Assembly: GCF_001889405.1 (NCBI RefSeq)
Contig: NZ_CP017921.1
Location: forward strand, 696,057-760,056
Origin: Methanohalophilus halophilus
Lineage (GTDB): Archaea; Halobacteriota; Methanosarcinia; Methanosarcinales; Methanosarcinaceae
DNA length: 64,000 nt
Direction: 5' to 3'
This document shows positions 1-64,000 of this stretch, one piece after another. A program made the translations under genes and the position numbers. A model generated the notes under the pieces. The model did not search any database and was not told the DNA's origin. It saw only the letters and a program-made list of their open reading frames with translations. The first letter of the stretch is position 1. Every line of letters starts with the position of its first letter.

Positions 1-2
1 AA

Positions 3-233
3 ATGGCACGTAAACCCACTCAGGGAGGTGAAAAAACATACAGGTATGTAAAAGATGTACCTCTGGTAGCAGAGGATATAATGGTCGAACTTGATGGGGT
101 TGTAAATATCGAAGATAACCTCTCAGATGCGGCCAAGGTAATGGTAGAAAACAATCGTACAGGCCTTCCTGTCGAAAAGGAAGGAAAGATAGTAGGAATC
201 TTGAGCAGAATCGATATAATAAGGGCTGCTTAA
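3..233 (+). CDS. CBS-domain protein, C-terminal part (5' end probably outside window)
   Basis: The open frame runs from the first bases of the window and ends in TAA. It encodes about 76 residues that form one CBS unit: a DIMVELDG start, a helix with [10 protein letters not shown], then the typical [20 protein letters not shown] end. CBS units work in pairs and usually bind adenine nucleotides or S-adenosylmethionine, so a lone unit suggests that the first half lies upstream. An ATG sits at base 3, but too little upstream sequence is visible to judge it as the start. The next gene begins about 30 bases downstream and is also a CBS protein, so the two are probably co-transcribed. The regulated partner is unknown. 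Confidence 0.75.
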
Positions 234-261
234 GCAGGTAAATTCCCAGGAGATGTTTATT

Positions 262-1038
262 ATGCAGGTAAAGGACATAATGGTACAACCAATAAGCGTA
301 GATAAAGCAGACACTATTTCTCATGCACTGGACATAATGGAAAAGAACGATACAAGGAGGCTGCTGGTTACTCATAGCGGTCAGCTTGTAGGTGTCCTGA
401 CTATGAGAAATCTTACCAAAGAACTGGGAACCCGCAAGAAGGGGGCCAAACCTGCCTCTTCCCTTCATGTGGCCACTGCTGTATCGGATAATTTCGTGAA
501 AGTTCTGCCAGATACCGACCTTGATGATGCCATTACCCTGATGAAAAAGAAAGGCGGGGTTCTGATAGTAACCGATAATGAGGATATAATGGGCTGGGTT
601 ACTCCCCAGGAAATCCTTCAAAACCTGTATTTCGATGGTTTTGCCGGTGAAATGATGATAAAGGAACCTGTAGTCGTCAATCCGGCCGACAGGGTAAGTC
701 ATGTAAGGCACATAATACTCGAGAACAATATGGGCAGGTTCCCTGTAATGGATAGCGGTGAACTGCTGGGCATAATTACCGAACAGGATATTGCCAGAGC
801 GATGAAAGCCTTCCGGGAACTTGTATCCGGAAACCAGCAGGATTCCAGGATCAAGAATCTGATTGTCGAGGATATAATGAAAATGGGTACCAGAACCGCC
901 TACACCAACACACCGGTTGCCGAGGTGGTTGATATGATGCTCAAGAACAATATCGGTGGTGTGCCGGTACTCAATCTGGAAGAGGATTTCGCGGGCTTTA
1001 TCACCCGGCGTACTCTTGTAGATACCCTGGCAAAGTGA
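262..1038 (+). CDS. four-CBS-domain protein
   Basis: The protein is about 258 residues and consists almost wholly of four CBS units, starting near residues 1, 70, 130 and 200; the first, third and fourth open with [14 protein letters not shown] and VEDIM. No catalytic or DNA-binding domain is visible, so it is a stand-alone ligand sensor, likely for adenine nucleotides. An in-frame ATG at 253 directly abuts the CAGGAG ribosome-binding site at 247-252; the ATG at 262 lies at the normal spacing and is preferred. The gene follows another CBS gene and ends 9 bases before an RNA ligase gene. Whether the CBS proteins regulate the ligase is not shown by the sequence. Confidence 0.85.
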
Positions 1039-1047
1039 AGGTAAAGA

Positions 1048-2214
1048 ATGAAAGGTTCGGAGAAACCGGAACTTGATATGGAAAAGACAGCCCGTTTTTT
1101 AGGGCTGTCAGTCTCCAGACTGGAAAGGCTGTTTGAAAAAAGACTCCTATCAAGAAACTGGGGAAAGTACACGAATTTTTTCAGGTTCGAAACTTCTGTC
1201 TCAGGTATAGAAAGAGGAAGTGTGCTCCTGCAAAAGCGCGATGGAAAACTGGATTTAATCCTGGGTTTCCCAAAAATACAGCGTGCAATGCTGCTTGAGC
1301 CTTCTATAAATAACCATTTTTCAGAAATTGATAAACTCATAGTCGAAGAAAAGATGAACGGCTATAATGTCCGTGTAATTGAAAACGCAGGGAAACTTAT
1401 CGCTTTCACCCGCAGCGGGCATATCTGTCCCTATTCCACAGAAAAAGTCAATTATCTTTTAGACCCCTCCTTTTTCAGACAATATCCTGACCTGGTAGTG
1501 CACGGGGAAATGGCAGGCCCCGAGAACCCTTATGTCTCCAAAAAAGTCTACGATACACAGACACTGGATTTTTTCGTCTTCGATATACGCCATAAAAAGA
1601 CTGGACAACCCCTGCAGGTCAAACAAAGAAGAAAACTGGCCAACACCTTTGGTTTTAAGCAGGTTCCTTTCCTGGGAGAGTTTGCAAGGAAAGAGGCTGC
1701 TGAAAAGATTATGCAAATTATAAAAAAACTGGGGGAAATGAAACATGAAGGGGTGGTCATCAAGGATTTGGATATGGACCTGGCACCTATCAAATACACA
1801 TGTTCTCAGAGTAATTGCGCCGACCTTGAACATGCTTTCAAGTTCTACAACGAGGTGGGACGGGATTACCTGTATTCCAGGGTAGTCAGGGAAGGTTTCC
1901 AGACCGTGGAATGGGATGAAGACGAAGATACAATGGATAAACGATGCTTAAGGCTTGGCAGAAGCATCATCTCTCCTATGGCCGATTCTGTCCGAAGGGT
2001 TGGCAACGGTGAAAAACTCTATGATGAGATCACCCTGCGGTTTGAGAGTCCACAAACCCTGCAGGAATTTGAGGAATATTTCCGCCGGCTTGGAATAGAT
2101 GCTACTTTTGACCGGCTGGGATATTCAGGCGGAGAAATTATGGTTAACCTCCAAAAACTCAACCAGAGTACCACCGACAAGACCGAATCAATGTGGGAAG
2201 GCAACCTCTGGTAA
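1048..2214 (+). CDS. ATP-dependent RNA ligase, Pab1020 (Rnl3-like) family
   Basis: The protein of 388 residues carries the nucleotidyltransferase motif I, KMNGYNVR, with the predicted AMP-accepting lysine at residue 102. Further motifs are FTRSGHICPYS, VVHGEMAGPENPY (motif III-like), FVFDIRHK, and HEGVVIKDLD (motif IV-like). This is the archaeal RNA ligase family typified by Pyrococcus abyssi Pab1020, which circularises or joins RNA 5'-phosphate and 3'-hydroxyl ends via enzyme-AMP and RNA-adenylate. Length and the N-terminal extension before motif I fit the family. An AGGT ribosome-binding site precedes the ATG. It sits in a probable operon behind two CBS genes. The physiological substrate is not established. 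Confidence 0.85.
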   Translation: MKGSEKPELDMEKTARFLGLSVSRLERLFEKRLLSRNWGKYTNFFRFETSVSGIERGSVLLQKRDGKLDLILGFPKIQRAMLLEPSINNHFSEIDKLIVEEKMNGYNVRVIENAGKLIAFTRSGHICPYSTEKVNYLLDPSFFRQYPDLVVHGEMAGPENPYVSKKVYDTQTLDFFVFDIRHKKTGQPLQVKQRRKLANTFGFKQVPFLGEFARKEAAEKIMQIIKKLGEMKHEGVVIKDLDMDLAPIKYTCSQSNCADLEHAFKFYNEVGRDYLYSRVVREGFQTVEWDEDEDTMDKRCLRLGRSIISPMADSVRRVGNGEKLYDEITLRFESPQTLQEFEEYFRRLGIDATFDRLGYSGGEIMVNLQKLNQSTTDKTESMWEGNLW

Positions 2215-2225
2215 AGTAACACATT

Positions 2226-2252
2226 TATGCACCAAACACTTGTTAGTGCATA
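2226..2252 (+). promoter_or_regulatory. 7-bp hairpin in front of the SelB-like gene
   Basis: TATGCAC (2226-2232) and GTGCATA (2246-2252) can pair perfectly around a 13-base loop. The hairpin ends one base before the GGTG ribosome-binding site at 2253-2256 and ten bases before the ATG at 2262. It could protect or expose the binding site, mark an RNA end, or act as an operator. Nothing in the sequence decides between these. Confidence 0.4.
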
Positions 2253-2261
2253 GGTGTAACA

Positions 2262-3302
2262 ATGACTAAAATCGCAATTATCGGAAGTGAGGGAAGTGGC
2301 AGGACTTCCCTGGCGGCAAAACTGGGTAAAAAAGGCACAGCTGCAGATATCACCATGTATGATTATGCCAAAAACGATGTGGTGATGACAACCATCGATG
2401 CCAACGGTTACCCCAAATCCGTCAAACCCCTTGTCACTGCCCTGCAACTTTCCGACATAGCCATGCTCTGTATTCCACCAGAAGGCCCTGATGCCTTTGC
2501 CGGGGAATGTATAATGGCCCTGGACCTCATGCAGTACAAACACGGGATTGTCGTGCTCACCAAAGCGGATACCTCATATCCTTACGCCCAAGAAGAACTA
2601 CAGAAAAACTTGCAGAAAATCCTTTCTCCAACTACCCTGGCAAACTGGGAATTTGTAAACCTCTCCACCCAGTCCTTCGAAGGACTGGATGAGATCAAAG
2701 AAAAGATCTTTGAGCTTGACAAACAGGTCAATTCTGAATATGAAGAACTCAACGATAAACCAGTCCGTATAACTGTTGACCAGTCCTTCAATGTCACGGG
2801 AATTGGCTGTGTGGTACTGGGAATTGTGGAACAGGGTACAGTGGATGCAAAGGATAAACTGACAGCCTACCCTGCAGACAAGCCTCTGGAGGTCAGGTCT
2901 ATCCAGATGCATGATGAAGATGTAAAAAGTGCTCCTGCAGGCGCCAGGGTCGGCCTTGCCCTTAAAGGTGTCCAGTCAAAGGATATTGAAAGGGGTTTCA
3001 TTATTTCTGAAAAGGAAGAGGTTGCTGAATCTCTTGTGCTTGAATGCACCCTTTCCTCTTTTGCTTCTCCTCTCAAGATATCCGATGTACCCCATATTTT
3101 TACAGGCTTGCAGTCATCGCCAATGCGTATTGAGAAGATCGAGATTGATGGAAAGGAAGCCGAGCAGGTAAATGCCAGTCAGCAATGCACACTTCATTTA
3201 GACGGCTCCCACGAAATAGCCTACAGGCAGCAGGATAGATTCATAATCACGAACCTGGATGCAAAACAGCGATTTACAGGTTATGGTTTTGTTAAGGAAT
3301 AA
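2262..3302 (+). CDS. SelB-like translation-factor paralogue (aSelBL type)
   Basis: The 346-residue protein resembles the archaeal SelB/EF-Tu fold: a GTPase-like domain (residues 1-165) followed by beta-barrel domains; domain 2 starts near residue 170 (RITVDQSFNVTGIGCVVLG). The P-loop position reads GSEGSGRTSL, with arginine where a GTPase needs lysine, while a TKAD motif that would read guanine is kept near residue 106. This fits the SelB-like family of archaea without selenocysteine, in which GTP-binding motifs are often degenerate. Its role is unknown, and binding of a special tRNA would be inference only. The ATG has a GGTG ribosome-binding site. The gene runs convergent with a KaiC-like gene. 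Confidence 0.75.
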   Translation: MTKIAIIGSEGSGRTSLAAKLGKKGTAADITMYDYAKNDVVMTTIDANGYPKSVKPLVTALQLSDIAMLCIPPEGPDAFAGECIMALDLMQYKHGIVVLTKADTSYPYAQEELQKNLQKILSPTTLANWEFVNLSTQSFEGLDEIKEKIFELDKQVNSEYEELNDKPVRITVDQSFNVTGIGCVVLGIVEQGTVDAKDKLTAYPADKPLEVRSIQMHDEDVKSAPAGARVGLALKGVQSKDIERGFIISEKEEVAESLVLECTLSSFASPLKISDVPHIFTGLQSSPMRIEKIEIDGKEAEQVNASQQCTLHLDGSHEIAYRQQDRFIITNLDAKQRFTGYGFVKE

Positions 3303-4040
3303 TTATCTTCTGCCGAGTACCTCAATGCCTTTTTCCCCGAACCGGAAAGCCTGTCTGGATATGGGATGGGGCACACCTCTCATTTTTATGATCTGAAGAG
3401 AGCGATCTTCATCATCTGAAGCCGGATTATGGAACAATATCACACCATCGGCAGCGAAATGCTCTGAAGATACACTTAAAGGAGCGGGATGGTCATCTAT
3501 AAGAAGAGTCGTGCAACCCAGTGCCTGTAGATTGCGCACAAATCGTGCCATTTCCATTTTTTCCAGACATTCGTCTTGGTTGGAAAAATGTATGGATGAG
3601 AGAGGATCCACGACAACCCTTTTGATATCATTGGCCTCTACATATGCAGCTATTTCCTTGAAAACAATTGAAGCAGAGGGAGGTTCTCCTTCCACAGGAT
3701 AGGGATTCATGTCGGATTTTGGAGTTATGACTTGCTTTAATTCATCCATGTACCCATATTCCATCTCCGGACCCAGATCTGCAAAGAATATTTTTTTCAT
3801 TTTCATCAGGGCCGGCAGGTTGAGAGAGTAAGTAGAAATATCAGCTACAAGATGCTCGGAATTCTGCATCAATGTGACATAGAGACCTGCAGCCCCGAAA
3901 GACGCCCCATGTGTCAGGTACTGCATACCAAAGGTACTTTTACCACTACCCGGGGAACCATTCAATAGATAGACCCTCCCCTGTGGCAAACCTCCTCCTA
4001 TCAGTTCGTCAAGCCCTTCAATTCCAGTCTCTGCCTTCAT
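3303..4040 (-). CDS. RecA/KaiC-like ATPase (RAD55/GvpD group)
   Basis: The protein of about 245 residues opens with TGIEGLDELIGGGLPQG, the start of single-domain KaiC-type ATPases. It carries Walker A (GSPGSGKSTF), a Walker B region (RVVVDPLSSIHF) and late beta strands ending QIIKMRGVPHP. Archaea have many such proteins; some act in signalling or motility, but most have no known function. The start at ATG 4040 is chosen because GAGGG lies five bases upstream; a TTG at 4052 would extend the protein over that site. It diverges from the SpoIIM-like gene across about 130 AT-rich bases containing TATA-like runs. Confidence 0.85.
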   Translation of the reverse strand: MKAETGIEGLDELIGGGLPQGRVYLLNGSPGSGKSTFGMQYLTHGASFGAAGLYVTLMQNSEHLVADISTYSLNLPALMKMKKIFFADLGPEMEYGYMDELKQVITPKSDMNPYPVEGEPPSASIVFKEIAAYVEANDIKRVVVDPLSSIHFSNQDECLEKMEMARFVRNLQALGCTTLLIDDHPAPLSVSSEHFAADGVILFHNPASDDEDRSLQIIKMRGVPHPISRQAFRFGEKGIEVLGRR

Positions 4041-4173
4041 CAATACCCTCAAATAATATATGCAAAAACTTCTAGGTATTCAATGCATACATCAAGTTAT
4101 ATTAAACTAAATTAATATTATACTTTAGAGGTATATTAAAGTTATAGTTAACATCACCAAAAATGGTCGCAAC

Positions 4174-5175
4174 ATGTCATTCAAACCAAATATCCTGATA
4201 AAATGGCCTGCTTTTCTGTGGTGTCTGAAAATATTTACCTATTCAGCCATCTTAACAGCTTTACTGGCACTGGCAGCTTATGCAATTATGACGGCCCTAG
4301 CAGAACCTGTAACTATAAATGAGACCATTGATAGGGCCACATCCGCTGCAACTTCAAAAGTCCAGCGGGGCGCAGGATACGTGGGAATTACCTGGTCGAT
4401 CTTCCTGTTTAACAGCCTCGCTGCCCTTACCGCTTCGGCAGGGACTGCGGTTTTTGTCTATTTCAACCGCTTCCTGTTGAAAGATATCACATCCCGCAGG
4501 CATCATCACAATTATGCAAAAATCTCCATTGCAATGGAAAAAGTACTCTATTCGATCTACAGGGTACTGGAGTGGCCTGCTGAACGTTTTTTTGGATTCC
4601 AGTCCATTAATACCCAAAAAGCAGAAAATTCAGTATGGAATTATACAGGCTACAGCAGGTATCATTTCCAGCTACTTACAGCAATAGTCCCATTTTCAGT
4701 TCCCCTGCTTGTAGCAGCCGCCAACGGGGCCATTCTGGGAATGCTTTTTGCTCTCCACTTATTCAACGGGGCTTTTTCGGGTTACCAGCTAGCCGGAATC
4801 AATGGAATTGTGGCTGGAGTTGTCTATAACATCACTTTTTTCATATCCGCAATCCTGCCCCACGGGATAATAGAAATTCCAGTCATCCTTGCCAGTACTT
4901 CCATCGGGTATGTAATTGCAGACTCCAACTGCCGGCTTATAAGGGACAAAAATCTTTTCGTTTCCGATAATATAGCAGACCTAGAGGCGGATATAGCAAC
5001 AGAAGAAAGGAATACAGGAACAATCCTGTTTTCTCCCTTATTCTGGAAGATTTACTTATTGTTTGTACTGTTGCTTCTGATAACCGCTTTCATAGAGACA
5101 GAGGTTACACCCAACATAATTACCCGGGCCCTTTCACTAGTGGAACCCTTTGTATCCTCATTGCTCAATTCCTGA
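4174..5175 (+). CDS. SpoIIM/DUF95-type membrane protein
   Basis: The 333-residue protein has a transmembrane segment near residues 20-40, another at about 70-90, three or four clustered between 165 and 255, and one near 290-310. The signature LPHGIIEIP near residue 228 identifies the stage II sporulation protein M family, which is widespread in archaea and non-sporulating bacteria. The archaeal function is unknown; membrane remodelling is sometimes suggested. No ribosome-binding site precedes the ATG, and a TATATTAA box lies about 36 bases upstream, so the transcript may be leaderless or nearly so. The gene ends overlapping the 3' end of the converging metE-type gene by 11 bases. Confidence 0.8.
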   Translation: MSFKPNILIKWPAFLWCLKIFTYSAILTALLALAAYAIMTALAEPVTINETIDRATSAATSKVQRGAGYVGITWSIFLFNSLAALTASAGTAVFVYFNRFLLKDITSRRHHHNYAKISIAMEKVLYSIYRVLEWPAERFFGFQSINTQKAENSVWNYTGYSRYHFQLLTAIVPFSVPLLVAAANGAILGMLFALHLFNGAFSGYQLAGINGIVAGVVYNITFFISAILPHGIIEIPVILASTSIGYVIADSNCRLIRDKNLFVSDNIADLEADIATEERNTGTILFSPLFWKIYLLFVLLLLITAFIETEVTPNIITRALSLVEPFVSSLLNS

Positions 5176-6187
5176 AAGTATCAAGAGCCTCTGCTACATT
5201 ACCAAGCAGGGTGGAAGCTATTTCCGGGGTCGGCCAGGAACCCAGACCACAATCCGGCCCGACATATTTGATCCGATCCCCGAATATTCCATAAGCATGT
5301 TCTAGACGCTTGAGGATGGTAGAGGGAGTTTCCATGTCAGTTACCAGTTCCTGGAGCATTTCAGGCTTCTGCCAGGCATTGGTTGAATATTTTTCATTGA
5401 GAATTGCTACAAGATTGAAAATATCCGTTCGTGCCACACCGGCCCTGAGGAAAGAATCTGTTTCCTCGAGCACCTTTTTATCAATAAGTTCCAGATAGGT
5501 GGGACTGGCTGCTGATTCCACACCAATTACATTGATACCTGATGTACGACAGGGAAGCTCGTAGTACAGCGGGGAATGCAGGTGGATCTCTACGTCCACT
5601 CCCTTGCGGGAAGCGGTTGCAGAGGCTTTTTCCAGTGCATTTATAATTTCATCATCATCAAACATAACCTGAGGGTTGATACCAATACTGGGCTCATCGA
5701 TGGATACGGTATGTACATTGAAATTGGTTGCGTCATCAATGGCATTGGTTACGAATTTATCAATGCTTTGTCCAAAAAGTTCCAGTATATCATCATAGGA
5801 AGTTCCACCGAATTCCTGTAAGTATAATTCCAGTGGCCCTGTCACACAAACACGGACATCGGGTTTTGTACCGGTTTCCGTTTGATACTCTTCTGCAGCT
5901 TTTTCAATTGCTTCAAGTTCAATAATCTTCGCACAACTTTCCTTTACGTCAAAGGGACCCTCTATGCATTCAGGATTATTAAGGATTGAAAGGAACTGCT
6001 TATTCATATCCTGAAATTGAGGATAGGTTGCAACGTCCACACCGGCATCCAATTTTTGCCGGAATGTGGATTTGATGACATCAAAAGCCGCAGGTTCATG
6101 TGCGGGTATTGCTTCTCTTAACCACTCTGCACTTATTCCTCCTTGAAGAGGGAAACTGCCGATATCATCGAAAATCAGTTCAGTCAT
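5165..6187 (-). CDS. metE: MetE-type methylcobamide:homocysteine methyltransferase
   Basis: The protein of about 340 residues corresponds to the C-terminal catalytic barrel of cobalamin-independent methionine synthase, without the N-terminal half found in bacteria. Zinc/homocysteine ligands are visible as IHLHSPLYYELPC and VGPDCGLGSWP. SIDEPSIG is a further family motif. Short archaeal enzymes of this type take the methyl group from a methylcobamide protein rather than from a folate. The start is placed at ATG 6187 because the family begins with a TELIFDDIGSFP-like stretch; upstream frame to 6262 overlaps the divergent gene. It is divergent from an MtaA-type methyltransferase, which suggests a shared corrinoid context. 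Confidence 0.85.
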   Translation of the reverse strand: MTELIFDDIGSFPLQGGISAEWLREAIPAHEPAAFDVIKSTFRQKLDAGVDVATYPQFQDMNKQFLSILNNPECIEGPFDVKESCAKIIELEAIEKAAEEYQTETGTKPDVRVCVTGPLELYLQEFGGTSYDDILELFGQSIDKFVTNAIDDATNFNVHTVSIDEPSIGINPQVMFDDDEIINALEKASATASRKGVDVEIHLHSPLYYELPCRTSGINVIGVESAASPTYLELIDKKVLEETDSFLRAGVARTDIFNLVAILNEKYSTNAWQKPEMLQELVTDMETPSTILKRLEHAYGIFGDRIKYVGPDCGLGSWPTPEIASTLLGNVAEALDTFRN

Positions 6188-6244
6188 GCTTTCCAATGAG
6201 CAAGCTTCATTAATAACAATTGCGCAATATTTAATGGTAGGAGA

Positions 6245-7279
6245 ATGGGAAGAAAAATGCAATCTGGACTTAGAGAAAATTTACTCAAGGTTCTTGACGG
6301 AAAAGAGGACGGGATAATTCCTGTACTATCGGTGACCCAAACAGCCACAAACGGTCTGATGGAAACTACCGGAGCGTTCTGGCCACAGGCACATTCCAGC
6401 GCATTTCAGATGGCGGAACTCTCCCTGGCAGCACATACCGTAGGGGGACTGGAAGCAATACGCTACCCCTTTTGCCTGACAGTCCTTGCAGAAGCGCTCG
6501 GATGTGAAGTTGACCTGGGAACCATAAACAGACCTCCTGAAGTGATGTCCCATCCCTTTGCCGAAAAAGTGGAAAAACCCGATATTCCTGCAGATCTTTA
6601 TGACAGGGCAAGGGTACCGGTGGTACTGGAAACCACACGCAGGTTGAAAAACCTTGCACCAAATGTACCGCTGATCGCAGGAATGGAAGGACCGGCTACA
6701 TTGGTCTACCATCTTATAGGAGCACAGGATTACCTGAAATGGGCCCTTTTCAAGCCTGAAACCTTCAAGATGTATATCAGGGAAGCAACCTGCATTTGTG
6801 AAGGGTATGCAAAATTACTTTTTGAAGCCGGAGCCGATGTAATCTGCCTGGATGATACGGTTGCCGGACCGGAAACGCTCGATTGCCTGTTATTCGAGAC
6901 CCTTATCAAACCTTCATACCAGTATCTTACTCATTCCATTGAAGGACCGGTTGTTATACATATGTGCGGTAATACGACATCCATCCTCTCCTCACTGGCA
7001 AACTGTGGTTTTGAAGGAATCAGTATTGAGGAAAGTGTCAGTGTAGCTGAAGCAAAATCCCAGATCGGCTCAAGAACCATCCTTATAGGGAACATATCAA
7101 CGACAAATACCCTGCTTTACAGCACACCAGAAGAGGTTGAGGAGGAAGCATTGAAATGCCTGGAGGAGGGAGTGGATATACTGGCTCCTGGCTGCGGTCT
7201 TGCACCTGAAACCCCGGTTGTGAACATCAGGGCTATGGAACAGGCAAGGGATAAATATCAGAATGTTTTTGTCAAATAA
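6245..7279 (+). CDS. mtaA: methylcobamide:coenzyme M methyltransferase, MtaA-type
   Basis: The 344-residue protein belongs to the uroporphyrinogen decarboxylase-like MtaA/MtbA family, which moves a methyl group from a methylated corrinoid protein to coenzyme M in methylotrophic methanogenesis. Zinc ligands are visible as the HMCGNT (HxC) and LAPGCG motifs. VTQTAT near the start and FCLTVLAEALGCEVDLG are closer, from memory, to MtaA (methanol) than to MtbA (methylamine), but substrate specificity cannot be read with confidence. A GGTAGGAG site directly abuts ATG 6245; ATG 6257 is an alternative start. No mtaB or mtaC lies nearby, so this may be an additional MtaA copy. Confidence 0.8.
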   Translation: MGRKMQSGLRENLLKVLDGKEDGIIPVLSVTQTATNGLMETTGAFWPQAHSSAFQMAELSLAAHTVGGLEAIRYPFCLTVLAEALGCEVDLGTINRPPEVMSHPFAEKVEKPDIPADLYDRARVPVVLETTRRLKNLAPNVPLIAGMEGPATLVYHLIGAQDYLKWALFKPETFKMYIREATCICEGYAKLLFEAGADVICLDDTVAGPETLDCLLFETLIKPSYQYLTHSIEGPVVIHMCGNTTSILSSLANCGFEGISIEESVSVAEAKSQIGSRTILIGNISTTNTLLYSTPEEVEEEALKCLEEGVDILAPGCGLAPETPVVNIRAMEQARDKYQNVFVK

Positions 7280-7287
7280 TTTTGGAA

Positions 7288-7566
7288 TTAAATAAATTTC
7301 ACATACAGATATATCTCCAGGATAAGGATGGCAGGAATACCCAATTTGAACTTCCACCGACGAACCTTATGCCTGAAAATATACATGCCTGCCAGGATAC
7401 CCACGCTGCCACCTGCAAAGGCACAGGTGAAAAGGAAGTTCTCTGATAGGCGGTAGGCTCCCTTTACAGCTTTTCTCTTATCAATCCCCATTATGACAAA
7501 AGAAAAAATACTGGCAAGGCCAATATAGGCCAGTACCAGATGTTCGAGGGGAAACATGGGTGTCAC
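7288..7566 (-). CDS. DUF1294 small membrane protein
   Basis: The 92-residue protein shows the DUF1294 pattern: an N-terminal membrane segment followed by MGIDKRKA, then GGSVGILAGMYIFRHKVRRWKF and a final hydrophobic helix. Three to four membrane segments fill nearly the whole chain. The family is common in bacteria and archaea and has no known function. Its start overlaps the argS stop by four bases (ATGA), so it is the last gene of a prf1-argS operon and translationally coupled to argS. Confidence 0.8.
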   Translation of the reverse strand: MTPMFPLEHLVLAYIGLASIFSFVIMGIDKRKAVKGAYRLSENFLFTCAFAGGSVGILAGMYIFRHKVRRWKFKLGIPAILILEIYLYVKFI

Positions 7567-9266
7567 ATTGATTCTGGAGCACCCATACCCAGGGTCTCAA
7601 GCACATTGGCCAGCACTAGCCGGGCACAGTCCACAAGCCCCAATCTGGCATTCCTGAGTTCTTCAGTTTCGGCACCCAGCACCGGGGAGAACCGGTAGAA
7701 CTGGTTGAAGGCATCCGCCAGTTCCCTGCCATAGATAGCGATTATGTGAGGTTTGAGATCGTCTGCAGCCTGTTTCAATACTTTATCAAACAAGGCAATT
7801 TGTTTTATCAGGGCAATCTCGGACTCATCGACCAGTACTGAGGCATTGGGTTTTGACGCAGGGTCCCATATTCCTTCCTCACCAGCCTTTTTGAGGATAC
7901 TGCTTGCGCGAGCATGAGAATATTGTATAAAGGGCCCACCCTGTTTTTCAAAATCAAGGGCTGCTTTCCAGTCAAACACCGTGGATTTTTCCGGAGAAAC
8001 TTTGATTATATCATATCTGACAGCACCGATACCGACCATACTGGCCACCTCTTCCATAAATTCGGGTGGCATGTCAGGGCGGCGTTTTTCAACTTCCTCG
8101 AAGGCTCTTGCTTGAACCTTGTCCAGTAGCTCATCAGCGGTGATGAACTGACCTCTTCGGGTACTCATGGAACCCTCGGGCAGGGATACGAATTCAAAAA
8201 TTACAATGTCAGGTTCCTTTAAGCCAACAGCATTGAGAGTGGCTTTGAGCTGGCCGGAAATAAGTTTATGATCCGCCCCCAGAATATCAATTATCCGATC
8301 TGCCTGCATGGCTTTCCATTCATGATAGGCAAGATCCCTTGTAGTATAAAGGGAAGTACCATCACTGCGCTGCACAACAAGGGTTTTTTCAAATCCGTAA
8401 TCTGAAAGATCCACCACAAGGGCTCCATCATCCACATCTGTGCGGCCGGTTTTTCGGATTTTATCCACGATCTCCGACACTTCCCCCGACCGGACAAAAC
8501 CGGATTCATTAACAAAAGAATCATGATGGACATTCATACGAAGTAGGGTACTGCGAATTCCTTTTACAGCAAGATCCACGGCATCATCAAACCGTTTTAT
8601 GACCTCCTCATCCCCGGATTCCACCCGCTGCATCAAATTATCGATGTGTTCAACCTTCTGGGGATCATCTTCAAGCCGGGCATTGGCCTTGATATATACA
8701 TTGGCAATAGCATGATCCGATTTGAGTTCAGGATCCATTTCGAAATGTTCCAGGGCCCAGGAAACGATGGCAATCTGCCTGCCCATATCGTTAACGTAAT
8801 ACTGAGCATCCACATCATACCCGGTTTTTCTCAGAATCCTGGTCAGGGTGTCACCTATTATGGAATTGCGTATGTGGCCCACATGCAGGGGACCATTGGG
8901 GTTGGCAGAAGTGTGTTCCAGCAATATTTTTCCTGAATAAAAATTCCCTCCAAAATCTTCCTTTTTGCTCCTGACAGTCTCAAAGGTACGGTCAATATAG
9001 GTCCTACTGGCCTTGATATTGATGTAGGGGCCGGTAGTCCCAATACTTTCGATCAGACAATTTTCCCGAAGCTGGATATTTTCCACGATCTGGTTTGCTA
9101 CTTCCACCGGGCTTTTCCCGGCAACTGCAGCCAGTTTGAAAGCGACCTTTGAAGAGAGGTCTGCGTGCTGGGAAGGTTCGGGGGCTATCTCTACTGGTTC
9201 AAAACCTGCTCTTTGTACGGCATTTTCCAGTACCGATACTACCTGGTTTACAAATTCAAGATACAA
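7563..9266 (-). CDS. argS: arginyl-tRNA synthetase
   Basis: This 567-residue class I aminoacyl-tRNA synthetase has an N-terminal Add1-type domain (residues 1-95), the HIGH motif as HVGH in TSANPNGPLHVGHIRNS, and a KMSK-equivalent loop SMSTRRG, followed by the helical anticodon-binding domain that ends near LGMGAPESM. It charges tRNA-Arg in the cytoplasm. The start is a TTG at 9264-9266: it has a GGTGA ribosome-binding site four bases upstream, there is no ATG near the expected N-terminus, and the YLEFVNQV start fits the family. It lies 9 bases after prf1 and overlaps the DUF1294 gene. Confidence 0.95.
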   Translation of the reverse strand: MYLEFVNQVVSVLENAVQRAGFEPVEIAPEPSQHADLSSKVAFKLAAVAGKSPVEVANQIVENIQLRENCLIESIGTTGPYINIKASRTYIDRTFETVRSKKEDFGGNFYSGKILLEHTSANPNGPLHVGHIRNSIIGDTLTRILRKTGYDVDAQYYVNDMGRQIAIVSWALEHFEMDPELKSDHAIANVYIKANARLEDDPQKVEHIDNLMQRVESGDEEVIKRFDDAVDLAVKGIRSTLLRMNVHHDSFVNESGFVRSGEVSEIVDKIRKTGRTDVDDGALVVDLSDYGFEKTLVVQRSDGTSLYTTRDLAYHEWKAMQADRIIDILGADHKLISGQLKATLNAVGLKEPDIVIFEFVSLPEGSMSTRRGQFITADELLDKVQARAFEEVEKRRPDMPPEFMEEVASMVGIGAVRYDIIKVSPEKSTVFDWKAALDFEKQGGPFIQYSHARASSILKKAGEEGIWDPASKPNASVLVDESEIALIKQIALFDKVLKQAADDLKPHIIAIYGRELADAFNQFYRFSPVLGAETEELRNARLGLVDCARLVLANVLETLGMGAPESM

Positions 9267-9275
9267 ATGATCACC

Positions 9276-10523
9276 TTACATACCTGTATTATACCGCAAA
9301 ATTGCAACAATACCGCCAAAAGCATTGAGAAGCTGGCCACCTTCCTCAAAATCAGTTGATATGAAAGCCACATCACTTCCCATCTGATCGCTCAGTTCCG
9401 AGAGTTCATCCACAATATCTACCCTTTCAACAACTTCCAGGGAAGACCCACATTTAGGACAGTTGCCAAAGTCATCTACATTTTCCTGGTCCGGTTGATT
9501 TTCCCGGGTTATATTATCTTCATAATCCCCGGTGGTACATCTGACCTTAATTCTTTCCGACCTCAGGTCCTCGGATATCAACAGTATCTCCACGGCCCCT
9601 ATCATCAGGTTCTGACGCACTACTTCCTCACCATAGGCAGCCTTTCCGGAATCGGATACCAGTTCCTTGAAAAACTTTTGCATCAGGTTTTTTTCCACCA
9701 TCAGGTCCAAGTCCTGCAGCCGGTCACTTGCGGCATTGACAAGCTCCTGCAGGCCCGACTCATCGGTGTAGGCCACATCAAAAAGACCCAGTATTTTCCT
9801 TTGCAGCTCATGATGCAGAAATTCTCCTGATTGGAATTCTTCCTTGGTCGGGGAAGGCCCGCCCAGCAATATTCCCTCGAAATCCTTCATATCAACCGTC
9901 ATGAAGATCTCACTGGCTGCATCTCCTATACGCTTGTAGAACTCATGTATCGCTATAAGCCTCAGCTGCTGGAAACGCTGAGCACTCTGACCACCTTTTC
10001 TCTGTTTACCCGGCACTGTTGAGGTAAGTTTACGATAGGATTCTATATGTTTACCTGTAAGTAAACCAATTGTGGCTTCCCTTCTGTCAAGCACAAGCAA
10101 ACCATAGGTCTTGGCCTCCTTGAGCATCCCTTCCAGCGGTTCGAGGAAAAAGGCAGAATCACAATGATACTTGTAGATGGTAAGAGGTTGTGGAGGCTTT
10201 ATGATAGTGGTTTCCATATTCGTTTTGTCCGCACCTACATCCACAGCTCCGGTAAAATAGACGATACCGTTTTCCGGAATCTCGAGATATTTAAGACGGG
10301 AAAGCAGGGAATCAATTGCAGACTGTACATTGGTCTTTGTGGCCTTGGATTTTATGTTAGAAGCCTGGCTGTGTTCAGTCTTAAGCTGTGTGGTCACATC
10401 GGACAGCTGTTTGTCAGGCGGTATGTAGAGGGATATGAGTTCAGTACCCCTTCCTTTTTTGTTTCGGAGGGATTCAAGTTTTTTCTTGAATTCATATTTT
10501 TCATGAGCAGATTGTTCAGCCAT
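9276..10523 (-). CDS. prf1: peptide chain release factor aRF1
   Basis: The 415-residue protein is the archaeal class 1 release factor, an eRF1 homologue. The stop-codon-reading NIKS motif lies near residue 57 and the peptidyl-tRNA hydrolysis motif GGQ (KQRKGGQSAQRF) near residue 180. The C-terminal domain contains a CPKCGSSL zinc-binding-like stretch. It ends translation at stop codons, together with the IF2/EF-Tu-like factor aEF1A. In an organism with pyrrolysine it competes with suppressor tRNA at TAG, which is relevant to the mfnA finding here. It is the first gene of an operon with argS and the DUF1294 gene. Confidence 0.95.
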   Translation of the reverse strand: MAEQSAHEKYEFKKKLESLRNKKGRGTELISLYIPPDKQLSDVTTQLKTEHSQASNIKSKATKTNVQSAIDSLLSRLKYLEIPENGIVYFTGAVDVGADKTNMETTIIKPPQPLTIYKYHCDSAFFLEPLEGMLKEAKTYGLLVLDRREATIGLLTGKHIESYRKLTSTVPGKQRKGGQSAQRFQQLRLIAIHEFYKRIGDAASEIFMTVDMKDFEGILLGGPSPTKEEFQSGEFLHHELQRKILGLFDVAYTDESGLQELVNAASDRLQDLDLMVEKNLMQKFFKELVSDSGKAAYGEEVVRQNLMIGAVEILLISEDLRSERIKVRCTTGDYEDNITRENQPDQENVDDFGNCPKCGSSLEVVERVDIVDELSELSDQMGSDVAFISTDFEEGGQLLNAFGGIVAILRYNTGM

Positions 10524-10600
10524 TGTAAGGATACTCCATAATCAAAAATTAATCAAAATGTCGGGATATTCGCTATGCTCTAGGCTTACAATATAAGCCA

Positions 10601-10620
10601 TTGCTATAAATATAAGTTAT
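10601..10620 (-). promoter_or_regulatory. candidate promoter of the prf1-argS operon
   Basis: On the minus strand the stretch reads AACTTATATTTATAGC, a good archaeal TATA box about 80-95 bases upstream of the prf1 ATG. Transcription would start about 25 bases downstream, near 10580. The 106-base gap between taw1 and prf1 holds no other clear signal. Confidence 0.45.
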
Positions 10621-10629
10621 GACAGTGCG

Positions 10630-11562
10630 TCAAACGGGAAGTTTAGAAGCGGCAACACTTTCGTCACGACAAAGCATGACAACACGACTTATTTCAACCT
10701 GGTCGGCAACTTCATAACCTAATTCACAGCCAAGCTGATTTGCAAAATCAAGGACTTCTTCATGGCCTGGCATGGCATCCCTTCCAAGCCGGTTTCTGGA
10801 AAAACCCAGGTGCATATAGGCTTTGACCTCAATAATATCAGGCTGTGCCTTTCTGATATGGTCCGCATAACCTTTCACATCAAACATATTCACACCCTTG
10901 ATTAGAGTAATACGGATAGCAGTCCTGCATTCTTTATCTTTAAGGATACTGAGGGATTCGTTTATGTTATCCCATAAACATGGGTCCTTTGGAGAACAAA
11001 CCTCCATGTAGGTCTGTCTGTCAGGGGCATCCAGGCTCATGTAGAGCTGGGAAGGCTTAATGCTTTTGATCATTTCAGGAACTGTACCGTTGGTTACCAC
11101 AAAGGTACTTACGCCTCTACTTCGAAATTCTTCGACCAGTTCATCTAGATAAGGATAAAGGGTAGGTTCACCGGATAGGGAGATAGCCACATGTGCGGGT
11201 TCATTGGCCTGTTGCCACAATTCTCTTGAGGCCGAACCTCCAAAACCCGAAATCAAATTGCGCTGACACTCTATTGAAGACCCCATTATTTCCACTGGAG
11301 AATCCCATTCTGAAGGAATTGGAACATCAAGCTCAACCGGCCTCCAGCAGTGCAGGCAACGCTGATTACAGCACAGTGTCGGCGTCATCTGTAAACATCT
11401 GTGGGAAGAAATTCCATAAAAGCGGGCTTTATAACATTCTCCTTCTTCACGCACAGCCCTTCTCATCCACAGACATGTCTTGACAGCTGAATGGGACCCT
11501 GCAAGCCTGTATCCCTGCTTTTTAATTAATGTACCAATATCAGGTAATAAATCTGAAGCCAT
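10630..11562 (-). CDS. taw1: tRNA 4-demethylwyosine synthase (radical SAM)
   Basis: The 310-residue protein has the radical SAM cluster motif CCNQRCLHCW (CxxxCxxC) at about residues 60-69. A further upstream cysteine set (CLWMRR, CYKARFYG) supplies the second iron-sulfur cluster of the Taw1/TYW1 family. LSGEPTLYP and SLDAPDRQTY are typical of radical SAM barrels of this family. Taw1 uses pyruvate to convert N1-methylguanosine-37 of tRNA-Phe to 4-demethylwyosine, the first tricyclic step of wyosine synthesis. The gene lies between the prf1 promoter and the PolD small-subunit gene on the same strand. Length agrees with archaeal Taw1. Confidence 0.93.
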   Translation of the reverse strand: MASDLLPDIGTLIKKQGYRLAGSHSAVKTCLWMRRAVREEGECYKARFYGISSHRCLQMTPTLCCNQRCLHCWRPVELDVPIPSEWDSPVEIMGSSIECQRNLISGFGGSASRELWQQANEPAHVAISLSGEPTLYPYLDELVEEFRSRGVSTFVVTNGTVPEMIKSIKPSQLYMSLDAPDRQTYMEVCSPKDPCLWDNINESLSILKDKECRTAIRITLIKGVNMFDVKGYADHIRKAQPDIIEVKAYMHLGFSRNRLGRDAMPGHEEVLDFANQLGCELGYEVADQVEISRVVMLCRDESVAASKLPV

Positions 11563-11601
11563 CCGGACTAACTCTTAACTGGCATTATATAAAATGCACG
11601 T

Positions 11602-13062
11602 TCAAAACTGCAGCATGGTCGGCTGGAAAGTGGCAAGATCAACCACCGGAACCCTTGCAGGTTCGGGTACCACATTCACCCGTTTCTGGAATTCAGTCTG
11701 GTCCTGCCAGGTTCCTGAATTGATTAGCAGGGTGCCCCTGTACTGCTGCACCCCTACGGTATGAACATGGCCACAATGCAGTATATCGGGTATATGATCT
11801 ATTACAAAATGATCAGTTTTTTCCGGAGCTATAGAGACCCTGCTGCCATAGGTAGGGGAGAGATGTCGACGTTTTACCATTTCCAGCATTGCTTTTTCAG
11901 GTTCACTGTAGGAGATTCCCTGTATGCTTGCCACAAAATCGTCTATCGAACGGCCGTGGTACATCAGCACAAGCACTCCATCCAGATCCACAAGAGCAGG
12001 ATTACCCACAAATTTAATCCTGGGATCAAACATTTTCCTGATACGCTCAGGGAATGTGGGCTGGGGTTCGGCCTGGCGTACAGCATCGTGGTTGCCAGGA
12101 CCAATAACTACTGTGATATCAGAAGGTATCTGATTGAAATAGTGGGCAATTTCCTCATACTGATCATAAATATCAGGTATGGTAAGCTCATTTTCCTGTC
12201 CTGGATAAATACCCACCCCATCTACAATATCACCGGCAACCACAATATAGCGTAATTGCTGTGCTATTTTGTTAAGCTCAGGATTGTCCGATTCCCTCTT
12301 GACAAAGGTCATGAAATCGTCCCATTGCTCCTGCAGGAAGGTATTACTGCCTATATGCACATCTGAAATGAAAAGGGCCTTCCCCTGGCTACCGGTTTTG
12401 GATAAACCCATATTGGGCAGATCCGGAAAAACAAGTTTTTTGGCTATCAGGAGTTTACCGTCATTGGTTAGATTGCCACTGACCCCCACCACATCATCCA
12501 GAACAAGCTTGCTCGATTGCTCATAGATATCCTTATCATTCATACTGAAAAGGACCTGGAAGGAACCCGTAGGGTCTTCAAAACGTACTAAACGATGACC
12601 ATTGGATGTATTTTTTATTTCGGATACCATTCCGATTATGGAAATCTCATCCCCGGGTACACGTCTGTTACCTTTCAGACTTTCCATGGGTCTGGCATTG
12701 ACCCTGCCCCTTATCATCTCACTCAGCCTGCTATAACGGTTGCGGAAATACTGTACAAATTCCATGTATTCCCCCACACAGGTGGAGCAATCGGTTATAT
12801 CACAAAGCACGGATATGGGATTTACAGAAGTTGTATTTGCAACAGGTTCCTGTTTGCATGGAATCTCTGCCTCTTTTACTTCTTCAAATCCCGTGAAATC
12901 AATATCCTCAACGTCTATCACAAATACCGAATCATCCACATTTCCCAGTATGTGATTTATAAGGGCACGGGGATTGTTGTGAGAAGTTATAAGCTCGGCT
13001 GCCTGAGGACTTACCTGGTAGCCTGCTTCAAGCAAATCGGAAAGAAGAGACATTTCTTGCAT
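11602..13062 (-). CDS. dp1: DNA polymerase D small subunit DP1 (exonuclease)
   Basis: The 486-residue protein has an OB-fold region (residues 130-210, GDEISIIGMVSEIKN) and a C-terminal Mre11-like phosphoesterase domain with ISDVHIGS, VAGDIVDGVG, GPGNHDA and HCGHVHTVG metal-binding motifs. It is the proofreading 3'-5' exonuclease subunit of the archaeal replicative polymerase PolD and pairs with DP2, which is not in this window. The ATG at 13062 follows a GAGGT ribosome-binding site. The gene lies about 4 kb from the replication origin. The IS element described next sits upstream of its start. Confidence 0.95.
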   Translation of the reverse strand: MQEMSLLSDLLEAGYQVSPQAAELITSHNNPRALINHILGNVDDSVFVIDVEDIDFTGFEEVKEAEIPCKQEPVANTTSVNPISVLCDITDCSTCVGEYMEFVQYFRNRYSRLSEMIRGRVNARPMESLKGNRRVPGDEISIIGMVSEIKNTSNGHRLVRFEDPTGSFQVLFSMNDKDIYEQSSKLVLDDVVGVSGNLTNDGKLLIAKKLVFPDLPNMGLSKTGSQGKALFISDVHIGSNTFLQEQWDDFMTFVKRESDNPELNKIAQQLRYIVVAGDIVDGVGIYPGQENELTIPDIYDQYEEIAHYFNQIPSDITVVIGPGNHDAVRQAEPQPTFPERIRKMFDPRIKFVGNPALVDLDGVLVLMYHGRSIDDFVASIQGISYSEPEKAMLEMVKRRHLSPTYGSRVSIAPEKTDHFVIDHIPDILHCGHVHTVGVQQYRGTLLINSGTWQDQTEFQKRVNVVPEPARVPVVDLATFQPTMLQF

Positions 13063-13177
13063 TACAGACCTCTATATTGATAATGTAGTTACAAGAATTT
13101 TCCTGTATAACAATACTTTGGTAAACATTCTTTTATCAAGAATAAACCAATAAGTTTAACTCAACAGGCGAGAAGTC

Positions 13178-13195
13178 TCCCTCCGTAAGGTGGGG
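13178..13195 (+). repeat. left-end hairpin of the IS element
   Basis: TCCCTCC pairs with GGTGGGG around a GTAA loop, with one T-T mismatch. It resembles the right-end hairpin, which has the same loop, and is a plausible TnpA recognition structure. Confidence 0.5.
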
Positions 13196-13253
13196 ATGAA
13201 AGCCGTGCTATAATATAATTGCATAAATTATTTACATTTATATATTTGTAACT

Positions 13254-13658
13254 ATGAACTATAAACTGGATACAGGTAGTCATTCTGTTTATTCACTGCA
13301 ATACCATTTTGTGCAATGTGTAAAATATAGAAGAGATGCTTTGGTGAATCCTCTTGTAGTTGATTGTTTGAAAAAAACAGTATATAATATAAGTACAAAA
13401 CTTTGAAGTGGAAGTTCTAATATCGAATGTGATAACGACCATTTTCACATGATATTTAAAGCAAAACAAACATTGGATATACCTAAATATATCAATGCAA
13501 TCAAAACAATTTCATCAAGAGAAATTAGAAGGAATTTTCCAGAAGTAAAAGAGAAGTTGGGGAAAGATGCTTTTTGGTCAAGGTCATATTTTTTGGCTAC
13601 AACCGGACAGGTTACACTGGATGTTTTGAAAAGATATGTTGATAATCAGGGGAAATAA
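13254..13658 (+). pseudogene. tnpA: IS200-family Y1 transposase TnpA, interrupted
   Basis: The frame starting at ATG 13254 gives an IS200-type N-terminus (SVYSLQYHFVQCVKYRR), then an in-frame TGA at 13404-13406 (codon 51), then resumes in the same frame with the HUH motif DHFHMIF, TISSREIRRNFPE and the catalytic-tyrosine helix LKRYVDNQGK. Between 13402 and 13419 another frame reads FEVEVL, the usual family sequence before IECD. This suggests two compensating indels that left a stop between them. The catalytic residues survive but no full protein can be made. The TAA overlaps the tnpB ATG by one base. Confidence 0.85.
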
Positions 13659-14815
13659 TGCAATTAACAAAGAAATACAAAATTCATCCAACTGAATTAC
13701 AAAAGAATATGCTTTGGGAGTTATCCAACGCATGTACATCTCTTTATAATATTGCATTATCTGAAAGAAAAGACACATGGAAAAATGATAAAAAATCCAT
13801 TTCATATACAAAACAACAGAATAATTTACCACAAATTAAAGAAGGAAATCCTGATATAAATATTCTTTATTCTAAAACATGTCAGATGGTTTTGCGTAAA
13901 TTAGATGCCAATTACAAATCATTTTTTGGACTTCACAAAAATGGTGACAAAAAAGCAAGAACTCCACGATTTAGAAGTCGTAAATACTTTTTTACAATAA
14001 CATATAATCAGAGTGGTTTCAAAGTATTTGGAAATACAATTAGATTTTCACATAAAATGAATAATGAAGATTTGATAATTGATATTGAACATGATATTTC
14101 AAGTTTGAAAATTAAACAAATTGAAATCTTCAATGAAGATAAAAAGGGTAATGGAGATTTCTTTGTCACTATTACGTATGAACCTGAAATCAATGTACCT
14201 TATGTTCAAAATAATCATTTTCAAGCAATTGATTTAGGGATTACCAAAACGGTTACTGCGATAAATGATAAAGGGAAATTTTTTGAAATAAACAATCCAC
14301 GATATGATTTATATTGGGATTCTAAAATTAGTGCAGTTCAATCAAGACGTGATCATTGCAAAAAATACAGTAAAAAATGGCATCGATTAAACAAAACTAT
14401 TCGTACTATGGTAAGAAGGAAAAATAATCAGATAAAAGATTGGCAACACAAATTATCTAAATCAATGGTAGAGAATACAAAAGCCAATACAATTATTGTA
14501 GGCAAACTCAACGTTAAAAACATGGGCAAATCAAAAAATAAAACGTTGAATCGTTCTACACAAAACAACGGTTATTTATCACGTTTCATCGAATTTCTCA
14601 CCTATAAAGCAGAACTTATAGGTAAACAAGTAGTTAAAATTGATGAAAGATATACGTCAAAAACATGTTATGTTTGTGGAAAACAACATGATATGCCATT
14701 ATATAGACGTGATATGACATGTAATTGTGGTAACTTTATTGATAGAGATAGAAATAGTGCTATCAATATCCATGATACGTTACCTATCCAATTATGCCAC
14801 CTGGACAGGCTATGA
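13658..14815 (+). CDS. tnpB: TnpB RNA-guided nuclease with rearranged RuvC site
   Basis: The 385-residue protein has the N-terminal TnpB domain (KKYKIHPTELQK), RuvC-I with D192 in AIDLGI, a RuvC-II strand IIVGKLNVKNM, a zinc ribbon (CYVCG then CNCG) and RuvC-III IDRDRNSAINI. TnpB is a transposon-encoded endonuclease guided by an RNA from the element's right end. The usual RuvC-II glutamate (EDL motif) is glycine here (G282), but a glutamate at position 330 in KIDERYTSKTC lies 48 residues later. A TnpB subgroup and the eukaryotic Fanzor proteins are reported to use such an alternative glutamate. Length and the other motifs look intact, so it may still be active. Confidence 0.9.
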   Translation: MQLTKKYKIHPTELQKNMLWELSNACTSLYNIALSERKDTWKNDKKSISYTKQQNNLPQIKEGNPDINILYSKTCQMVLRKLDANYKSFFGLHKNGDKKARTPRFRSRKYFFTITYNQSGFKVFGNTIRFSHKMNNEDLIIDIEHDISSLKIKQIEIFNEDKKGNGDFFVTITYEPEINVPYVQNNHFQAIDLGITKTVTAINDKGKFFEINNPRYDLYWDSKISAVQSRRDHCKKYSKKWHRLNKTIRTMVRRKNNQIKDWQHKLSKSMVENTKANTIIVGKLNVKNMGKSKNKTLNRSTQNNGYLSRFIEFLTYKAELIGKQVVKIDERYTSKTCYVCGKQHDMPLYRRDMTCNCGNFIDRDRNSAINIHDTLPIQLCHLDRL

Positions 14816-14935
14816 GCATTTTGCTCATAATCTACGACAAACAGGGTTATTGACATTTGATGTATCCCAAATACATCCAATGAATGATATGACAACTCGT
14901 AGGAATCTCCATGCGTAAGCGTGGAGTAGTTCAAA
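14770..14935 (+). ncRNA. candidate TnpB guide RNA (omega/reRNA) region
   Basis: TnpB guide RNAs span the 3' end of tnpB and the transposon right end, with the guide taken from flanking DNA. Here that region holds the terminal 8-bp hairpin with GTAA loop (14907-14926) followed by TAGTTCAA; the guide would begin at about 14936 (ACTCGATACAGAC). Boundaries are inferred from the element layout. No promoter of its own was recognised, and the RNA may be processed from the tnpB transcript. Confidence 0.45.
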
Positions 14936-14978
14936 CTCGATACAGACAAATTTGGTTTACCAATCCGGAGAAATATTC

Positions 14979-15533
14979 ATGGAAATTGGAGAAATAATTC
15001 ATACTTTTAGAAATAGCGATAATTTTTGGGTGGGAATCGCACGTGACGGTTTATCGGTACTGGCTATTCTTGCAGTTATCGCCATCTTTTCCCAGCTATT
15101 CTTTGGCATGTGGACTCCAATGGTTGCGGTGGAGTCGGGAAGTATGGAACCCCACATGTACAGGGGAGACATAATCTTTATTGAAGATCTTGACAGGACA
15201 CAGATCGAAACACTCCGGGATGCACCTGCGGATTATATCTCATTTGAAAAAAAGGGAGATGTTATCTTATACCGACCCTATGGGCAGAAAGGGGTTACCC
15301 CGGTAATCCACAGGGCCATGTATTTTGTTGAAGAAGGCGAACCAATGTGGGAAGGGGGACCTGAAGCTCCACATGAAGGTTACATAACCAAAGGGGATAA
15401 TACGAAAACAAATAGCTACTATGACCAGCAGGGCCAGATCAGTTATCTTTCTCCTGTAAAAGAAGAATGGATCATCGGTATTGCCCGTTACAAGATTCCA
15501 TATATTGGACATATCAGGTTACTATTGTCCTGA
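14979..15533 (+). CDS. type I signal peptidase (archaeal/ER S26B type)
   Basis: The 184-residue protein has one N-terminal membrane segment (residues 22-42), the catalytic serine in VESGSMEPHMYRGD and VIHRAM, in which histidine replaces the bacterial general-base lysine, as in archaeal and ER signal peptidases. GDNTKTNSYYD matches the later conserved box. It removes signal peptides from secreted proteins on the outer membrane face, for example the S-layer protein encoded here. ATG 14979 is chosen because GGAG lies eight bases upstream. The IS right end lies only about 40 bases upstream, so the native promoter has been displaced or replaced. Confidence 0.9.
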   Translation: MEIGEIIHTFRNSDNFWVGIARDGLSVLAILAVIAIFSQLFFGMWTPMVAVESGSMEPHMYRGDIIFIEDLDRTQIETLRDAPADYISFEKKGDVILYRPYGQKGVTPVIHRAMYFVEEGEPMWEGGPEAPHEGYITKGDNTKTNSYYDQQGQISYLSPVKEEWIIGIARYKIPYIGHIRLLLS

Positions 15534-15585
15534 TCTAAATTAAAAAAAAAGACAGGTTAAACCTGCTTAATCTAACAATTCCGGT

Positions 15586-16821
15586 TTAAAGGTGCATCTG
15601 GGCTGTCAGAACCGGTTTGAAATCGGCCAGCATATTGAGGCGATAATCTTCAAGCAAGACTTTCTTGGTGCTTTCCACAGGCACACTCAATACTATTTCC
15701 TTGGTACGACCATATCTTCCCTTGCTTACAACTATAGCATTGAGGATACCCAGCATATCGAGCTCTGATATGAGATCTGTGACCCTTCTCTGGGTCAGGA
15801 TATCGGTATCAACATTGCGGCATAACTGTCTATAAACGTTATACACTTCACCCGTTGTAACATTACGGTGGCCATTATTGCGCAGCAGCATAACACTATA
15901 AAGCGCAAGTTTGGATTGGGTAGGAAGAGTGCGGATAACTTCCACTATACGATCCACTTCAATTTTTTCCTGAGCTTGCCTGACGTGTTCTTCCTCGATA
16001 ATGTTCTTCTTCTCACGTTCGGCTATTTCCCCGGCAACCCTCATAAGGTCAAGAGCACGCCGTGCATCCCCGTGTTCCTGTGCCGCAAAAGCAGAACATA
16101 GAGGAATTACCATATCGTCCATACTGTTTTCCTTATAGGCAATAGCTGCCCGCTGCCTGAGAATATCACTTATCTGTTCGGCATCATAGGGTGGAAAGAT
16201 AATTTCCTCTTCTCCCAGAGAACTTTTCACACGTGGATCCAGAAATTCAGTGAACTTCAGGTCATTGGAAATACCTATCATGCTTACGCGGGCATTTTTG
16301 AGATCCGTATTCATCCGGGAAAGATTGTAAAGGACATCATCCCCTTTCTTGATCAATTTATCAATTTCATCAAGTATAATTATGATTACCTGTTTGCTGG
16401 AATCCACTGCCTCTTTAAATCGGAAAAAAACCTGATCTGTAGGCCATCCTGTCATGGGAACATCTTCACCGAACTGTTTTGCAAGATTGGCCAGTAACCT
16501 GTACTGTGTATCTATTACTTCACAGTTTATGTACAGCACGTTACATTGTACATTGAGATGATCACTTTTCCTTTCAAGTTCAATACCCACATATCTCGCA
16601 ACAGCAGTTTTACCTGTACCTGTTTTTCCATAAATGAGGACATTAGAAGGTGTATGTCCCCTCAAAGCTGATACCAGTACCGTAGCAATATTATTTATCT
16701 GGTTACTACGATGAGGAAGATTTTCCGGTGTATACGCAGGTCTCAACACTTCCTTATTCTTAAAAAGGGATTCTGTCTCCAATAACTCTTCAAATAACCC
16801 ATCTAGGGAACCATTATCCAT
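15586..16821 (-). CDS. cdc6: Orc1/Cdc6 origin-binding initiator
   Basis: The protein of about 411 residues is an AAA+ ATPase with Walker A GKTGTGKTA, Walker B IIIILDEIDKL, sensor 1 SMIGISND, sensor 2 EHGDARRALDLMR and a C-terminal winged helix (TGEVYNVYRQLC to RVTDLISELDMLG). It binds ORB boxes and loads the MCM helicase. ATG 16821 is preferred over 16926 because AAGGTG lies five bases upstream and the family starts near GLFEELL. The gene adjoins the origin with its four ORB boxes, the usual archaeal arrangement, which suggests it recognises this origin. Confidence 0.95.
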   Translation of the reverse strand: MDNGSLDGLFEELLETESLFKNKEVLRPAYTPENLPHRSNQINNIATVLVSALRGHTPSNVLIYGKTGTGKTAVARYVGIELERKSDHLNVQCNVLYINCEVIDTQYRLLANLAKQFGEDVPMTGWPTDQVFFRFKEAVDSSKQVIIIILDEIDKLIKKGDDVLYNLSRMNTDLKNARVSMIGISNDLKFTEFLDPRVKSSLGEEEIIFPPYDAEQISDILRQRAAIAYKENSMDDMVIPLCSAFAAQEHGDARRALDLMRVAGEIAEREKKNIIEEEHVRQAQEKIEVDRIVEVIRTLPTQSKLALYSVMLLRNNGHRNVTTGEVYNVYRQLCRNVDTDILTQRRVTDLISELDMLGILNAIVVSKGRYGRTKEIVLSVPVESTKKVLLEDYRLNMLADFKPVLTAQMHL

Positions 16822-16996
16822 CCAAACACCTTCTATTTGTAATATATGAATACCGTCTAATCGTTTTTTTTTAGTAGAGTGAAACCAAAGCGGGTACCTC
16901 CTCTTAGCAATATTTGGTATATGCAAAAGGACGTAATTTTCCTCTGTTAGTACTCTAATGGAAATATAGGTATCTATTCTTAACAGTTATGGTAAA

Positions 16997-17015
16997 GACC
17001 CCTTTGTTTCAACTG
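16997..17015 (+). repeat. ORB box 1 (shorter copy)
   Basis: GACCCC-TTT-GTTTC-AAC-TG matches the origin box, but the final GGAAA half is missing (CACTC instead). It is the box nearest cdc6 and may also serve in its autoregulation. Confidence 0.75.
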
Positions 17016-17081
17016 CACTCCTTGAAATAGTTTAAAGATTTGGATTTATATTCGATATGTCCACTCAGACAAACAAAGGTA

Positions 17082-17104
17082 GACCCCTTTGTTTCGCTTG
17101 GAAA
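17082..17104 (+). repeat. ORB box 2
   Basis: GACCCC-TTT-GTTTC-GCT-TGGAAA is a full copy of the box. Its first half is part of a 9-bp inverted repeat with AAACAAAGG at 17071-17079. Confidence 0.85.
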
Positions 17105-17120
17105 GTTTATAAAGGGGAGA

Positions 17121-17143
17121 GACCCTATGGTTTCAACTGGAGA
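17121..17143 (+). repeat. ORB box 3
   Basis: GACCCT-ATG-GTTTC-AAC-TGGAGA is a nearly full copy. It borders the AT-rich candidate unwinding region on the left. Confidence 0.85.
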
Positions 17144-17265
17144 TAAGGAAAAAATATGAAATACATATTTTTAATATGTTGAAAAAATATGGCAGTGTAA
17201 GTAGAGAGGTTTTAATATATAAAACTTTGTTTTACAAAAATACCTTTTTTCCAAATTGAACTATG

Positions 17266-17288
17266 TTTCCAATAGAAACCATGGGGTC
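17266..17288 (-). repeat. ORB box 4 (inverted)
   Basis: On the minus strand it reads GACCCC-ATG-GTTTC-TAT-TGGAAA, a full copy facing the other three across the AT-rich region. Confidence 0.85.
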
Positions 17289-17381
17289 CCCCTCTAATTC
17301 CTGAAATTTGGACAAAATCTGAAAATGAAATATAACTCAAAACGATTATAATTAAAAAGCTCTTCTAGGAAAAGGATTCGC

Positions 17382-18524
17382 ATGTATACCAATGGAATTG
17401 CAAGAGATTCAGTCCTAAAGGAATTATCTCAAAAAAAAGACAGGGATAGTGATTACAGGAAAGTTCTGAGTTCCATGTGCACCTATCCTCATGAAATAGC
17501 ATAGCATGCCCATTGTACTTTCATCGAAGCTAATATGGGAGATCCGGGTCTTTTTCAGGGAACCTTTGAACTGGAAGAACAGGTCATGGAAATGCTGGGT
17601 GCCATGTTACATCTTCCGGATGCCTGTGGTTATATCAGTACAGGAGGCACTGAATCAAACATCCAGGCTGTAAGAGCCATGCGTAATCGTAATAGATCTA
17701 TTATACATCCTAACATTGTTGTTCCTGATTCAGCTCATTTTTCGTTTGATAAGGTTGGTGATCTTTCAGGTATAGATATACGCAGAGCGACTCTTTCTGA
17801 CAATTTACAGGTTGATACTGATGCAGTTAATTCCCTGATAGATAACAATACCGTAGGATTGGTGGGTATAGCCGGTACTACCGAATTTGGACAGGTAGAT
17901 CCTCTTGAAAAGCTTTCTGAGATAGCTATTGAAAATGGTTTACCTTTCCATGTAGATGCAGCTTTTGGAGGTTTTGTACTGCCTTTTCTCAAACCTAAAT
18001 ATAAATTTGATTTTGAAATTGCAGGTGTATCTTCTATCACAATAGATCCCCACAAAATGGGTTTAAGTACCATTCCTTCAGGAGGATTGCTTTTCCGCCA
18101 CAGTCTTGATCTTGACAATCTTGCGGTAAAGACTCCTTATCTTACTATAAGCAGTCAGTATTCCCTGACAGGTACCCGTAGTGGAGCAGCTGTAGTATCC
18201 ACTTACGCAGTTATGCGCCATCTTGGAAGAAAAGGTTATGGTGCCATCATACAACGATGTATGGATATGACTGACAGGCTTGTTGCAGGAGCCAGGAATA
18301 TAGGAATCCAGCCGGTGATAGAACCGGTGATGAATATCGTGGCGCTGGATGTAGAGTCACCAGTTGAAATCCAAAACAGGCTGTACGAGGATTTTGGATG
18401 GCGTGTTTCTCTTACGAGAAATCCGCAGGCATTAAGATTGGTTATCATGCCTCACCTGGATTATGAGATTATAGATATGTTTCTTGCGGATCTGGATACT
18501 CTTGTAAATCAATCTTTGAAATAA
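17382..18524 (+). CDS. mfnA: L-tyrosine decarboxylase MfnA with in-frame TAG at codon 41
   Basis: Read from ATG 17382 (GGA five bases upstream), the frame encodes 380 codons, close to the usual length of about 390 for MfnA, which makes tyramine for methanofuran. It starts [15 protein letters not shown], continues [11 protein letters not shown], meets TAG at 17502-17504, and continues in frame as [20 protein letters not shown], which is core family sequence. PLP-binding lysine is K225 in DPHKMG. Starting at ATG 17535 would drop 51 conserved residues and has no ribosome-binding site. No other intact gene in the window ends in TAG. Readthrough as pyrrolysine is therefore likely, but a nonsense mutation is not excluded. 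Confidence 0.85.
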
Positions 18525-18533
18525 AAAACAAAA

Positions 18534-18701
18534 GGGTGCTTGGTATCACGGTTGAGGGGATGATCGATGGCACCTAGCCTTGAAACTTGTAAAGGCGTGT
18601 GCCCATCGAATCCGTGACTATTTCCTAATAGGTCCCCAGGGGTATATATTTTGAAACCAAGCGGTGTGAAAGTATTATTCTGTCAGGTACTGATTCACAT
18701 C
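18534..18701 (+). ncRNA. unassigned structured RNA
   Basis: The spacer between mfnA and the site-2 protease gene folds into nested helices. P1 is GCTTGGT/ACCAAGC (18538-18544 with 18656-18662). P2 is TCACGG/CCGTGA (18546-18551 with 18612-18617). P3 is CGATGG/CCATCG (18565-18570 with 18603-18608), continued by CAC/GTG. P4 is GCCTT/AAGGC (18577-18581 with 18592-18596). P5 is GGTGTGAA/TTCACATC (18663-18670 with 18694-18701), abutting P1. GGGGA (18556-18560) can pair with TCCCC (18633-18637) as a pseudoknot. I cannot match it to a known family. Strand is assumed from its neighbours; it could be a leader or an independent RNA. Confidence 0.6.
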
Positions 18702-18747
18702 ACTAAAACTAAATAACTAAATAATAGGAACTTAAAAAGGTTCAGTT

Positions 18748-19848
18748 ATGAAAACTTCTTTCAAAATCGGTAGTGTAATGGGTATCCCTATATTGATCCA
18801 TATTACTTTTCTTATTGTACTGTTTCTCTTTGCATTTGTTTTTTCAAGTGTACCCGAACCCGTTGGATTTGCAGATGTCCAGCCTGCCATATTAGGTTAC
18901 GGCCTGTCCCTCTTGACAACCATCCTCCTTTTTACCTGTGTACTCTTACATGAGCTGGGTCATTCCTATTTTGCAAAAAAATATGGGGTTAAGATAGATA
19001 ATATCACCCTTTTTTTGATAGGCGGTGTATCTTCCATGGAAGAGATGCCCCGTGAACCCGATCAGGAAGCAAAAATGGCTTTTGCAGGACCATTTGTAAG
19101 TTTTTTGATTGGTGGTATCCTGTTTGGATTAAATTTACTGATAGATACGGTTGTTACAGGTTATTCTACCACGATAATTTATCGTCTTGTATATATTCTT
19201 GCTTCCATCAATATTGTACTGGGCGTATTCAACTTGATTCCTGCTTTCCCCATGGATGGGGGTAGGATCTTGCGTGCATTTTTTGCCCGCCATATGAATT
19301 ATATAAAGGCAACCCGTAATGCAGCGAATGTCGGAAAATTTTTTGCTTTTATGCTGGCACTTTTGGGTATTCTTTCCAATCCCTGGAATCCCTGGCTTTT
19401 GTTGATTGCGGTATTTATTTATATGGGAGCCTCAGGTGAGGAACGTTCCACTGCTGTTACCCGTACCCTTGAAAATGTTCAGGTAAAGGATGTGATGAGC
19501 AGTGATATTATTTCAGTTTCTCCTGAGATGAACCTGGAAGAACTCGTACAATTCATGTTTGAACATAAACACATGGGTTATCCAGTAATCCAGCACAATG
19601 TTTTAAAAGGCATTGTTACGTTTACGGATGTACATAAGGTAGCGCAAGTGGATAGGATAAGTACCCTCGTTTCCGATGTGATGACAAGGGATGTGGTTAC
19701 TATCTCACCTGACGATAATGCATCGGAAGCCTTCAAGGTCCTGAACAATAATAACGTGGGCCGCCTTGTGGTAATGGAAGATGGAGAGATTATCGGTATC
19801 CTTTCAAGAACAGACCTTATGCATACAATGACACTTCTAAGTGAGTAA
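18748..19848 (+). CDS. site-2 protease (M50) with CBS domain pair
   Basis: The 366-residue membrane protein has the metalloprotease motif HELGH in LLHELGHSYFAKKYG near residue 70 and the second metal motif PAFPMDGGRILRA near residue 170, within about six membrane segments. Two CBS units follow (residues 245-365: VKDVMSSD and VSDVMTRD). Such intramembrane proteases cut transmembrane substrates; the CBS pair suggests control by a nucleotide ligand. A GGTT ribosome-binding site precedes the ATG. The structured RNA lies 46-210 bases upstream and may be its leader. The start of the downstream TraB-like gene falls just after the stop, so the two are probably co-transcribed. Confidence 0.92.
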   Translation: MKTSFKIGSVMGIPILIHITFLIVLFLFAFVFSSVPEPVGFADVQPAILGYGLSLLTTILLFTCVLLHELGHSYFAKKYGVKIDNITLFLIGGVSSMEEMPREPDQEAKMAFAGPFVSFLIGGILFGLNLLIDTVVTGYSTTIIYRLVYILASINIVLGVFNLIPAFPMDGGRILRAFFARHMNYIKATRNAANVGKFFAFMLALLGILSNPWNPWLLLIAVFIYMGASGEERSTAVTRTLENVQVKDVMSSDIISVSPEMNLEELVQFMFEHKHMGYPVIQHNVLKGIVTFTDVHKVAQVDRISTLVSDVMTRDVVTISPDDNASEAFKVLNNNNVGRLVVMEDGEIIGILSRTDLMHTMTLLSE

Positions 19849-19861
19849 AACAGGGATTTTA

Positions 19862-21202
19862 ATGGCTAATGACCCGTATATTACCGATTCCCGACAGGAC
19901 ACCATGAGCTATAACTATGAAAGCGCCACCAGTTCTTCAGAAGTTCGGGAACATGATTTTTCAACAGATTCCACTTCTGAGAATGTGGCTCCTGCTCCTT
20001 CCAGGATAAGCCTGGTGGGCACGGCCCACGTTTCGGAAAAAAGTATCCGTGAAGTAAAGGAAACTATTCACAATCAGCAACCTGATGTCGTTGCGGTTGA
20101 ACTGTGCAAGGGCCGCTATGATGCCCTTAAGGGTAAGACCCAAACCTCGGATATATCTGTCAAGGAACTGCTTGCAGAGGGTAAAGTCTATTTTTTCCTT
20201 GTCCATATGCTGCTAGCCCATGTCCAGAAAAGGATAGGGAAGGATATGGGTGTACAGCCCGGTGCTGAAATGTTAGCTGCGATTGAAGCAGCAGAGGAAA
20301 TAGGGGCTGATGTTGCCCTTGTAGATCGTGATATCCAGGTAACTCTCCAGCGTTTCTGGGGAAAAATGGGTTTGATCGAAAAAACAAAAATGATAGGAAC
20401 CCTGATAGCCGCAGCCCTGGGAATTGGAGGCGGCGATGAGATCGATATAGATAATATCACCGAGCAGGATACAGTTACAGTCCTGATCGAGGAATTACGT
20501 CATACATCCCCCAATGCTGCAGAAGTACTTATTGATGAAAGGGATGCCTACATCGCGGGAAGCCTGGCAAGAACAGCTGCAGGTGGCGGCAAGAATATAG
20601 TGGCTGTCGTGGGTGCGGGTCACAGGAGTGGTATCGAGAAATATCTTTCCAACCCCAAGACCATACCTCCGCTGTCATCGCTGGTAACCCTGCCCAAGAA
20701 GCGTTTCAGTTTGATGAAAGTCTTCGGTATCGCTATTGTGGCCATAGCACTTGCAACATTCATGTTGATAATCCTTTCAGGGACTTCCATTGAACTCCTG
20801 TTGATTGCCTTTGGCTGGTGGTTCATCATAAACGGTACCCTGAGTGCCGTGGGAGCAACCCTTGCCGGGGGACATCCCTATTCTATAGCAACATCATTTG
20901 GTGTTGCCTGGCTGACTTCCTTGAATCCCATGATGGCAGCAGGCTGGTTTGCAGGTCTTGTCGAAGCAAAACAACGCCGTCCTACAACCGATGATTTCAA
21001 AGCCATGATGGATACAGAATCCTTTGCAGAGGCACGTCAAAACAAGTTCTTCAAAGTTGTTCTGGTGGCAGCCCTGGCAAATATCGGAAGTGTGGTAGGG
21101 ACTTTCCTGGGAGCCTGGGTTATGATACAGGTTACAGGAGTGGATCCGCTGGAATTGATACGCAATTCCCTCTCGTCGGGATTATCCCTGCTGGGACTTT
21201 AA
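19862..21202 (+). CDS. TraB/PrgY-family membrane protein
   Basis: The 446-residue protein has a soluble TraB domain with the signature LVGTAHVSEKS, VAVELCKGRYDAL and AVVGAGHRSGIEKYL (about residues 50-270), followed by several membrane segments (residues 285-340, 395-440). TraB proteins are related to EreA/ChaN-like metal-dependent folds; PrgY in Enterococcus blocks pheromone signalling, but the archaeal role is unknown. ATG 19862 is chosen because AGGG lies seven bases upstream; a GTG at 19841 would overlap the protease gene. Its pairing with a site-2 protease fits a membrane quality-control theme, which is inference. Confidence 0.85.
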   Translation: MANDPYITDSRQDTMSYNYESATSSSEVREHDFSTDSTSENVAPAPSRISLVGTAHVSEKSIREVKETIHNQQPDVVAVELCKGRYDALKGKTQTSDISVKELLAEGKVYFFLVHMLLAHVQKRIGKDMGVQPGAEMLAAIEAAEEIGADVALVDRDIQVTLQRFWGKMGLIEKTKMIGTLIAAALGIGGGDEIDIDNITEQDTVTVLIEELRHTSPNAAEVLIDERDAYIAGSLARTAAGGGKNIVAVVGAGHRSGIEKYLSNPKTIPPLSSLVTLPKKRFSLMKVFGIAIVAIALATFMLIILSGTSIELLLIAFGWWFIINGTLSAVGATLAGGHPYSIATSFGVAWLTSLNPMMAAGWFAGLVEAKQRRPTTDDFKAMMDTESFAEARQNKFFKVVLVAALANIGSVVGTFLGAWVMIQVTGVDPLELIRNSLSSGLSLLGL

Positions 21203-21219
21203 AATGAATTATCGGTGAC

Positions 21220-22662
21220 TTAGTTGCGGGAAAACCAGTTCCAGATTTTCCCACTTTCCTCTATGTCAACATCAGCGATTGCAAACCGGTTTCCGCCTCT
21301 TGAAGATAATACGGAAATTCCGATTGTGTCCAGGTCACTCATGCGCTGGAAAGGGTTGGAACTTATATGCATAGTCTGGATATGGTCCTTCAATACGAAT
21401 ACATGATAGCGGTGGATATTCCGGAATCTGAGCGTTAATTGTTTTTCCAGAATGGCAGTTCCTCCTGTATTGTAGCGGGAAAGCCCCAATAAGAAGACAG
21501 GTGGCAGGATCAAAAGGGAGACCCACCCGTAGGGAACCAGCTGGAGTAATAAAACAATCACAAGGGCCGGAACAAGTAAGCGTATAATATAGCGTTTCCT
21601 TGACCGTAATGGCAGAGGATGCATATTTTCAGGAATAGTGTATTCGGGGAACATATTGTCCATGAATTTAGACAGTTGCCTTACATGCAGCAGGGGATAC
21701 AATGTAGTCACATAATCCTGTTTTTCAGAGCTTCCCCCGGCAACCTCTGCATAGATAGAACACAGGCGGAAGGGCTGTCGCAGCAAACTATTCTTTACAG
21801 ACAGGGCCTGAATTCGTTTCATATTCAGGTTGTATTCCTTTTGTTCAATAAGGCCATAGGATATCCGGATATCATCTTCCTTACGTTGCAGGGTGAAATT
21901 GGCGTATTGGATTGCAAAGACCAGGGTTGATATGATCCATGAAAGCAGCAATAATCCAAATATCAGTATCATAAGTAGACTGATATTGACACTGGTCTGG
22001 GGAATGATTCGCTCAAGCACGAGTCGTAGATAGCTTTCAGGAATATATGGATAAAGCTGGGATAATGCAGCCGCTATAAGAGAAAAAAGTAACATGAACC
22101 TGCCTGAAGTGGCTTCTGCCAGTAGCAGGTTCCATAGGGGGATATTGTATGTATTTACAGTATCTGCTTTTGCGTCCCCTGTTTCTGATTCCTCTGTATG
22201 ATTTTTGCTGGATCTGTTTGTTGCATGGTTTTCTAAATAGGTCTTTATGTTCTGGCTTTCCTGCAGGGTTACAGCAGTGAGGGATAGTTCTGCTTCTGTA
22301 CTGCCGGCTGTTTTGACATGTAAACTTGTGATTCCCAGGAATTTTTGTATAAAATTTGTGATTACATTAACCGTCTGGACTCTTTCCCTCTTGATTGATC
22401 TCTCTTTTTTAAGCAGCAATCCCTTTCTTATGTGCAGGTAGCCGTTTTCATACTGATAGGTGAAAAGATACCATTTTGCTGTAGAATAGGTAAGGATTGC
22501 GATCAAAGCGATAGCAGCCAGAAAAGGAATGTTCACACTACCCAATTCATCCCTTAGTGATAATGCAAAAAAGAATATTGGTGGTATTGCATATATTATG
22601 CTTTTGAGCGTCTCCAGGATTATCATGACAGGATGCTGGCGCTTATATTCAGACATCTTCAT
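21220..22662 (-). CDS. PH-domain membrane protein (YdbT-like)
   Basis: The protein of about 480 residues has pairs of membrane helices and three bacterial-PH (bPH2/DUF304) segments, seen as YENGYLHIRKGLLLKKERSIKRERVQ, then GLIEQKEYNLNMKRIQALSVKNSLLRQP, then FVLKDHIQTMHISSNPFQR. This matches the YdbT type, partner of YdbS. Function is unknown; some bacterial members affect resistance to antimicrobial compounds. Its ATG overlaps the end of the preceding PH gene, so the two are translationally coupled. Confidence 0.85.
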   Translation of the reverse strand: MKMSEYKRQHPVMIILETLKSIIYAIPPIFFFALSLRDELGSVNIPFLAAIALIAILTYSTAKWYLFTYQYENGYLHIRKGLLLKKERSIKRERVQTVNVITNFIQKFLGITSLHVKTAGSTEAELSLTAVTLQESQNIKTYLENHATNRSSKNHTEESETGDAKADTVNTYNIPLWNLLLAEATSGRFMLLFSLIAAALSQLYPYIPESYLRLVLERIIPQTSVNISLLMILIFGLLLLSWIISTLVFAIQYANFTLQRKEDDIRISYGLIEQKEYNLNMKRIQALSVKNSLLRQPFRLCSIYAEVAGGSSEKQDYVTTLYPLLHVRQLSKFMDNMFPEYTIPENMHPLPLRSRKRYIIRLLVPALVIVLLLQLVPYGWVSLLILPPVFLLGLSRYNTGGTAILEKQLTLRFRNIHRYHVFVLKDHIQTMHISSNPFQRMSDLDTIGISVLSSRGGNRFAIADVDIEESGKIWNWFSRN

Positions 22663-23137
22663 CACTTACTCTTGCAAGAGCTGCTATTTCTCCCATGAGC
22701 TCTGCAGCTTTTTCCCTTGATAAAGCGGGAATGTAATGGTCTGTAGCAGCTGTGGAGATCCTTAATGTTGCCAGCCCGAAGAATCTCATAACAGGACCAT
22801 GTTCAGTATCAACATGCTGAATCCTGACCATAGGGATAAGAGTTCTTCTGATAATGAAAATACCGTTCTGGATATCTACTTCATTTTCTCTTATTTCATA
22901 GCGCCAGAAACGTATCCTGAGTTGGGGTGCAATTACTGCCGACCATAATGTGAATACTGTCACCAGTGCTATACCTATCCAGCCCCAATTTCGTGGCAAA
23001 TTCCATGCTGGACTTACTAGAAAAATGTATGCTACTGGAATTGAAAAGATGACAATACCTATTAAAAGTCCGCTTACAAACCAGGATTTCAATGCACGCG
23101 AATCGATGCGCTCAGAGGGTTCACTTTCAAGCATCAT
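22649..23137 (-). CDS. PH-domain membrane protein (YdbS-like)
   Basis: The 162-residue protein has two membrane segments (residues 19-65) and one bacterial PH domain (YEIRENEVDIQNGIFIIRRTLIPMVRIQHVDTEHGP), the layout of YdbS. It precedes and overlaps the YdbT-like gene, and the pair probably forms one membrane complex. The ribosome-binding site is weak. It follows the ftr gene convergently placed on the same strand after a 36-base gap, so it may be transcribed from upstream of ftr. Confidence 0.85.
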   Translation of the reverse strand: MMLESEPSERIDSRALKSWFVSGLLIGIVIFSIPVAYIFLVSPAWNLPRNWGWIGIALVTVFTLWSAVIAPQLRIRFWRYEIRENEVDIQNGIFIIRRTLIPMVRIQHVDTEHGPVMRFFGLATLRISTAATDHYIPALSREKAAELMGEIAALARVSDEDV

Positions 23138-23173
23138 TACCGAATCCGAAAAAAGAAAAAAGAGGACCCCGGA

Positions 23174-24067
23174 TTATACGAGGTCATGAAGATTGAATTT
23201 GTAGGGGCCAAGGTTTCCGCCGTAATTGCCTGCGGAGATTTTCTTGACACCCGGAACCTTTACGGATGTCTTTATACCGGCTGACATTGCGCTGGAAATT
23301 GCTTCCTCGCTGACACCGTTGATAACGATCTCGTAAACTGCTCCCACACCTTCGGGAATCTGGGTATCCTCGATCTGGTCCCTGATGGAGGGGCAGAATT
23401 TTTCGTTTGCTGTTGCCTTGAGGAAAGTGTATTTGTTGGCACCTGGTTTGGAGCCACTGGCCACTATACCACCGGGGAACGGAGTAATGGAGCCTTCTAC
23501 CTTCTCTATGGCTTCAACTGCTGCTTCAGCGGCATTGAGGGCACTCATCTGGCAGTCTCCGAAAATGAAGAAATTGCCGCCTGCTATACCTTTTACTCCG
23601 CCCATGGAGTGTTCAGTGATGAAGTCGCCTTCCATCATTGGGATCTTATAGGCCTTCCTGCCACCTACTTCTGTTTCAGATTCTGTACCGTCTGCGAAGA
23701 ATTTGAGCTTGAAACCGGTGTCAAACTGCTTTTCAGCATCCGGAAGACCGTTGAACATTGCTGTTGTGGGAGCGGTCAATACGCACTGGCCCAGTCTTTC
23801 CAGGAGCTGCTCTTCCAGGGACTTGTAGCCGAAAGTGCAGAGCTGGATGTAAACACCAGGTCTTCCATCAGGGGTTTCATCCGGACTGGCAACCCTTTCG
23901 ATACCGCCTTCTGCGGGACACATGATGACAGAGGTACCAAAACCTGTGGCTTCCTGTGCAGCTACCCTTGCCCATTTTTCGTTTACGGCTGTGATCAGTA
24001 CTCTTCCGATCTTTATCGGGAATGCTTCTGCAAAAGTATCTTCGATTTCTACTCCGTTAATTTCCAT
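23174..24067 (-). CDS. ftr: formylmethanofuran:tetrahydromethanopterin formyltransferase
   Basis: The 297-residue protein is Ftr, which moves the formyl group between formylmethanofuran and tetrahydromethanopterin or tetrahydrosarcinapterin in the cytoplasm. This is the second step of CO2 reduction and runs in reverse during methyl oxidation in methylotrophs. Family sequence is seen throughout: EDTFAEAFPIKIGRVLITA, ATGFGTSVIMCPAEGGIE and CTFGYKSLEEQLLERLGQCVLTAPTTA. The length equals that of known enzymes. It is linked functionally to mfnA, which supplies the methanofuran precursor. The gene lies between copB and the PH-domain pair. Confidence 0.97.
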   Translation of the reverse strand: MEINGVEIEDTFAEAFPIKIGRVLITAVNEKWARVAAQEATGFGTSVIMCPAEGGIERVASPDETPDGRPGVYIQLCTFGYKSLEEQLLERLGQCVLTAPTTAMFNGLPDAEKQFDTGFKLKFFADGTESETEVGGRKAYKIPMMEGDFITEHSMGGVKGIAGGNFFIFGDCQMSALNAAEAAVEAIEKVEGSITPFPGGIVASGSKPGANKYTFLKATANEKFCPSIRDQIEDTQIPEGVGAVYEIVINGVSEEAISSAMSAGIKTSVKVPGVKKISAGNYGGNLGPYKFNLHDLV

Positions 24068-24146
24068 AATGACACCTGCTCTTTAATTAAGGGTACAAGG
24101 GAGATACTGTTTGCAGTACAAATAATCTTCGACATTGCTTTTTGTC

Positions 24147-26123
24147 TCATTCAAGGGAGAGGAATTTTGCATTTACCGCAACAATAACCGTACTCAGGGA
24201 CATAAGCACCGCCCCTACAGCCGGGGACAGCAGGATTCCCTGTCCCGCCAGCACCCCTGCAGCAAGGGGGATGGCAATGGCATTGTAACCTGTGGCCCAG
24301 AACAGGTTCTGTTTCATTTTCCCGTAGGTCTTTGCCGAGAGGTCCAGGACAGTTATCATATCAAGGGGATTGCTGCGTACCAGCACAATATCTGCCGTCT
24401 CCACAGCCACATCCGTTCCGGCCCCGATTGCCACTCCCAGGTCTGCACGGGCCAGGGCAGGTGCATCATTCACACCATCACCTGTCATTGCTACACGCAG
24501 TCCGCGATCCTGGATTTCCTTGATTTTCCCCTCTTTTTCCTGTGGGAGCACTTCGGCGAAATATTCGTCAAGCCCTATGCTTTGCGCTACCCAGCGGGCT
24601 ACATTATCATTATCCCCCGTAAGCATCATGCAGCGTATGCCTCTTTCCTTCAGCGTTGCAATAGCCTGTTTTGATTCAGGACGTATAATGTCTGCAAGGG
24701 CTATGGCACCTATTAGACTATCCTCCTCAACCACGAAAATAACAGTTTTACCCTGCGCTGTTAACCCCTCTGTTTCAGCTGCGTCAGGTTCGAACCCCTG
24801 GTCAGCTATATAGGATCCACTTGCAACTGTGATTTGCTTACCTTTAACTGTAGCAAAGGCGCCCTTGCCGGGGATACTGTTAAAATCCTCAATAGGATAT
24901 TTTTCCTCTGCCGATTCCACAATACCCCGGGCTATGGAATGTTCCGATTCAGCTTCTACTGAAGCAGCCAGTTTCAGGATTTCTTCTTCTGATACATTCT
25001 CAAAGGGAATTATGTCGGTGACCCCGAACTTTCCTTCAGTCAGGGTCCCGGTCTTATCAAAAACTACCGCATCGACCTCATATGCTTTTTCAAAGGCAGC
25101 CCTGTCCTTGATCAGCAGCCCGTTGTTGGCGGCCAGTGCAGAGGATACTGCAATCACAAGGGGAATTGCCAGGCCAAGGGCATGGGGACATGTGATTACC
25201 ATTACGGTAACCGCTCTTTCCAGGGAAAAGGCAAAATCATATCCAACTACGCTGCTCCAGGCAAACAGTGTTATCGCACCTGCACTTAAGGCTATGATAG
25301 TTAGCCACATGGCAGCCCGGTTGGCCAGGTCCTGTGCACGGGATCGACTTTCCTGGGCCTGTTTTACAAGTCCAATTACCTGGGAGAGGAACGAATCGGA
25401 ACCGGTTTTTTCTATAATAATCTCCAGGGAGCCTTCCCCGTTGATGGACCCCCCGATTACCTCATCATCCTTCTCCTTGGATACCGGCGTGGTTTCCCCG
25501 GACAGCATTGCTTCATTGACCGAGGATTGTCCTTTTGCCACCCTGCCATCAGCAGGAACTTTTTCCCCGGGTTTGACCAGTAATCTGTCCCCGTTTTGCA
25601 AATCTTTGAGAGCTACATCCTCAGTCTCACCATCTTTTCCTATCCGGTGGGCTTTTGAGGGCATGAGTTTTGCCAGCTCTTCAAGAGCCATGGATGCACC
25701 CATGACGGATCTCATTTCGATCCAGTGGCCCAGGAGCATGATGTCGATAAGGGTTGCCAGTTCCCAGAAAAAGAACTTGCCTGCCAGCCCGAATACTACC
25801 AGGCTGCTGTAAATATAGGCCACACTTATGGCAACGGCAATCAATGTCATCATGCCAGGCTGGCGGGATTTGAGTTCACTTACCAGTCCTGTAAGGAAGG
25901 GTTTGCCACCATAGAAAAAGATCAGTGTGGAAAAGGCAAAAAGCAGATAAGAGGCACCTTCAATTGTCGGCAGACTCACTCCTGCACTTTCCAACCCCTG
26001 TCGAATTATAGGTGACAGGAATAAAACCGGTATTGTAAGAACTACAGATACGAAAAAGCGTCTCTTAAAGTCTTCCAGCATCATTGCATGATGCGAATGT
26101 CCATTATTATCCCCATGCTCCAT
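24147..26123 (-). CDS. copB: copper-type P1B ATPase (CopB-like)
   Basis: The protein of about 658 residues is a heavy-metal ATPase with the membrane motif CPH (TCPHALGLAIPL), phosphorylation motif DKTGTLTEG, TGES-like LSGETTPVS, and hinge TGDGVNDAPALARA. The CPH motif and the short histidine-rich N-terminus (MEHGDNNGHSHHAMM) instead of a CxxC domain point to the CopB (P1B-3) subgroup, which exports Cu or Ag ions. ATG 26123 is preferred because GGAGG lies seven bases upstream; ATG 26129 overlaps the upstream stop and is too close. It overlaps or abuts the K+ channel gene and is co-transcribed with it. Confidence 0.92.
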   Translation of the reverse strand: MEHGDNNGHSHHAMMLEDFKRRFFVSVVLTIPVLFLSPIIRQGLESAGVSLPTIEGASYLLFAFSTLIFFYGGKPFLTGLVSELKSRQPGMMTLIAVAISVAYIYSSLVVFGLAGKFFFWELATLIDIMLLGHWIEMRSVMGASMALEELAKLMPSKAHRIGKDGETEDVALKDLQNGDRLLVKPGEKVPADGRVAKGQSSVNEAMLSGETTPVSKEKDDEVIGGSINGEGSLEIIIEKTGSDSFLSQVIGLVKQAQESRSRAQDLANRAAMWLTIIALSAGAITLFAWSSVVGYDFAFSLERAVTVMVITCPHALGLAIPLVIAVSSALAANNGLLIKDRAAFEKAYEVDAVVFDKTGTLTEGKFGVTDIIPFENVSEEEILKLAASVEAESEHSIARGIVESAEEKYPIEDFNSIPGKGAFATVKGKQITVASGSYIADQGFEPDAAETEGLTAQGKTVIFVVEEDSLIGAIALADIIRPESKQAIATLKERGIRCMMLTGDNDNVARWVAQSIGLDEYFAEVLPQEKEGKIKEIQDRGLRVAMTGDGVNDAPALARADLGVAIGAGTDVAVETADIVLVRSNPLDMITVLDLSAKTYGKMKQNLFWATGYNAIAIPLAAGVLAGQGILLSPAVGAVLMSLSTVIVAVNAKFLSLE

Positions 26124-26125
26124 TT

Positions 26126-27007
26126 TCATTCCTCCTCAAGTCTTTCCCCGCAACGTTTACAGTAGGCAGCATCCAGGTCATGTCCCTGAAAAGCACAACC
26201 CGGACATTTTTTTGAGAACATGTTGCCTTTTGTCTGTTCTACGATTTTTGTTTTATCGTCCTCTCTGGAAACCCGGATTATAGATTGTGTGATTATCCCT
26301 GTAGGTATAGCGATGATAGAATAACCGATGATCATTACAAGTGAAGCGATGGTCTTTCCCAGGAATGTGGTGGGTATAATATCCCCGTAACCTACCGTTG
26401 TTATGGTAACGATTGCCCAGAAAATGCTCTGGGGAATACTGGTGAACTGGGGATTGGAACTCTCAACCACATACATCACAGAACCCAGTATCACGACCAG
26501 ATTCAAAACCGTGAACAGGAATAGTGTAATCTTGCGCTGGCTCTCCTGCAGTGCCCGTATCAGCAGGTCGGCTTCAGAGAGGTACTGCACGAGTTTAAGC
26601 ACCCTGAATATCCGCAACAGTCTCAGGATACGTATCACAAGGAGATATTGCCCTCCGGGCAGGATTATTGTCAGGTAGGTAGGCAGTACTGCCAGCAAAT
26701 CTATCACACCAAAAAAGCTGGTTGCATACCTTTTTTTGTCCCTGACACAAATAAGCCGCAGAATATACTCGATGGTAAAAAGAATGGTGAAATCCCATTC
26801 CAGCATGTAGAGGCTATCATGATGAACAGTGGCTATGGATTCCACGCTGTCCAGCATTACAATGACAACACTTCCCAGGATGGCAACTATAAGTGCTATA
26901 TCGAAGGCCTTTCCAAGAGGTGTATCAGCCTCGAAGATTATATCATACAGGTCTCTTCTCCAGCCTGCATGAGAGGGCCTGTTCTCATATGGATTGTATT
27001 TTTTCAT
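26126..27007 (-). CDS. voltage-gated K+ channel with C-terminal zinc ribbon
   Basis: The 293-residue protein has six membrane segments. An S4-like voltage sensor with spaced arginines (VIRILRLLRIFRVLKLVQ) lies near residues 125-142, and the pore filter TVGYGD near residue 205. The C-terminus is unusual: a zinc-ribbon stretch CPGCAFQGHDLDAAYCKRCGERLEEE is predicted in the cytoplasm. The channel conducts K+ when membrane potential changes; the ribbon could bind zinc or a partner. Its stop overlaps the region of the copB start. It lies divergent from ribK. Confidence 0.9.
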   Translation of the reverse strand: MKKYNPYENRPSHAGWRRDLYDIIFEADTPLGKAFDIALIVAILGSVVIVMLDSVESIATVHHDSLYMLEWDFTILFTIEYILRLICVRDKKRYATSFFGVIDLLAVLPTYLTIILPGGQYLLVIRILRLLRIFRVLKLVQYLSEADLLIRALQESQRKITLFLFTVLNLVVILGSVMYVVESSNPQFTSIPQSIFWAIVTITTVGYGDIIPTTFLGKTIASLVMIIGYSIIAIPTGIITQSIIRVSREDDKTKIVEQTKGNMFSKKCPGCAFQGHDLDAAYCKRCGERLEEE

Positions 27008-27116
27008 GGCTATCCTCTGGACATTCCTCTCCCTAACTTCTCATGGTTTTCCCGATGGTTATAATTTACTCCACTGGCAGCCGAACATTTATTAACGATC
27101 AGCCAGATATGAGATA

Positions 27117-27134
27117 CGTCTCATTTTTGAGACG
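27117..27134 (+). promoter_or_regulatory. perfect 7-bp inverted repeat at the ribK start site
   Basis: CGTCTCA and TGAGACG flank a TTTT spacer. A TATA-like TTTATTAA lies at about 27089-27096, which puts the transcription start near or inside the repeat, and the ATG is 12 bases downstream. RibK here carries an N-terminal HTH domain, as in RbkR regulators, so the repeat is a likely autoregulatory operator. A GGAG ribosome-binding site follows at 27134-27137. Confidence 0.5.
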
Positions 27135-27145
27135 GAGTATTTCAC

Positions 27146-27808
27146 ATGCATCTAATTCCAGCACTGAAAGAACTGGGCCTTCTGGGTGGGTTGAATCATC
27201 CGGTTAAATTATCCTCAGCTGAGTTTGCCGAATACATGGCGACCAGTTCCAAGACTTCAGCCAGGATTCTCAAATCCCTGGAAGATGAAGGTTATATTGA
27301 GAGACGTATTGTGCCTGGCGGACAGGAAGTGCTGCTCTCGGCTGCTGGCCGGCAGTTGCTAAAAAAGGAATACGAGGATTACAGGCATATATTCACCAAA
27401 ATTGTCGAGAAAAACCCGATTCATCTGCGGGGACATATTGTAAGCGGGCTTGGTGAAGGTCACTACTATATTGGTCAGGAGGGCTACCAGCGCCAGTTCG
27501 GGGACAAACTCGGGTTTGCTCCTTATCCAGGGACTCTCAATGTGCATCTGGATGACCTTAGCCTGAAATTCAGGGATAAACTTGCAGAAAGTGCTGTGAT
27601 TCCAATCTCCGGTTTCACAAGCGGAGAGCGTACTTTCGGTGCATGTCATTGTTTCTGTGTGAAAGTTGAGGGCTTTGAGGCAGCAGTAGTGGTTCCAGAC
27701 AGGACCCATTATCCGGCTGATCTGCTGGAGATAATTTCCCCCGTGAAATTGCGTGATGAACTTGATTTGAAGGACGGAGATGAGGTTGAGGTTACTGTTG
27801 ATTATTGA
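27146..27808 (+). CDS. ribK: CTP-dependent riboflavin kinase with HTH domain (RbkR-like)
   Basis: The 220-residue protein has an N-terminal winged helix-turn-helix (residues 1-85, SSAEFAEYMATSSKTSARILKSLEDEGYIERR) and a C-terminal archaeal riboflavin kinase domain (HIVSGLGEGHYYI, FAPYPGTLNVHL, GERTFGACHCF). The kinase makes FMN from riboflavin with CTP. The fused form is known in archaea as RbkR, a transcription regulator of riboflavin genes that binds FMN or CTP. The next gene, ribB, starts 17 bases downstream, so the pair forms a riboflavin operon under likely autocontrol. Confidence 0.93.
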   Translation: MHLIPALKELGLLGGLNHPVKLSSAEFAEYMATSSKTSARILKSLEDEGYIERRIVPGGQEVLLSAAGRQLLKKEYEDYRHIFTKIVEKNPIHLRGHIVSGLGEGHYYIGQEGYQRQFGDKLGFAPYPGTLNVHLDDLSLKFRDKLAESAVIPISGFTSGERTFGACHCFCVKVEGFEAAVVVPDRTHYPADLLEIISPVKLRDELDLKDGDEVEVTVDY

Positions 27809-27824
27809 TTGGAGGTAATTTAGT

Positions 27825-28553
27825 ATGGACAATTTAAAATTTTCAGATCCTGAAGTGAAAAAGGGTGTTGAGGCAGTTGAGCGGGGAGAAATGGTATTTA
27901 TATTTGATTCGGACAGCCGGGAAGGGGAGACGGATTTTGTGATTGCCGCCTCAGCTATTACTCCTGATGATGTACGCTGGATGCGTCGCGATGGAGGTGG
28001 CCTGATCTGTACTGCCCTGGCCGATGAGGTCTGTACGACGCTGGGTCTGCCTTTCATGGCGGATTTGCTGTCAGAAGGAGCAGGCAGATGGCCTGCAATT
28101 GGTAATACCGTGGAGCAGACCGGTGACCTTGCATATGATAGTCGCTCATCCTTTTCCATATGGGTCAATCACAGGGACACCCGTACCGGCATTCCGGACA
28201 ATGATCGGGCACTGACCATAAACAAGCTGGCTGAGATTTCTGAAAAGGGTAGAAACGGAGAAGCCGTAGTTTTTGGAGACGAGTTTCGTGCACCGGGTCA
28301 TGTTGCATTGCTAAGGGCAGCTGAAGGACTTGTGGAAAACCGCCGGGGCCAGACCGAGCTCTCGGTTGCTCTTGCAGAGATGGCCGGTATAACACCCGTC
28401 ATGGTAGTCTGTGAAATGCTGGATGATACCAATGGCAAAGCCCTTTCAAAAGAAGATGCCAGGACCTATGCCCAGTTGCATGGATGTGTTTTCCTGGAAG
28501 GTGGCCAGATCACAGAAGTCTATAAGGAATGGGTAGCCCAGCAGAAAAAGTGA
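27825..28553 (+). CDS. ribB: 3,4-dihydroxy-2-butanone-4-phosphate synthase
   Basis: The 242-residue enzyme converts ribulose 5-phosphate to the four-carbon precursor of riboflavin. Acidic loop and active-site motifs are present: DSDSREGETDFVIAAS near residue 27, RRDGGGLICTA near 60, GDEFRAPGHVALLRA near 155, and TELSVALAEMAGI near 180. Archaeal length is typical, and there is no GTP cyclohydrolase II fusion. GGAGGT precedes the ATG at eight bases. It is the second gene of the ribK operon. Confidence 0.95.
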   Translation: MDNLKFSDPEVKKGVEAVERGEMVFIFDSDSREGETDFVIAASAITPDDVRWMRRDGGGLICTALADEVCTTLGLPFMADLLSEGAGRWPAIGNTVEQTGDLAYDSRSSFSIWVNHRDTRTGIPDNDRALTINKLAEISEKGRNGEAVVFGDEFRAPGHVALLRAAEGLVENRRGQTELSVALAEMAGITPVMVVCEMLDDTNGKALSKEDARTYAQLHGCVFLEGGQITEVYKEWVAQQKK

Positions 28554-28587
28554 TATAGGGAAACTTCCTATTAGAACCAATCCCCGT

Positions 28588-28665
28588 GGGACCGTAGGGT
28601 AGCCTGGTCCATCCTGCAAGGCTGGGGGTCTTGCGACTGGAGTTCAAATCTCCGCGGTCCCACCA
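28588..28665 (+). tRNA. tRNA-Pro (GGG anticodon)
   Basis: The acceptor stem GGGACCG/CGGTCCC, T arm (TGGAG-TTCAAAT-CTCCG), anticodon stem CAAGG/TCTTG and loop CTGGGGG give anticodon GGG, reading CCC and CCT. Discriminator A and an encoded CCA end the gene at 28665. No intron is present. It lies 35 bases after ribB. Confidence 0.95.
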
Positions 28666-28669
28666 AATA

Positions 28670-28686
28670 CCAAATTTGGCTTTTTT
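28670..28686 (+). terminator. terminator of tRNA-Pro
   Basis: A CCAAATTTGG palindrome followed by C and six T lies five bases after the tRNA. T runs end transcription in archaea. The stop codon of the converging DUF3179 gene begins three bases beyond. Confidence 0.6.
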
Positions 28687-28688
28687 AT

Positions 28689-29786
28689 TCACCTTCTTTT
28701 CCACTGCAACATCAGGAATGCTGCTATCAGGGATGCTAATGCAACTATATTTCCCAGAGGTACTTCCGGGCTATCTTCTTCAGGTGGAAGTTCTTCGCCT
28801 TCAGGCAGATACAATTGCGTATCCGGGTGGAAGGCATACCAGGAGAACCAGAAGTTTCTTTCCTTGACAATCTCTTCCCCGGTATCGAGATTGGTAATGG
28901 TTACAATACCAGCATCATCCCTCTCCACCTTGAGATTGTTTCCGTTGACTGTATCTTCGATGATTGGCTGTTTGATAAGGTCCTCCTCACGGTAGGCTTT
29001 GAAGGTCCCATTAATCTCAATGCCAAAAACAACCGTTTTAGGATGAATGCGATCATCGCTGTTTTCCACCGGGAATATCAAGTAACTGTCCTCATAGTAA
29101 TTTCCGTAGGGGTCATTACCATAGGGCCGGTCAAAACCGGTATCCTTGCTCAGGACTTCCGAGTCCGGATGATTGGCCTTCCAGTCTCTCCAGACAACAG
29201 TATCAATCGACAGCGGAACAAGCTCGGTTCCTGTCAGCTCACCTACCACAGCCAATCCGTCTATCTGGGTCCAGTACGAATTCGTTTTGCGGTCATACAT
29301 CACAAGGTTGGAATTATACAATTTCCCGCTGGTCCCGAATTCCACCTCTTCATCGTTGATGGTTCTCTCATAGGCAATTCCCGAGCCGCAAAGTGGACAG
29401 TAGGTAACAAGTATGGGTTCACCTTTTATCTTGTCATTGACAATTTCATGCCAAACCATTACCTGTAACGGGTAGACCCGTTTTGTACCGTTATGGATAA
29501 GTCCCAATACCAATTCGTTATCTTCGATCCATTCATCGGCCTTTTCAACGGTTGTAAATTTCGGGTCATCAATGGAAGGGATACCATCCATAGGTGGTCC
29601 TCCGGAGACAATCTTTTCAGGGTCGACAATATACTTCACCCCCCTTTCGGTGACCATTATGCCCTGCTCCTCCTCCATTTCAGTGAGTTCGGGTATTTTT
29701 TCGATTCCTCTTTCTTCTTCAGCGGTGCCGGTAGCCACCAGACAACACACAGCAATTGCTATGATGCATATAAGCAGTGGTTTCAT
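28689..29786 (-). CDS. DUF3179 secreted, membrane-anchored protein
   Basis: The 365-residue protein has an N-terminal signal peptide (LLICIIAIAVCCLVATGTA), a DUF3179 domain with the marker YCPLCGSGIAYERT near residue 133, and a C-terminal membrane anchor (LGNIVALASLIAAFLML). DUF3179 has no established function; its CPLC cysteine pair resembles a thiol or metal site. It is the last gene of an operon with a TlpA-like lipoprotein and a CcdA-like membrane protein. That context suggests extracytoplasmic thiol chemistry, which is inference. GAGGG precedes the ATG, which overlaps the ccdA stop. Confidence 0.85.
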   Translation of the reverse strand: MKPLLICIIAIAVCCLVATGTAEEERGIEKIPELTEMEEEQGIMVTERGVKYIVDPEKIVSGGPPMDGIPSIDDPKFTTVEKADEWIEDNELVLGLIHNGTKRVYPLQVMVWHEIVNDKIKGEPILVTYCPLCGSGIAYERTINDEEVEFGTSGKLYNSNLVMYDRKTNSYWTQIDGLAVVGELTGTELVPLSIDTVVWRDWKANHPDSEVLSKDTGFDRPYGNDPYGNYYEDSYLIFPVENSDDRIHPKTVVFGIEINGTFKAYREEDLIKQPIIEDTVNGNNLKVERDDAGIVTITNLDTGEEIVKERNFWFSWYAFHPDTQLYLPEGEELPPEEDSPEVPLGNIVALASLIAAFLMLQWKRR

Positions 29787-30481
29787 ACCAATCCCTCAAA
29801 TATCCTGAAAACGAACAGCAAGTAGTACAGTGAGATAACCAGCATAATCATGCCTGTGGCAAAATTGATCTTTCTTTTATGTTTGAGCAAAAAGCCAATT
29901 ATTATCCTGCTTTGGGCCGAGGATATCGCGGAGAACACAAGTAAAGGAAATCCCAGTCCCAGTCCGAAGGCTATGAAATTTAAAATGTTCTGTACAAAAT
30001 CAATTACAAGAAGAGTTTTGGTGAACAGGGCTGCAATGAACAGGGGATTGCAGGGCACGACAATGGCTCCGAAAAAGAAACCGTATAAAAAAGCGCTAAT
30101 TAGGGGATCTCTGTTACCGGTGAGGTTTTTTCTGGGCAGAAAACTGCCTATATCGTAATCAGTTATCAGGAGAAGACTGATCACAAACAGTACCCCAAAG
30201 GCAATAGGGGACACAATCCCGATGATTTTTGTCAGGGATACCTGCAACACGGTTGTAAAAACCAGTCCCAGCAAGCCCATAAAAAGGATTGCACCTGCAG
30301 TTATCAATAATCCGAATATGATGGGCAGCCTGCGGTTTTCCTCCTGGCCTGCCATCTGGTTGGAAAGGTAGGCCAGAAAAGCCGGATAGAGGGGAAGCAC
30401 ACAAACCGCTGTCAAAGGAGTAAGCAGGCCCAGTCCGAAAGAAACCGAAAGGTCGACAAGGAAAGGGATAAGAGAGGCCAT
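29783..30481 (-). CDS. CcdA/DsbD-type thiol electron-transport membrane protein
   Basis: The 232-residue protein has six membrane segments and the family signature of two cysteines in helices 1 and 4 (TAVCVLPLYPAFLAYL and AIVVPCNPLFIAALF). CcdA-type proteins pass electrons from cytoplasmic thioredoxin across the membrane to extracytoplasmic thiol proteins. It starts directly after the stop of the TlpA-like gene and ends overlapping the DUF3179 gene start, which shows tight coupling of the three. It probably reduces the TlpA-like protein. Confidence 0.88.
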   Translation of the reverse strand: MASLIPFLVDLSVSFGLGLLTPLTAVCVLPLYPAFLAYLSNQMAGQEENRRLPIIFGLLITAGAILFMGLLGLVFTTVLQVSLTKIIGIVSPIAFGVLFVISLLLITDYDIGSFLPRKNLTGNRDPLISAFLYGFFFGAIVVPCNPLFIAALFTKTLLVIDFVQNILNFIAFGLGLGFPLLVFSAISSAQSRIIIGFLLKHKRKINFATGMIMLVISLYYLLFVFRIFEGLV

Positions 30482-31006
30482 TTAACATCCTTCCCTGATT
30501 TCCTTCTCAAGCACTTCTGCTGATTTGACATTTCCAGACAGCAGGCGTGCAGACTGGTCTTCACATATCAGGACAACAGGTGCACCCGGTGCATTGACAA
30601 CATTGATACCGAATTCGTCGATGAGGGCTTGGGTAAATTCATTGGGAGCTACTGCAAAATACCAGTCAAAACTGTTCCTTTCGACATGTTCCCGGACTTT
30701 TTCCGCATCCTCGTTTGGATCGGTATTCAGGGATATGTGGATTGCTTCTGTACCCTCCATTTCCCTGAGTACCTGCATTTCTTTTTGCTGCTCCAGGCAG
30801 GTAGGACACCATACTGCAAAACTTTCAACCAGTATATTTTTGCCTTCAAAATCACTGATTCTGAACGTCTCACCTGTAGTTACATCGGTAAGTTCCGTAT
30901 CCCTCCACTCAATAGTGCCGTTATCAGTGCTTTCCTGTTCAGTACAGCCCCCTGCAAAAAGGAAAGCGATGACTATGGCTGTAGCTAATATTTTTTTATA
31001 ACCCAT
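30482..31006 (-). CDS. TlpA-like thioredoxin-fold lipoprotein
   Basis: The 174-residue protein starts with a lipoprotein signal (ATAIVIAFLFAGGC), so it is likely anchored outside the membrane by a lipid on the cysteine. The thioredoxin fold follows, with the active site WCPTC in ESFAVWCPTCLEQQKEM and the cis-proline segment NAPGAPVVLI. It should act as a thiol reductase or oxidase partner of the CcdA-like protein encoded next. ATG 31006 is preferred; a further ATG at 31024 lacks a ribosome-binding site. It is the first gene of the operon. Confidence 0.88.
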   Translation of the reverse strand: MGYKKILATAIVIAFLFAGGCTEQESTDNGTIEWRDTELTDVTTGETFRISDFEGKNILVESFAVWCPTCLEQQKEMQVLREMEGTEAIHISLNTDPNEDAEKVREHVERNSFDWYFAVAPNEFTQALIDEFGINVVNAPGAPVVLICEDQSARLLSGNVKSAEVLEKEIREGC

Positions 31007-31024
31007 CTCAAACACCAAACCCAT

Positions 31025-31429
31025 ATTAGGTTTAGAAGAAGATTTGAGATAAAGGTTGCGCGTTCTGTAGCAAATAGTTATTTTTTGAGAAATTTTATTA
31101 TCATTAAATTTTCAGAACCTCTATAAAATAATCCATCTATTCTCTATTCGCCTGTTTCCTAGGTGAATTTTCTGAAATTTGTGCTTATTTTTTGATAGCT
31201 TTGCTCTCAGGCTATTGTCTCCTTTCTTTTTTGTCTCCTCATGAAGCTATCAGAAAGCCATATTACTTTTTCAGGATGAAATTACTGAACATGCCCTTAT
31301 AAGTAAATTTATCTCAATTAAAGATTAATATTATTTTTTAGTACGACTGAGGTAAGGAAAGTGATTGGAAATTTCATATGAGTGATATTAATAGTAAGAT
31401 AATGGATAAAAATAGCCATTATGGAATAA
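31025..31429. other. AT-rich gap with inverted repeat, upstream of the trk region
   Basis: No convincing gene is seen. A 9-bp inverted repeat, TGATAGCTT (31193-31201) and AAGCTATCA (31244-31252), encloses 42 bases. ATAGC (31195-31199) can alternatively pair with GCTAT (31211-31215). A TGTCTCCT octamer occurs twice inside the loop. A short frame from ATG 31378 (39 codons) shows nothing recognisable. The TlpA operon promoter must lie near 31040-31090 on the minus strand. Confidence 0.45.
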
Positions 31430-31609
31430 CAAATAAATGGCAAGTTTCTCAAAGATTTGAACTTTCCGGAAGATTCAATTGCGACCATGGTTATTAATAA
31501 GTACTTAACTATTGTTCTCCATGGAAATTACAAGGTAAAAGAAAGGGATCATATTCTTGCATTTTCTATACCTTCTGTGCTTCCAGGTGTAGAAAAAACT
31601 GTTCAAGTA
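31430..31609 (+). pseudogene. remnant of trkA (C-terminal TrkA-C domain)
   Basis: The frame gives NGKFLKDLNFPEDS, then IVLHGNYKVKERDHILAF, then PSVLPGVEKTVQ. This is the typical end of a TrkA regulatory subunit (family sequence: GKxLKDLNLPEDS... LKEGDxVIVF... VEKLF). The NAD-binding domains are missing; a TAA stands in frame at 31427, and the frame has no good start codon or own ribosome-binding site. Downstream the frame runs on into trkH in a different reading frame. It is best read as the decayed remainder of a trkA gene that once preceded trkH. Confidence 0.7.
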
Positions 31610-31619
31610 AGGTGTTTGC

Positions 31620-33056
31620 ATGAAATTCAAAGTTGTGATGGGTGTTCTGGGTACTTTACTATGGCTTCTTGGATTATTGATGCTCATACCTCTTTTTGTA
31701 GGTATGTATTATGGTGAATCTCCCCAGAACTTCGCTATAGCCTTTACGATAACAATGGTAGCAGGCACGGTATTTGCTTTCAGGATAGAGCCTTCAAAAG
31801 AAGACTGGGATCTTAAGGAAGGTTTCATGATTGTTGCTTTTGGGTGGCTGGCAGCAGCAATTTTCGGTGCAATACCCTTTGTTCTTGAAGGAATGACCCC
31901 AATCAATGCTTTTTTTGAATCCATGTCTGGCTTTACTACTACCGGAGCTACGGTGATGGTGGATATTGAAAGCCATAGTAGAGGCCTTTTATTCTGGAGG
32001 TCTATGACCCAGTGGCTTGGTGGAATGGGTATAATTATGTTGTTTATAGCCATTCTTCCAAAATTGGGTATTGCCGGCAGGCAAATGTTCAGGGCTGAAG
32101 TACCTGGTCCCCAGGAAGATAAATTGCGTCCTCGCATTAGAGAGACCGCAAAAATCCTATGGATGGTATATGTGGCTATTTCCTTTGTAGAATGTGTAGC
32201 ACTCTACCTTGCCGGACTAAACCTGTATGACGCTGTTACTCACACTTTTACTACCATGGCCTGTGGGGGTTTTTCACCTTACGCAGATAGTATAGCTGCT
32301 TTTAATAGTCCACTTGTGGAAAGTATAATATGCTTCTTTATGTTCCTTGCAGGTGCAAATTTTGCACTGCATTACAGAATGTTCTATGTGGATAAAGGCA
32401 GTCTGATAAAAGACGATGAATTTAAATTTTATACATTGATTGTTGCAATTGCGACTTTAAGTCTTACCCTTCTTCTTTTCAAAGACCATATCTATGGTCT
32501 GGGTACTTCTTTCAGGTATTCTTTATTTCAGATACTATCTATTTTAACAACTACCGGATACGCAACTGTTGATTTTAACCAATGGGCAGATTCAGGTAGG
32601 ATGATTTTATTTATAGTGATGTTTTTTGGCGGATGTGCCGGCTCAACCGGGGGTGGAATTAAGATTGTGCGTACCATGCTTCTTTTAAGGTATGCAAACA
32701 GGGAGCTTTTCAAAGCTGTTCACCCAAAAGCTGTTCGAATAATTCGTTTCAATGGAAAAGCAGTGCCTGACGATGTAATGCATTCCATTGTATCGTTTGT
32801 TATAATTTATTTCCTCCTTTTTTTCATAAGCTCTGGTTTGCTTTCGATGATGGGAATGGATGTGTTTAGTTCATTGAGTGCATCCATAGCAACACTGGGT
32901 AACATTGGGCCGGCTTTCAACCTTTTTGGACCAATGGCAAATTATGACCTGTTGCCGTTTATGGGTAAATTATTGCTTGTGTTGAATATGTGGATTGGCA
33001 GATTGGAAGTATTTACAGTGATGGTAATGCTTACTTCCGCTTTCTGGAAAAAATAA
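31620..33056 (+). CDS. trkH: TrkH/KtrB-type potassium uptake protein
   Basis: The 478-residue membrane protein has four M1-P-M2 repeats with selectivity-filter-like segments (SGFTTTGATV, TTMACGGFSPY, LTTTGYATVDF, ATLGNIGPAF) and GGCAGSTGGGIKI, all typical of TrkH. It takes up K+ driven by the ion gradient, which matters for osmotic balance in a halophile. AAGGTG precedes the ATG. The regulatory TrkA that normally sits beside it survives only as a remnant, so a TrkA encoded elsewhere must serve, or the transporter acts alone. Confidence 0.93.
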   Translation: MKFKVVMGVLGTLLWLLGLLMLIPLFVGMYYGESPQNFAIAFTITMVAGTVFAFRIEPSKEDWDLKEGFMIVAFGWLAAAIFGAIPFVLEGMTPINAFFESMSGFTTTGATVMVDIESHSRGLLFWRSMTQWLGGMGIIMLFIAILPKLGIAGRQMFRAEVPGPQEDKLRPRIRETAKILWMVYVAISFVECVALYLAGLNLYDAVTHTFTTMACGGFSPYADSIAAFNSPLVESIICFFMFLAGANFALHYRMFYVDKGSLIKDDEFKFYTLIVAIATLSLTLLLFKDHIYGLGTSFRYSLFQILSILTTTGYATVDFNQWADSGRMILFIVMFFGGCAGSTGGGIKIVRTMLLLRYANRELFKAVHPKAVRIIRFNGKAVPDDVMHSIVSFVIIYFLLFFISSGLLSMMGMDVFSSLSASIATLGNIGPAFNLFGPMANYDLLPFMGKLLLVLNMWIGRLEVFTVMVMLTSAFWKK

Positions 33057-33107
33057 AATATTAATAAATCTTATTTCAGTTGATCATGGATGATGTGGTG
33101 ATGGCCT

Positions 33108-34016
33108 ATTGAACCTGTAATTGTTGCAAAAAATCTACACAAAAATTTTGGGACCTTTGTGGCTGTTGATGATGTCAGTTTTGAGGTAAATAAAGGTGAA
33201 CTGTTCGGTTTTCTGGGACCCAACGGAGCCGGTAAGACTACTGCAATGCGGATTATACAATGTGTATCTCCTCCCAGCGGAGGCAGTCTCAGAGTTTTCG
33301 GTATGGATGTAACACGTGACCAGCGCAAAATTAAAAATTTAATGGGAGTTGTACCTCAGGAAAACAATCTGGACATAGATTTTTCCGTTTACAAGAATCT
33401 CTATGTATATTCACGTTACTTTGATATCCCAAAAAGAAAAGCTGAAAAAAGGGTTAATGAATTACTGGATTTTGTGCAACTCAATGAAAAAAAGGATACA
33501 ATGACCGATCTTCTCTCCGGTGGTATGAAACGGCGACTTATTCTTGCCAGGGCGCTTGTGAATGAACCCCGGGTACTGATCCTGGATGAACCCACGGTTG
33601 GCCTGGATCCCCAGTCCAGGCATGTGATGTGGGAAAAACTGCGCAGTCTCAAAAGGCAGGGAGTTACCATTGTAATGACTACCCATTACCTGGAAGAGGC
33701 CGCCCAGCTGTGTGACAGGCTGGTTATAATGGATTATGGCAATATTCTTGTGGAAGGTAGTCCGTCATCGATAATAAAAGAGTATATTGGTACGGATATA
33801 GTAGAAGCTGAAAATACTCCTGAAGTGATAGCCTGTCTTGAGAACAGCAACACAAGGTATGAAAAAACGGGGGATATGGTCCAGATATATACCAATGATC
33901 CTCATGGCATTACTGAACATCTTTTTAATGAATGCAGGCTGGGTAAGATTACCGCAAGGGCTGCAACACTGGAGGACGTATTCCTTAAACTTACAGGGAG
34001 GAAGTTGCGGGAATGA
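33108..34016 (+). CDS. ABC exporter ATP-binding protein (ABC-2 type)
   Basis: The protein of about 302 residues has Walker A GPNGAGKTT, signature LSGGMKRRL, Walker B VLILDEPTVGLDP and the H-loop TTHYLEE; it pairs with the downstream ABC-2 permease. The start is unusual. The first strand, VIVAKNLHKNFGTF, lies upstream of the first usable in-frame start (GTG 33159), and only ATT at 33108 follows a GGTGAT ribosome-binding site. An ATG at 33101 (ATG GCC TAT TGA) would reach this frame if one T were removed, so a one-base frameshift is possible. The stop overlaps the permease ATG (ATGA). Confidence 0.85.
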   Translation: MEPVIVAKNLHKNFGTFVAVDDVSFEVNKGELFGFLGPNGAGKTTAMRIIQCVSPPSGGSLRVFGMDVTRDQRKIKNLMGVVPQENNLDIDFSVYKNLYVYSRYFDIPKRKAEKRVNELLDFVQLNEKKDTMTDLLSGGMKRRLILARALVNEPRVLILDEPTVGLDPQSRHVMWEKLRSLKRQGVTIVMTTHYLEEAAQLCDRLVIMDYGNILVEGSPSSIIKEYIGTDIVEAENTPEVIACLENSNTRYEKTGDMVQIYTNDPHGITEHLFNECRLGKITARAATLEDVFLKLTGRKLRE

Positions 34017-34798
34017 TGTCGTATTTTGCCCTGCCGGATATTACCCCGCGTGTCCTGAAAGTCTGGATGCGCAACAGGGATGTGTTCATGACCACCTTGA
34101 CGGTGAATTTCCTCCCACCCCTGGTGGAACCCATCCTGTACCTGTTTGCCCTGGGATTTGGACTGGGTAATTACATCAATGAAATCGAAGGTGTACCCTA
34201 TACAAAGTTCATTGCCCCTGCACTGATATCGGTTTCCATGATGTTTGCCGGTTTTTATGAATGTACCTTTGGCTCCTATGTGCGAATGTATTACCAGAAA
34301 ACCTTTGATGCCATTATTGCAACTCCCCTGAACATAGATGAAGTGATAGCCGGAGAACTACTCTGGGGAGCGACGCGGGGTGTGATCAATGCCAGTATTA
34401 TCCTGCCCATCCTGTCAATCTTTGGCCTGGCTGTCTATCCGCATTCCCTGCTGGTAATCCCCTTTGCCTTTCTGGCAGGGTTGATGTTTTCCTGTATTGC
34501 CATGTGTTTTACGGCAATCACTCCCAATATCAATTCCCTGACTTACCCTTCCATCCTGCTGATTACACCCATGTTCCTTTTCAGCGGTACCTTTTTCCCG
34601 CTATCCCTGCTTCCGGAGACGGTACAGTACATAGCCCTGGCAATCCTGCCCCTGGCTCATATAGTAATCGTTGTCAGGTCGCTGATGAGTGGAATTATAG
34701 AGGCTTCCCTGCTACTGAACATCGCCTGGATGCTGGGGGCAACCCTGCTGGTTTTCCTGCTGTCAATAAACCTTATGAAAAAGAGGCTTATAGTGTAA
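34013..34798 (+). CDS. ABC-2 type exporter permease
   Basis: The 261-residue protein has six membrane segments and ABC-2 permease features, such as FMTTLTVNFLPPLVEPILYLFALGFGLG at the start and a PLxxLP-like stretch (PLSLLPETVQYIALAILPLAH) before the last helices, as in NodJ/DrrB-like exporters. It overlaps the ATP-binding gene by four bases and forms an exporter with it. The substrate cannot be told. It lies 39 bases upstream of mutS. Confidence 0.9.
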   Translation: MMSYFALPDITPRVLKVWMRNRDVFMTTLTVNFLPPLVEPILYLFALGFGLGNYINEIEGVPYTKFIAPALISVSMMFAGFYECTFGSYVRMYYQKTFDAIIATPLNIDEVIAGELLWGATRGVINASIILPILSIFGLAVYPHSLLVIPFAFLAGLMFSCIAMCFTAITPNINSLTYPSILLITPMFLFSGTFFPLSLLPETVQYIALAILPLAHIVIVVRSLMSGIIEASLLLNIAWMLGATLLVFLLSINLMKKRLIV

Positions 34799-34837
34799 GA
34801 CCAAATCTGTGTTACACGTTTGCCGGATAGATTACCA

Positions 34838-37483
34838 ATGAGCAAGATTACACCTGCGATGCAACAGTATTATGCTGCCAAGAAGCAACATCCCGATTCC
34901 CTGATATTTTTCCGTATGGGAGATTTCTATGAATCCTTCGGGGAGGATGCAAAGACCATCGCACAGGAACTTGACATCACTCTCACAACCCGCGGAAAGG
35001 GAAAGGACGGGGAAAAAATGCCACTGGCAGGAATTCCCTATCATGCGGTGGATAATTACCTGCCCAGACTGGTCAGGAAAGGTTATAAGGTTGCTGTATG
35101 TGAACAGCTTGAAGATCCCAAAAAGGCTAAAGGAGTTGTCAAACGGGGAGTGGTGAGGGTGGTCACCCCCGGCACAGTTATCGATTCTTCCATGCTTTCT
35201 GATCCCTCGAACAATTACCTGATGGCAATTGTCGGCAGGGGTCAGGATTTTGGTGTGGCCTTTTTGGATGTATCCACAGGAGAATTCCTGACTACCCAGA
35301 TCAACGATCAACCTCCCTTTGACGGGATTGCGGGAGAGGTGGCAAGGATGCGACCTGCCGAATGTATTGTCTTTCCCCAATTAAGGGAAAATGAGGAATT
35401 GCAAAGCAGATTGGCAGAGTTGAAGCTCTCCACCAATGAATTTGATGCTGCTTCCACGGAACCGGCCTATGCGGACAGGCATTTATGCGAACATCTGGGC
35501 ATCTCCACTCTGGAAGGGATGGGTTGTTCTGAGCTTGCCTTTGCAAAGATTGCGGCCAGCTGTGCCCTGGAATATGCCCTGGAAACCCAGATGCGTGAAT
35601 TAAACCATGTCCAATCCCTCCATACCTATTCATCCTCCGAATTCATGATACTGGATTCCATTACACTGCGCAATCTGGAGGTTGTGAAAAATGTCAGGGG
35701 AGAGGGAAAAGATACCACTATTCTCCAGGTACTGGATGAGACCAAAACACCTATGGGCAGCCGTCTGCTTCAGAAATGGGTCCTCAAACCCCTGCTTGAT
35801 GTCACTCATATAAATAAGCGGCTGGATGCCGTGGAGGAATTGGCTGATAACACCCTGTTGAGATTTGATGTGCGCTCCCATATCTCCTATGTGAAAGATG
35901 TGGAGAGACTTGTGGGCAGAGTAGTTTATGGTAACTCCAATGCCAGGGACCTTATTGGCCTCAAAAAATCCCTGCAGGCGGTGCCATCTCTCCTGGAAAC
36001 CCTGAAAGGGGAACATAAGACAATGCTTGCCCGGATAGTGCAGGGAATGGAGGATTTCAGGGAAATAGATACTCTCACCGGGCTTATCGAGCGGGCTATA
36101 GTGGAGGAACCCCCCCTTTCTGTACGGGAAGGCGGGCTTATCAAACCCGGCTACAGTGAGGAACTGGATGAACTCAAAGAAACCTCCAGTAATGCCAAAT
36201 CCTGGATTGCCTTATTCCAGCAGAAGGAGAGGGACAGGACCGGGATCAAATCCCTCAAGGTAGGCTACAACAGGGTGATAGGTTATTATCTGGAGGTTAC
36301 CAAGCCCAATATTCCCCAGGTGCCTGATGATTACATCCGCAAACAGACCATGACCAATGCGGAGCGTTTTTACACCCCACAGCTCAAGGACTGGGAAGGC
36401 AGAATCCTGTCTGCCGATGAAAAAAGGGTGGCACTGGAATATGAATTGTTCAATGAAGTTATCTCGGTGGTAGCAAATCACTCGAAACAGCTGCAGGAGA
36501 TGGCAGTCCTGCTGGGAGAGCTGGACGTTTTGGCCTCTCTGGCAGAGGTTGCGGTGAACAATAATTATGTGCGTCCTTCCATTACCGATGACTGCAGGAT
36601 ACTGATACGGGAAGGCAGGCACCCTGTTGTGGAAAAATCGGTTGATGGGGGTTTCATTCCCAATGACGTGGAAATGGATTGTTCTGATGAGCAGTTCCTC
36701 CTTATAACCGGGCCCAATATGGCGGGTAAATCCACCTACATGAGACAGGTTGCCCTGATCGTCATAATGGCCCAGGCGGGATCCTTCGTACCTGCTTCCC
36801 ATGCATCGGTGGGTATCGTGGACAGGATATTCACCCGTGTGGGGGCTTTTGATGATCTGGCAAGCGGGCAGAGTACCTTCATGGTGGAAATGGTGGAACT
36901 TGCCAATATCCTGAATAATTCCACGCCGAAAAGCCTGGTGCTGCTGGATGAGATCGGCAGGGGGACCAGCACCTATGACGGCTACAGCATAGCCAAGGCC
37001 GTAGTGGAGTATATCCATAACAAGGGACGTCAGGGAGTACGCTCCCTTTTTGCTACTCATTATCACCAGCTGACCGAGATCGCTGATTCGCTCAAGAGGG
37101 TTAAGAATTATCATATAGCGGTCAAGGAAAACGGAGATGACCTGGTGTTTTTACGCAAGATCGTGCCCGGTGCCACTGACAAAAGTTATGGTATCCATGT
37201 GGCCAGACTTGCAGGTGTTCCTCATAAGGTGACTAAAAGAGCGCAGTCGATCCTGGAAGATATTGAAAGTGAGAGTGTGATCAGCAGGGAAAGTGAGGGT
37301 TCCAGGAAACGCAAGAGTGGTGCCAAATATACCCAGCTCCTGCTGGTAGACCCGGAAAAGGGTGGTGAGAGGGATTTTGATCCGGTTGCAGAGGAAATAA
37401 GGGACCTGGATCTCAATAACCTTACTCCAATGGAAGCCCTGAACAGACTGCAGGCTATACAGAAAAAACTGAAGGAGAGTTGA
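34838..37483 (+). CDS. mutS: DNA mismatch repair protein MutS
   Basis: The protein of about 881 residues has the MutS1 layout. Mismatch-binding FYESF ([12 protein letters not shown]) lies near residue 31, then the connector and lever domains, and the ATPase with Walker [14 protein letters not shown], Walker [17 protein letters not shown] and the ATHYHQL motif. It recognises mispaired bases and recruits MutL. Methanosarcinales are known to have bacterial-type MutS/MutL. ATG 34838 fits the family start ([12 protein letters not shown]). It overlaps no neighbour upstream and is directly followed by mutL. Confidence 0.97.
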
Positions 37484-37485
37484 TT

Positions 37486-39279
37486 ATGGGAAAGCCGGAG
37501 CATATCCATTTACTTGATGAGGCCACAATCAACCAGATAGCTGCAGGAGAGGTTATAGAAAGACCTGCCTCTGTTGTCAAGGAATTGATAGATAACTCTC
37601 TGGATGCAGGAGCATCGGATATTCGAGTGGAAATAGAGGGGGCTGGATCCAAAAGCATCACCGTGATAGATGACGGCAGCGGGATAGGTCGGGACGAAGC
37701 CCCGGTGGCCTTTACCAAACATTCCACAAGCAAGATCGAAAGTAAGGATGACCTGCACAGGATAATTACCCTGGGTTTCAGGGGTGAGGCACTCTCTTCC
37801 ATTGCGGCTGTTTCCAGAGTAGAACTTATCAGCAGAACTGCGGATTGCCTTTCGGCTGTAAAAGTAAGAGTTGAAGGAGGCTCTGTCGGGGAGACAACAG
37901 ATACAGGTTCTTCTGTGGGTACACGTGTAGAGGTACGGGACCTGTTCTATAATACACCGGCCAGGCGCAAGTATCTCAAGAGCAAAAGAACCGAACTTTC
38001 CCATATAACTGATACAGTAACCCGGCAGGCGCTTGGTAACCCGGAGGTCTCCTTTACTTTGCTAAATGAGGGCAAGGTGGTGCTGCGTTGCGGGAAAGGT
38101 GAACTGTTTGACAGGATGGTACAGGTGCTGGGAGCAGATGTTGCAAGACAGTTGATACCCCTGGAATACAAGGATGATCTGCTATCTCTTTGGGGATATA
38201 TCTCAAAACCGGGATATTACCGCAGCAATCGTGAGATGAATTATTTTTTCGTTAATGGAAGGAATATATCGTCCCCTGCTATCAGTAATGCCGTGAGGCT
38301 GGGATATTATACCATGCTGCCCAAAGGTCGCTATCCTGCCGCGGTACTTAATGTGAAGATCAATCTGGAAGAGGTGGATGTCAATGTCCATCCGGCAAAA
38401 CGTTATGTCAGGCTGAGCAGGGAAAATGAAATAATGGATGGTATATCAAGTGCTGTGGAGCAGGCGCTGAAACAGGAAAAACTGGTACCCGAGGCAAAGC
38501 CGTCCCCTACAATGACCATGCAGGCATCCCTGGCCTCTCCTGGGAAACCAGCTTCAAAGGAATCCGTATCTTCTGAATCTCCTGTTATCCGGGAGAGTAC
38601 CCCGAATTACACTCCCCCTCCAAGAGATACCCAGCGGCGGCTCAAGCGTTCTGAAAGAATTCTTGCAGAAGAAAAAGTTCAACCAGAAAGGGCGGGATCG
38701 GGTGTATCAGATGCACGTATCCTGGGGCAGGTCAATGAGCTCTATATAGTAGCCGAAACCGATGAGGGACTTTTGCTGATAGATCAACATGCTGCACATG
38801 AGCGAATAATGTATGAACAGATATCCAGGAGGGTAAAACATGACTGGCAGGAACTGATCTCTCCTGTGACAGTCGATCTGACCACCAGGGAAAAAGTGTT
38901 ACTGGAAGAATACATACCCTATCTGGAAGACCTGGGATTTTCCCTGTCAGAATTCGGTACGCAGACCTATGTGATAACAACCGTTCCTACTGTGATGGGG
39001 AAGATAGAGGATCCTTCGGTTGTGCATGATATACTGGCCGATCTCTTTGCCCAGGGCAGGGTAAAGGAGAAGAAGGGCATGGAAGACATGTTATGCAAAA
39101 CAATGGCCTGCAGGAGTGCCATAAAGGCAGGAGCACCCTGTAATACGGAACAGATGCAAAATTTGCTTGACCAGCTTGAACAGACCGAGAATCCCTATAC
39201 ATGTCCCCATGGCAGACCCACAATGATAACCCTGGGGAAAGCAGAACTTGATAAGATGTTCAAGCGTACTGGTGTATAA
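37486..39279 (+). CDS. mutL: DNA mismatch repair protein MutL with endonuclease motif
   Basis: The protein of about 597 residues has the GHKL ATPase domain (IDNSLDAGASDI, DDGSGI, GFRGEALSSIA, GTRVEVRDLFYNTPARRK) and a C-terminal domain with DQHAAHERIMYE, which satisfies the endonuclease motif DQHA(x)2E(x)4E, plus ACRSAIKAG and CPHGRP. It should therefore nick DNA itself, as in organisms without MutH. GGAGAG precedes ATG 37486; mutS ends two bases before. A proline- and serine-rich linker spans residues 335-410. Confidence 0.97.
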   Translation: MGKPEHIHLLDEATINQIAAGEVIERPASVVKELIDNSLDAGASDIRVEIEGAGSKSITVIDDGSGIGRDEAPVAFTKHSTSKIESKDDLHRIITLGFRGEALSSIAAVSRVELISRTADCLSAVKVRVEGGSVGETTDTGSSVGTRVEVRDLFYNTPARRKYLKSKRTELSHITDTVTRQALGNPEVSFTLLNEGKVVLRCGKGELFDRMVQVLGADVARQLIPLEYKDDLLSLWGYISKPGYYRSNREMNYFFVNGRNISSPAISNAVRLGYYTMLPKGRYPAAVLNVKINLEEVDVNVHPAKRYVRLSRENEIMDGISSAVEQALKQEKLVPEAKPSPTMTMQASLASPGKPASKESVSSESPVIRESTPNYTPPPRDTQRRLKRSERILAEEKVQPERAGSGVSDARILGQVNELYIVAETDEGLLLIDQHAAHERIMYEQISRRVKHDWQELISPVTVDLTTREKVLLEEYIPYLEDLGFSLSEFGTQTYVITTVPTVMGKIEDPSVVHDILADLFAQGRVKEKKGMEDMLCKTMACRSAIKAGAPCNTEQMQNLLDQLEQTENPYTCPHGRPTMITLGKAELDKMFKRTGV

Positions 39280-39310
39280 CGCTAATTTTATAACTTTACA
39301 GATGGAGTAA

Positions 39311-40336
39311 ATGACAATGATCGATCCTGTAAATAAATCCAAAATTCCCGAAGAGTGGCTTGAAAAGGCGGCCATGCCACGTGAGGAACTCGTGGAGGGT
39401 ATAAAGAACGGAAGGCTCGTAGTTTTAAGTGACGGTTCAGTTCTCAAAAGGGGTTATACCACCGGGACAACTGCGGCTGCGGCTGCCAAAGCGGCTGTGC
39501 TTTCCCTGCAAGAGCAGGTTAAGACGGTTTCCATACCAACTCCTGTGGGCCTGCGTGCATATATTGATGTGAAGGAAATGGACAAGGGTTATGCGATGGT
39601 GACCAAGGTCAGTAATGACCATGAGTCCGATATTACCCGGGGACTTGAGTTTGTAGGCAATGCCCGTGAAGCAGAGTCAATTATAATTAATGCAGGTGAG
39701 GGTATAGGCACAGTAACACGTGGAGGCCTGCAGGTTAAAAAAGGACATCCTGCTATCAATCCCAAACCCCTGCAGCAAATAAAGATGGCCGTTTTTGAAG
39801 CTGTTGAACAACTGGGTCTTAAGGGTGCGGAAGTGGAAATATCCCTGCCCGCAGGAGAAGAAATAGCACGACAGACCTTAAATTCCACTATCGGCGTGGA
39901 GGAAGGTATTTCCATTCTGGGTACCACGGGGTTTGTAGAACCCTGGAATGATCATCTCGGGGAAATGAAAGGTGATTTGATTCGGTGTTCTGATAAAGTA
40001 GTCCTCACAACCGGCCGCATAGGTATTCGTTATTCCACAATGCTGTTTCCCGATTACACGGTTGTACTTGCAGGCAGCCGCATTTCCGAAGCACTCGAGG
40101 CTGCAACCGGTGATGTCATAATCTGTGGCCTGCCAGGGCTTATCATAAAATGGGGTGACCCGGATGTACTTGAGGGTACGGGTTTTGCTACGGTTGCCGA
40201 AATGGTGGAGATGGAACCTGAAGGACAGCACCTGCGCAGGGCCTTTGAAAAAACCGTGGAAAAGGCAAAGGGTGCCCGTGTTGTGATCGTTGAGCGTGAC
40301 GGTACTGTGCTTATGGATAGCGGGGAAAAGAAATGA
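39311..40336 (+). CDS. cbiD: cobalt-precorrin-5B (C1)-methyltransferase CbiD
   Basis: The 341-residue protein shows CbiD markers: [17 protein letters not shown] near residue 45, then [20 protein letters not shown] and [11 protein letters not shown]. It methylates C1 of the corrin ring in the anaerobic cobalamin pathway using S-adenosylmethionine. GGAG precedes the ATG. It overlaps cbiE by four bases. These genes supply the corrinoid needed by the methyltransferases of this methanogen. Confidence 0.95.
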
Positions 40337-40914
40337 TAGTTGTGGGTGTGGGAGTGGGGCCCGGAATGCTCACAGAACAGGGCATCGAGACAATCGAAAC
40401 TGCAGCTGAGGTGTATGGTTCTCCCCGGTCCCTTCAGCTTGCTGGTTCTTATATAAAGGGAGAGGCAAAGAAGATAACGGATTACAGGAACCTGCACCTG
40501 CTGGGCGAAGATGCTGTAGTGCTTTCCACTGGAGATCCTATGTTTTCAGGCCTTGGCAAGTTTGCCGGAGAAGGGGACAGCATAATTCCGGGTATATCCT
40601 CTATGCAGGTTGCCTGTGCCAGGACTAAAACGAGTATGAACGGGCTGGCGGTGATAACGGCTCATGGCAGAGATCCCCATCCTGCAAGAGAGGCTTTTGT
40701 TGCTGAAATCAAACTGGGGAAGAATGTTCTCCTGCTTCCTGCAGATACTTTCGGGTCCTTGGAAGTTGCCAAAATCCTAGAAGAAATGGGAGTGCACGCC
40801 AGGATATACGTCTGTGAAAAACTGGGCTATCCTGAGGAAAGTATAATTGAAGGCACAGTTGCCAATCCCCCGGTGGCCCAATCGACTCTTTACTGCCTGC
40901 TGGTTGTCAGATAA
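40333..40914 (+). CDS. cbiE: cobalt-precorrin-7 (C5)-methyltransferase CbiE
   Basis: The 193-residue protein is a tetrapyrrole methylase with the start [12 protein letters not shown], then [11 protein letters not shown] and [14 protein letters not shown]. It methylates C5 of the corrin ring using S-adenosylmethionine. Its ATG overlaps the cbiD stop (ATGA). No CbiT follows; that partner must lie elsewhere. The 195-base spacer after it contains a TATA-like ATATTTATACAATA (41017-41030) that probably drives cbiM. Confidence 0.92.
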
Positions 40915-41109
40915 GAATCCAGCAATTTTGCTTTATTTTTATTGTTTAAAAATTTTAACTAACTGGTAGGTCTTTGTTTCGAGTTGTAATCAAGTTTGGT
41001 TTACTAAGCAACAAGATATTTATACAATAAATTCTCTATGGAATCTATCAACTAATATGTTGTTTAGTTAAGTTTACTTGTAAAATGTTGCAATTAGGAG
41101 TGATATAAT

Positions 41110-41805
41110 ATGCATATATTCGAAGGATTTCTGCCCTCCCCCTGGTGGCAATTGTGGTTTGTATTCTCTATTCCGGTTATAATGTTCGGTATGTATCGCC
41201 TCAACAAATTAGTCTCTGAAAGACGTGATCTCCTGCCTTTACTTGCAGTAGCAGGCGCGTTCATATTCGTCCTGTCTTCCCTGAAATTACCCTCTGTAAC
41301 GGGTAGTTCGTCCCACCCAACGGGAACGGGAATGGCCGCTATAATGTTTGGCCCGGCAGTCACAGCGGTACTGGGTGTAATCGTACTGTTGTACCAGGCT
41401 CTTTTCCTGGCGCATGGCGGATTGACAACCCTCGGGGCAAATGTGGCTTCAATGGGTATTATTGGTCCGCTAGCTGCATATTTGATCTATAAAGCAGGTA
41501 TGAAGGCCAATATCAATTTCTATGTGGTGGTTTTCTTTGCGGCTACCTTTGCGGATTGGATTACCTATGTAGTAACATCCACCCAGCTTGCCCTGGCATT
41601 CCCGTCACAGGCTGGCGGATTTGTGGGATCTCTCCAGGCCTTTTTGGCGATATTTGCCACCACGCAGGTACCGCTGGCTATAATGGAAGGTGCTTTGACT
41701 GCATTGATATTCAAGTACATTATACAGGTCAAGAGCGATGCCCTTGTGGAATTGAAAGTAATCTCTCAGGAAACTGTTAACAAGATCAAGGGGGTTTCTG
41801 CATGA
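41110..41805 (+). CDS. cbiM: cobalt ECF transporter component CbiM
   Basis: The 231-residue membrane protein begins MHIFEGFLP. The N-terminal Met-His of this motif coordinates the metal in CbiM/NikM substrate-binding components. Six to seven membrane segments follow, with SSSHPTGTGMAAIMFGP and LFLAHGGLTTLGANVASMG. It binds Co2+ for uptake and works with CbiN, CbiQ and CbiO encoded downstream. Neighbouring cbiD and cbiE support cobalt over nickel. It overlaps cbiN by four bases. Confidence 0.96.
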   Translation: MHIFEGFLPSPWWQLWFVFSIPVIMFGMYRLNKLVSERRDLLPLLAVAGAFIFVLSSLKLPSVTGSSSHPTGTGMAAIMFGPAVTAVLGVIVLLYQALFLAHGGLTTLGANVASMGIIGPLAAYLIYKAGMKANINFYVVVFFAATFADWITYVVTSTQLALAFPSQAGGFVGSLQAFLAIFATTQVPLAIMEGALTALIFKYIIQVKSDALVELKVISQETVNKIKGVSA

Positions 41806-42095
41806 AGATCGGCAAAGGTGAGATCATATTCGCTGTGATTGCTTTATTCTTTGTGGCATCCTTTTTCTACGGGATGGCTGTAAACCCGGGTTCTGAGTTC
41901 GGGGGCGCAGACGGTGCTGCCGAGGGCGTTATCACTGATGTAACGGGTGGTTATGAGCCCTGGGTCGGTAACATGGGATTTGAACCTCCAGGTGGGGAAA
42001 CTGAAAGTCTCCTGTTCGCACTGCAGGCAGCTATCGGTGCAGTTGTGATAGGATACTTCTTTGGTTACTATAAGGGTAAAGGTCGCTCTGACTGA
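41802..42095 (+). CDS. cbiN: cobalt transporter component CbiN
   Basis: The 97-residue protein has two membrane helices (residues 8-26 and 68-88) separated by an outside loop rich in glycine and acidic residues that ends YEPWVGNMGFEPPGGETESLLFALQAAIGA, as expected for CbiN. CbiN helps CbiM to load cobalt. Its start overlaps the cbiM stop. Confidence 0.95.
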   Translation: MKIGKGEIIFAVIALFFVASFFYGMAVNPGSEFGGADGAAEGVITDVTGGYEPWVGNMGFEPPGGETESLLFALQAAIGAVVIGYFFGYYKGKGRSD

Positions 42096-42190
42096 TCTCC
42101 CTTAAACCTCCTTTCCTTTTTTTTGACGACATATATTAATACCTAAAAATCAATTTTGCGCACTACAATTCACATACGGAAACTTTTATT

Positions 42191-42982
42191 ATGACCAAGA
42201 TGCTTGATGATTACGCACTGCTCAGCCCCCTGCGTTATACCAATAACTGGTTGAAAATAGGGGTTGTTGGTTTTGGGATTCTTATGGGTATATCTTCTGA
42301 ATCCTGGCTTGTGCCTTTTTCTATAGCCATCTGTATGTCGCTGGCAACGCTTATTTTTGGGAGAGTCCCTCCGAAATTCTACCTGAAGCTCCTGATGGGG
42401 CCTGCAGCTTTTGTTGTGCTAAGTGTAATCATTATTGCCTTCTTTTTTGGCAGTGGTCCTGAACTTTTTGGTTTCGATGTGCTGGAATATCGTCTGGGTG
42501 TGAATACCGGTGGGCTGTCAATGGCTTTTCTGGTATTTTCCAGGACTCTGGGAGGAATGTGCTGCCTGTTCTTCCTGGCACTGACAACACCCATGGTGGA
42601 GCTTTTTTCGGTACTTAAAAAAACGGGATTGCCTGATTCTTTCATCGAACTGTCAATGATGATGTACAGGTACATCTTTGTGTTTCTGGATGTTGCCTGG
42701 TGTATCAAGCATGCCCAGACAGTAAGGCTGGGTTATCACGACCTAAGAACATCCCTGCATTCCATGGCCATGCTCTGTTCGACTCTTTTTTTGAGGTCCT
42801 GGGAGCAGGGAGAAAAAACATTTGTGGCAATGGATGCCCGCTGTTATGACGGGAAAATGATGATTTTTGAAGAAAAAAGACCGGTGAATTTTTCAGAAGT
42901 TGCATTGAGCCTGACTTACATGGTTGCAATCGTGGGGGTATGGTACGTTTCTAATAGTATGCTGGAGGCTAGTTTATGGTAA
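42191..42982 (+). CDS. cbiQ: cobalt ECF transporter transmembrane component CbiQ
   Basis: The 263-residue protein has five to six membrane segments and the coupling-helix region [20 protein letters not shown] (A-R-G type motif), marking the EcfT/CbiQ family. It links the cobalt-binding parts to the ATPase CbiO. A 95-base gap after cbiN contains a T-run and a TATA-like CATATATTAATACC (42129-42142), so cbiQO may also have its own promoter. Its end overlaps cbiO by seven bases. Confidence 0.94.
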
Positions 42983-44283
42983 TACTTGAAACACGTGGAC
43001 TGAAATATTCCTATCCTGACGGGACCCATGCTGTCAAAGGTGTAGACATTAAGTTAAAGAAGGGCAAAAGAATTGCTTTTGTAGGAAAAAACGGCTCGGG
43101 CAAATCTACCTTATTTTTGTTACTTAACGGTACCCTCAAGCCTGCTGAAGGCAAGATATTTTATGATGGTAAAGAATTGGTTTACGATCAGGCTTCCCTG
43201 AGGGAAATAAGAAAAAATGTTGGTATTGTTTTCCAGAATTCCGATGATCAGGTGTTTGCACCCACCGTCTATCAGGATGTGGCTTTTGGGCCAGTCAATC
43301 TTGGCTACAGCAAGACTGAGATTGAAAAGAAGGTAAACGGGACCCTGGAGTATTTCGGCCTGAGTGGACTTAAGGATAAACCTCCGCATCATTTGAGTGG
43401 AGGTCAGAAAAAGAGGGTTGCGATTGCGGGAATCGTGGCTATGGATCCCCAGGCCATCATATTGGATGAACCACTTGCAAGCCTGGATCCGGTAGGCGCT
43501 GATGAACTTCTTGATGTACTGCACGAACTCAATCATATGGGTACCAGTCTGATCATTTCCACCCATGATGTTGATCTGGCCTACAGCTGGGCAGATTATG
43601 TTTTCTTCATGGTGGACGGGGAGGTTATCGGGGAAGGCACTCCGGATGAAGTATTCCAGGATGATGAACTGCTGCGACAGGCCAACCTGAAACGGCCGGT
43701 GACCTTTGATATATATAAGGAGATTGAAAGGCGCGGGCTTGCCCATGGAAACAGGCAGCCCAGGACCGTGCCGGAAATCGTGGATACTCTCAAACCCCCG
43801 GAATTAATGTGGGTGGAAGTGCCTCCGGAAACCCGGGAAGGCGACATATTGAATCTGGGTGTACTGCATGGTGAATATGCGCTGCACTGTCCTTATGAAG
43901 CGGTCAATGCCCGTGTTTTGCATATCCATGATGGAGGATGGGCGATTGTGGAGCTTACAAGGCATGGCATAAAAGCCGGTGGCATCCTGATCTACGATAT
44001 GGATAGGTTCGATCCGGCTGGTTTTGATGGATTCCTGGAAAAAGAGAATATTGATATTGTGGGTGCCATGGGTAAAAAGAGCAAACTTATGGCTGAGAAA
44101 AACTCGTTATGTGTCGATATATCTACCGGAGTTATTGACCGCACCATCCTGATGGCATTATGCGGCAAAAGATGTATGATATTGACCAGTGGGGGTATGA
44201 TCCCCCATTCGATGAAAAGGATCAATGAATATATTGACAGAAGTGGCATAGCCCTGAATGTCACGGTCCTGAATGGGAATTGA
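42976..44283 (+). CDS. cbiO: cobalt transporter ATPase CbiO with C-terminal extension
   Basis: The 435-residue protein has a standard ABC domain (residues 1-230; Walker [10 protein letters not shown], signature LSGGQKKRV, Walker [14 protein letters not shown]) and an extra region of about 200 residues. The extension contains [32 protein letters not shown] and [29 protein letters not shown], and I do not recognise it. ATP hydrolysis here drives cobalt uptake through CbiMNQ. A ligand-binding or regulatory role for the extension is possible but unproven. The gene overlaps cbiQ. Confidence 0.93.
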
Positions 44284-44339
44284 CTTTCCAAAGCAATATC
44301 TTTTGTAGGAAGAAAGAAGATGTTGCATACGGGATGCAT

Positions 44340-44837
44340 ATGACCGTAGAAGGGGAGTTCAGTGGCAGGCAGCCTTTCTTCGAAGAGGAGGGGTTAGACC
44401 TTGAAGAGAAATGCAAGGATGTTCTTGTCAGGGATATAATGATAACTGATCCGGTCACCATAAAAGGTGAGGATCATGTAGAGAAAATCTTTGACCTGTT
44501 CAATAAAGAACATTTCCACACTTACCCGGTTGTAGATGAAAACGGTGATCTGCTGGGTATAATCGATCAGAATACAATTCTCCAATTATTACTTACAAGA
44601 CGTGTATCGCGACTTGACCATACTCATCTTATGGCTGTCAGGTCTCTCAGCCAATCAGCCCGCGGGATCATGATACCCCATCCCGTAACCATAACTTCCG
44701 ACATGACTCTGTGTGAAATAGCGGAAACAATGATAAAACACAAGGTAGAGCGGTTCTGTGTGGTTGATGAGAAAAAACTGGTGGGAATTGTATGTAAATC
44801 GGATGTCATTCAGGCAATTTACAGTTCAAGGAGTTGA
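44340..44837 (+). CDS. CBS-domain pair protein
   Basis: The protein of about 165 residues has a short lead (TVEGEFSGRQPFFEEEGLD) and two CBS units: VRDIMITDPVTIKGEDHVEKIF to LLGIIDQNTIL, and GIMIPHPVTITSDM to LVGIVCKSDVI. It is a likely nucleotide sensor. ATG 44340 is chosen with GGGA six bases upstream; ATG 44334 is equally open. The antiporter gene starts almost directly after its stop, so it may sense ligands for that transporter. That link is inference from position. Confidence 0.82.
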   Translation: MTVEGEFSGRQPFFEEEGLDLEEKCKDVLVRDIMITDPVTIKGEDHVEKIFDLFNKEHFHTYPVVDENGDLLGIIDQNTILQLLLTRRVSRLDHTHLMAVRSLSQSARGIMIPHPVTITSDMTLCEIAETMIKHKVERFCVVDEKKLVGIVCKSDVIQAIYSSRS

Positions 44838-46016
44838 ATGATGGAGTTTCTGTTCCAGATCCTTGTCATTTTACTGGCGGCCAGGTTGTTGTCCGAGGTT
44901 TCCGAGAGAGTGGGTATGCCCGGTATTCTGGGGGAAATCCTTGCCGGATTGCTGCTTGGCCTGTTGATTGTGGAAGAAACCGAAGCAATTGCTTCTGTTG
45001 CGGAACTGGGAGCTATTTTCCTTCTGTTTACTGCAGGCTATAAGGAAGTGCATATTGAAGACCTGAAAGCTTCATCAAAAAAGGCCATTGTTGCAACTTT
45101 TTTCCAGATAGCTGCTGCCTTTGTTGCAGGTTTTGCACTGGGCAGGTTTTTTGAGTTTGGTTTTGTTGAAAGCCTCTTTCTGGCTGTGGCTTTCAGTCCT
45201 ACCAGTATAGGAGTTGTGGTAAAAACACTGCTTGATATGGGTTACCTGTCCAGTAAACCCGGCTCCATGATGCTGACCTCGGCGATTTTCGATGACATTA
45301 TAGGTATTTTCCTGTTATCCATAGTAGTTACTGTAGGGAAGTACAATGCATTCCCTACTGCCACTCAATTTATGCTCTTACTGGGAAAACTGGTGTTTTT
45401 CATTGGAATCATGGTGATACTGGGTTACCGGGTTTTCCCTTATATTTTCAATTACGTGCAGAAGATGCATTCAAAAGAATCCATATTCGCTGCGGTGGTC
45501 CTGATTGCCCTGTTTTCGGCATATTTTGCAGAGATAATGGAGCTTGATGCGGTCATTGGTGCTTTTATCGGGGGTGTGATGCTTTCCAATGTACCGGTTG
45601 CAAAAATAAACGATATACAGAGCAAGGTATCGGGTCTGGCTTATGGTATACTTGTGCCTATCTTTTTTGCTCATATAGGTATGGCTGTGGAACTGGAAGC
45701 CCTGAATACCCTGGGTTCTTTCACCATTCTGGTTGTGGTCCTGGCACTGCTGGGTAAACTCATAGGGGGCTTTGTGGGTGCCAAAGCTATTGGTTTTGAT
45801 TCCTATGAAAGTTTCATATTTGGTTCAGGGGTCATGCCCAGGGCGGGTGTGGAACTTGTGGTGATCTCCATTGGCAGGGAAATGGGAATAATAGGAGACG
45901 AAATCTTTTCAGCCGTGGTTCTGATGGTGGCAGTTTCTATCATAATCTCACCTATTATACTCAAGTTTGCAATACAAAAGGACAAGCAAAAAGACACCTC
46001 TACCCCTGTGGGTTGA
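44838..46016 (+). CDS. CPA2-type cation:proton antiporter (Kef/NapA-like)
   Basis: The 392-residue membrane protein has about 12 segments and family markers: SERVGMPGILGEILAGLLLG near residue 20, VAFSPTSIGVVVKTLLDMG near 120, SAIFDDIIGIFLLS near 155 (the ion-binding DD pair) and ELDAVIGAFIGGVMLSN near 235. It exchanges Na+ or K+ for protons across the membrane. AAGGAG lies four bases before ATG 44838 and seven before ATG 44841; either may be used. It sits between a CBS protein and a cation P-type ATPase. Confidence 0.92.
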   Translation: MMEFLFQILVILLAARLLSEVSERVGMPGILGEILAGLLLGLLIVEETEAIASVAELGAIFLLFTAGYKEVHIEDLKASSKKAIVATFFQIAAAFVAGFALGRFFEFGFVESLFLAVAFSPTSIGVVVKTLLDMGYLSSKPGSMMLTSAIFDDIIGIFLLSIVVTVGKYNAFPTATQFMLLLGKLVFFIGIMVILGYRVFPYIFNYVQKMHSKESIFAAVVLIALFSAYFAEIMELDAVIGAFIGGVMLSNVPVAKINDIQSKVSGLAYGILVPIFFAHIGMAVELEALNTLGSFTILVVVLALLGKLIGGFVGAKAIGFDSYESFIFGSGVMPRAGVELVVISIGREMGIIGDEIFSAVVLMVAVSIIISPIILKFAIQKDKQKDTSTPVG

Positions 46017-46063
46017 AAAATATTTGATATATGTGTCAAAGTTAAGCGGGGAGCTGGCAGGTT

Positions 46064-48724
46064 ATGAAATTATCAGAGCAGGGTTGTATGCAATTGCCCG
46101 GGGATATCGCAGATTCTGAAGGGCTGGGAGGAGCTGAAGTTTCTGCCAAACTCCAAAAGGAAGGGTATAATGAGCTGGAAGAGACCGAAAAAACCACTCC
46201 CCTGAAGATCTTCATTGGCCAGCTGGGTAATGTTATTGTATGGGTGCTGGCTGCAGCGGCCCTGATTTCCCTGTATATCGATGAAGTGGTAAATTTCTGG
46301 GTGATTTTCGGACTTATTATTTTTGTAATCCTGCTGGGTTTTGTGCAGGAATACAGGGCTGAAAAGGCCATGGAATCCCTCAAGGGGATTGTGCGGCCAA
46401 AGACCACTGTTTTACGTGAAGGTACCCTGCGCCAGGTCGCTACACGGGAAATTGTTACAGGGGATATACTGGTACTGGAAGCCGGTGACAGTATACCTGC
46501 AGATGCCTGTGTTTTTGAATTGCAGGAACTTAAGGTGGATGAATCCGCATTGACCGGGGAAAGTTTGCCTGTGGAGAAAAACCTGCAAGAGCCTCTTTAT
46601 GCAGCAACTCAGGTTGTCAGAGGTAAATGCAGGGCTGTGGTTATGGCCACGGGCATGGATACAGAACTGGGCTCGATCGCTTCCCTGATTCAGCCTGAAA
46701 AGGAGATAACTCCCCTGCAAAGGGAGATCTCGGCATTTTCCAAAAAACTGGCAGTCGTTGCCTTGCTGGCATCGGGGATGGCTCTTGGCCTGGGTATTTT
46801 TGCCGGCGCTCCTGTTGAGGAGATGCTGATTATTGCCCTGGCACTGGCTGTGGCCGCGGTGCCTGAAGGCCTTCCTCTGACCCTGACGATCACACTGGCC
46901 TACGGGATGCGCCGCATGGCTGCCAAAAACGCCATCATCCGCAAGATGCTTGCGGTAGAAACCCTGGGCTCGACCTCGGTGATATGTACGGATAAGACCG
47001 GGACACTGACCCGTAATGAGATGACGGTTGAGAAGATATGGACCATGGAAGGGTTGTTTGAGGTTACGGGTTCGGGTTATGGATCAGAGGGGGAATTTAT
47101 GCTTGATGGAAAAAGTATCAACCCCCGGGATTCCACACTGGGATTGCTGTTGAAGGGGGCAACACTTTGCAACAATGCATCCCTGAACCAAAAAGAGCAT
47201 TCAGAGGATGTGGTGGGAGATCCCACAGAGCTTGCCCTGCTGGCGGCTGCTTCAAAGGCAGGTATCCGCAAGGAGGAGCTTGCCGGTGATTATGAAAGGT
47301 TGCATGAGATCCTTTTTAACTCCGATAGAAAAATGATGACGACAGTGCACCGGCAAAACCAGGGATCGATTTCCTTTACCAAGGGGGCTGTGGAGGTTGT
47401 GCTTGAGCGCTGTGGTCATATCCTTAAAGATAATGAGCGGGTGCAACTTGACCAGAACACCAGGAATACCATTCTGGAGGAAAACAGCAGGCTTGCGTCC
47501 GGGGCCTACAGGGTGATTGCAATTGCCCGCAAGGATGCTGGGGAGAAGTGGGACGAAACTGATCTGGAGGAAGGTATGACCTTCCTGGGTCTGATGGCAA
47601 TGACCGATCCTATAAGGGAAGGTGTTACCGATGCTATCGGTTTGTGTCACCAGGCGGGTATCAAAGTGGTGATGATTACCGGGGATAATGTAAAAACTGC
47701 ACTGGCCATCTCTGGCAAACTGGGAATTCCTGTAGAACAGCCAGATAATATTTCAGACCCCGATGGTATACTGGCTGACGGGGCGATTACGGGGGATGAG
47801 CTGGCCGGTTTGAGTGATGAAACCTTTGCAGAGATTGCGGATCATATTCATGTGTATGCCAGGGTTATGCCGGAGCAGAAATTGAGGATTGTTAAAGCCC
47901 TGCAGGCAGAGGGGCATGTAGTTGCCATGACCGGGGACGGGGTCAATGACGCGCCCGCGCTTAAAAAGGCCGATATTGGTGTGTCAATGGGGCTTAAGGG
48001 TACGGATGTGGCCCGCCAGTCCAGTGACATGGTGCTGCAGGATGATAATTTTGCTACTATTGTGGAGGCTATCAAACGGGGTCGAACCATTTATGACAAT
48101 ATTGAGAAATTTACAAGTTATCTGGTCTCACGCAATTTCAATGAGATAATACTGATAATGCTGGGTATCTCCCTGCTGGGTTATGAACTGGTTCCCCTGC
48201 TTGCACTGCAGATCCTGTTTATCAATATGTTCGGGGAGATCATGCCCTCGATTGCCCTGGGGCTTGATCCGGCAAGAGAGGAGGTAATGCACCGCAGACC
48301 GCGGCCTGTGGGAGAAGGTATTCTGGCTGGCAGGAAACTTGTACTTGTGGGTTCTGTGGCCGGTGTGATGGGACTTGCCTGTTTTACTTCCTTTTTGCTT
48401 GCAGACCCAATCGCAGATCTGGAGCGGGCACGCACAATAGCCTTTGCTACGGTGGTGAGCATGATCCTGTTTGTACCGTTTGCTTTCCGCTCCCTTGAGG
48501 TGTCTGTGCTGCAAACCGGTTTCAGGAACAAGTTGATCGTTGCAGGCGTTTTGAGCACATTACTCCTGACACTGGTGGTCATGTATGTGCCTTTCCTGGC
48601 TGCTGTATTTGACCTGCAGCCCCTGGGTCTGCGGGACTGGTTGTTGCCTCTTGGTTTTGCGGCAGTTACACTGGGATTTGTGGAGATTGTAAAGGGGTTA
48701 CTGTTCAGGAAAAATTACAGGTAA
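46064..48724 (+). CDS. P2-type cation-transporting ATPase (Ca2+/Na+-like)
   Basis: The 886-residue protein is a P-type ATPase with ten membrane segments expected, actuator motif LTGESLPVEK, membrane-binding motif AAVPEGLPLTLTITLAYG, phosphorylation site CTDKTGTLTRNE, KGAVEVVLERC and hinge AMTGDGVNDAPALKKADIG. PEGLP in segment 4 and overall length fit the P2A/P2-like group transporting Ca2+ or other cations. The exact ion is not settled. The start may be ATG 46064 or ATG 46088. Confidence 0.9.
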   Translation: MKLSEQGCMQLPGDIADSEGLGGAEVSAKLQKEGYNELEETEKTTPLKIFIGQLGNVIVWVLAAAALISLYIDEVVNFWVIFGLIIFVILLGFVQEYRAEKAMESLKGIVRPKTTVLREGTLRQVATREIVTGDILVLEAGDSIPADACVFELQELKVDESALTGESLPVEKNLQEPLYAATQVVRGKCRAVVMATGMDTELGSIASLIQPEKEITPLQREISAFSKKLAVVALLASGMALGLGIFAGAPVEEMLIIALALAVAAVPEGLPLTLTITLAYGMRRMAAKNAIIRKMLAVETLGSTSVICTDKTGTLTRNEMTVEKIWTMEGLFEVTGSGYGSEGEFMLDGKSINPRDSTLGLLLKGATLCNNASLNQKEHSEDVVGDPTELALLAAASKAGIRKEELAGDYERLHEILFNSDRKMMTTVHRQNQGSISFTKGAVEVVLERCGHILKDNERVQLDQNTRNTILEENSRLASGAYRVIAIARKDAGEKWDETDLEEGMTFLGLMAMTDPIREGVTDAIGLCHQAGIKVVMITGDNVKTALAISGKLGIPVEQPDNISDPDGILADGAITGDELAGLSDETFAEIADHIHVYARVMPEQKLRIVKALQAEGHVVAMTGDGVNDAPALKKADIGVSMGLKGTDVARQSSDMVLQDDNFATIVEAIKRGRTIYDNIEKFTSYLVSRNFNEIILIMLGISLLGYELVPLLALQILFINMFGEIMPSIALGLDPAREEVMHRRPRPVGEGILAGRKLVLVGSVAGVMGLACFTSFLLADPIADLERARTIAFATVVSMILFVPFAFRSLEVSVLQTGFRNKLIVAGVLSTLLLTLVVMYVPFLAAVFDLQPLGLRDWLLPLGFAAVTLGFVEIVKGLLFRKNYR

Positions 48725-48784
48725 AAGGGGAAGGATATGTTTATACAATAGAAGGTAAATATATTTATGGAGAAGTGATCGATC

Positions 48785-48928
48785 ATGAATTACAGATGTC
48801 CTGTATGCGAAGGTAAAATGAACAGGTGGAGATATCCTACCCTTAAGCGCCACGACCAGTTTGGACGCAACCTTGTGGTATACAAGTGTATAGAATGTGG
48901 TAATGAGGAAATGTATCCTGACCTTTAA
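48785..48928 (+). CDS. small zinc-ribbon protein, 47 residues
   Basis: This short gene encodes MNYRCPVCEGKMNRWRYPTL, a middle with charged residues, and CIECGNEEMYPDL. Two CxxC pairs (CPVC, CIEC) about 30 residues apart form a likely zinc ribbon. No further domain is present, and its function is unknown. GTGAT precedes the ATG by five bases. The stop codon TAA lies in the loop of a 9-bp hairpin that serves as terminator against the converging gene. Confidence 0.75.
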   Translation: MNYRCPVCEGKMNRWRYPTLKRHDQFGRNLVVYKCIECGNEEMYPDL

Positions 48929-48938
48929 GGGTCAGGAT
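48915..48938. terminator. bidirectional hairpin between convergent genes
   Basis: ATCCTGACC (48915-48923) pairs perfectly with GGTCAGGAT (48930-48938) around a six-base loop that contains the TAA of the zinc-ribbon gene. The stop codon of the opposite gene begins two bases later. Its place and symmetry suit termination or 3'-end protection on both strands; T runs are short. Confidence 0.55.
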
Positions 48939-48939
48939 A

Positions 48940-49713
48940 TTAAAAGTGAGTGTAGACTTCTTCGTGCGGGTGGATTACAAAACCTTCTTTTGTCACATCG
49001 TAAGGATGTACTTTTTTACTGTGGTCTGAGCCCCGCATCTTGTAGATCTCGACACTGCGACTGCGGACATTGTCATGCATGTCGTAGTAGAGGGAGAAAG
49101 TACCATCGGTGACGAAGTTTTCCACACCGAACCTGGAAGGTTGCTTCTCATCGACGATCTCACAGGTCATCATGGATGTCAGGCCGATTATTTCAAGGGT
49201 GGTGCTGAGTTTGAGCAATTCGACACGTATCCGGGCGGCTTCATGCAGATAGAAACTGATGGATGTCGTTGAATCTATCAATGCCCTTTTTGCATCGATC
49301 TCTTCCTGTGTGGCGATGATCTGGTCCATCATTGAACGAATGTCGAAGGGACGCACGTCCACATATTTTTCCTGGGAAGGGATTCCGATTTTTGTCGAAC
49401 AGGCATCGATTATTGCGAGTTTGTTCTCTTCTTCCAGGGCCTGGAGGTCCCAGCCAAAACGCATCATATTCTCACGTATTTGTTCGGGCCTCTCTTCGGT
49501 GGCTACGATGATTCCATTTTCCCCGTACTGGGTGATGCCGTTGTAGATATACTGGGTTGAGAAAATGGTCTTGCCTGCACCTGAGGTGCCGGATACGAGA
49601 TAACTCCTGTCACGTACAAGTCCTCCCCCGCACAATTCGTCAAAGCCGGGAATGCCGGTTTTAACCCTGTTTCCTTCGTCTTCAGTGGAAATATTCTCTG
49701 CGCCATTAAACAT
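48940..49713 (-). CDS. RecA/KaiC-like ATPase (RAD55 group)
   Basis: The 257-residue protein has TGIPGFDELCGGGL, Walker A GTSGAGKTIFSTQY, a Walker B region KRALIDSTTSISFYL and the end strand VEIYKMRGSDHSKKVHPYDV, typical of single-domain archaeal KaiC-like proteins. The chain EERPEQIRENMMRFGWDL is also typical. Function is unknown; similar proteins take part in signalling. It differs from the other KaiC-like protein of the window at 3303-4040. Its upstream region is the long spacer before the S-layer gene. Confidence 0.88.
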   Translation of the reverse strand: MFNGAENISTEDEGNRVKTGIPGFDELCGGGLVRDRSYLVSGTSGAGKTIFSTQYIYNGITQYGENGIIVATEERPEQIRENMMRFGWDLQALEEENKLAIIDACSTKIGIPSQEKYVDVRPFDIRSMMDQIIATQEEIDAKRALIDSTTSISFYLHEAARIRVELLKLSTTLEIIGLTSMMTCEIVDEKQPSRFGVENFVTDGTFSLYYDMHDNVRSRSVEIYKMRGSDHSKKVHPYDVTKEGFVIHPHEEVYTHF

Positions 49714-50331
49714 TCATAATCGCCTTCTTGATGTAAGTCGGGTAGTACCCCTCATAAGTTTAATTATAGTGTTATTTATTCATCCTATCGTATTTTGGGG
49801 CATTGCGAAATTAATGCTCCATATTTCAAATAGTATTAATGTGATTTAATTTATATATAGGTGATGTGTAGTTAGAAACTGTCGTTACAAACGCTGTAAC
49901 TGGAAATCACCTATACATTTTGTCGAATTAATCAGCCCCTTTTGTAGGGTCCTTTCAGGGCAATTTCCGGTTGAACTGCAATCAATAAAGTCTGAAGTCG
50001 ACAATATGCCAAGTATCATTTGTATTTTCAACGGCCCCTTTATTAAATCGGACAACTTTTGTTCGGCATATGCCGTGAAATACATCGATATTTACCCATA
50101 AAAAAGGCGTTTTTTGACCATCGAGACCACAAAAGATTTAATAAGCAATTTTCTTATTAGAGGGTTGCAAACCAATATGACGGGATCAAGAGGGTGATGA
50201 GTTTCCTTTCGTCAATGGACGTAATGTTCACCGATGAAAGGTTGATTTGACGTACATGTGTACGTTTTATTGTTTATCAATCACTCTTTACCTTGACCAT
50301 ATATCTACAAATTAACTAACGGAGGAAAATA
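49714..50331. other. long spacer and S-layer leader
   Basis: This 618-base gap has no convincing gene. A TATA-like TTTATATATAGG lies at about 49850-49861. A second candidate, AAGATTTAATAA (50133-50143), suits an S-layer transcript starting near 50165 with a leader of about 165 bases. The leader can fold: CCTTTCGTC (50205-50213) with GATGAAAGG (50233-50241), and ACGTACA (50250-50256) with TGTACGT (50259-50265), followed by TTTTAT. AATAAG/CTTATT (50140-50145, 50153-50158) is an extra inverted repeat. A GGAGG ribosome-binding site precedes the ATG. Confidence 0.6.
50205..50265 (+). promoter_or_regulatory. two hairpins in the S-layer mRNA leader
   Basis: The first hairpin has nine pairs (one G-T) with a 19-base loop, and the second seven perfect pairs with a TG centre. 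They lie 67 to 127 bases before the start codon. Such structures can stabilise abundant mRNAs or bind regulators. Confidence 0.5.
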
Positions 50332-52302
50332 ATGAAAAGACTAATAGCAACTTTAATGGCTGCCCTTATGGTCTTGACAGTATTTGCTGGCGTAGCAAGC
50401 GCAGCAGGTCATACTGTTGAGGTCAGGGGTACTGTTACAGATTTCCCAGGTGGCACCTACACATGGGATGCCCAGAACTTCCCAGGTTTCTGGTATGACC
50501 TTGATGAAAATGAATCATCTGAAACACTGGAAGTCACAGTAACTGGTTCAGAAATACTTGAAGGTGACCTTGTATACACTGCAACTGCAGTAGATGACCA
50601 GACCACTGAATTTGGATTCACTGAAAGCACCACAAGTGCTGCAGAATATACCTACATGAAACTCGGATTGTTCGCTGAGGAATATTTCGTAGTTAATGAT
50701 GCAATTGACACTCTCTCCAAGATTCTCATGGATGATGACAGCAGTTATACCATGAGAACCGGAGAAACTCTCGAACTCGAGGAAGGTTACGCAATCACAC
50801 CACAGCAGATCGATGTTGATGGTAACAAGGTCTGGCTTGAACTCACCAAAGACGGTGAATTCGTGGATGACAAGGTAATCTCTACCTCTGATGCAACACA
50901 GGCCAACAAGACCTGGTTCTATGAACAGGATATTGAAGACCAGGAAGATGTTGCTACCATAATGGTTCATGTCGACGAAGTGTTCCAGGGACAGGTTGAC
51001 AGTCTCTGTATCATCGAAGGTATCTTCCAGATTTCCGAAGATGCAATGGTAGTTGAAGACGACGATGAATTTGGTGAACTTGAAGTAACAAGCATTGGCA
51101 CTGATTCAATCGAAATGGCAAACATGGATGATCTTGATGTTCCAGATGATGAAGTACTTGATATCACAGATGAACTGATGGTCAGAGGAAACGATGGTGC
51201 ATCACTCTGGTATCTCTTTGTTGAATACACAGAACCAGGAACATATGAACTTCGTGGAAGTGTCGCAGATGACGACTTCACATGGAACGCCCAGAACTTT
51301 GCCGGTTTCTGGTATGATCTTGATGAAAACGAATCATCTGAAACAATGGAAATTAACGTTACTTCAGGCGAAATCCTTGAAGGTGACCTTGTATACACTG
51401 CAACTGCAGTAGATGACCAGACCACTGAATTTGGATTCACTGAAAGCACCACAAGTGCTACTGAATATAGCTACATGAAACTCGGACTGTTTGCCGAGGA
51501 ATATTTCGTAGTTAATGATGCAATTGACACTCTCTCCAAGATTCTCATGGATGATGACAGCAGTTATACCATGAGAACCGGAGAAACTCTCGAACTCGAG
51601 GAAGGTTACGCAATCACACCACAGCAGATCGATGTTGATGGTAACAAGGTCTGGCTTGAACTCACCAAAGACGGTGAATTCGTGGATGACAAGGTAATCT
51701 CTACCTCTGATGCAACACAGGCCAACAAGACCTGGTTCTATGAACAGGATATTGAAGACCAGGAAGATGTTGCTACCATAATGGTTCATGTCGACGAAGT
51801 GTTCCAGGGACAGGTTGACAGTCTCTGTATCATCGAAGGTATCTTCCAGATTTCCGAAGATGCAATGGTAGTTGAAGACGACGATGAATTTGGTGAACTT
51901 GAAGTAACAAGCATTGGCACTGATTCAATCGAAATGGCAAACATGGATGATCTTGATGTTCCAGATGATGAAGTACTTGATATCACAGATGAACTGATGG
52001 TCAGAGGAAACGATGGTGCATCACTCTGGTATCTGTTCACTGAAAGGACCATCGAAGCCGAAGAGGAACCAGCAGAACCTGAGGAACCAGTCGAGGAACC
52101 TGAGGAACCTGAAGAGAACGTAACTGAACCTGAAGAACCTGAGGAACCAGTAGAACCTGAGGAACCAGTAGAACCTGAAGAACCAGCAGAACCTGAAGAA
52201 CCTGAAGAACCTGAAGAAGAACCTGCAGGTACTCCTGGATTTGAAGCAGTCTTCGCAATCGCTGGACTTCTGGCAGTTGCCTACCTCGTAAGGAGAAACT
52301 AA
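50332..52302 (+). CDS. major S-layer protein, two DUF1608-type repeats, PGF-CTERM
   Basis: The 656-residue protein has a signal peptide (residues 1-24, ending GVASAAG), two copies of the methanosarcinal S-layer domain (about residues 30-300 and 303-572), a Pro-Glu-rich stalk (residues 580-632) and a C-terminal PGF-CTERM tail (TPGFEAVFAIAGLLAVAYLV-RRN). It should form the cell-surface lattice; the tail is a substrate for archaeosortase and lipid anchoring. The protein is very acidic, as in halophiles. The second halves of the two repeats are identical in protein and apparently in DNA. A strong GGAGG site and a long leader indicate high expression. Confidence 0.95.
   Translation: MKRLIATLMAALMVLTVFAGVASAAGHTVEVRGTVTDFPGGTYTWDAQNFPGFWYDLDENESSETLEVTVTGSEILEGDLVYTATAVDDQTTEFGFTESTTSAAEYTYMKLGLFAEEYFVVNDAIDTLSKILMDDDSSYTMRTGETLELEEGYAITPQQIDVDGNKVWLELTKDGEFVDDKVISTSDATQANKTWFYEQDIEDQEDVATIMVHVDEVFQGQVDSLCIIEGIFQISEDAMVVEDDDEFGELEVTSIGTDSIEMANMDDLDVPDDEVLDITDELMVRGNDGASLWYLFVEYTEPGTYELRGSVADDDFTWNAQNFAGFWYDLDENESSETMEINVTSGEILEGDLVYTATAVDDQTTEFGFTESTTSATEYSYMKLGLFAEEYFVVNDAIDTLSKILMDDDSSYTMRTGETLELEEGYAITPQQIDVDGNKVWLELTKDGEFVDDKVISTSDATQANKTWFYEQDIEDQEDVATIMVHVDEVFQGQVDSLCIIEGIFQISEDAMVVEDDDEFGELEVTSIGTDSIEMANMDDLDVPDDEVLDITDELMVRGNDGASLWYLFTERTIEAEEEPAEPEEPVEEPEEPEENVTEPEEPEEPVEPEEPVEPEEPAEPEEPEEPEEEPAGTPGFEAVFAIAGLLAVAYLVRRN
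50560..51215 (+). repeat. S-layer direct repeat, copy 1
   Basis: This stretch recurs 819 bases downstream. The first 80 bases (50560-50640) and about 535 bases from about 50681 to the end look identical by eye to copy 2; only a short segment near 50641-50680 differs. Confidence 0.9.
51379..52034 (+). repeat. S-layer direct repeat, copy 2
   Basis: This is the second copy, offset by exactly 819 bases (273 codons). The identity of synonymous sites points to recent duplication or gene conversion. Confidence 0.9.
52066..52224 (+). repeat. Pro-Glu-rich stalk repeats
   Basis: Repeats of GAACC/GAAGAACCT encode PEEP and VEPEEP units, interrupted once by NVTEPEE with an N-glycosylation sequon. It forms a flexible spacer between the lattice domains and the membrane tail. 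Confidence 0.85.
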
Positions 52303-52454
52303 GCAGACTTGAATGATAGAAGGGACTAATCCCTTCTACTTCTCTTTTCTTTTTTTGGTTTGTGTTTTACTCTTTTTTGATCTGCTTGTTGCGGATTACT
52401 TTTAAATATCTAAATCTTGATTACAATCCATCCACTTTGGAAAAGGGATCTTTT

Positions 52455-53000
52455 ATGAAAATGAGAATAGTAGCATTGCTTTTGGCCATTACAATGATAA
52501 TGCTTGCAGTGTCGGGATGTACCGATACAGGTGAAGAAATCGATAATCCTGAGTTAGGGTCTGCTTCTGATGTAGTGTCACTTGGTGAAGTGCCTGCAGG
52601 ATTTGAGCAGCTGGGTGTGCGGGAACTCGATACCAGTGGTGTGCTGGATGGTGTGGGCAGTGAAGAGACGGTTAATGCAGCCACACAGGGAATTTACAAA
52701 AACGGGGATAGTGTGGAAGTGCAAATCAGTGCCATTGAATGTACTGACACCGAAGCTGCCCAAACTCTTGTCAGCGATTACAAAAACGAATTCAATCCAA
52801 TGGTACAGGGGGAGAGGTTCACCGAGCACTCCTTCAATGACCACTTTGCCACACGCATCATCTGGTATGTGACCGAAGGCGGGGAAGATGTACCGCGCTA
52901 TGCCTACGTCTGGAACAATGACAGCATGGTAGTTCAGGTCAGGGGTACTACCTCAGATCCAAATCTTCTGTTCACCTTTGCACAGGCTACAGGTTACTGA
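52455..53000 (+). CDS. secreted lipoprotein of unknown function
   Basis: The protein of about 181 residues starts with a lipoprotein signal (MKMRIVALLLAITMIMLAVSGC), so its mature cysteine is likely lipidated outside the cell. The mature part (TDTGEEIDNPELGSASDVVSL) contains charged and polar segments with no recognised domain; YVWNNDSMVVQVRG near the end looks like a beta strand. GGGAT lies five bases before ATG 52455. It follows the S-layer gene by 150 bases, and its product may sit at the cell surface. Confidence 0.75.
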   Translation: MKMRIVALLLAITMIMLAVSGCTDTGEEIDNPELGSASDVVSLGEVPAGFEQLGVRELDTSGVLDGVGSEETVNAATQGIYKNGDSVEVQISAIECTDTEAAQTLVSDYKNEFNPMVQGERFTEHSFNDHFATRIIWYVTEGGEDVPRYAYVWNNDSMVVQVRGTTSDPNLLFTFAQATGY

Positions 53001-53069
53001 TGGGGAGGTTTTTCCCATCTTCTTTTTTTATTTTAGATTGATGTTAAGCATGGGGGCGGAAATGGTACA

Positions 53070-53096
53070 AGTATATATATTATGGTAACTATAGTT
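53070..53096 (+). promoter_or_regulatory. promoter and palindrome of the toxin-antitoxin pair
   Basis: A GTATATATAT box at 53071-53080 is followed by the perfect palindrome AACTATAGTT (53087-53096) and a second CTATAG at 53099-53104. The palindrome next to the TATA box is a natural operator for autorepression by the antitoxin. Confidence 0.5.
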
Positions 53097-53196
53097 GCTA
53101 TAGCCAAAATCAACAATTATAACAAAGATGGGCGCCAATAAAAATCATAATAATCAGAAGCAACAGAAATCAAATAGAAAAAGGAGTAAAAACCAA

Positions 53197-53391
53197 ATGG
53201 TGGACAGTACAACAATACAGGTTAAAGCCCAGACCCGTGACGCTTTGAGAGAAATAGGCTCTATGGGGGATGATTATAACTCTGTAATTGAGAAATTGAT
53301 TGTAGAGCATAATCGTAACTCTTTCCTGGAATATTCACGAAAAATTGTAACTGATCGGAAAGAGGAATTTATTAGTGTCGATGAAATATGA
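53197..53391 (+). CDS. antitoxin of RelE/ParE-type pair
   Basis: The 64-residue protein starts MVDSTTIQVKAQTRDALREIG and resembles small archaeal antitoxins (VapB/RHH-like) with DDYNSVIEKLIVEHN. GGAG lies ten bases before ATG 53197; an earlier ATG at 53128 would add a lysine- and asparagine-rich tail but has no ribosome-binding site. It overlaps the toxin gene by 11 bases, the usual arrangement. It should bind and neutralise the toxin and repress the operon. Confidence 0.75.
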   Translation: MVDSTTIQVKAQTRDALREIGSMGDDYNSVIEKLIVEHNRNSFLEYSRKIVTDRKEEFISVDEI

Positions 53392-53656
53392 TGTATTAAT
53401 ATTGCCGAATCTATTTGATGGGGTTTCGCCAAAGTTGAAAGATAACCTCAAAAAAGAAATCAAAGGCCTTAGTAACCCCTTTCCGGGAGATGGACCCGGC
53501 GATAAAAAAGAAATAAAAGGCACCTCCGATGTGGCATATCGATTAAGAGTAGGAAATTATAGAGTTTTTTATAGGATCAATTCCAATGAACATGTGGTAT
53601 ATGTCTTTGATGTTCTGACAGCCGAACAGGCACATAAAAAATACGGAAGGCTTTAA
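53381..53656 (+). CDS. RelE/ParE-type toxin
   Basis: The 91-residue protein matches the RelE family: KYDVLILPNLFDG at the start, LKDNLKKEIKGLSNPFPG, then YRLRVGNYRVFYRINSNEHVVYVFDV and a final HKKYGRL. RelE-type toxins cut mRNA at the ribosome. ATG 53381 lies inside the antitoxin gene; GTG 53375 would add two residues. The basic residues in YRLRVGNYRVFYR are those expected for RNA contact. Confidence 0.85.
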   Translation: MKYDVLILPNLFDGVSPKLKDNLKKEIKGLSNPFPGDGPGDKKEIKGTSDVAYRLRVGNYRVFYRINSNEHVVYVFDVLTAEQAHKKYGRL

Positions 53657-53780
53657 GTTGCTTTGTCCGAAAAATAAGGTACTTTTCGCTCACCAACATA
53701 ATTTTTTTAGAAAACTCAATATAAACAAGTTACTTATGCACTTAACGATATAGTAGATACCAGAGCAATGAGGAATTTAC

Positions 53781-54068
53781 ATGTCAAAAAGAGCCGAACC
53801 ATCAAATGTTCAATCTGATGTCAGTGAACATATCGGTACATCAGCATGTAGTAATAGCCTGTCAGATGACAGGCAATCTAGACACATTGAAGAGATGGCA
53901 CGAAAGGCAACAACCCGTGCAGCAAATGATGCTCTCAAAAATGGCAGGGCTATTACAATCCAACAGGGTAATGCTATTGTCAGGAAATATCCGGATGGCA
54001 GGATCGAAGTGATCAAAACACTTGAAAACGCATTCGTTATCCCCAAAAAACGTATGTATAAAATATGA
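53781..54068 (+). CDS. unknown small protein, 95 residues
   Basis: I do not recognise the family. The protein has a polar, serine-rich first third, then a helix IEEMARKATTRAANDALKNG and a strand-like end GNAIVRKYPDGRIEVIKTLE. A GAGG site lies seven bases before the ATG, so it is probably translated. It lies between two toxin-like genes in a small accessory cluster; a role as regulator or antitoxin is possible only by context. Confidence 0.6.
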   Translation: MSKRAEPSNVQSDVSEHIGTSACSNSLSDDRQSRHIEEMARKATTRAANDALKNGRAITIQQGNAIVRKYPDGRIEVIKTLENAFVIPKKRMYKI

Positions 54069-54104
54069 AGCGAATTCGAATATTTGCGGGGCCAGATAAA
54101 TGAC

Positions 54105-54386
54105 TTACCCTTCTTTTTGGATGTAAATCTGTTGAAGTTGTTCTTTGGTCAAAGGACAATCTATAAGATCACATAACTGTTCCTTAGAAAGATTTAACTG
54201 TTTACTCATTTTACTTAAAAGATTGCTATTATATTCCATTTTGCTCCCGTGGCTTATGAATGTTCTATTACCGGTTTTCTTGCCATCCAGATAATAAACA
54301 TAAATTATGTGATGACCTTTACGTCTTTCTTCAAAACCTTTTTTGGGCAATGCTTTTTGTATCGTTTTTGCTTTATATGAGGCCAC
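54105..54386 (-). CDS. HicA-like small protein
   Basis: The protein of about 93 residues has the HicA-like pattern: an initial helix SYKAKTIQKALPKKGFEERRKGHHIIYVY (the GFxxxRxxGHHxxY form), then TFISHGSKMEYNSNLLSKMSKQLNLSKEQL. HicA toxins are double-stranded-RNA-binding-fold RNases with a histidine. The GTG at 54384-54386 is chosen because GGGGGA lies six bases upstream; that puts the start inside the end of the unknown upstream gene. No standard HicB is adjacent; the overlapping gene could be the partner. Confidence 0.65.
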   Translation of the reverse strand: MASYKAKTIQKALPKKGFEERRKGHHIIYVYYLDGKKTGNRTFISHGSKMEYNSNLLSKMSKQLNLSKEQLCDLIDCPLTKEQLQQIYIQKEG

Positions 54387-55422
54387 GAGAGTCCCCCACA
54401 ATTGAAATCAGTCTCTCCCTCAGTAGCTGGCCACTTTTAGATAACTCATCATCAGTCAGGACATATTCTTGATATAATATGAAGAGTTGTTCTTCTAATT
54501 CTTTAAATACATCTTTCATTCTTGTATTCATAGCAAAAAGACCCAGTTCATCATTGGAACCAATAAAAACCTCATCTTCTAAAATAAATTCAATGGGGAT
54601 TTTATTCTTTGGTTTCATAATTCTATCCGGAGAAGACATATTATCAAGAGTATAGTAACAGGTTTGTTCTATCGAATCTTCACTATCAATGAACAATCCA
54701 AAGTTTCCTTTATGTAGCGGTTTCATTGTTCCACGTAATACTACAAATTTTCCAAGGTGCTCTTGCACCCAATCTTTAATTTCAGGATCAAAATAGCAAC
54801 TTATTTTCCCCTGATTACTTTCAACCGTTATCTTCTTACTCTGGCCAATACTTATCCCGGATATCCATCCAAAAATTTCCTTTTCATATTCTTCAATGGG
54901 TTTGTGTAAAAGTTTCTTTATAATCTTTTTTCGTGAGCCATTTAGTTGTATTTGTGACTTGCCCTGGAATCCTATCGATAATATACGTTTGGAATTTTCA
55001 TCTGGCCACATTGCATAAAATTCTCTAAGTAATTTGTTTACTCGATGAGGATCATTAACAATATCGTACAATTCTTCTTTTGAAATATCTTTTTTAGAGA
55101 GAGCTTCAAGAAGCTCGTTAGTAGCGACTATAGACCTTTCACCGATAGTTCTACATTCTCCAAGAGCTGTCTGCTCATTACTTATCTGGAGATCGGCATG
55201 TACACTACCCATTTCAATATTAGTAAAAAGTAATGTGCAGTATTTTTTCACGTCAAGGGGAAAATCTCCACCTTCACGACAAGGATTTTCAAAATAGTAA
55301 TCACCAAGATTGTAAATGATATTTTGAATATTCTGGATTGCATTAGCCACATCTAGTACAGGAATCTTTTTTTCTCCATCTATAGATAGAGAAATTTTAC
55401 CTTTATATTTTGGAATTTCCAT
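54373..55422 (-). CDS. unknown 349-residue protein overlapping a HicA-like gene
   Basis: I do not recognise this family. The protein starts IPKYKGKISLSIDGEKKIPVLDV. Its middle has ISGISIGQSKKITVESNQGK and a small beta-rich segment (YFDPEIKDWVQEHLGKFVVLRGTMKPLHKGNFGLFIDS) that looks like an OB or Tudor-type barrel. The end contains DELSKSGQLLRERLISIVG. The HicA-like gene starts inside its last codons, so they are translationally coupled. Function could be that of an antitoxin or sensor for the toxin-like protein, but nothing proves this. Confidence 0.7.
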   Translation of the reverse strand: MEIPKYKGKISLSIDGEKKIPVLDVANAIQNIQNIIYNLGDYYFENPCREGGDFPLDVKKYCTLLFTNIEMGSVHADLQISNEQTALGECRTIGERSIVATNELLEALSKKDISKEELYDIVNDPHRVNKLLREFYAMWPDENSKRILSIGFQGKSQIQLNGSRKKIIKKLLHKPIEEYEKEIFGWISGISIGQSKKITVESNQGKISCYFDPEIKDWVQEHLGKFVVLRGTMKPLHKGNFGLFIDSEDSIEQTCYYTLDNMSSPDRIMKPKNKIPIEFILEDEVFIGSNDELGLFAMNTRMKDVFKELEEQLFILYQEYVLTDDELSKSGQLLRERLISIVGDSRGLI

Positions 55423-55741
55423 TGTACCACCTGGAAGGATAGGATGAGATGTATTATTTTTCTACCTTTGTTCTGGGTATAACACTTAAAACTTAATATA
55501 CATTTTGGGAAATACTTGCATTACAAAGGAGAACTATGTAATATCAAATTGGATGAGCAGAGAAATCGTTTAGTCATCTAATTCGATTTTATAAAAGTTT
55601 CATTTTTAGAATGAAACATCGGGATGTAAGCTTTCCTTAATCCTGATCACACTTATGCTCGATGGGCATCCTTCTTGCAGTGCAATTCGATTATAATCGA
55701 TACTTTTTAATATTACTTTTACCTTCTGTATGTGCTACCAG
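55423..55741. other. gap with hairpin, upstream of tRNA-Met
   Basis: GTTTCATT (55597-55604) and AATGAAAC (55610-55617) form an 8-bp hairpin with a TTTAG loop. The TATA-like TTTTTAATATTAC at about 55705-55717 is placed to drive the tRNA. No protein gene is seen. Confidence 0.5.
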
Positions 55742-55851
55742 GCCCGGATAGCCTAGGTGGTTGGGGCGCCAGACTCATAGGGTAAACGATTGGGTGCTCC
55801 CATGTCTCCTGAGACATCTGGAGGCCGCGTGTTCGAGTCACGCTCCGGGCA
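55742..55851 (+). tRNA. tRNA-Met (CAT) with 36-base intron
   Basis: Acceptor stem GCCCGGA/TCCGGGC, T arm GCGTG-TTCGAGT-CACGC, discriminator A, and anticodon stem CCAGA/TCTGG are complete. The intron lies at position 37/38 (55780-55815) in a bulge-helix-bulge: CTCA pairs with TGAG, with the bulges TAG and ACA at both cuts. After splicing the loop is CTCATAA, anticodon CAT. Absence of the initiator features at the acceptor end suggests the elongator form; tRNA-Ile2 with CAT is an alternative. CCA is not encoded. Confidence 0.92.
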
Positions 55852-56205
55852 TCTTTTTTTCTTAAAGGTGAGACTTGTTTAGGCTTACCCAGGATGATTT
55901 TTTATTTGGTCATTATTTTTGTAAATATAAATATTAATAAATGGACCAAATGAAGTTCCCTGTGTGCAACCCCGGAAAACACATTAAAAAGGACAGTTTC
56001 TCAAGTAGTTGATTTTATTCTTGCTTCAGAGGGATTTTATTTAGATGTAGACCCTTAAAAAACAGAAAAGGTGCTGATCAGGATTGCAAGTTATGAATGA
56101 TATGTGTAATGCTTTTTGTATGTCAAACAAATCTGGTAGTTACACACCTTAAAGCTAACTGACCTATTATTTTATAATTAATTATCATTGATAGTGTGAT
56201 ATGCT
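55852..56205. other. gap after tRNA-Met
   Basis: A T-run directly after the tRNA (55854-55860) is its terminator. Beyond it I see no gene. A short stretch at 55990-56060 weakly resembles 57812-57885 on the far side of the symporter gene. Confidence 0.5.
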
Positions 56206-57639
56206 TCAATGTGAATTTACAATTACATCTTCCCCTTCTATACGTCTCTGCCTATCCCGGATTGTGGCTTCCTGGAATTTCTTCTCCACCGACTTTTCCT
56301 CTCCTATCCAGCGATCAACAATCGCACACGCTACAATGTCACCGGTTACATTAACCGATGTACGGCTCATATCAAGGATACGGTCCACGCCTATTATAAG
56401 GGCAATTCCACTTGCAGGAATACCTACGCTGTTCAAAATCATTGCAAGGATGACTATACCAACCCCAGGGGTTGCAGGGGTACCGATAGATGCTCCAACC
56501 ACAGTAATCATGATTATTGCAAGTTGCCCTATACCAAGTTCCACACCAAATACCTGGGATAGAAATACAGCAGCAACGCTTTGATAGAGGGCGGTTCCGT
56601 TCATATTAATGGTGGCTCCCAGAGGTATAACAAATTGGGAAACAGAAGGCCGTACATTAAGTTTCTCTTCCACTGTTTTTATTGAAAGAGGCATTACAGC
56701 CGCAGAGCTGGATGTCGAAAAGGCCAGCAGGAGAACATCGCGAATAGAATGCAAAAACCTTATCGGATTCTTCTTTGATAAAAGGAAAATAATAAAAAGA
56801 TAAATTACCATCATTATGAGTAACCCGGCAAGAACCGTACCCACGTAGACGGTCATTCCCAGTAATGTGTCTATGCCCAGATTGATGGTAAATTTTGTAA
56901 GCAACCCAAAAACAGCAAAAGGAGCCAATAACATGCTCCATTTGACAACTGTCATTGTAACTTCCTGTATTGAACCAAGCAACTCCAGAAGAGGTTTGGA
57001 ACTATCTGGCTTCATAGAAACCAAAGCAATACCTACAATAATTGAAAATATAACTACCTGTAACATCTGGCCGGTTACAATTGCTCCCAGGGGATTGGTG
57101 GGAAGAACAGTACTGACAAGACCGGGAATGTCAGAAAAAGTAGGACCAAAAACATTATCCGGTGAAAGTGAAGTTGTGCTATCATCCATCGTATTCTGCA
57201 CAATCTTATTATCGATGAACAGGCCTGGTTTTATAAACAGGGCTAATCCTAAACCAATTATAATGGCCAGGGAAGTTGTACCGAGAAAGAAAACAACCGT
57301 TCTTGATCCCATTTTTTTCAATTGTTCAATATCTTCTCCAGCAGCCAATCCCCTTATAATAGAAGCAAAAACCAGAGGAACAACAATCATCTGTAACAAG
57401 CCAAGAAAGATATAACCAGGAATAGCAACCCATTCACCAATAATCATTGCAATCGAAGGGTCAACTAATCCTGTAGATGGACCTAAAACTAATCCTACAG
57501 CAATTCCCAAAAACATTGCCAACAATATCTTAAGCCACAATCTGCCTTTGACAAGTGACTGAAGTTGATTGTTCAGATGTTTAAGAGAACGTGGATGAAT
57601 TAATTCCAACGAGTTGAATGTCGCTTTCCGCCTACTCAT
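56206..57639 (-). CDS. dicarboxylate/amino acid:cation symporter (DAACS family)
   Basis: The 477-residue membrane protein has eight segments expected for the GltP/DctA family, and markers FSTSSSAAVMPLSI, PLGATINMNGTALYQ, and VGVDRILDMSRTSVNVTGD (the substrate-binding region). It takes up glutamate, aspartate or C4-dicarboxylates with Na+ or H+. The N-terminus is about 40 residues longer than usual (KATFNSLELIHPRSLKHLNN). It stands alone between the tRNA-Met gene and a histidine kinase gene. Confidence 0.92.
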   Translation of the reverse strand: MSRRKATFNSLELIHPRSLKHLNNQLQSLVKGRLWLKILLAMFLGIAVGLVLGPSTGLVDPSIAMIIGEWVAIPGYIFLGLLQMIVVPLVFASIIRGLAAGEDIEQLKKMGSRTVVFFLGTTSLAIIIGLGLALFIKPGLFIDNKIVQNTMDDSTTSLSPDNVFGPTFSDIPGLVSTVLPTNPLGAIVTGQMLQVVIFSIIVGIALVSMKPDSSKPLLELLGSIQEVTMTVVKWSMLLAPFAVFGLLTKFTINLGIDTLLGMTVYVGTVLAGLLIMMVIYLFIIFLLSKKNPIRFLHSIRDVLLLAFSTSSSAAVMPLSIKTVEEKLNVRPSVSQFVIPLGATINMNGTALYQSVAAVFLSQVFGVELGIGQLAIIMITVVGASIGTPATPGVGIVILAMILNSVGIPASGIALIIGVDRILDMSRTSVNVTGDIVACAIVDRWIGEEKSVEKKFQEATIRDRQRRIEGEDVIVNSH

Positions 57640-57887
57640 GTCAGTTATCCTGCAAAATAATTATTGTTTGTCCATATTACACTATGGATAATTTAATAGA
57701 AGTATGCCGCATACACTGTTATTGAAATCGTCATTTGTTGATTGTACCCCTTAAATATACATGTCTGCATTGTATATCTGGTTTATGGAATCGGACTGAT
57801 TTGATAACGGAAATAAAATAACGGCTTTTCAAGTAGTACATTTTATGCCCAATGCAAGTAGTTTTTATTCAGATGTGGAATTTAGGA

Positions 57888-59783
57888 TTAGTGGTGATTT
57901 TGAGGAATAACGAGTGTGAAAGTGCTACCCTTCCCAACTTCACTTTCAATCCATATATCGCCACCATGCATCTCTATATATTCTTTCACCAATGCAAGCC
58001 CTAAACCGGTACCTTCATATTTCCTTGTAGCAGATGAATCTACTTGCTTGAAATTATTAAAAATATCTTTATGGGCATCTTCTGGTATTCCAATCCCTGT
58101 ATCTTTTACAGACACTTGGAAGTTATCACCAATACATCTTGTATTGATAGCAATGCTCCCATTTTCAGGAGTAAATTTTATTGCATTACCCAGGAGATTG
58201 TGCATTATTTGAAGCATCTTGTTTTTATCGGCTTTAATGTTTGTATCCGTACCATCCAAAATACATTCAAATGAAAGATTCTTCTTGGCTATAAGTGGGT
58301 CAATAAATGGTTTTATATCCTCACAAATTTCAGCAAAATCTACAGATTCGATTTCCAATTCTTCTTTACCTGCTTGTAATTTTGATATAGCAAGAATTTT
58401 GTTTATCAGTTCAAGCAAATGGTCGCCACTTTTCAAGATGTTTGATACATATTTCATCTCTTTATCATTCAAATTCCCGGATTTGTTTGTAGATAATATT
58501 TGAGAGAAACCAATTATGGCATTAAGGGGAGTACGTAATTCATGGCTCACATTGGCTAGAAATTCCGTTTTGGACCGATTTGCATTTTCAGCAAGTAGCT
58601 TAGCGTTGATGAGAGATTTTTCTGCATTTTTGTTTTTGGTAATGTCAATCGTAGACCCATATACCTTGATTATACCATTTTCTTCCTGTGCTTTCCCACT
58701 TGATAAGAACCATCTTGTCACGCCGTTTCCATTAATGACCTCATATTCGAGAGACACAACTTTATCAGGATTTTTTACCCCCTCTTCAATCTTATCCTTT
58801 ATTTCTGGCAAATAGTGGGGTTTGACATAATCGAAGAATGCTTTGAAATCATTTCCTATTGTATTAGGAGGAAGGGCTAATAATTCATTGACACCTTCTG
58901 ATATATAGGTATCAACAAAGTCACCAGTTTCATCTACGGTGGCACTCCATACACTAATTGGTAAATTAAAATGAATTGATTCCAGTTGATTGAAGGCGTC
59001 CTTAAGCTTATATTCATATTGTTTTTTTTCAGTAATATCTTCCATAGTTGCCATAATGCCAAAAATATTTCCTCTCTGGTCATGCATGGGAGTAACAGAC
59101 AAACTGCCATAAAGGTATGAACCCTCCTTTCTCAGTCGACAAACTTCATAACCTGTTATGGTCTCTCCAGCCAATACCCTATTGCGCAGTGAGAGATGTT
59201 CATCAATATTTTCTTCAGGAACCGTTGGCAAAAATTCGCCAATTACTTCCTCGCTGCTCCATCCAAATATTCTTTCTGAGGATTCATTCCATATGATCAC
59301 GTTACTGTTAGTGTCAGTACCATGTATTGCTACAGGAGAAGTTTGAATTAATTTTTCCAGAAATTCCGTTTCTTGTTGTAATCTTCTTTCAGTTTGTTTT
59401 AGGTTTGTGATGTCCCTTTGTGAACTCATGTAGGCAATTATATTTCCTTTTTTATCATAAATAGGGGATACTTTAATTTGTATGTAAAAATAAGTACCAT
59501 CTTTCGTTTTGTTCAATAGTTCCCCATTGTAAATTTTACCAGAAGTCACTGTATCATATATTTCTTTTTGAATCTCTACTGACAGCTGTTCAGCATTGAA
59601 TACATCTGGTTTTTTACCTTTCAGTTCTTCAAAACTCCATCCAAACAGCTGTTCAGCCGCTTTATTCATGTAGATAATTTCATAATTAGTATCAGTAATC
59701 ACTATACTATCAACAGATTGTTTTACGATTTCTGACCACATATTGAAGTTATCAATATTTTCACAATTAGGTAGCGGATTCAT
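57888..59783 (-). CDS. histidine kinase with three PAS domains
   Basis: The protein of about 631 residues has PAS domains near residues 15-130, 140-265 and 270-385 (third more divergent), then HisKA with the phosphorylated histidine in FLANVSHELRTPLNAIIGF, and the ATP-binding domain with NLLGNAIKFTPENG, VKDTGIGIP and GTGLGLALVKEYIEMHGG. No membrane segment is visible, so it senses internal signals. No response regulator lies beside it. ATG 59783 is preferred with GGGGAG five bases upstream. Confidence 0.93.
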   Translation of the reverse strand: MNPLPNCENIDNFNMWSEIVKQSVDSIVITDTNYEIIYMNKAAEQLFGWSFEELKGKKPDVFNAEQLSVEIQKEIYDTVTSGKIYNGELLNKTKDGTYFYIQIKVSPIYDKKGNIIAYMSSQRDITNLKQTERRLQQETEFLEKLIQTSPVAIHGTDTNSNVIIWNESSERIFGWSSEEVIGEFLPTVPEENIDEHLSLRNRVLAGETITGYEVCRLRKEGSYLYGSLSVTPMHDQRGNIFGIMATMEDITEKKQYEYKLKDAFNQLESIHFNLPISVWSATVDETGDFVDTYISEGVNELLALPPNTIGNDFKAFFDYVKPHYLPEIKDKIEEGVKNPDKVVSLEYEVINGNGVTRWFLSSGKAQEENGIIKVYGSTIDITKNKNAEKSLINAKLLAENANRSKTEFLANVSHELRTPLNAIIGFSQILSTNKSGNLNDKEMKYVSNILKSGDHLLELINKILAISKLQAGKEELEIESVDFAEICEDIKPFIDPLIAKKNLSFECILDGTDTNIKADKNKMLQIMHNLLGNAIKFTPENGSIAINTRCIGDNFQVSVKDTGIGIPEDAHKDIFNNFKQVDSSATRKYEGTGLGLALVKEYIEMHGGDIWIESEVGKGSTFTLVIPQNHH

Positions 59784-62728
<2,945 letters not shown>

Positions 62729-63210
62729 TCGCAGCATCAATGTCTTCGCGGGCTTCTAAAGCATATTTTGAACGCTCACGAAGGCTATCAGAAACATGTG
62801 AGGGCGGTGTTTCAATACAATCTGAAACGCCGCCCCTTCTTTTGGCCCTTACACTTTACTGGTGCACATACACGCCTCCAGCGCAGACAGACTGCTTTTG
62901 TTTTTCAAGGCAGTCCTGGTTATGGAACAGGAATGGATGAAGATTTGGAACTTGGTTAAAGCAAGTCGAAAAGCTCACAGCCATGGCAAAAGATGAGTGT
63001 GCAAAGGTGGCTGCAAAGTAAATCATATTCGACTATGGTTGCAGTTTTCCATCACAGGGTTAAAATATTTTCCTTGCTCTTTTTCCCAGCGATTGTTTGG
63101 TATGAATTCCAAACACTTTACTTTTTATAGATATGTCACAGGGTTTAAGTTATAAATAAGAAAACTCATACTGCATACCCATAATCAATCACCTTTTCAC
63201 AGTGAAAACC
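62729..63210. other. gap between katG and polB
   Basis: It contains the katG terminator hairpin and a second inverted repeat, GACTGC (62890-62895) with GCAGTC (62910-62915), a 6-bp stem. TATA-like AAGTTATAAATAAG lies at about 63147-63160 and would start polB transcription near 63185. No gene is convincing. Confidence 0.5.
62802..62843 (+). terminator. long bacterial-style terminator after katG
   Basis: GGGCGGTGTTTCA (62802-62814) pairs over 13 positions with TGAAACGCCGCCC (62823-62835), with one G-T pair and an 8-base loop, followed by CTTCTTTT. A strong GC-rich stem plus T run is typical of bacterial factor-independent termination. Confidence 0.8.
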
Positions 63211-64000
63211 ATGGCCACAAACCTACCTGATCAGCTAGAATTCCAGCTCATAGATGCCGACTACTTCAGACAGGACAACTCTCCTGTAATACGCCTGTTT
63301 GGGCGTTCCTCAGAAGGTAAAAGTATATGCTGTCAGGTACCTGGTTTCGAACCTTATTTTTATGTCAACTGTAATGCAGATCTGGAACAGGTTGCATCTG
63401 CTATCAAACAAAAGTTCGAGCAGGTGAAAGCCATAGAAGAGGTTGAGAGGTTTGAACCGGTAGGCTACCAGACCACAGCCACCCATATGTTAAAGATAAT
63501 CACCCATGATCCGGGTAACGTGCCGGAGATCAGGGATGATATAGCCGCCATGCCTGCTGTAAAAGAGATCTATGAGGCAGACATCCTATTCAGGAACCGC
63601 TTTCTAATTGATAGGAACCTGCATGGGATGGGTTGGATGCGGATAACCCCTCAGGGTTCCCTGCAGGACCTCCCCCTCTGCAATATAACCTGCAGCAGTG
63701 AGAATGTGGAAGAATTTGAAAGAAAGGAACCTGCACCTCTGCGAAACCTGGCTTTTGACATAGAGTGTTTGCCAGTGGACGGCAATATGCCCACTCCTGA
63801 AACCTCTCCGGTTATAATGATCAGTATCTCCTTTGCACCGGCCTATCAGGGTAAAGAAACCATAGTCCTGATAGCCAAACCTGCGGAGGGGCTTGACGGG
63901 GATGTGGAAGCATGTCAGGATGAAGCTTCCATGCTATCCAGGTTTTTTGAGATATTCAGGGAATACGATCCCGACGTAGTGACCGGCTACAACAGCAATG
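63211..64000 (+). CDS. polB: family B DNA polymerase, N-terminal part (continues past window)
   Basis: The open frame reaches the window end (263 codons visible). It has the N-terminal domain and the exonuclease motif I, LAFDIECLP (near residue 182), and the start of motif II, GYNSN, as the last bases. The family proofreads and synthesises DNA in replication or repair. No ribosome-binding site precedes the ATG; the transcript may be leaderless-like. The full gene would be about 2.4 kb or longer. Confidence 0.95.
   Translation, partial: MATNLPDQLEFQLIDADYFRQDNSPVIRLFGRSSEGKSICCQVPGFEPYFYVNCNADLEQVASAIKQKFEQVKAIEEVERFEPVGYQTTATHMLKIITHDPGNVPEIRDDIAAMPAVKEIYEADILFRNRFLIDRNLHGMGWMRITPQGSLQDLPLCNITCSSENVEEFERKEPAPLRNLAFDIECLPVDGNMPTPETSPVIMISISFAPAYQGKETIVLIAKPAEGLDGDVEACQDEASMLSRFFEIFREYDPDVVTGYNSN

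Follow-up and report, generated by a model that had tools for sequence, protein, structure and literature searches.

The gene mfnA, which encodes the L-tyrosine (L-aspartate) decarboxylase of methanofuran synthesis, carries an in-frame TAG in Methanohalophilus halophilus, raising the question of whether this codon ends translation or is read, and if read, as which amino acid. We examined the gene within a stretch of 64,000 nucleotides (the window), where it lies on the forward strand at 17382-18524. The frame runs from an ATG at 17382 to a TAA at 18522-18524 and spans 380 codons, with codon 41, the TAG at 17502-17504, as its sole internal stop. The original prediction, drawn from the letters alone, had described this 380-codon readthrough frame, family-like sequence on both sides of the TAG, no frameshift, and a ribosome-binding site at the upstream start; each of these points holds. 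An SD-like AGGAAAAGG at 17367-17375 on the same strand precedes the ATG. The readthrough protein matches the family model for the tyrosine decarboxylase MfnA, TIGR03812, over residues 8-373 with 523 bits (cut-off 299), and the M. jannaschii MfnA structure 3f9t aligns to residues 3-374, gap-free at the TAG. The PLP lysine is conserved in DPHKMG (HK motif), K225 being invariant in a 21-protein alignment and aligned with 3f9t. Both the full-length score, above the curated cut-off, and the PLP lysine with the solved fold place the protein in TIGR03812. An AlphaFold2 model of the readthrough protein, built with 21 homologues, has a pTM of 0.84 and a TM score of 0.90 to 3f9t, and the protein is thus predicted to fold as MfnA. 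In this model residue 41 sits near the start of a helix (38-50), where confidence is modest; it is low for the N-terminal part.

The gene has no substitute in the genome. A search of the 2,022,959-base single-contig genome found no second mfnA copy, the only other match scoring 24 bits. We also tested mfnB, from the same methanofuran pathway, and found it intact in each of the eight genomes of the genus. MfnA scores above the TIGR03812 cut-off in 170 of the 186 genomes examined from the order, the remainder being mostly incomplete assemblies. In these obligate methylotrophs, methanofuran serves the oxidative branch (PMC3017947).

When 112 genomes of the family were searched in all six frames, mfnA with the same TAG at the same codon turned up in six species (G000, G031, G033, G034, G035 and G036), which is the conservation in related Methanohalophilus that had been proposed as a check. 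The records include Methanohalophilus sp. RSK, M. euhalobius WG-1MB, and M. profundi SLHTYRO. Pairwise identity of mfnA DNA among the carriers is 92-96%, with pS of 0.10-0.23, and they are therefore distinct species. In G032 and G037, two deeper-branching genomes of the genus at 60-62% identity, codon 41 encodes Ala; these two form the sister branch to the TAG clade, with support of 91/91, just under the star level of the tree tool. Of the TIGR03812 matches listed for the order, which cover 186 genomes, those with an internal stop all fall in the TAG clade. With the stop confined to one clade and Ala in its sister, the simplest history is a single gain of the TAG on the stem branch of the main Methanohalophilus clade. 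Across the same six species 67% of fourfold sites are invariant, and from the fourfold-site rate the chance that the three bases of the TAG would persist is about 0.30. Their persistence by itself is compatible with neutrality; it is the readthrough product that selection maintains. In the M. profundi draft (L007/L034), a T run close to mfnA codon 58 is longer by one T, which breaks the frame; this is probably an assembly error.

Purifying selection on the frame is equally strong before and after the TAG. Over 15 pairs (pS about 0.18), dN/dS is 0.115 for codons 1-40 (17382-17501), 0.102 for codons 42-51 (17505-17534, which retain the family motif AHxxFIExN), where changes are too few for a strong test alone, and 0.112 for codons 52-378.

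The means to read the codon is also present. The genome has tRNA-Pyl (anticodon CUA), pylS, pylB, pylC, pylD, and mtbA in a row at L084 6820-12309, which answers the proposed check for pylTSBCD; pylS was named by a family model and the rest of the cluster by order and sequence. PylS is over the cut-off in 8/8 genomes of the genus, each of which also carries an mttB with one TAG. In a congener, M. portucalensis, mass spectrometry has shown pyrrolysine in MttB (PMC4928046). Our genome sample for TAG usage comprised 283 kb, made up of eleven stretches (219 kb) and the window. An unbiased scan of this sample for coding frames interrupted by stops returned a single TAG case, mtmB at its textbook pyrrolysine site, in the context GRPGMAV-TAG-GPETSLSAQG. 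The same scan did not flag mfnA, probably because the part before the TAG is too short for its thresholds. As a stop, TAG is rare: it ends 4 of 223 long ORFs in the sample, two of which look genuine, and makes up about 1% of genuine stops. The four are pylB, a toprim-type gene, one ORF antisense to a real gene, and one that looks spurious. The only long ORF in the window with a TAG end, 27359-28168 on the reverse strand, lies antisense to a forward-strand gene that reads as being of riboflavin kinase type and is itself probably not a gene, which bears out the original prediction that no intact gene in the window ends in TAG. The toprim-type gene (L090 16689-17216) has its TAG followed immediately by TGA, which makes a tandem stop of the kind to be expected if TAG leaks. 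Each of the six TAG-clade species has the pylB TAG (L084 9261-9263; L078-L083) immediately ahead of the start of pylC, and pylB is reported to end in TAG in M. mazei, M. acetivorans, and M. burtonii as well (PMC2933860). With pylB ending in this codon, pyrrolysine supply could feed back on PylB.

MfnA thus has the marks of a pyrrolysine protein: an in-frame UAG with flanking homology, tRNA-Pyl(CUA) with PylS and PylBCD, and conservation of the UAG with purifying selection after it. Taken together, our results indicate that mfnA is very probably a functional single-copy gene whose codon-41 UAG is decoded as pyrrolysine with no special RNA element. Ribosomes would insert pyrrolysine at the UAG from tRNA-Pyl(CUA) charged by PylS, yielding full-length L-tyrosine decarboxylase; we infer this insertion and its efficiency, and with them the activity of the enzyme. 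Full-length MfnA would supply tyramine for methanofuran, and perhaps beta-alanine too. In a genome that seldom uses TAG as a stop, nothing more than the usual competition of Pyl-tRNA with release factor may be required. The TAG itself would have arisen once, at a tolerant helix position, and persisted through at least six species. If it is read only as pyrrolysine, methanofuran synthesis would depend on pyrrolysine supply, presumably even on methanol. The original prediction had suggested such a dependence of tyrosine decarboxylase and methanofuran synthesis, and the conserved TAG, the pyl cluster, the equal selection, the single copy, and the intact mfnB all support it.

A sub-case of this explanation, compatible with it, is that pyrrolysine is inserted and the TAG is a selected regulatory switch, with MfnA tuned by pyrrolysine supply, for example on methylamine versus methanol. 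A precedent is that the meaning of UAG is reported in PMC8211752 to vary with carbon source in Acetohalobium arabaticum. However, these methylotrophs need methanofuran on every substrate, and a single tolerant site fits a neutral origin. An RNA element that might serve such a switch is also missing at the mfnA TAG: we found no PYLIS-like or unusually stable structure after it (z -0.70) and no credible match among Rfam families. We therefore think a selected switch unlikely. The stable structure after the UAG by which PYLIS-assisted recoding is recognized is thus not a feature of mfnA. This absence is a point against our preferred explanation, but it is in line with a report that PYLIS is dispensable, a reporter-gene UAG with no special element being read at 20-30% in M. 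acetivorans (PMC2933860).

Alternatively, the TAG could terminate translation, codons 1-40 acting as a leader peptide and a functional truncated MfnA of 329 amino acids starting at the ATG at 17535-17537 (codon 52). This ATG is the first in-frame one past the TAG, ten codons on; the shorter form still passes TIGR03812 with 464 bits, and a mechanical ORF caller lists it. A clear SD-like sequence is absent before this ATG, however, and a restart at M52 drops eight residues that are invariant in 70 relatives (D22, Y25, M32, C33, T34, P36, H37, and N51, all but the last within codons 1-40), along with 17 columns invariant in the 21-protein alignment. Codons 42-51 contain no ATG, GTG, or TTG, and they and codons 1-40 evolve as coding sequence at the dN/dS of the rest. 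We reject the ATG at 17535 as the main start and consider termination followed by restart improbable.

It is also conceivable that readthrough of the UAG inserts something other than pyrrolysine, or pyrrolysine only some of the time, through near-cognate insertion or a different suppressor tRNA. Which residue a UAG receives cannot be told from the sequence, and the site gives some cause for doubt. Among 70 sequences, position 41 is V in 44, A in 18, I in 2, L in 1, and TAG in 5. These family residues are mostly small and hydrophobic, so that pyrrolysine, chemically unlike the usual Val or Ala, is unexpected here, which counts against our preferred explanation. The original prediction had argued for pyrrolysine, a lysine derivative, from a basic residue at this site in related proteins. 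It was right about Arg in M. jannaschii (3f9t alignment), but this is an exception to the mostly Val or Ala pattern, and the argument is weak. Against insertion of another residue stand the tRNA-Pyl(CUA) and PylS of this genome and the proven pyrrolysine at the UAG of the congener's MttB (PMC4928046), and we regard such a residue as very improbable. As position 41 is mostly Val or Ala in relatives, pyrrolysine at this position is probably tolerated rather than catalytic.

That mfnA is a pseudogene, or its TAG a sequencing error, is hardly credible and largely refuted: although there is an in-frame stop, and in M. profundi a broken frame, the TAG is common to six separately sequenced species, the frame and its selection (dN/dS) are intact, there is no second mfnA to take over in an order where nearly all genomes have MfnA, and the extra T sits in a homopolymer run of one draft assembly only.

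Real decay looks different, as citrate synthase in the same genus illustrates. An amber codon in the M. mahii citrate synthase gene was proposed in 2010 to encode pyrrolysine (PMC3017947), and the case resembles mfnA in being a biosynthetic gene of the same genus with an amber codon. Across the genus (L095-L101, L108), the gene is interrupted by TAG in one species only (G033), is intact with no TAG in two (G034 and G032), and survives as C-terminal pieces in four (G000, G031, G035, and G036). On these sequences it is a decaying gene and not a conserved pyrrolysine site, unlike mfnA with its conserved TAG. We therefore rejected it as a second conserved pyrrolysine gene, and the published proposal for M. 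mahii is weakened.

The main role known for pyrrolysine is catalytic, and cells can dispense with it when they are not using methylamines. For the Methanohalophilus clade, a conserved UAG in single-copy mfnA would change this, making the 22nd amino acid essential to basic metabolism, beyond eating methylamines. It is likely that pyrrolysine is indispensable outside methylamine catabolism throughout the clade, such that all methanofuran needs UAG decoding, pylTSBCD is essential on methanol, and the expanded code is locked in. The testable prediction is that members of this clade cannot do without pylT when growing on methanol. If so, mfnA illustrates the lock-in of a reassigned codon, and our reading corrects an annotation that would truncate or discard the gene.

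We found no paper tying mfnA to pyrrolysine, with the proviso that a 2025 report on a Pyl code lay outside the search and may list the gene. In that report, Kivenson et al. reportedly describe an archaeal 'Pyl code' in which all TAG codons are read as pyrrolysine. The code as reported resembles Methanohalophilus in its low use of TAG as a stop and in having TAG in ordinary genes. The methylamine methyltransferases MtmB, MtbB, and MttB of the same genomes are like MfnA in having a UAG read through as pyrrolysine, as predicted for MfnA. Their pyrrolysine is catalytic and conserved, whereas the MfnA site is mostly Val or Ala elsewhere. Outside the methyltransferases, TAG-bearing transposases are another amber-pyrrolysine case (PMC2933860). 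Closest is Thg1, the tRNA-His guanylyltransferase of Methanosarcina acetivorans, which contains pyrrolysine (Heinemann et al. 2009, as cited in PMC2933860). As described there, Thg1, like mfnA, is a housekeeping gene outside methylamine metabolism with an in-frame UAG where relatives have a sense codon, and in both proteins the UAG residue is apparently not needed for catalysis. The two differ in that pyrrolysine has been observed in Thg1 and is predicted in MfnA, and in that the Thg1 UAG is, by the same account, found in one species only. Amber-encoded pyrrolysine outside the methyltransferases is thus already known; what is unusual about mfnA is that six species share its UAG and that the gene, needed for a core cofactor, is single copy.
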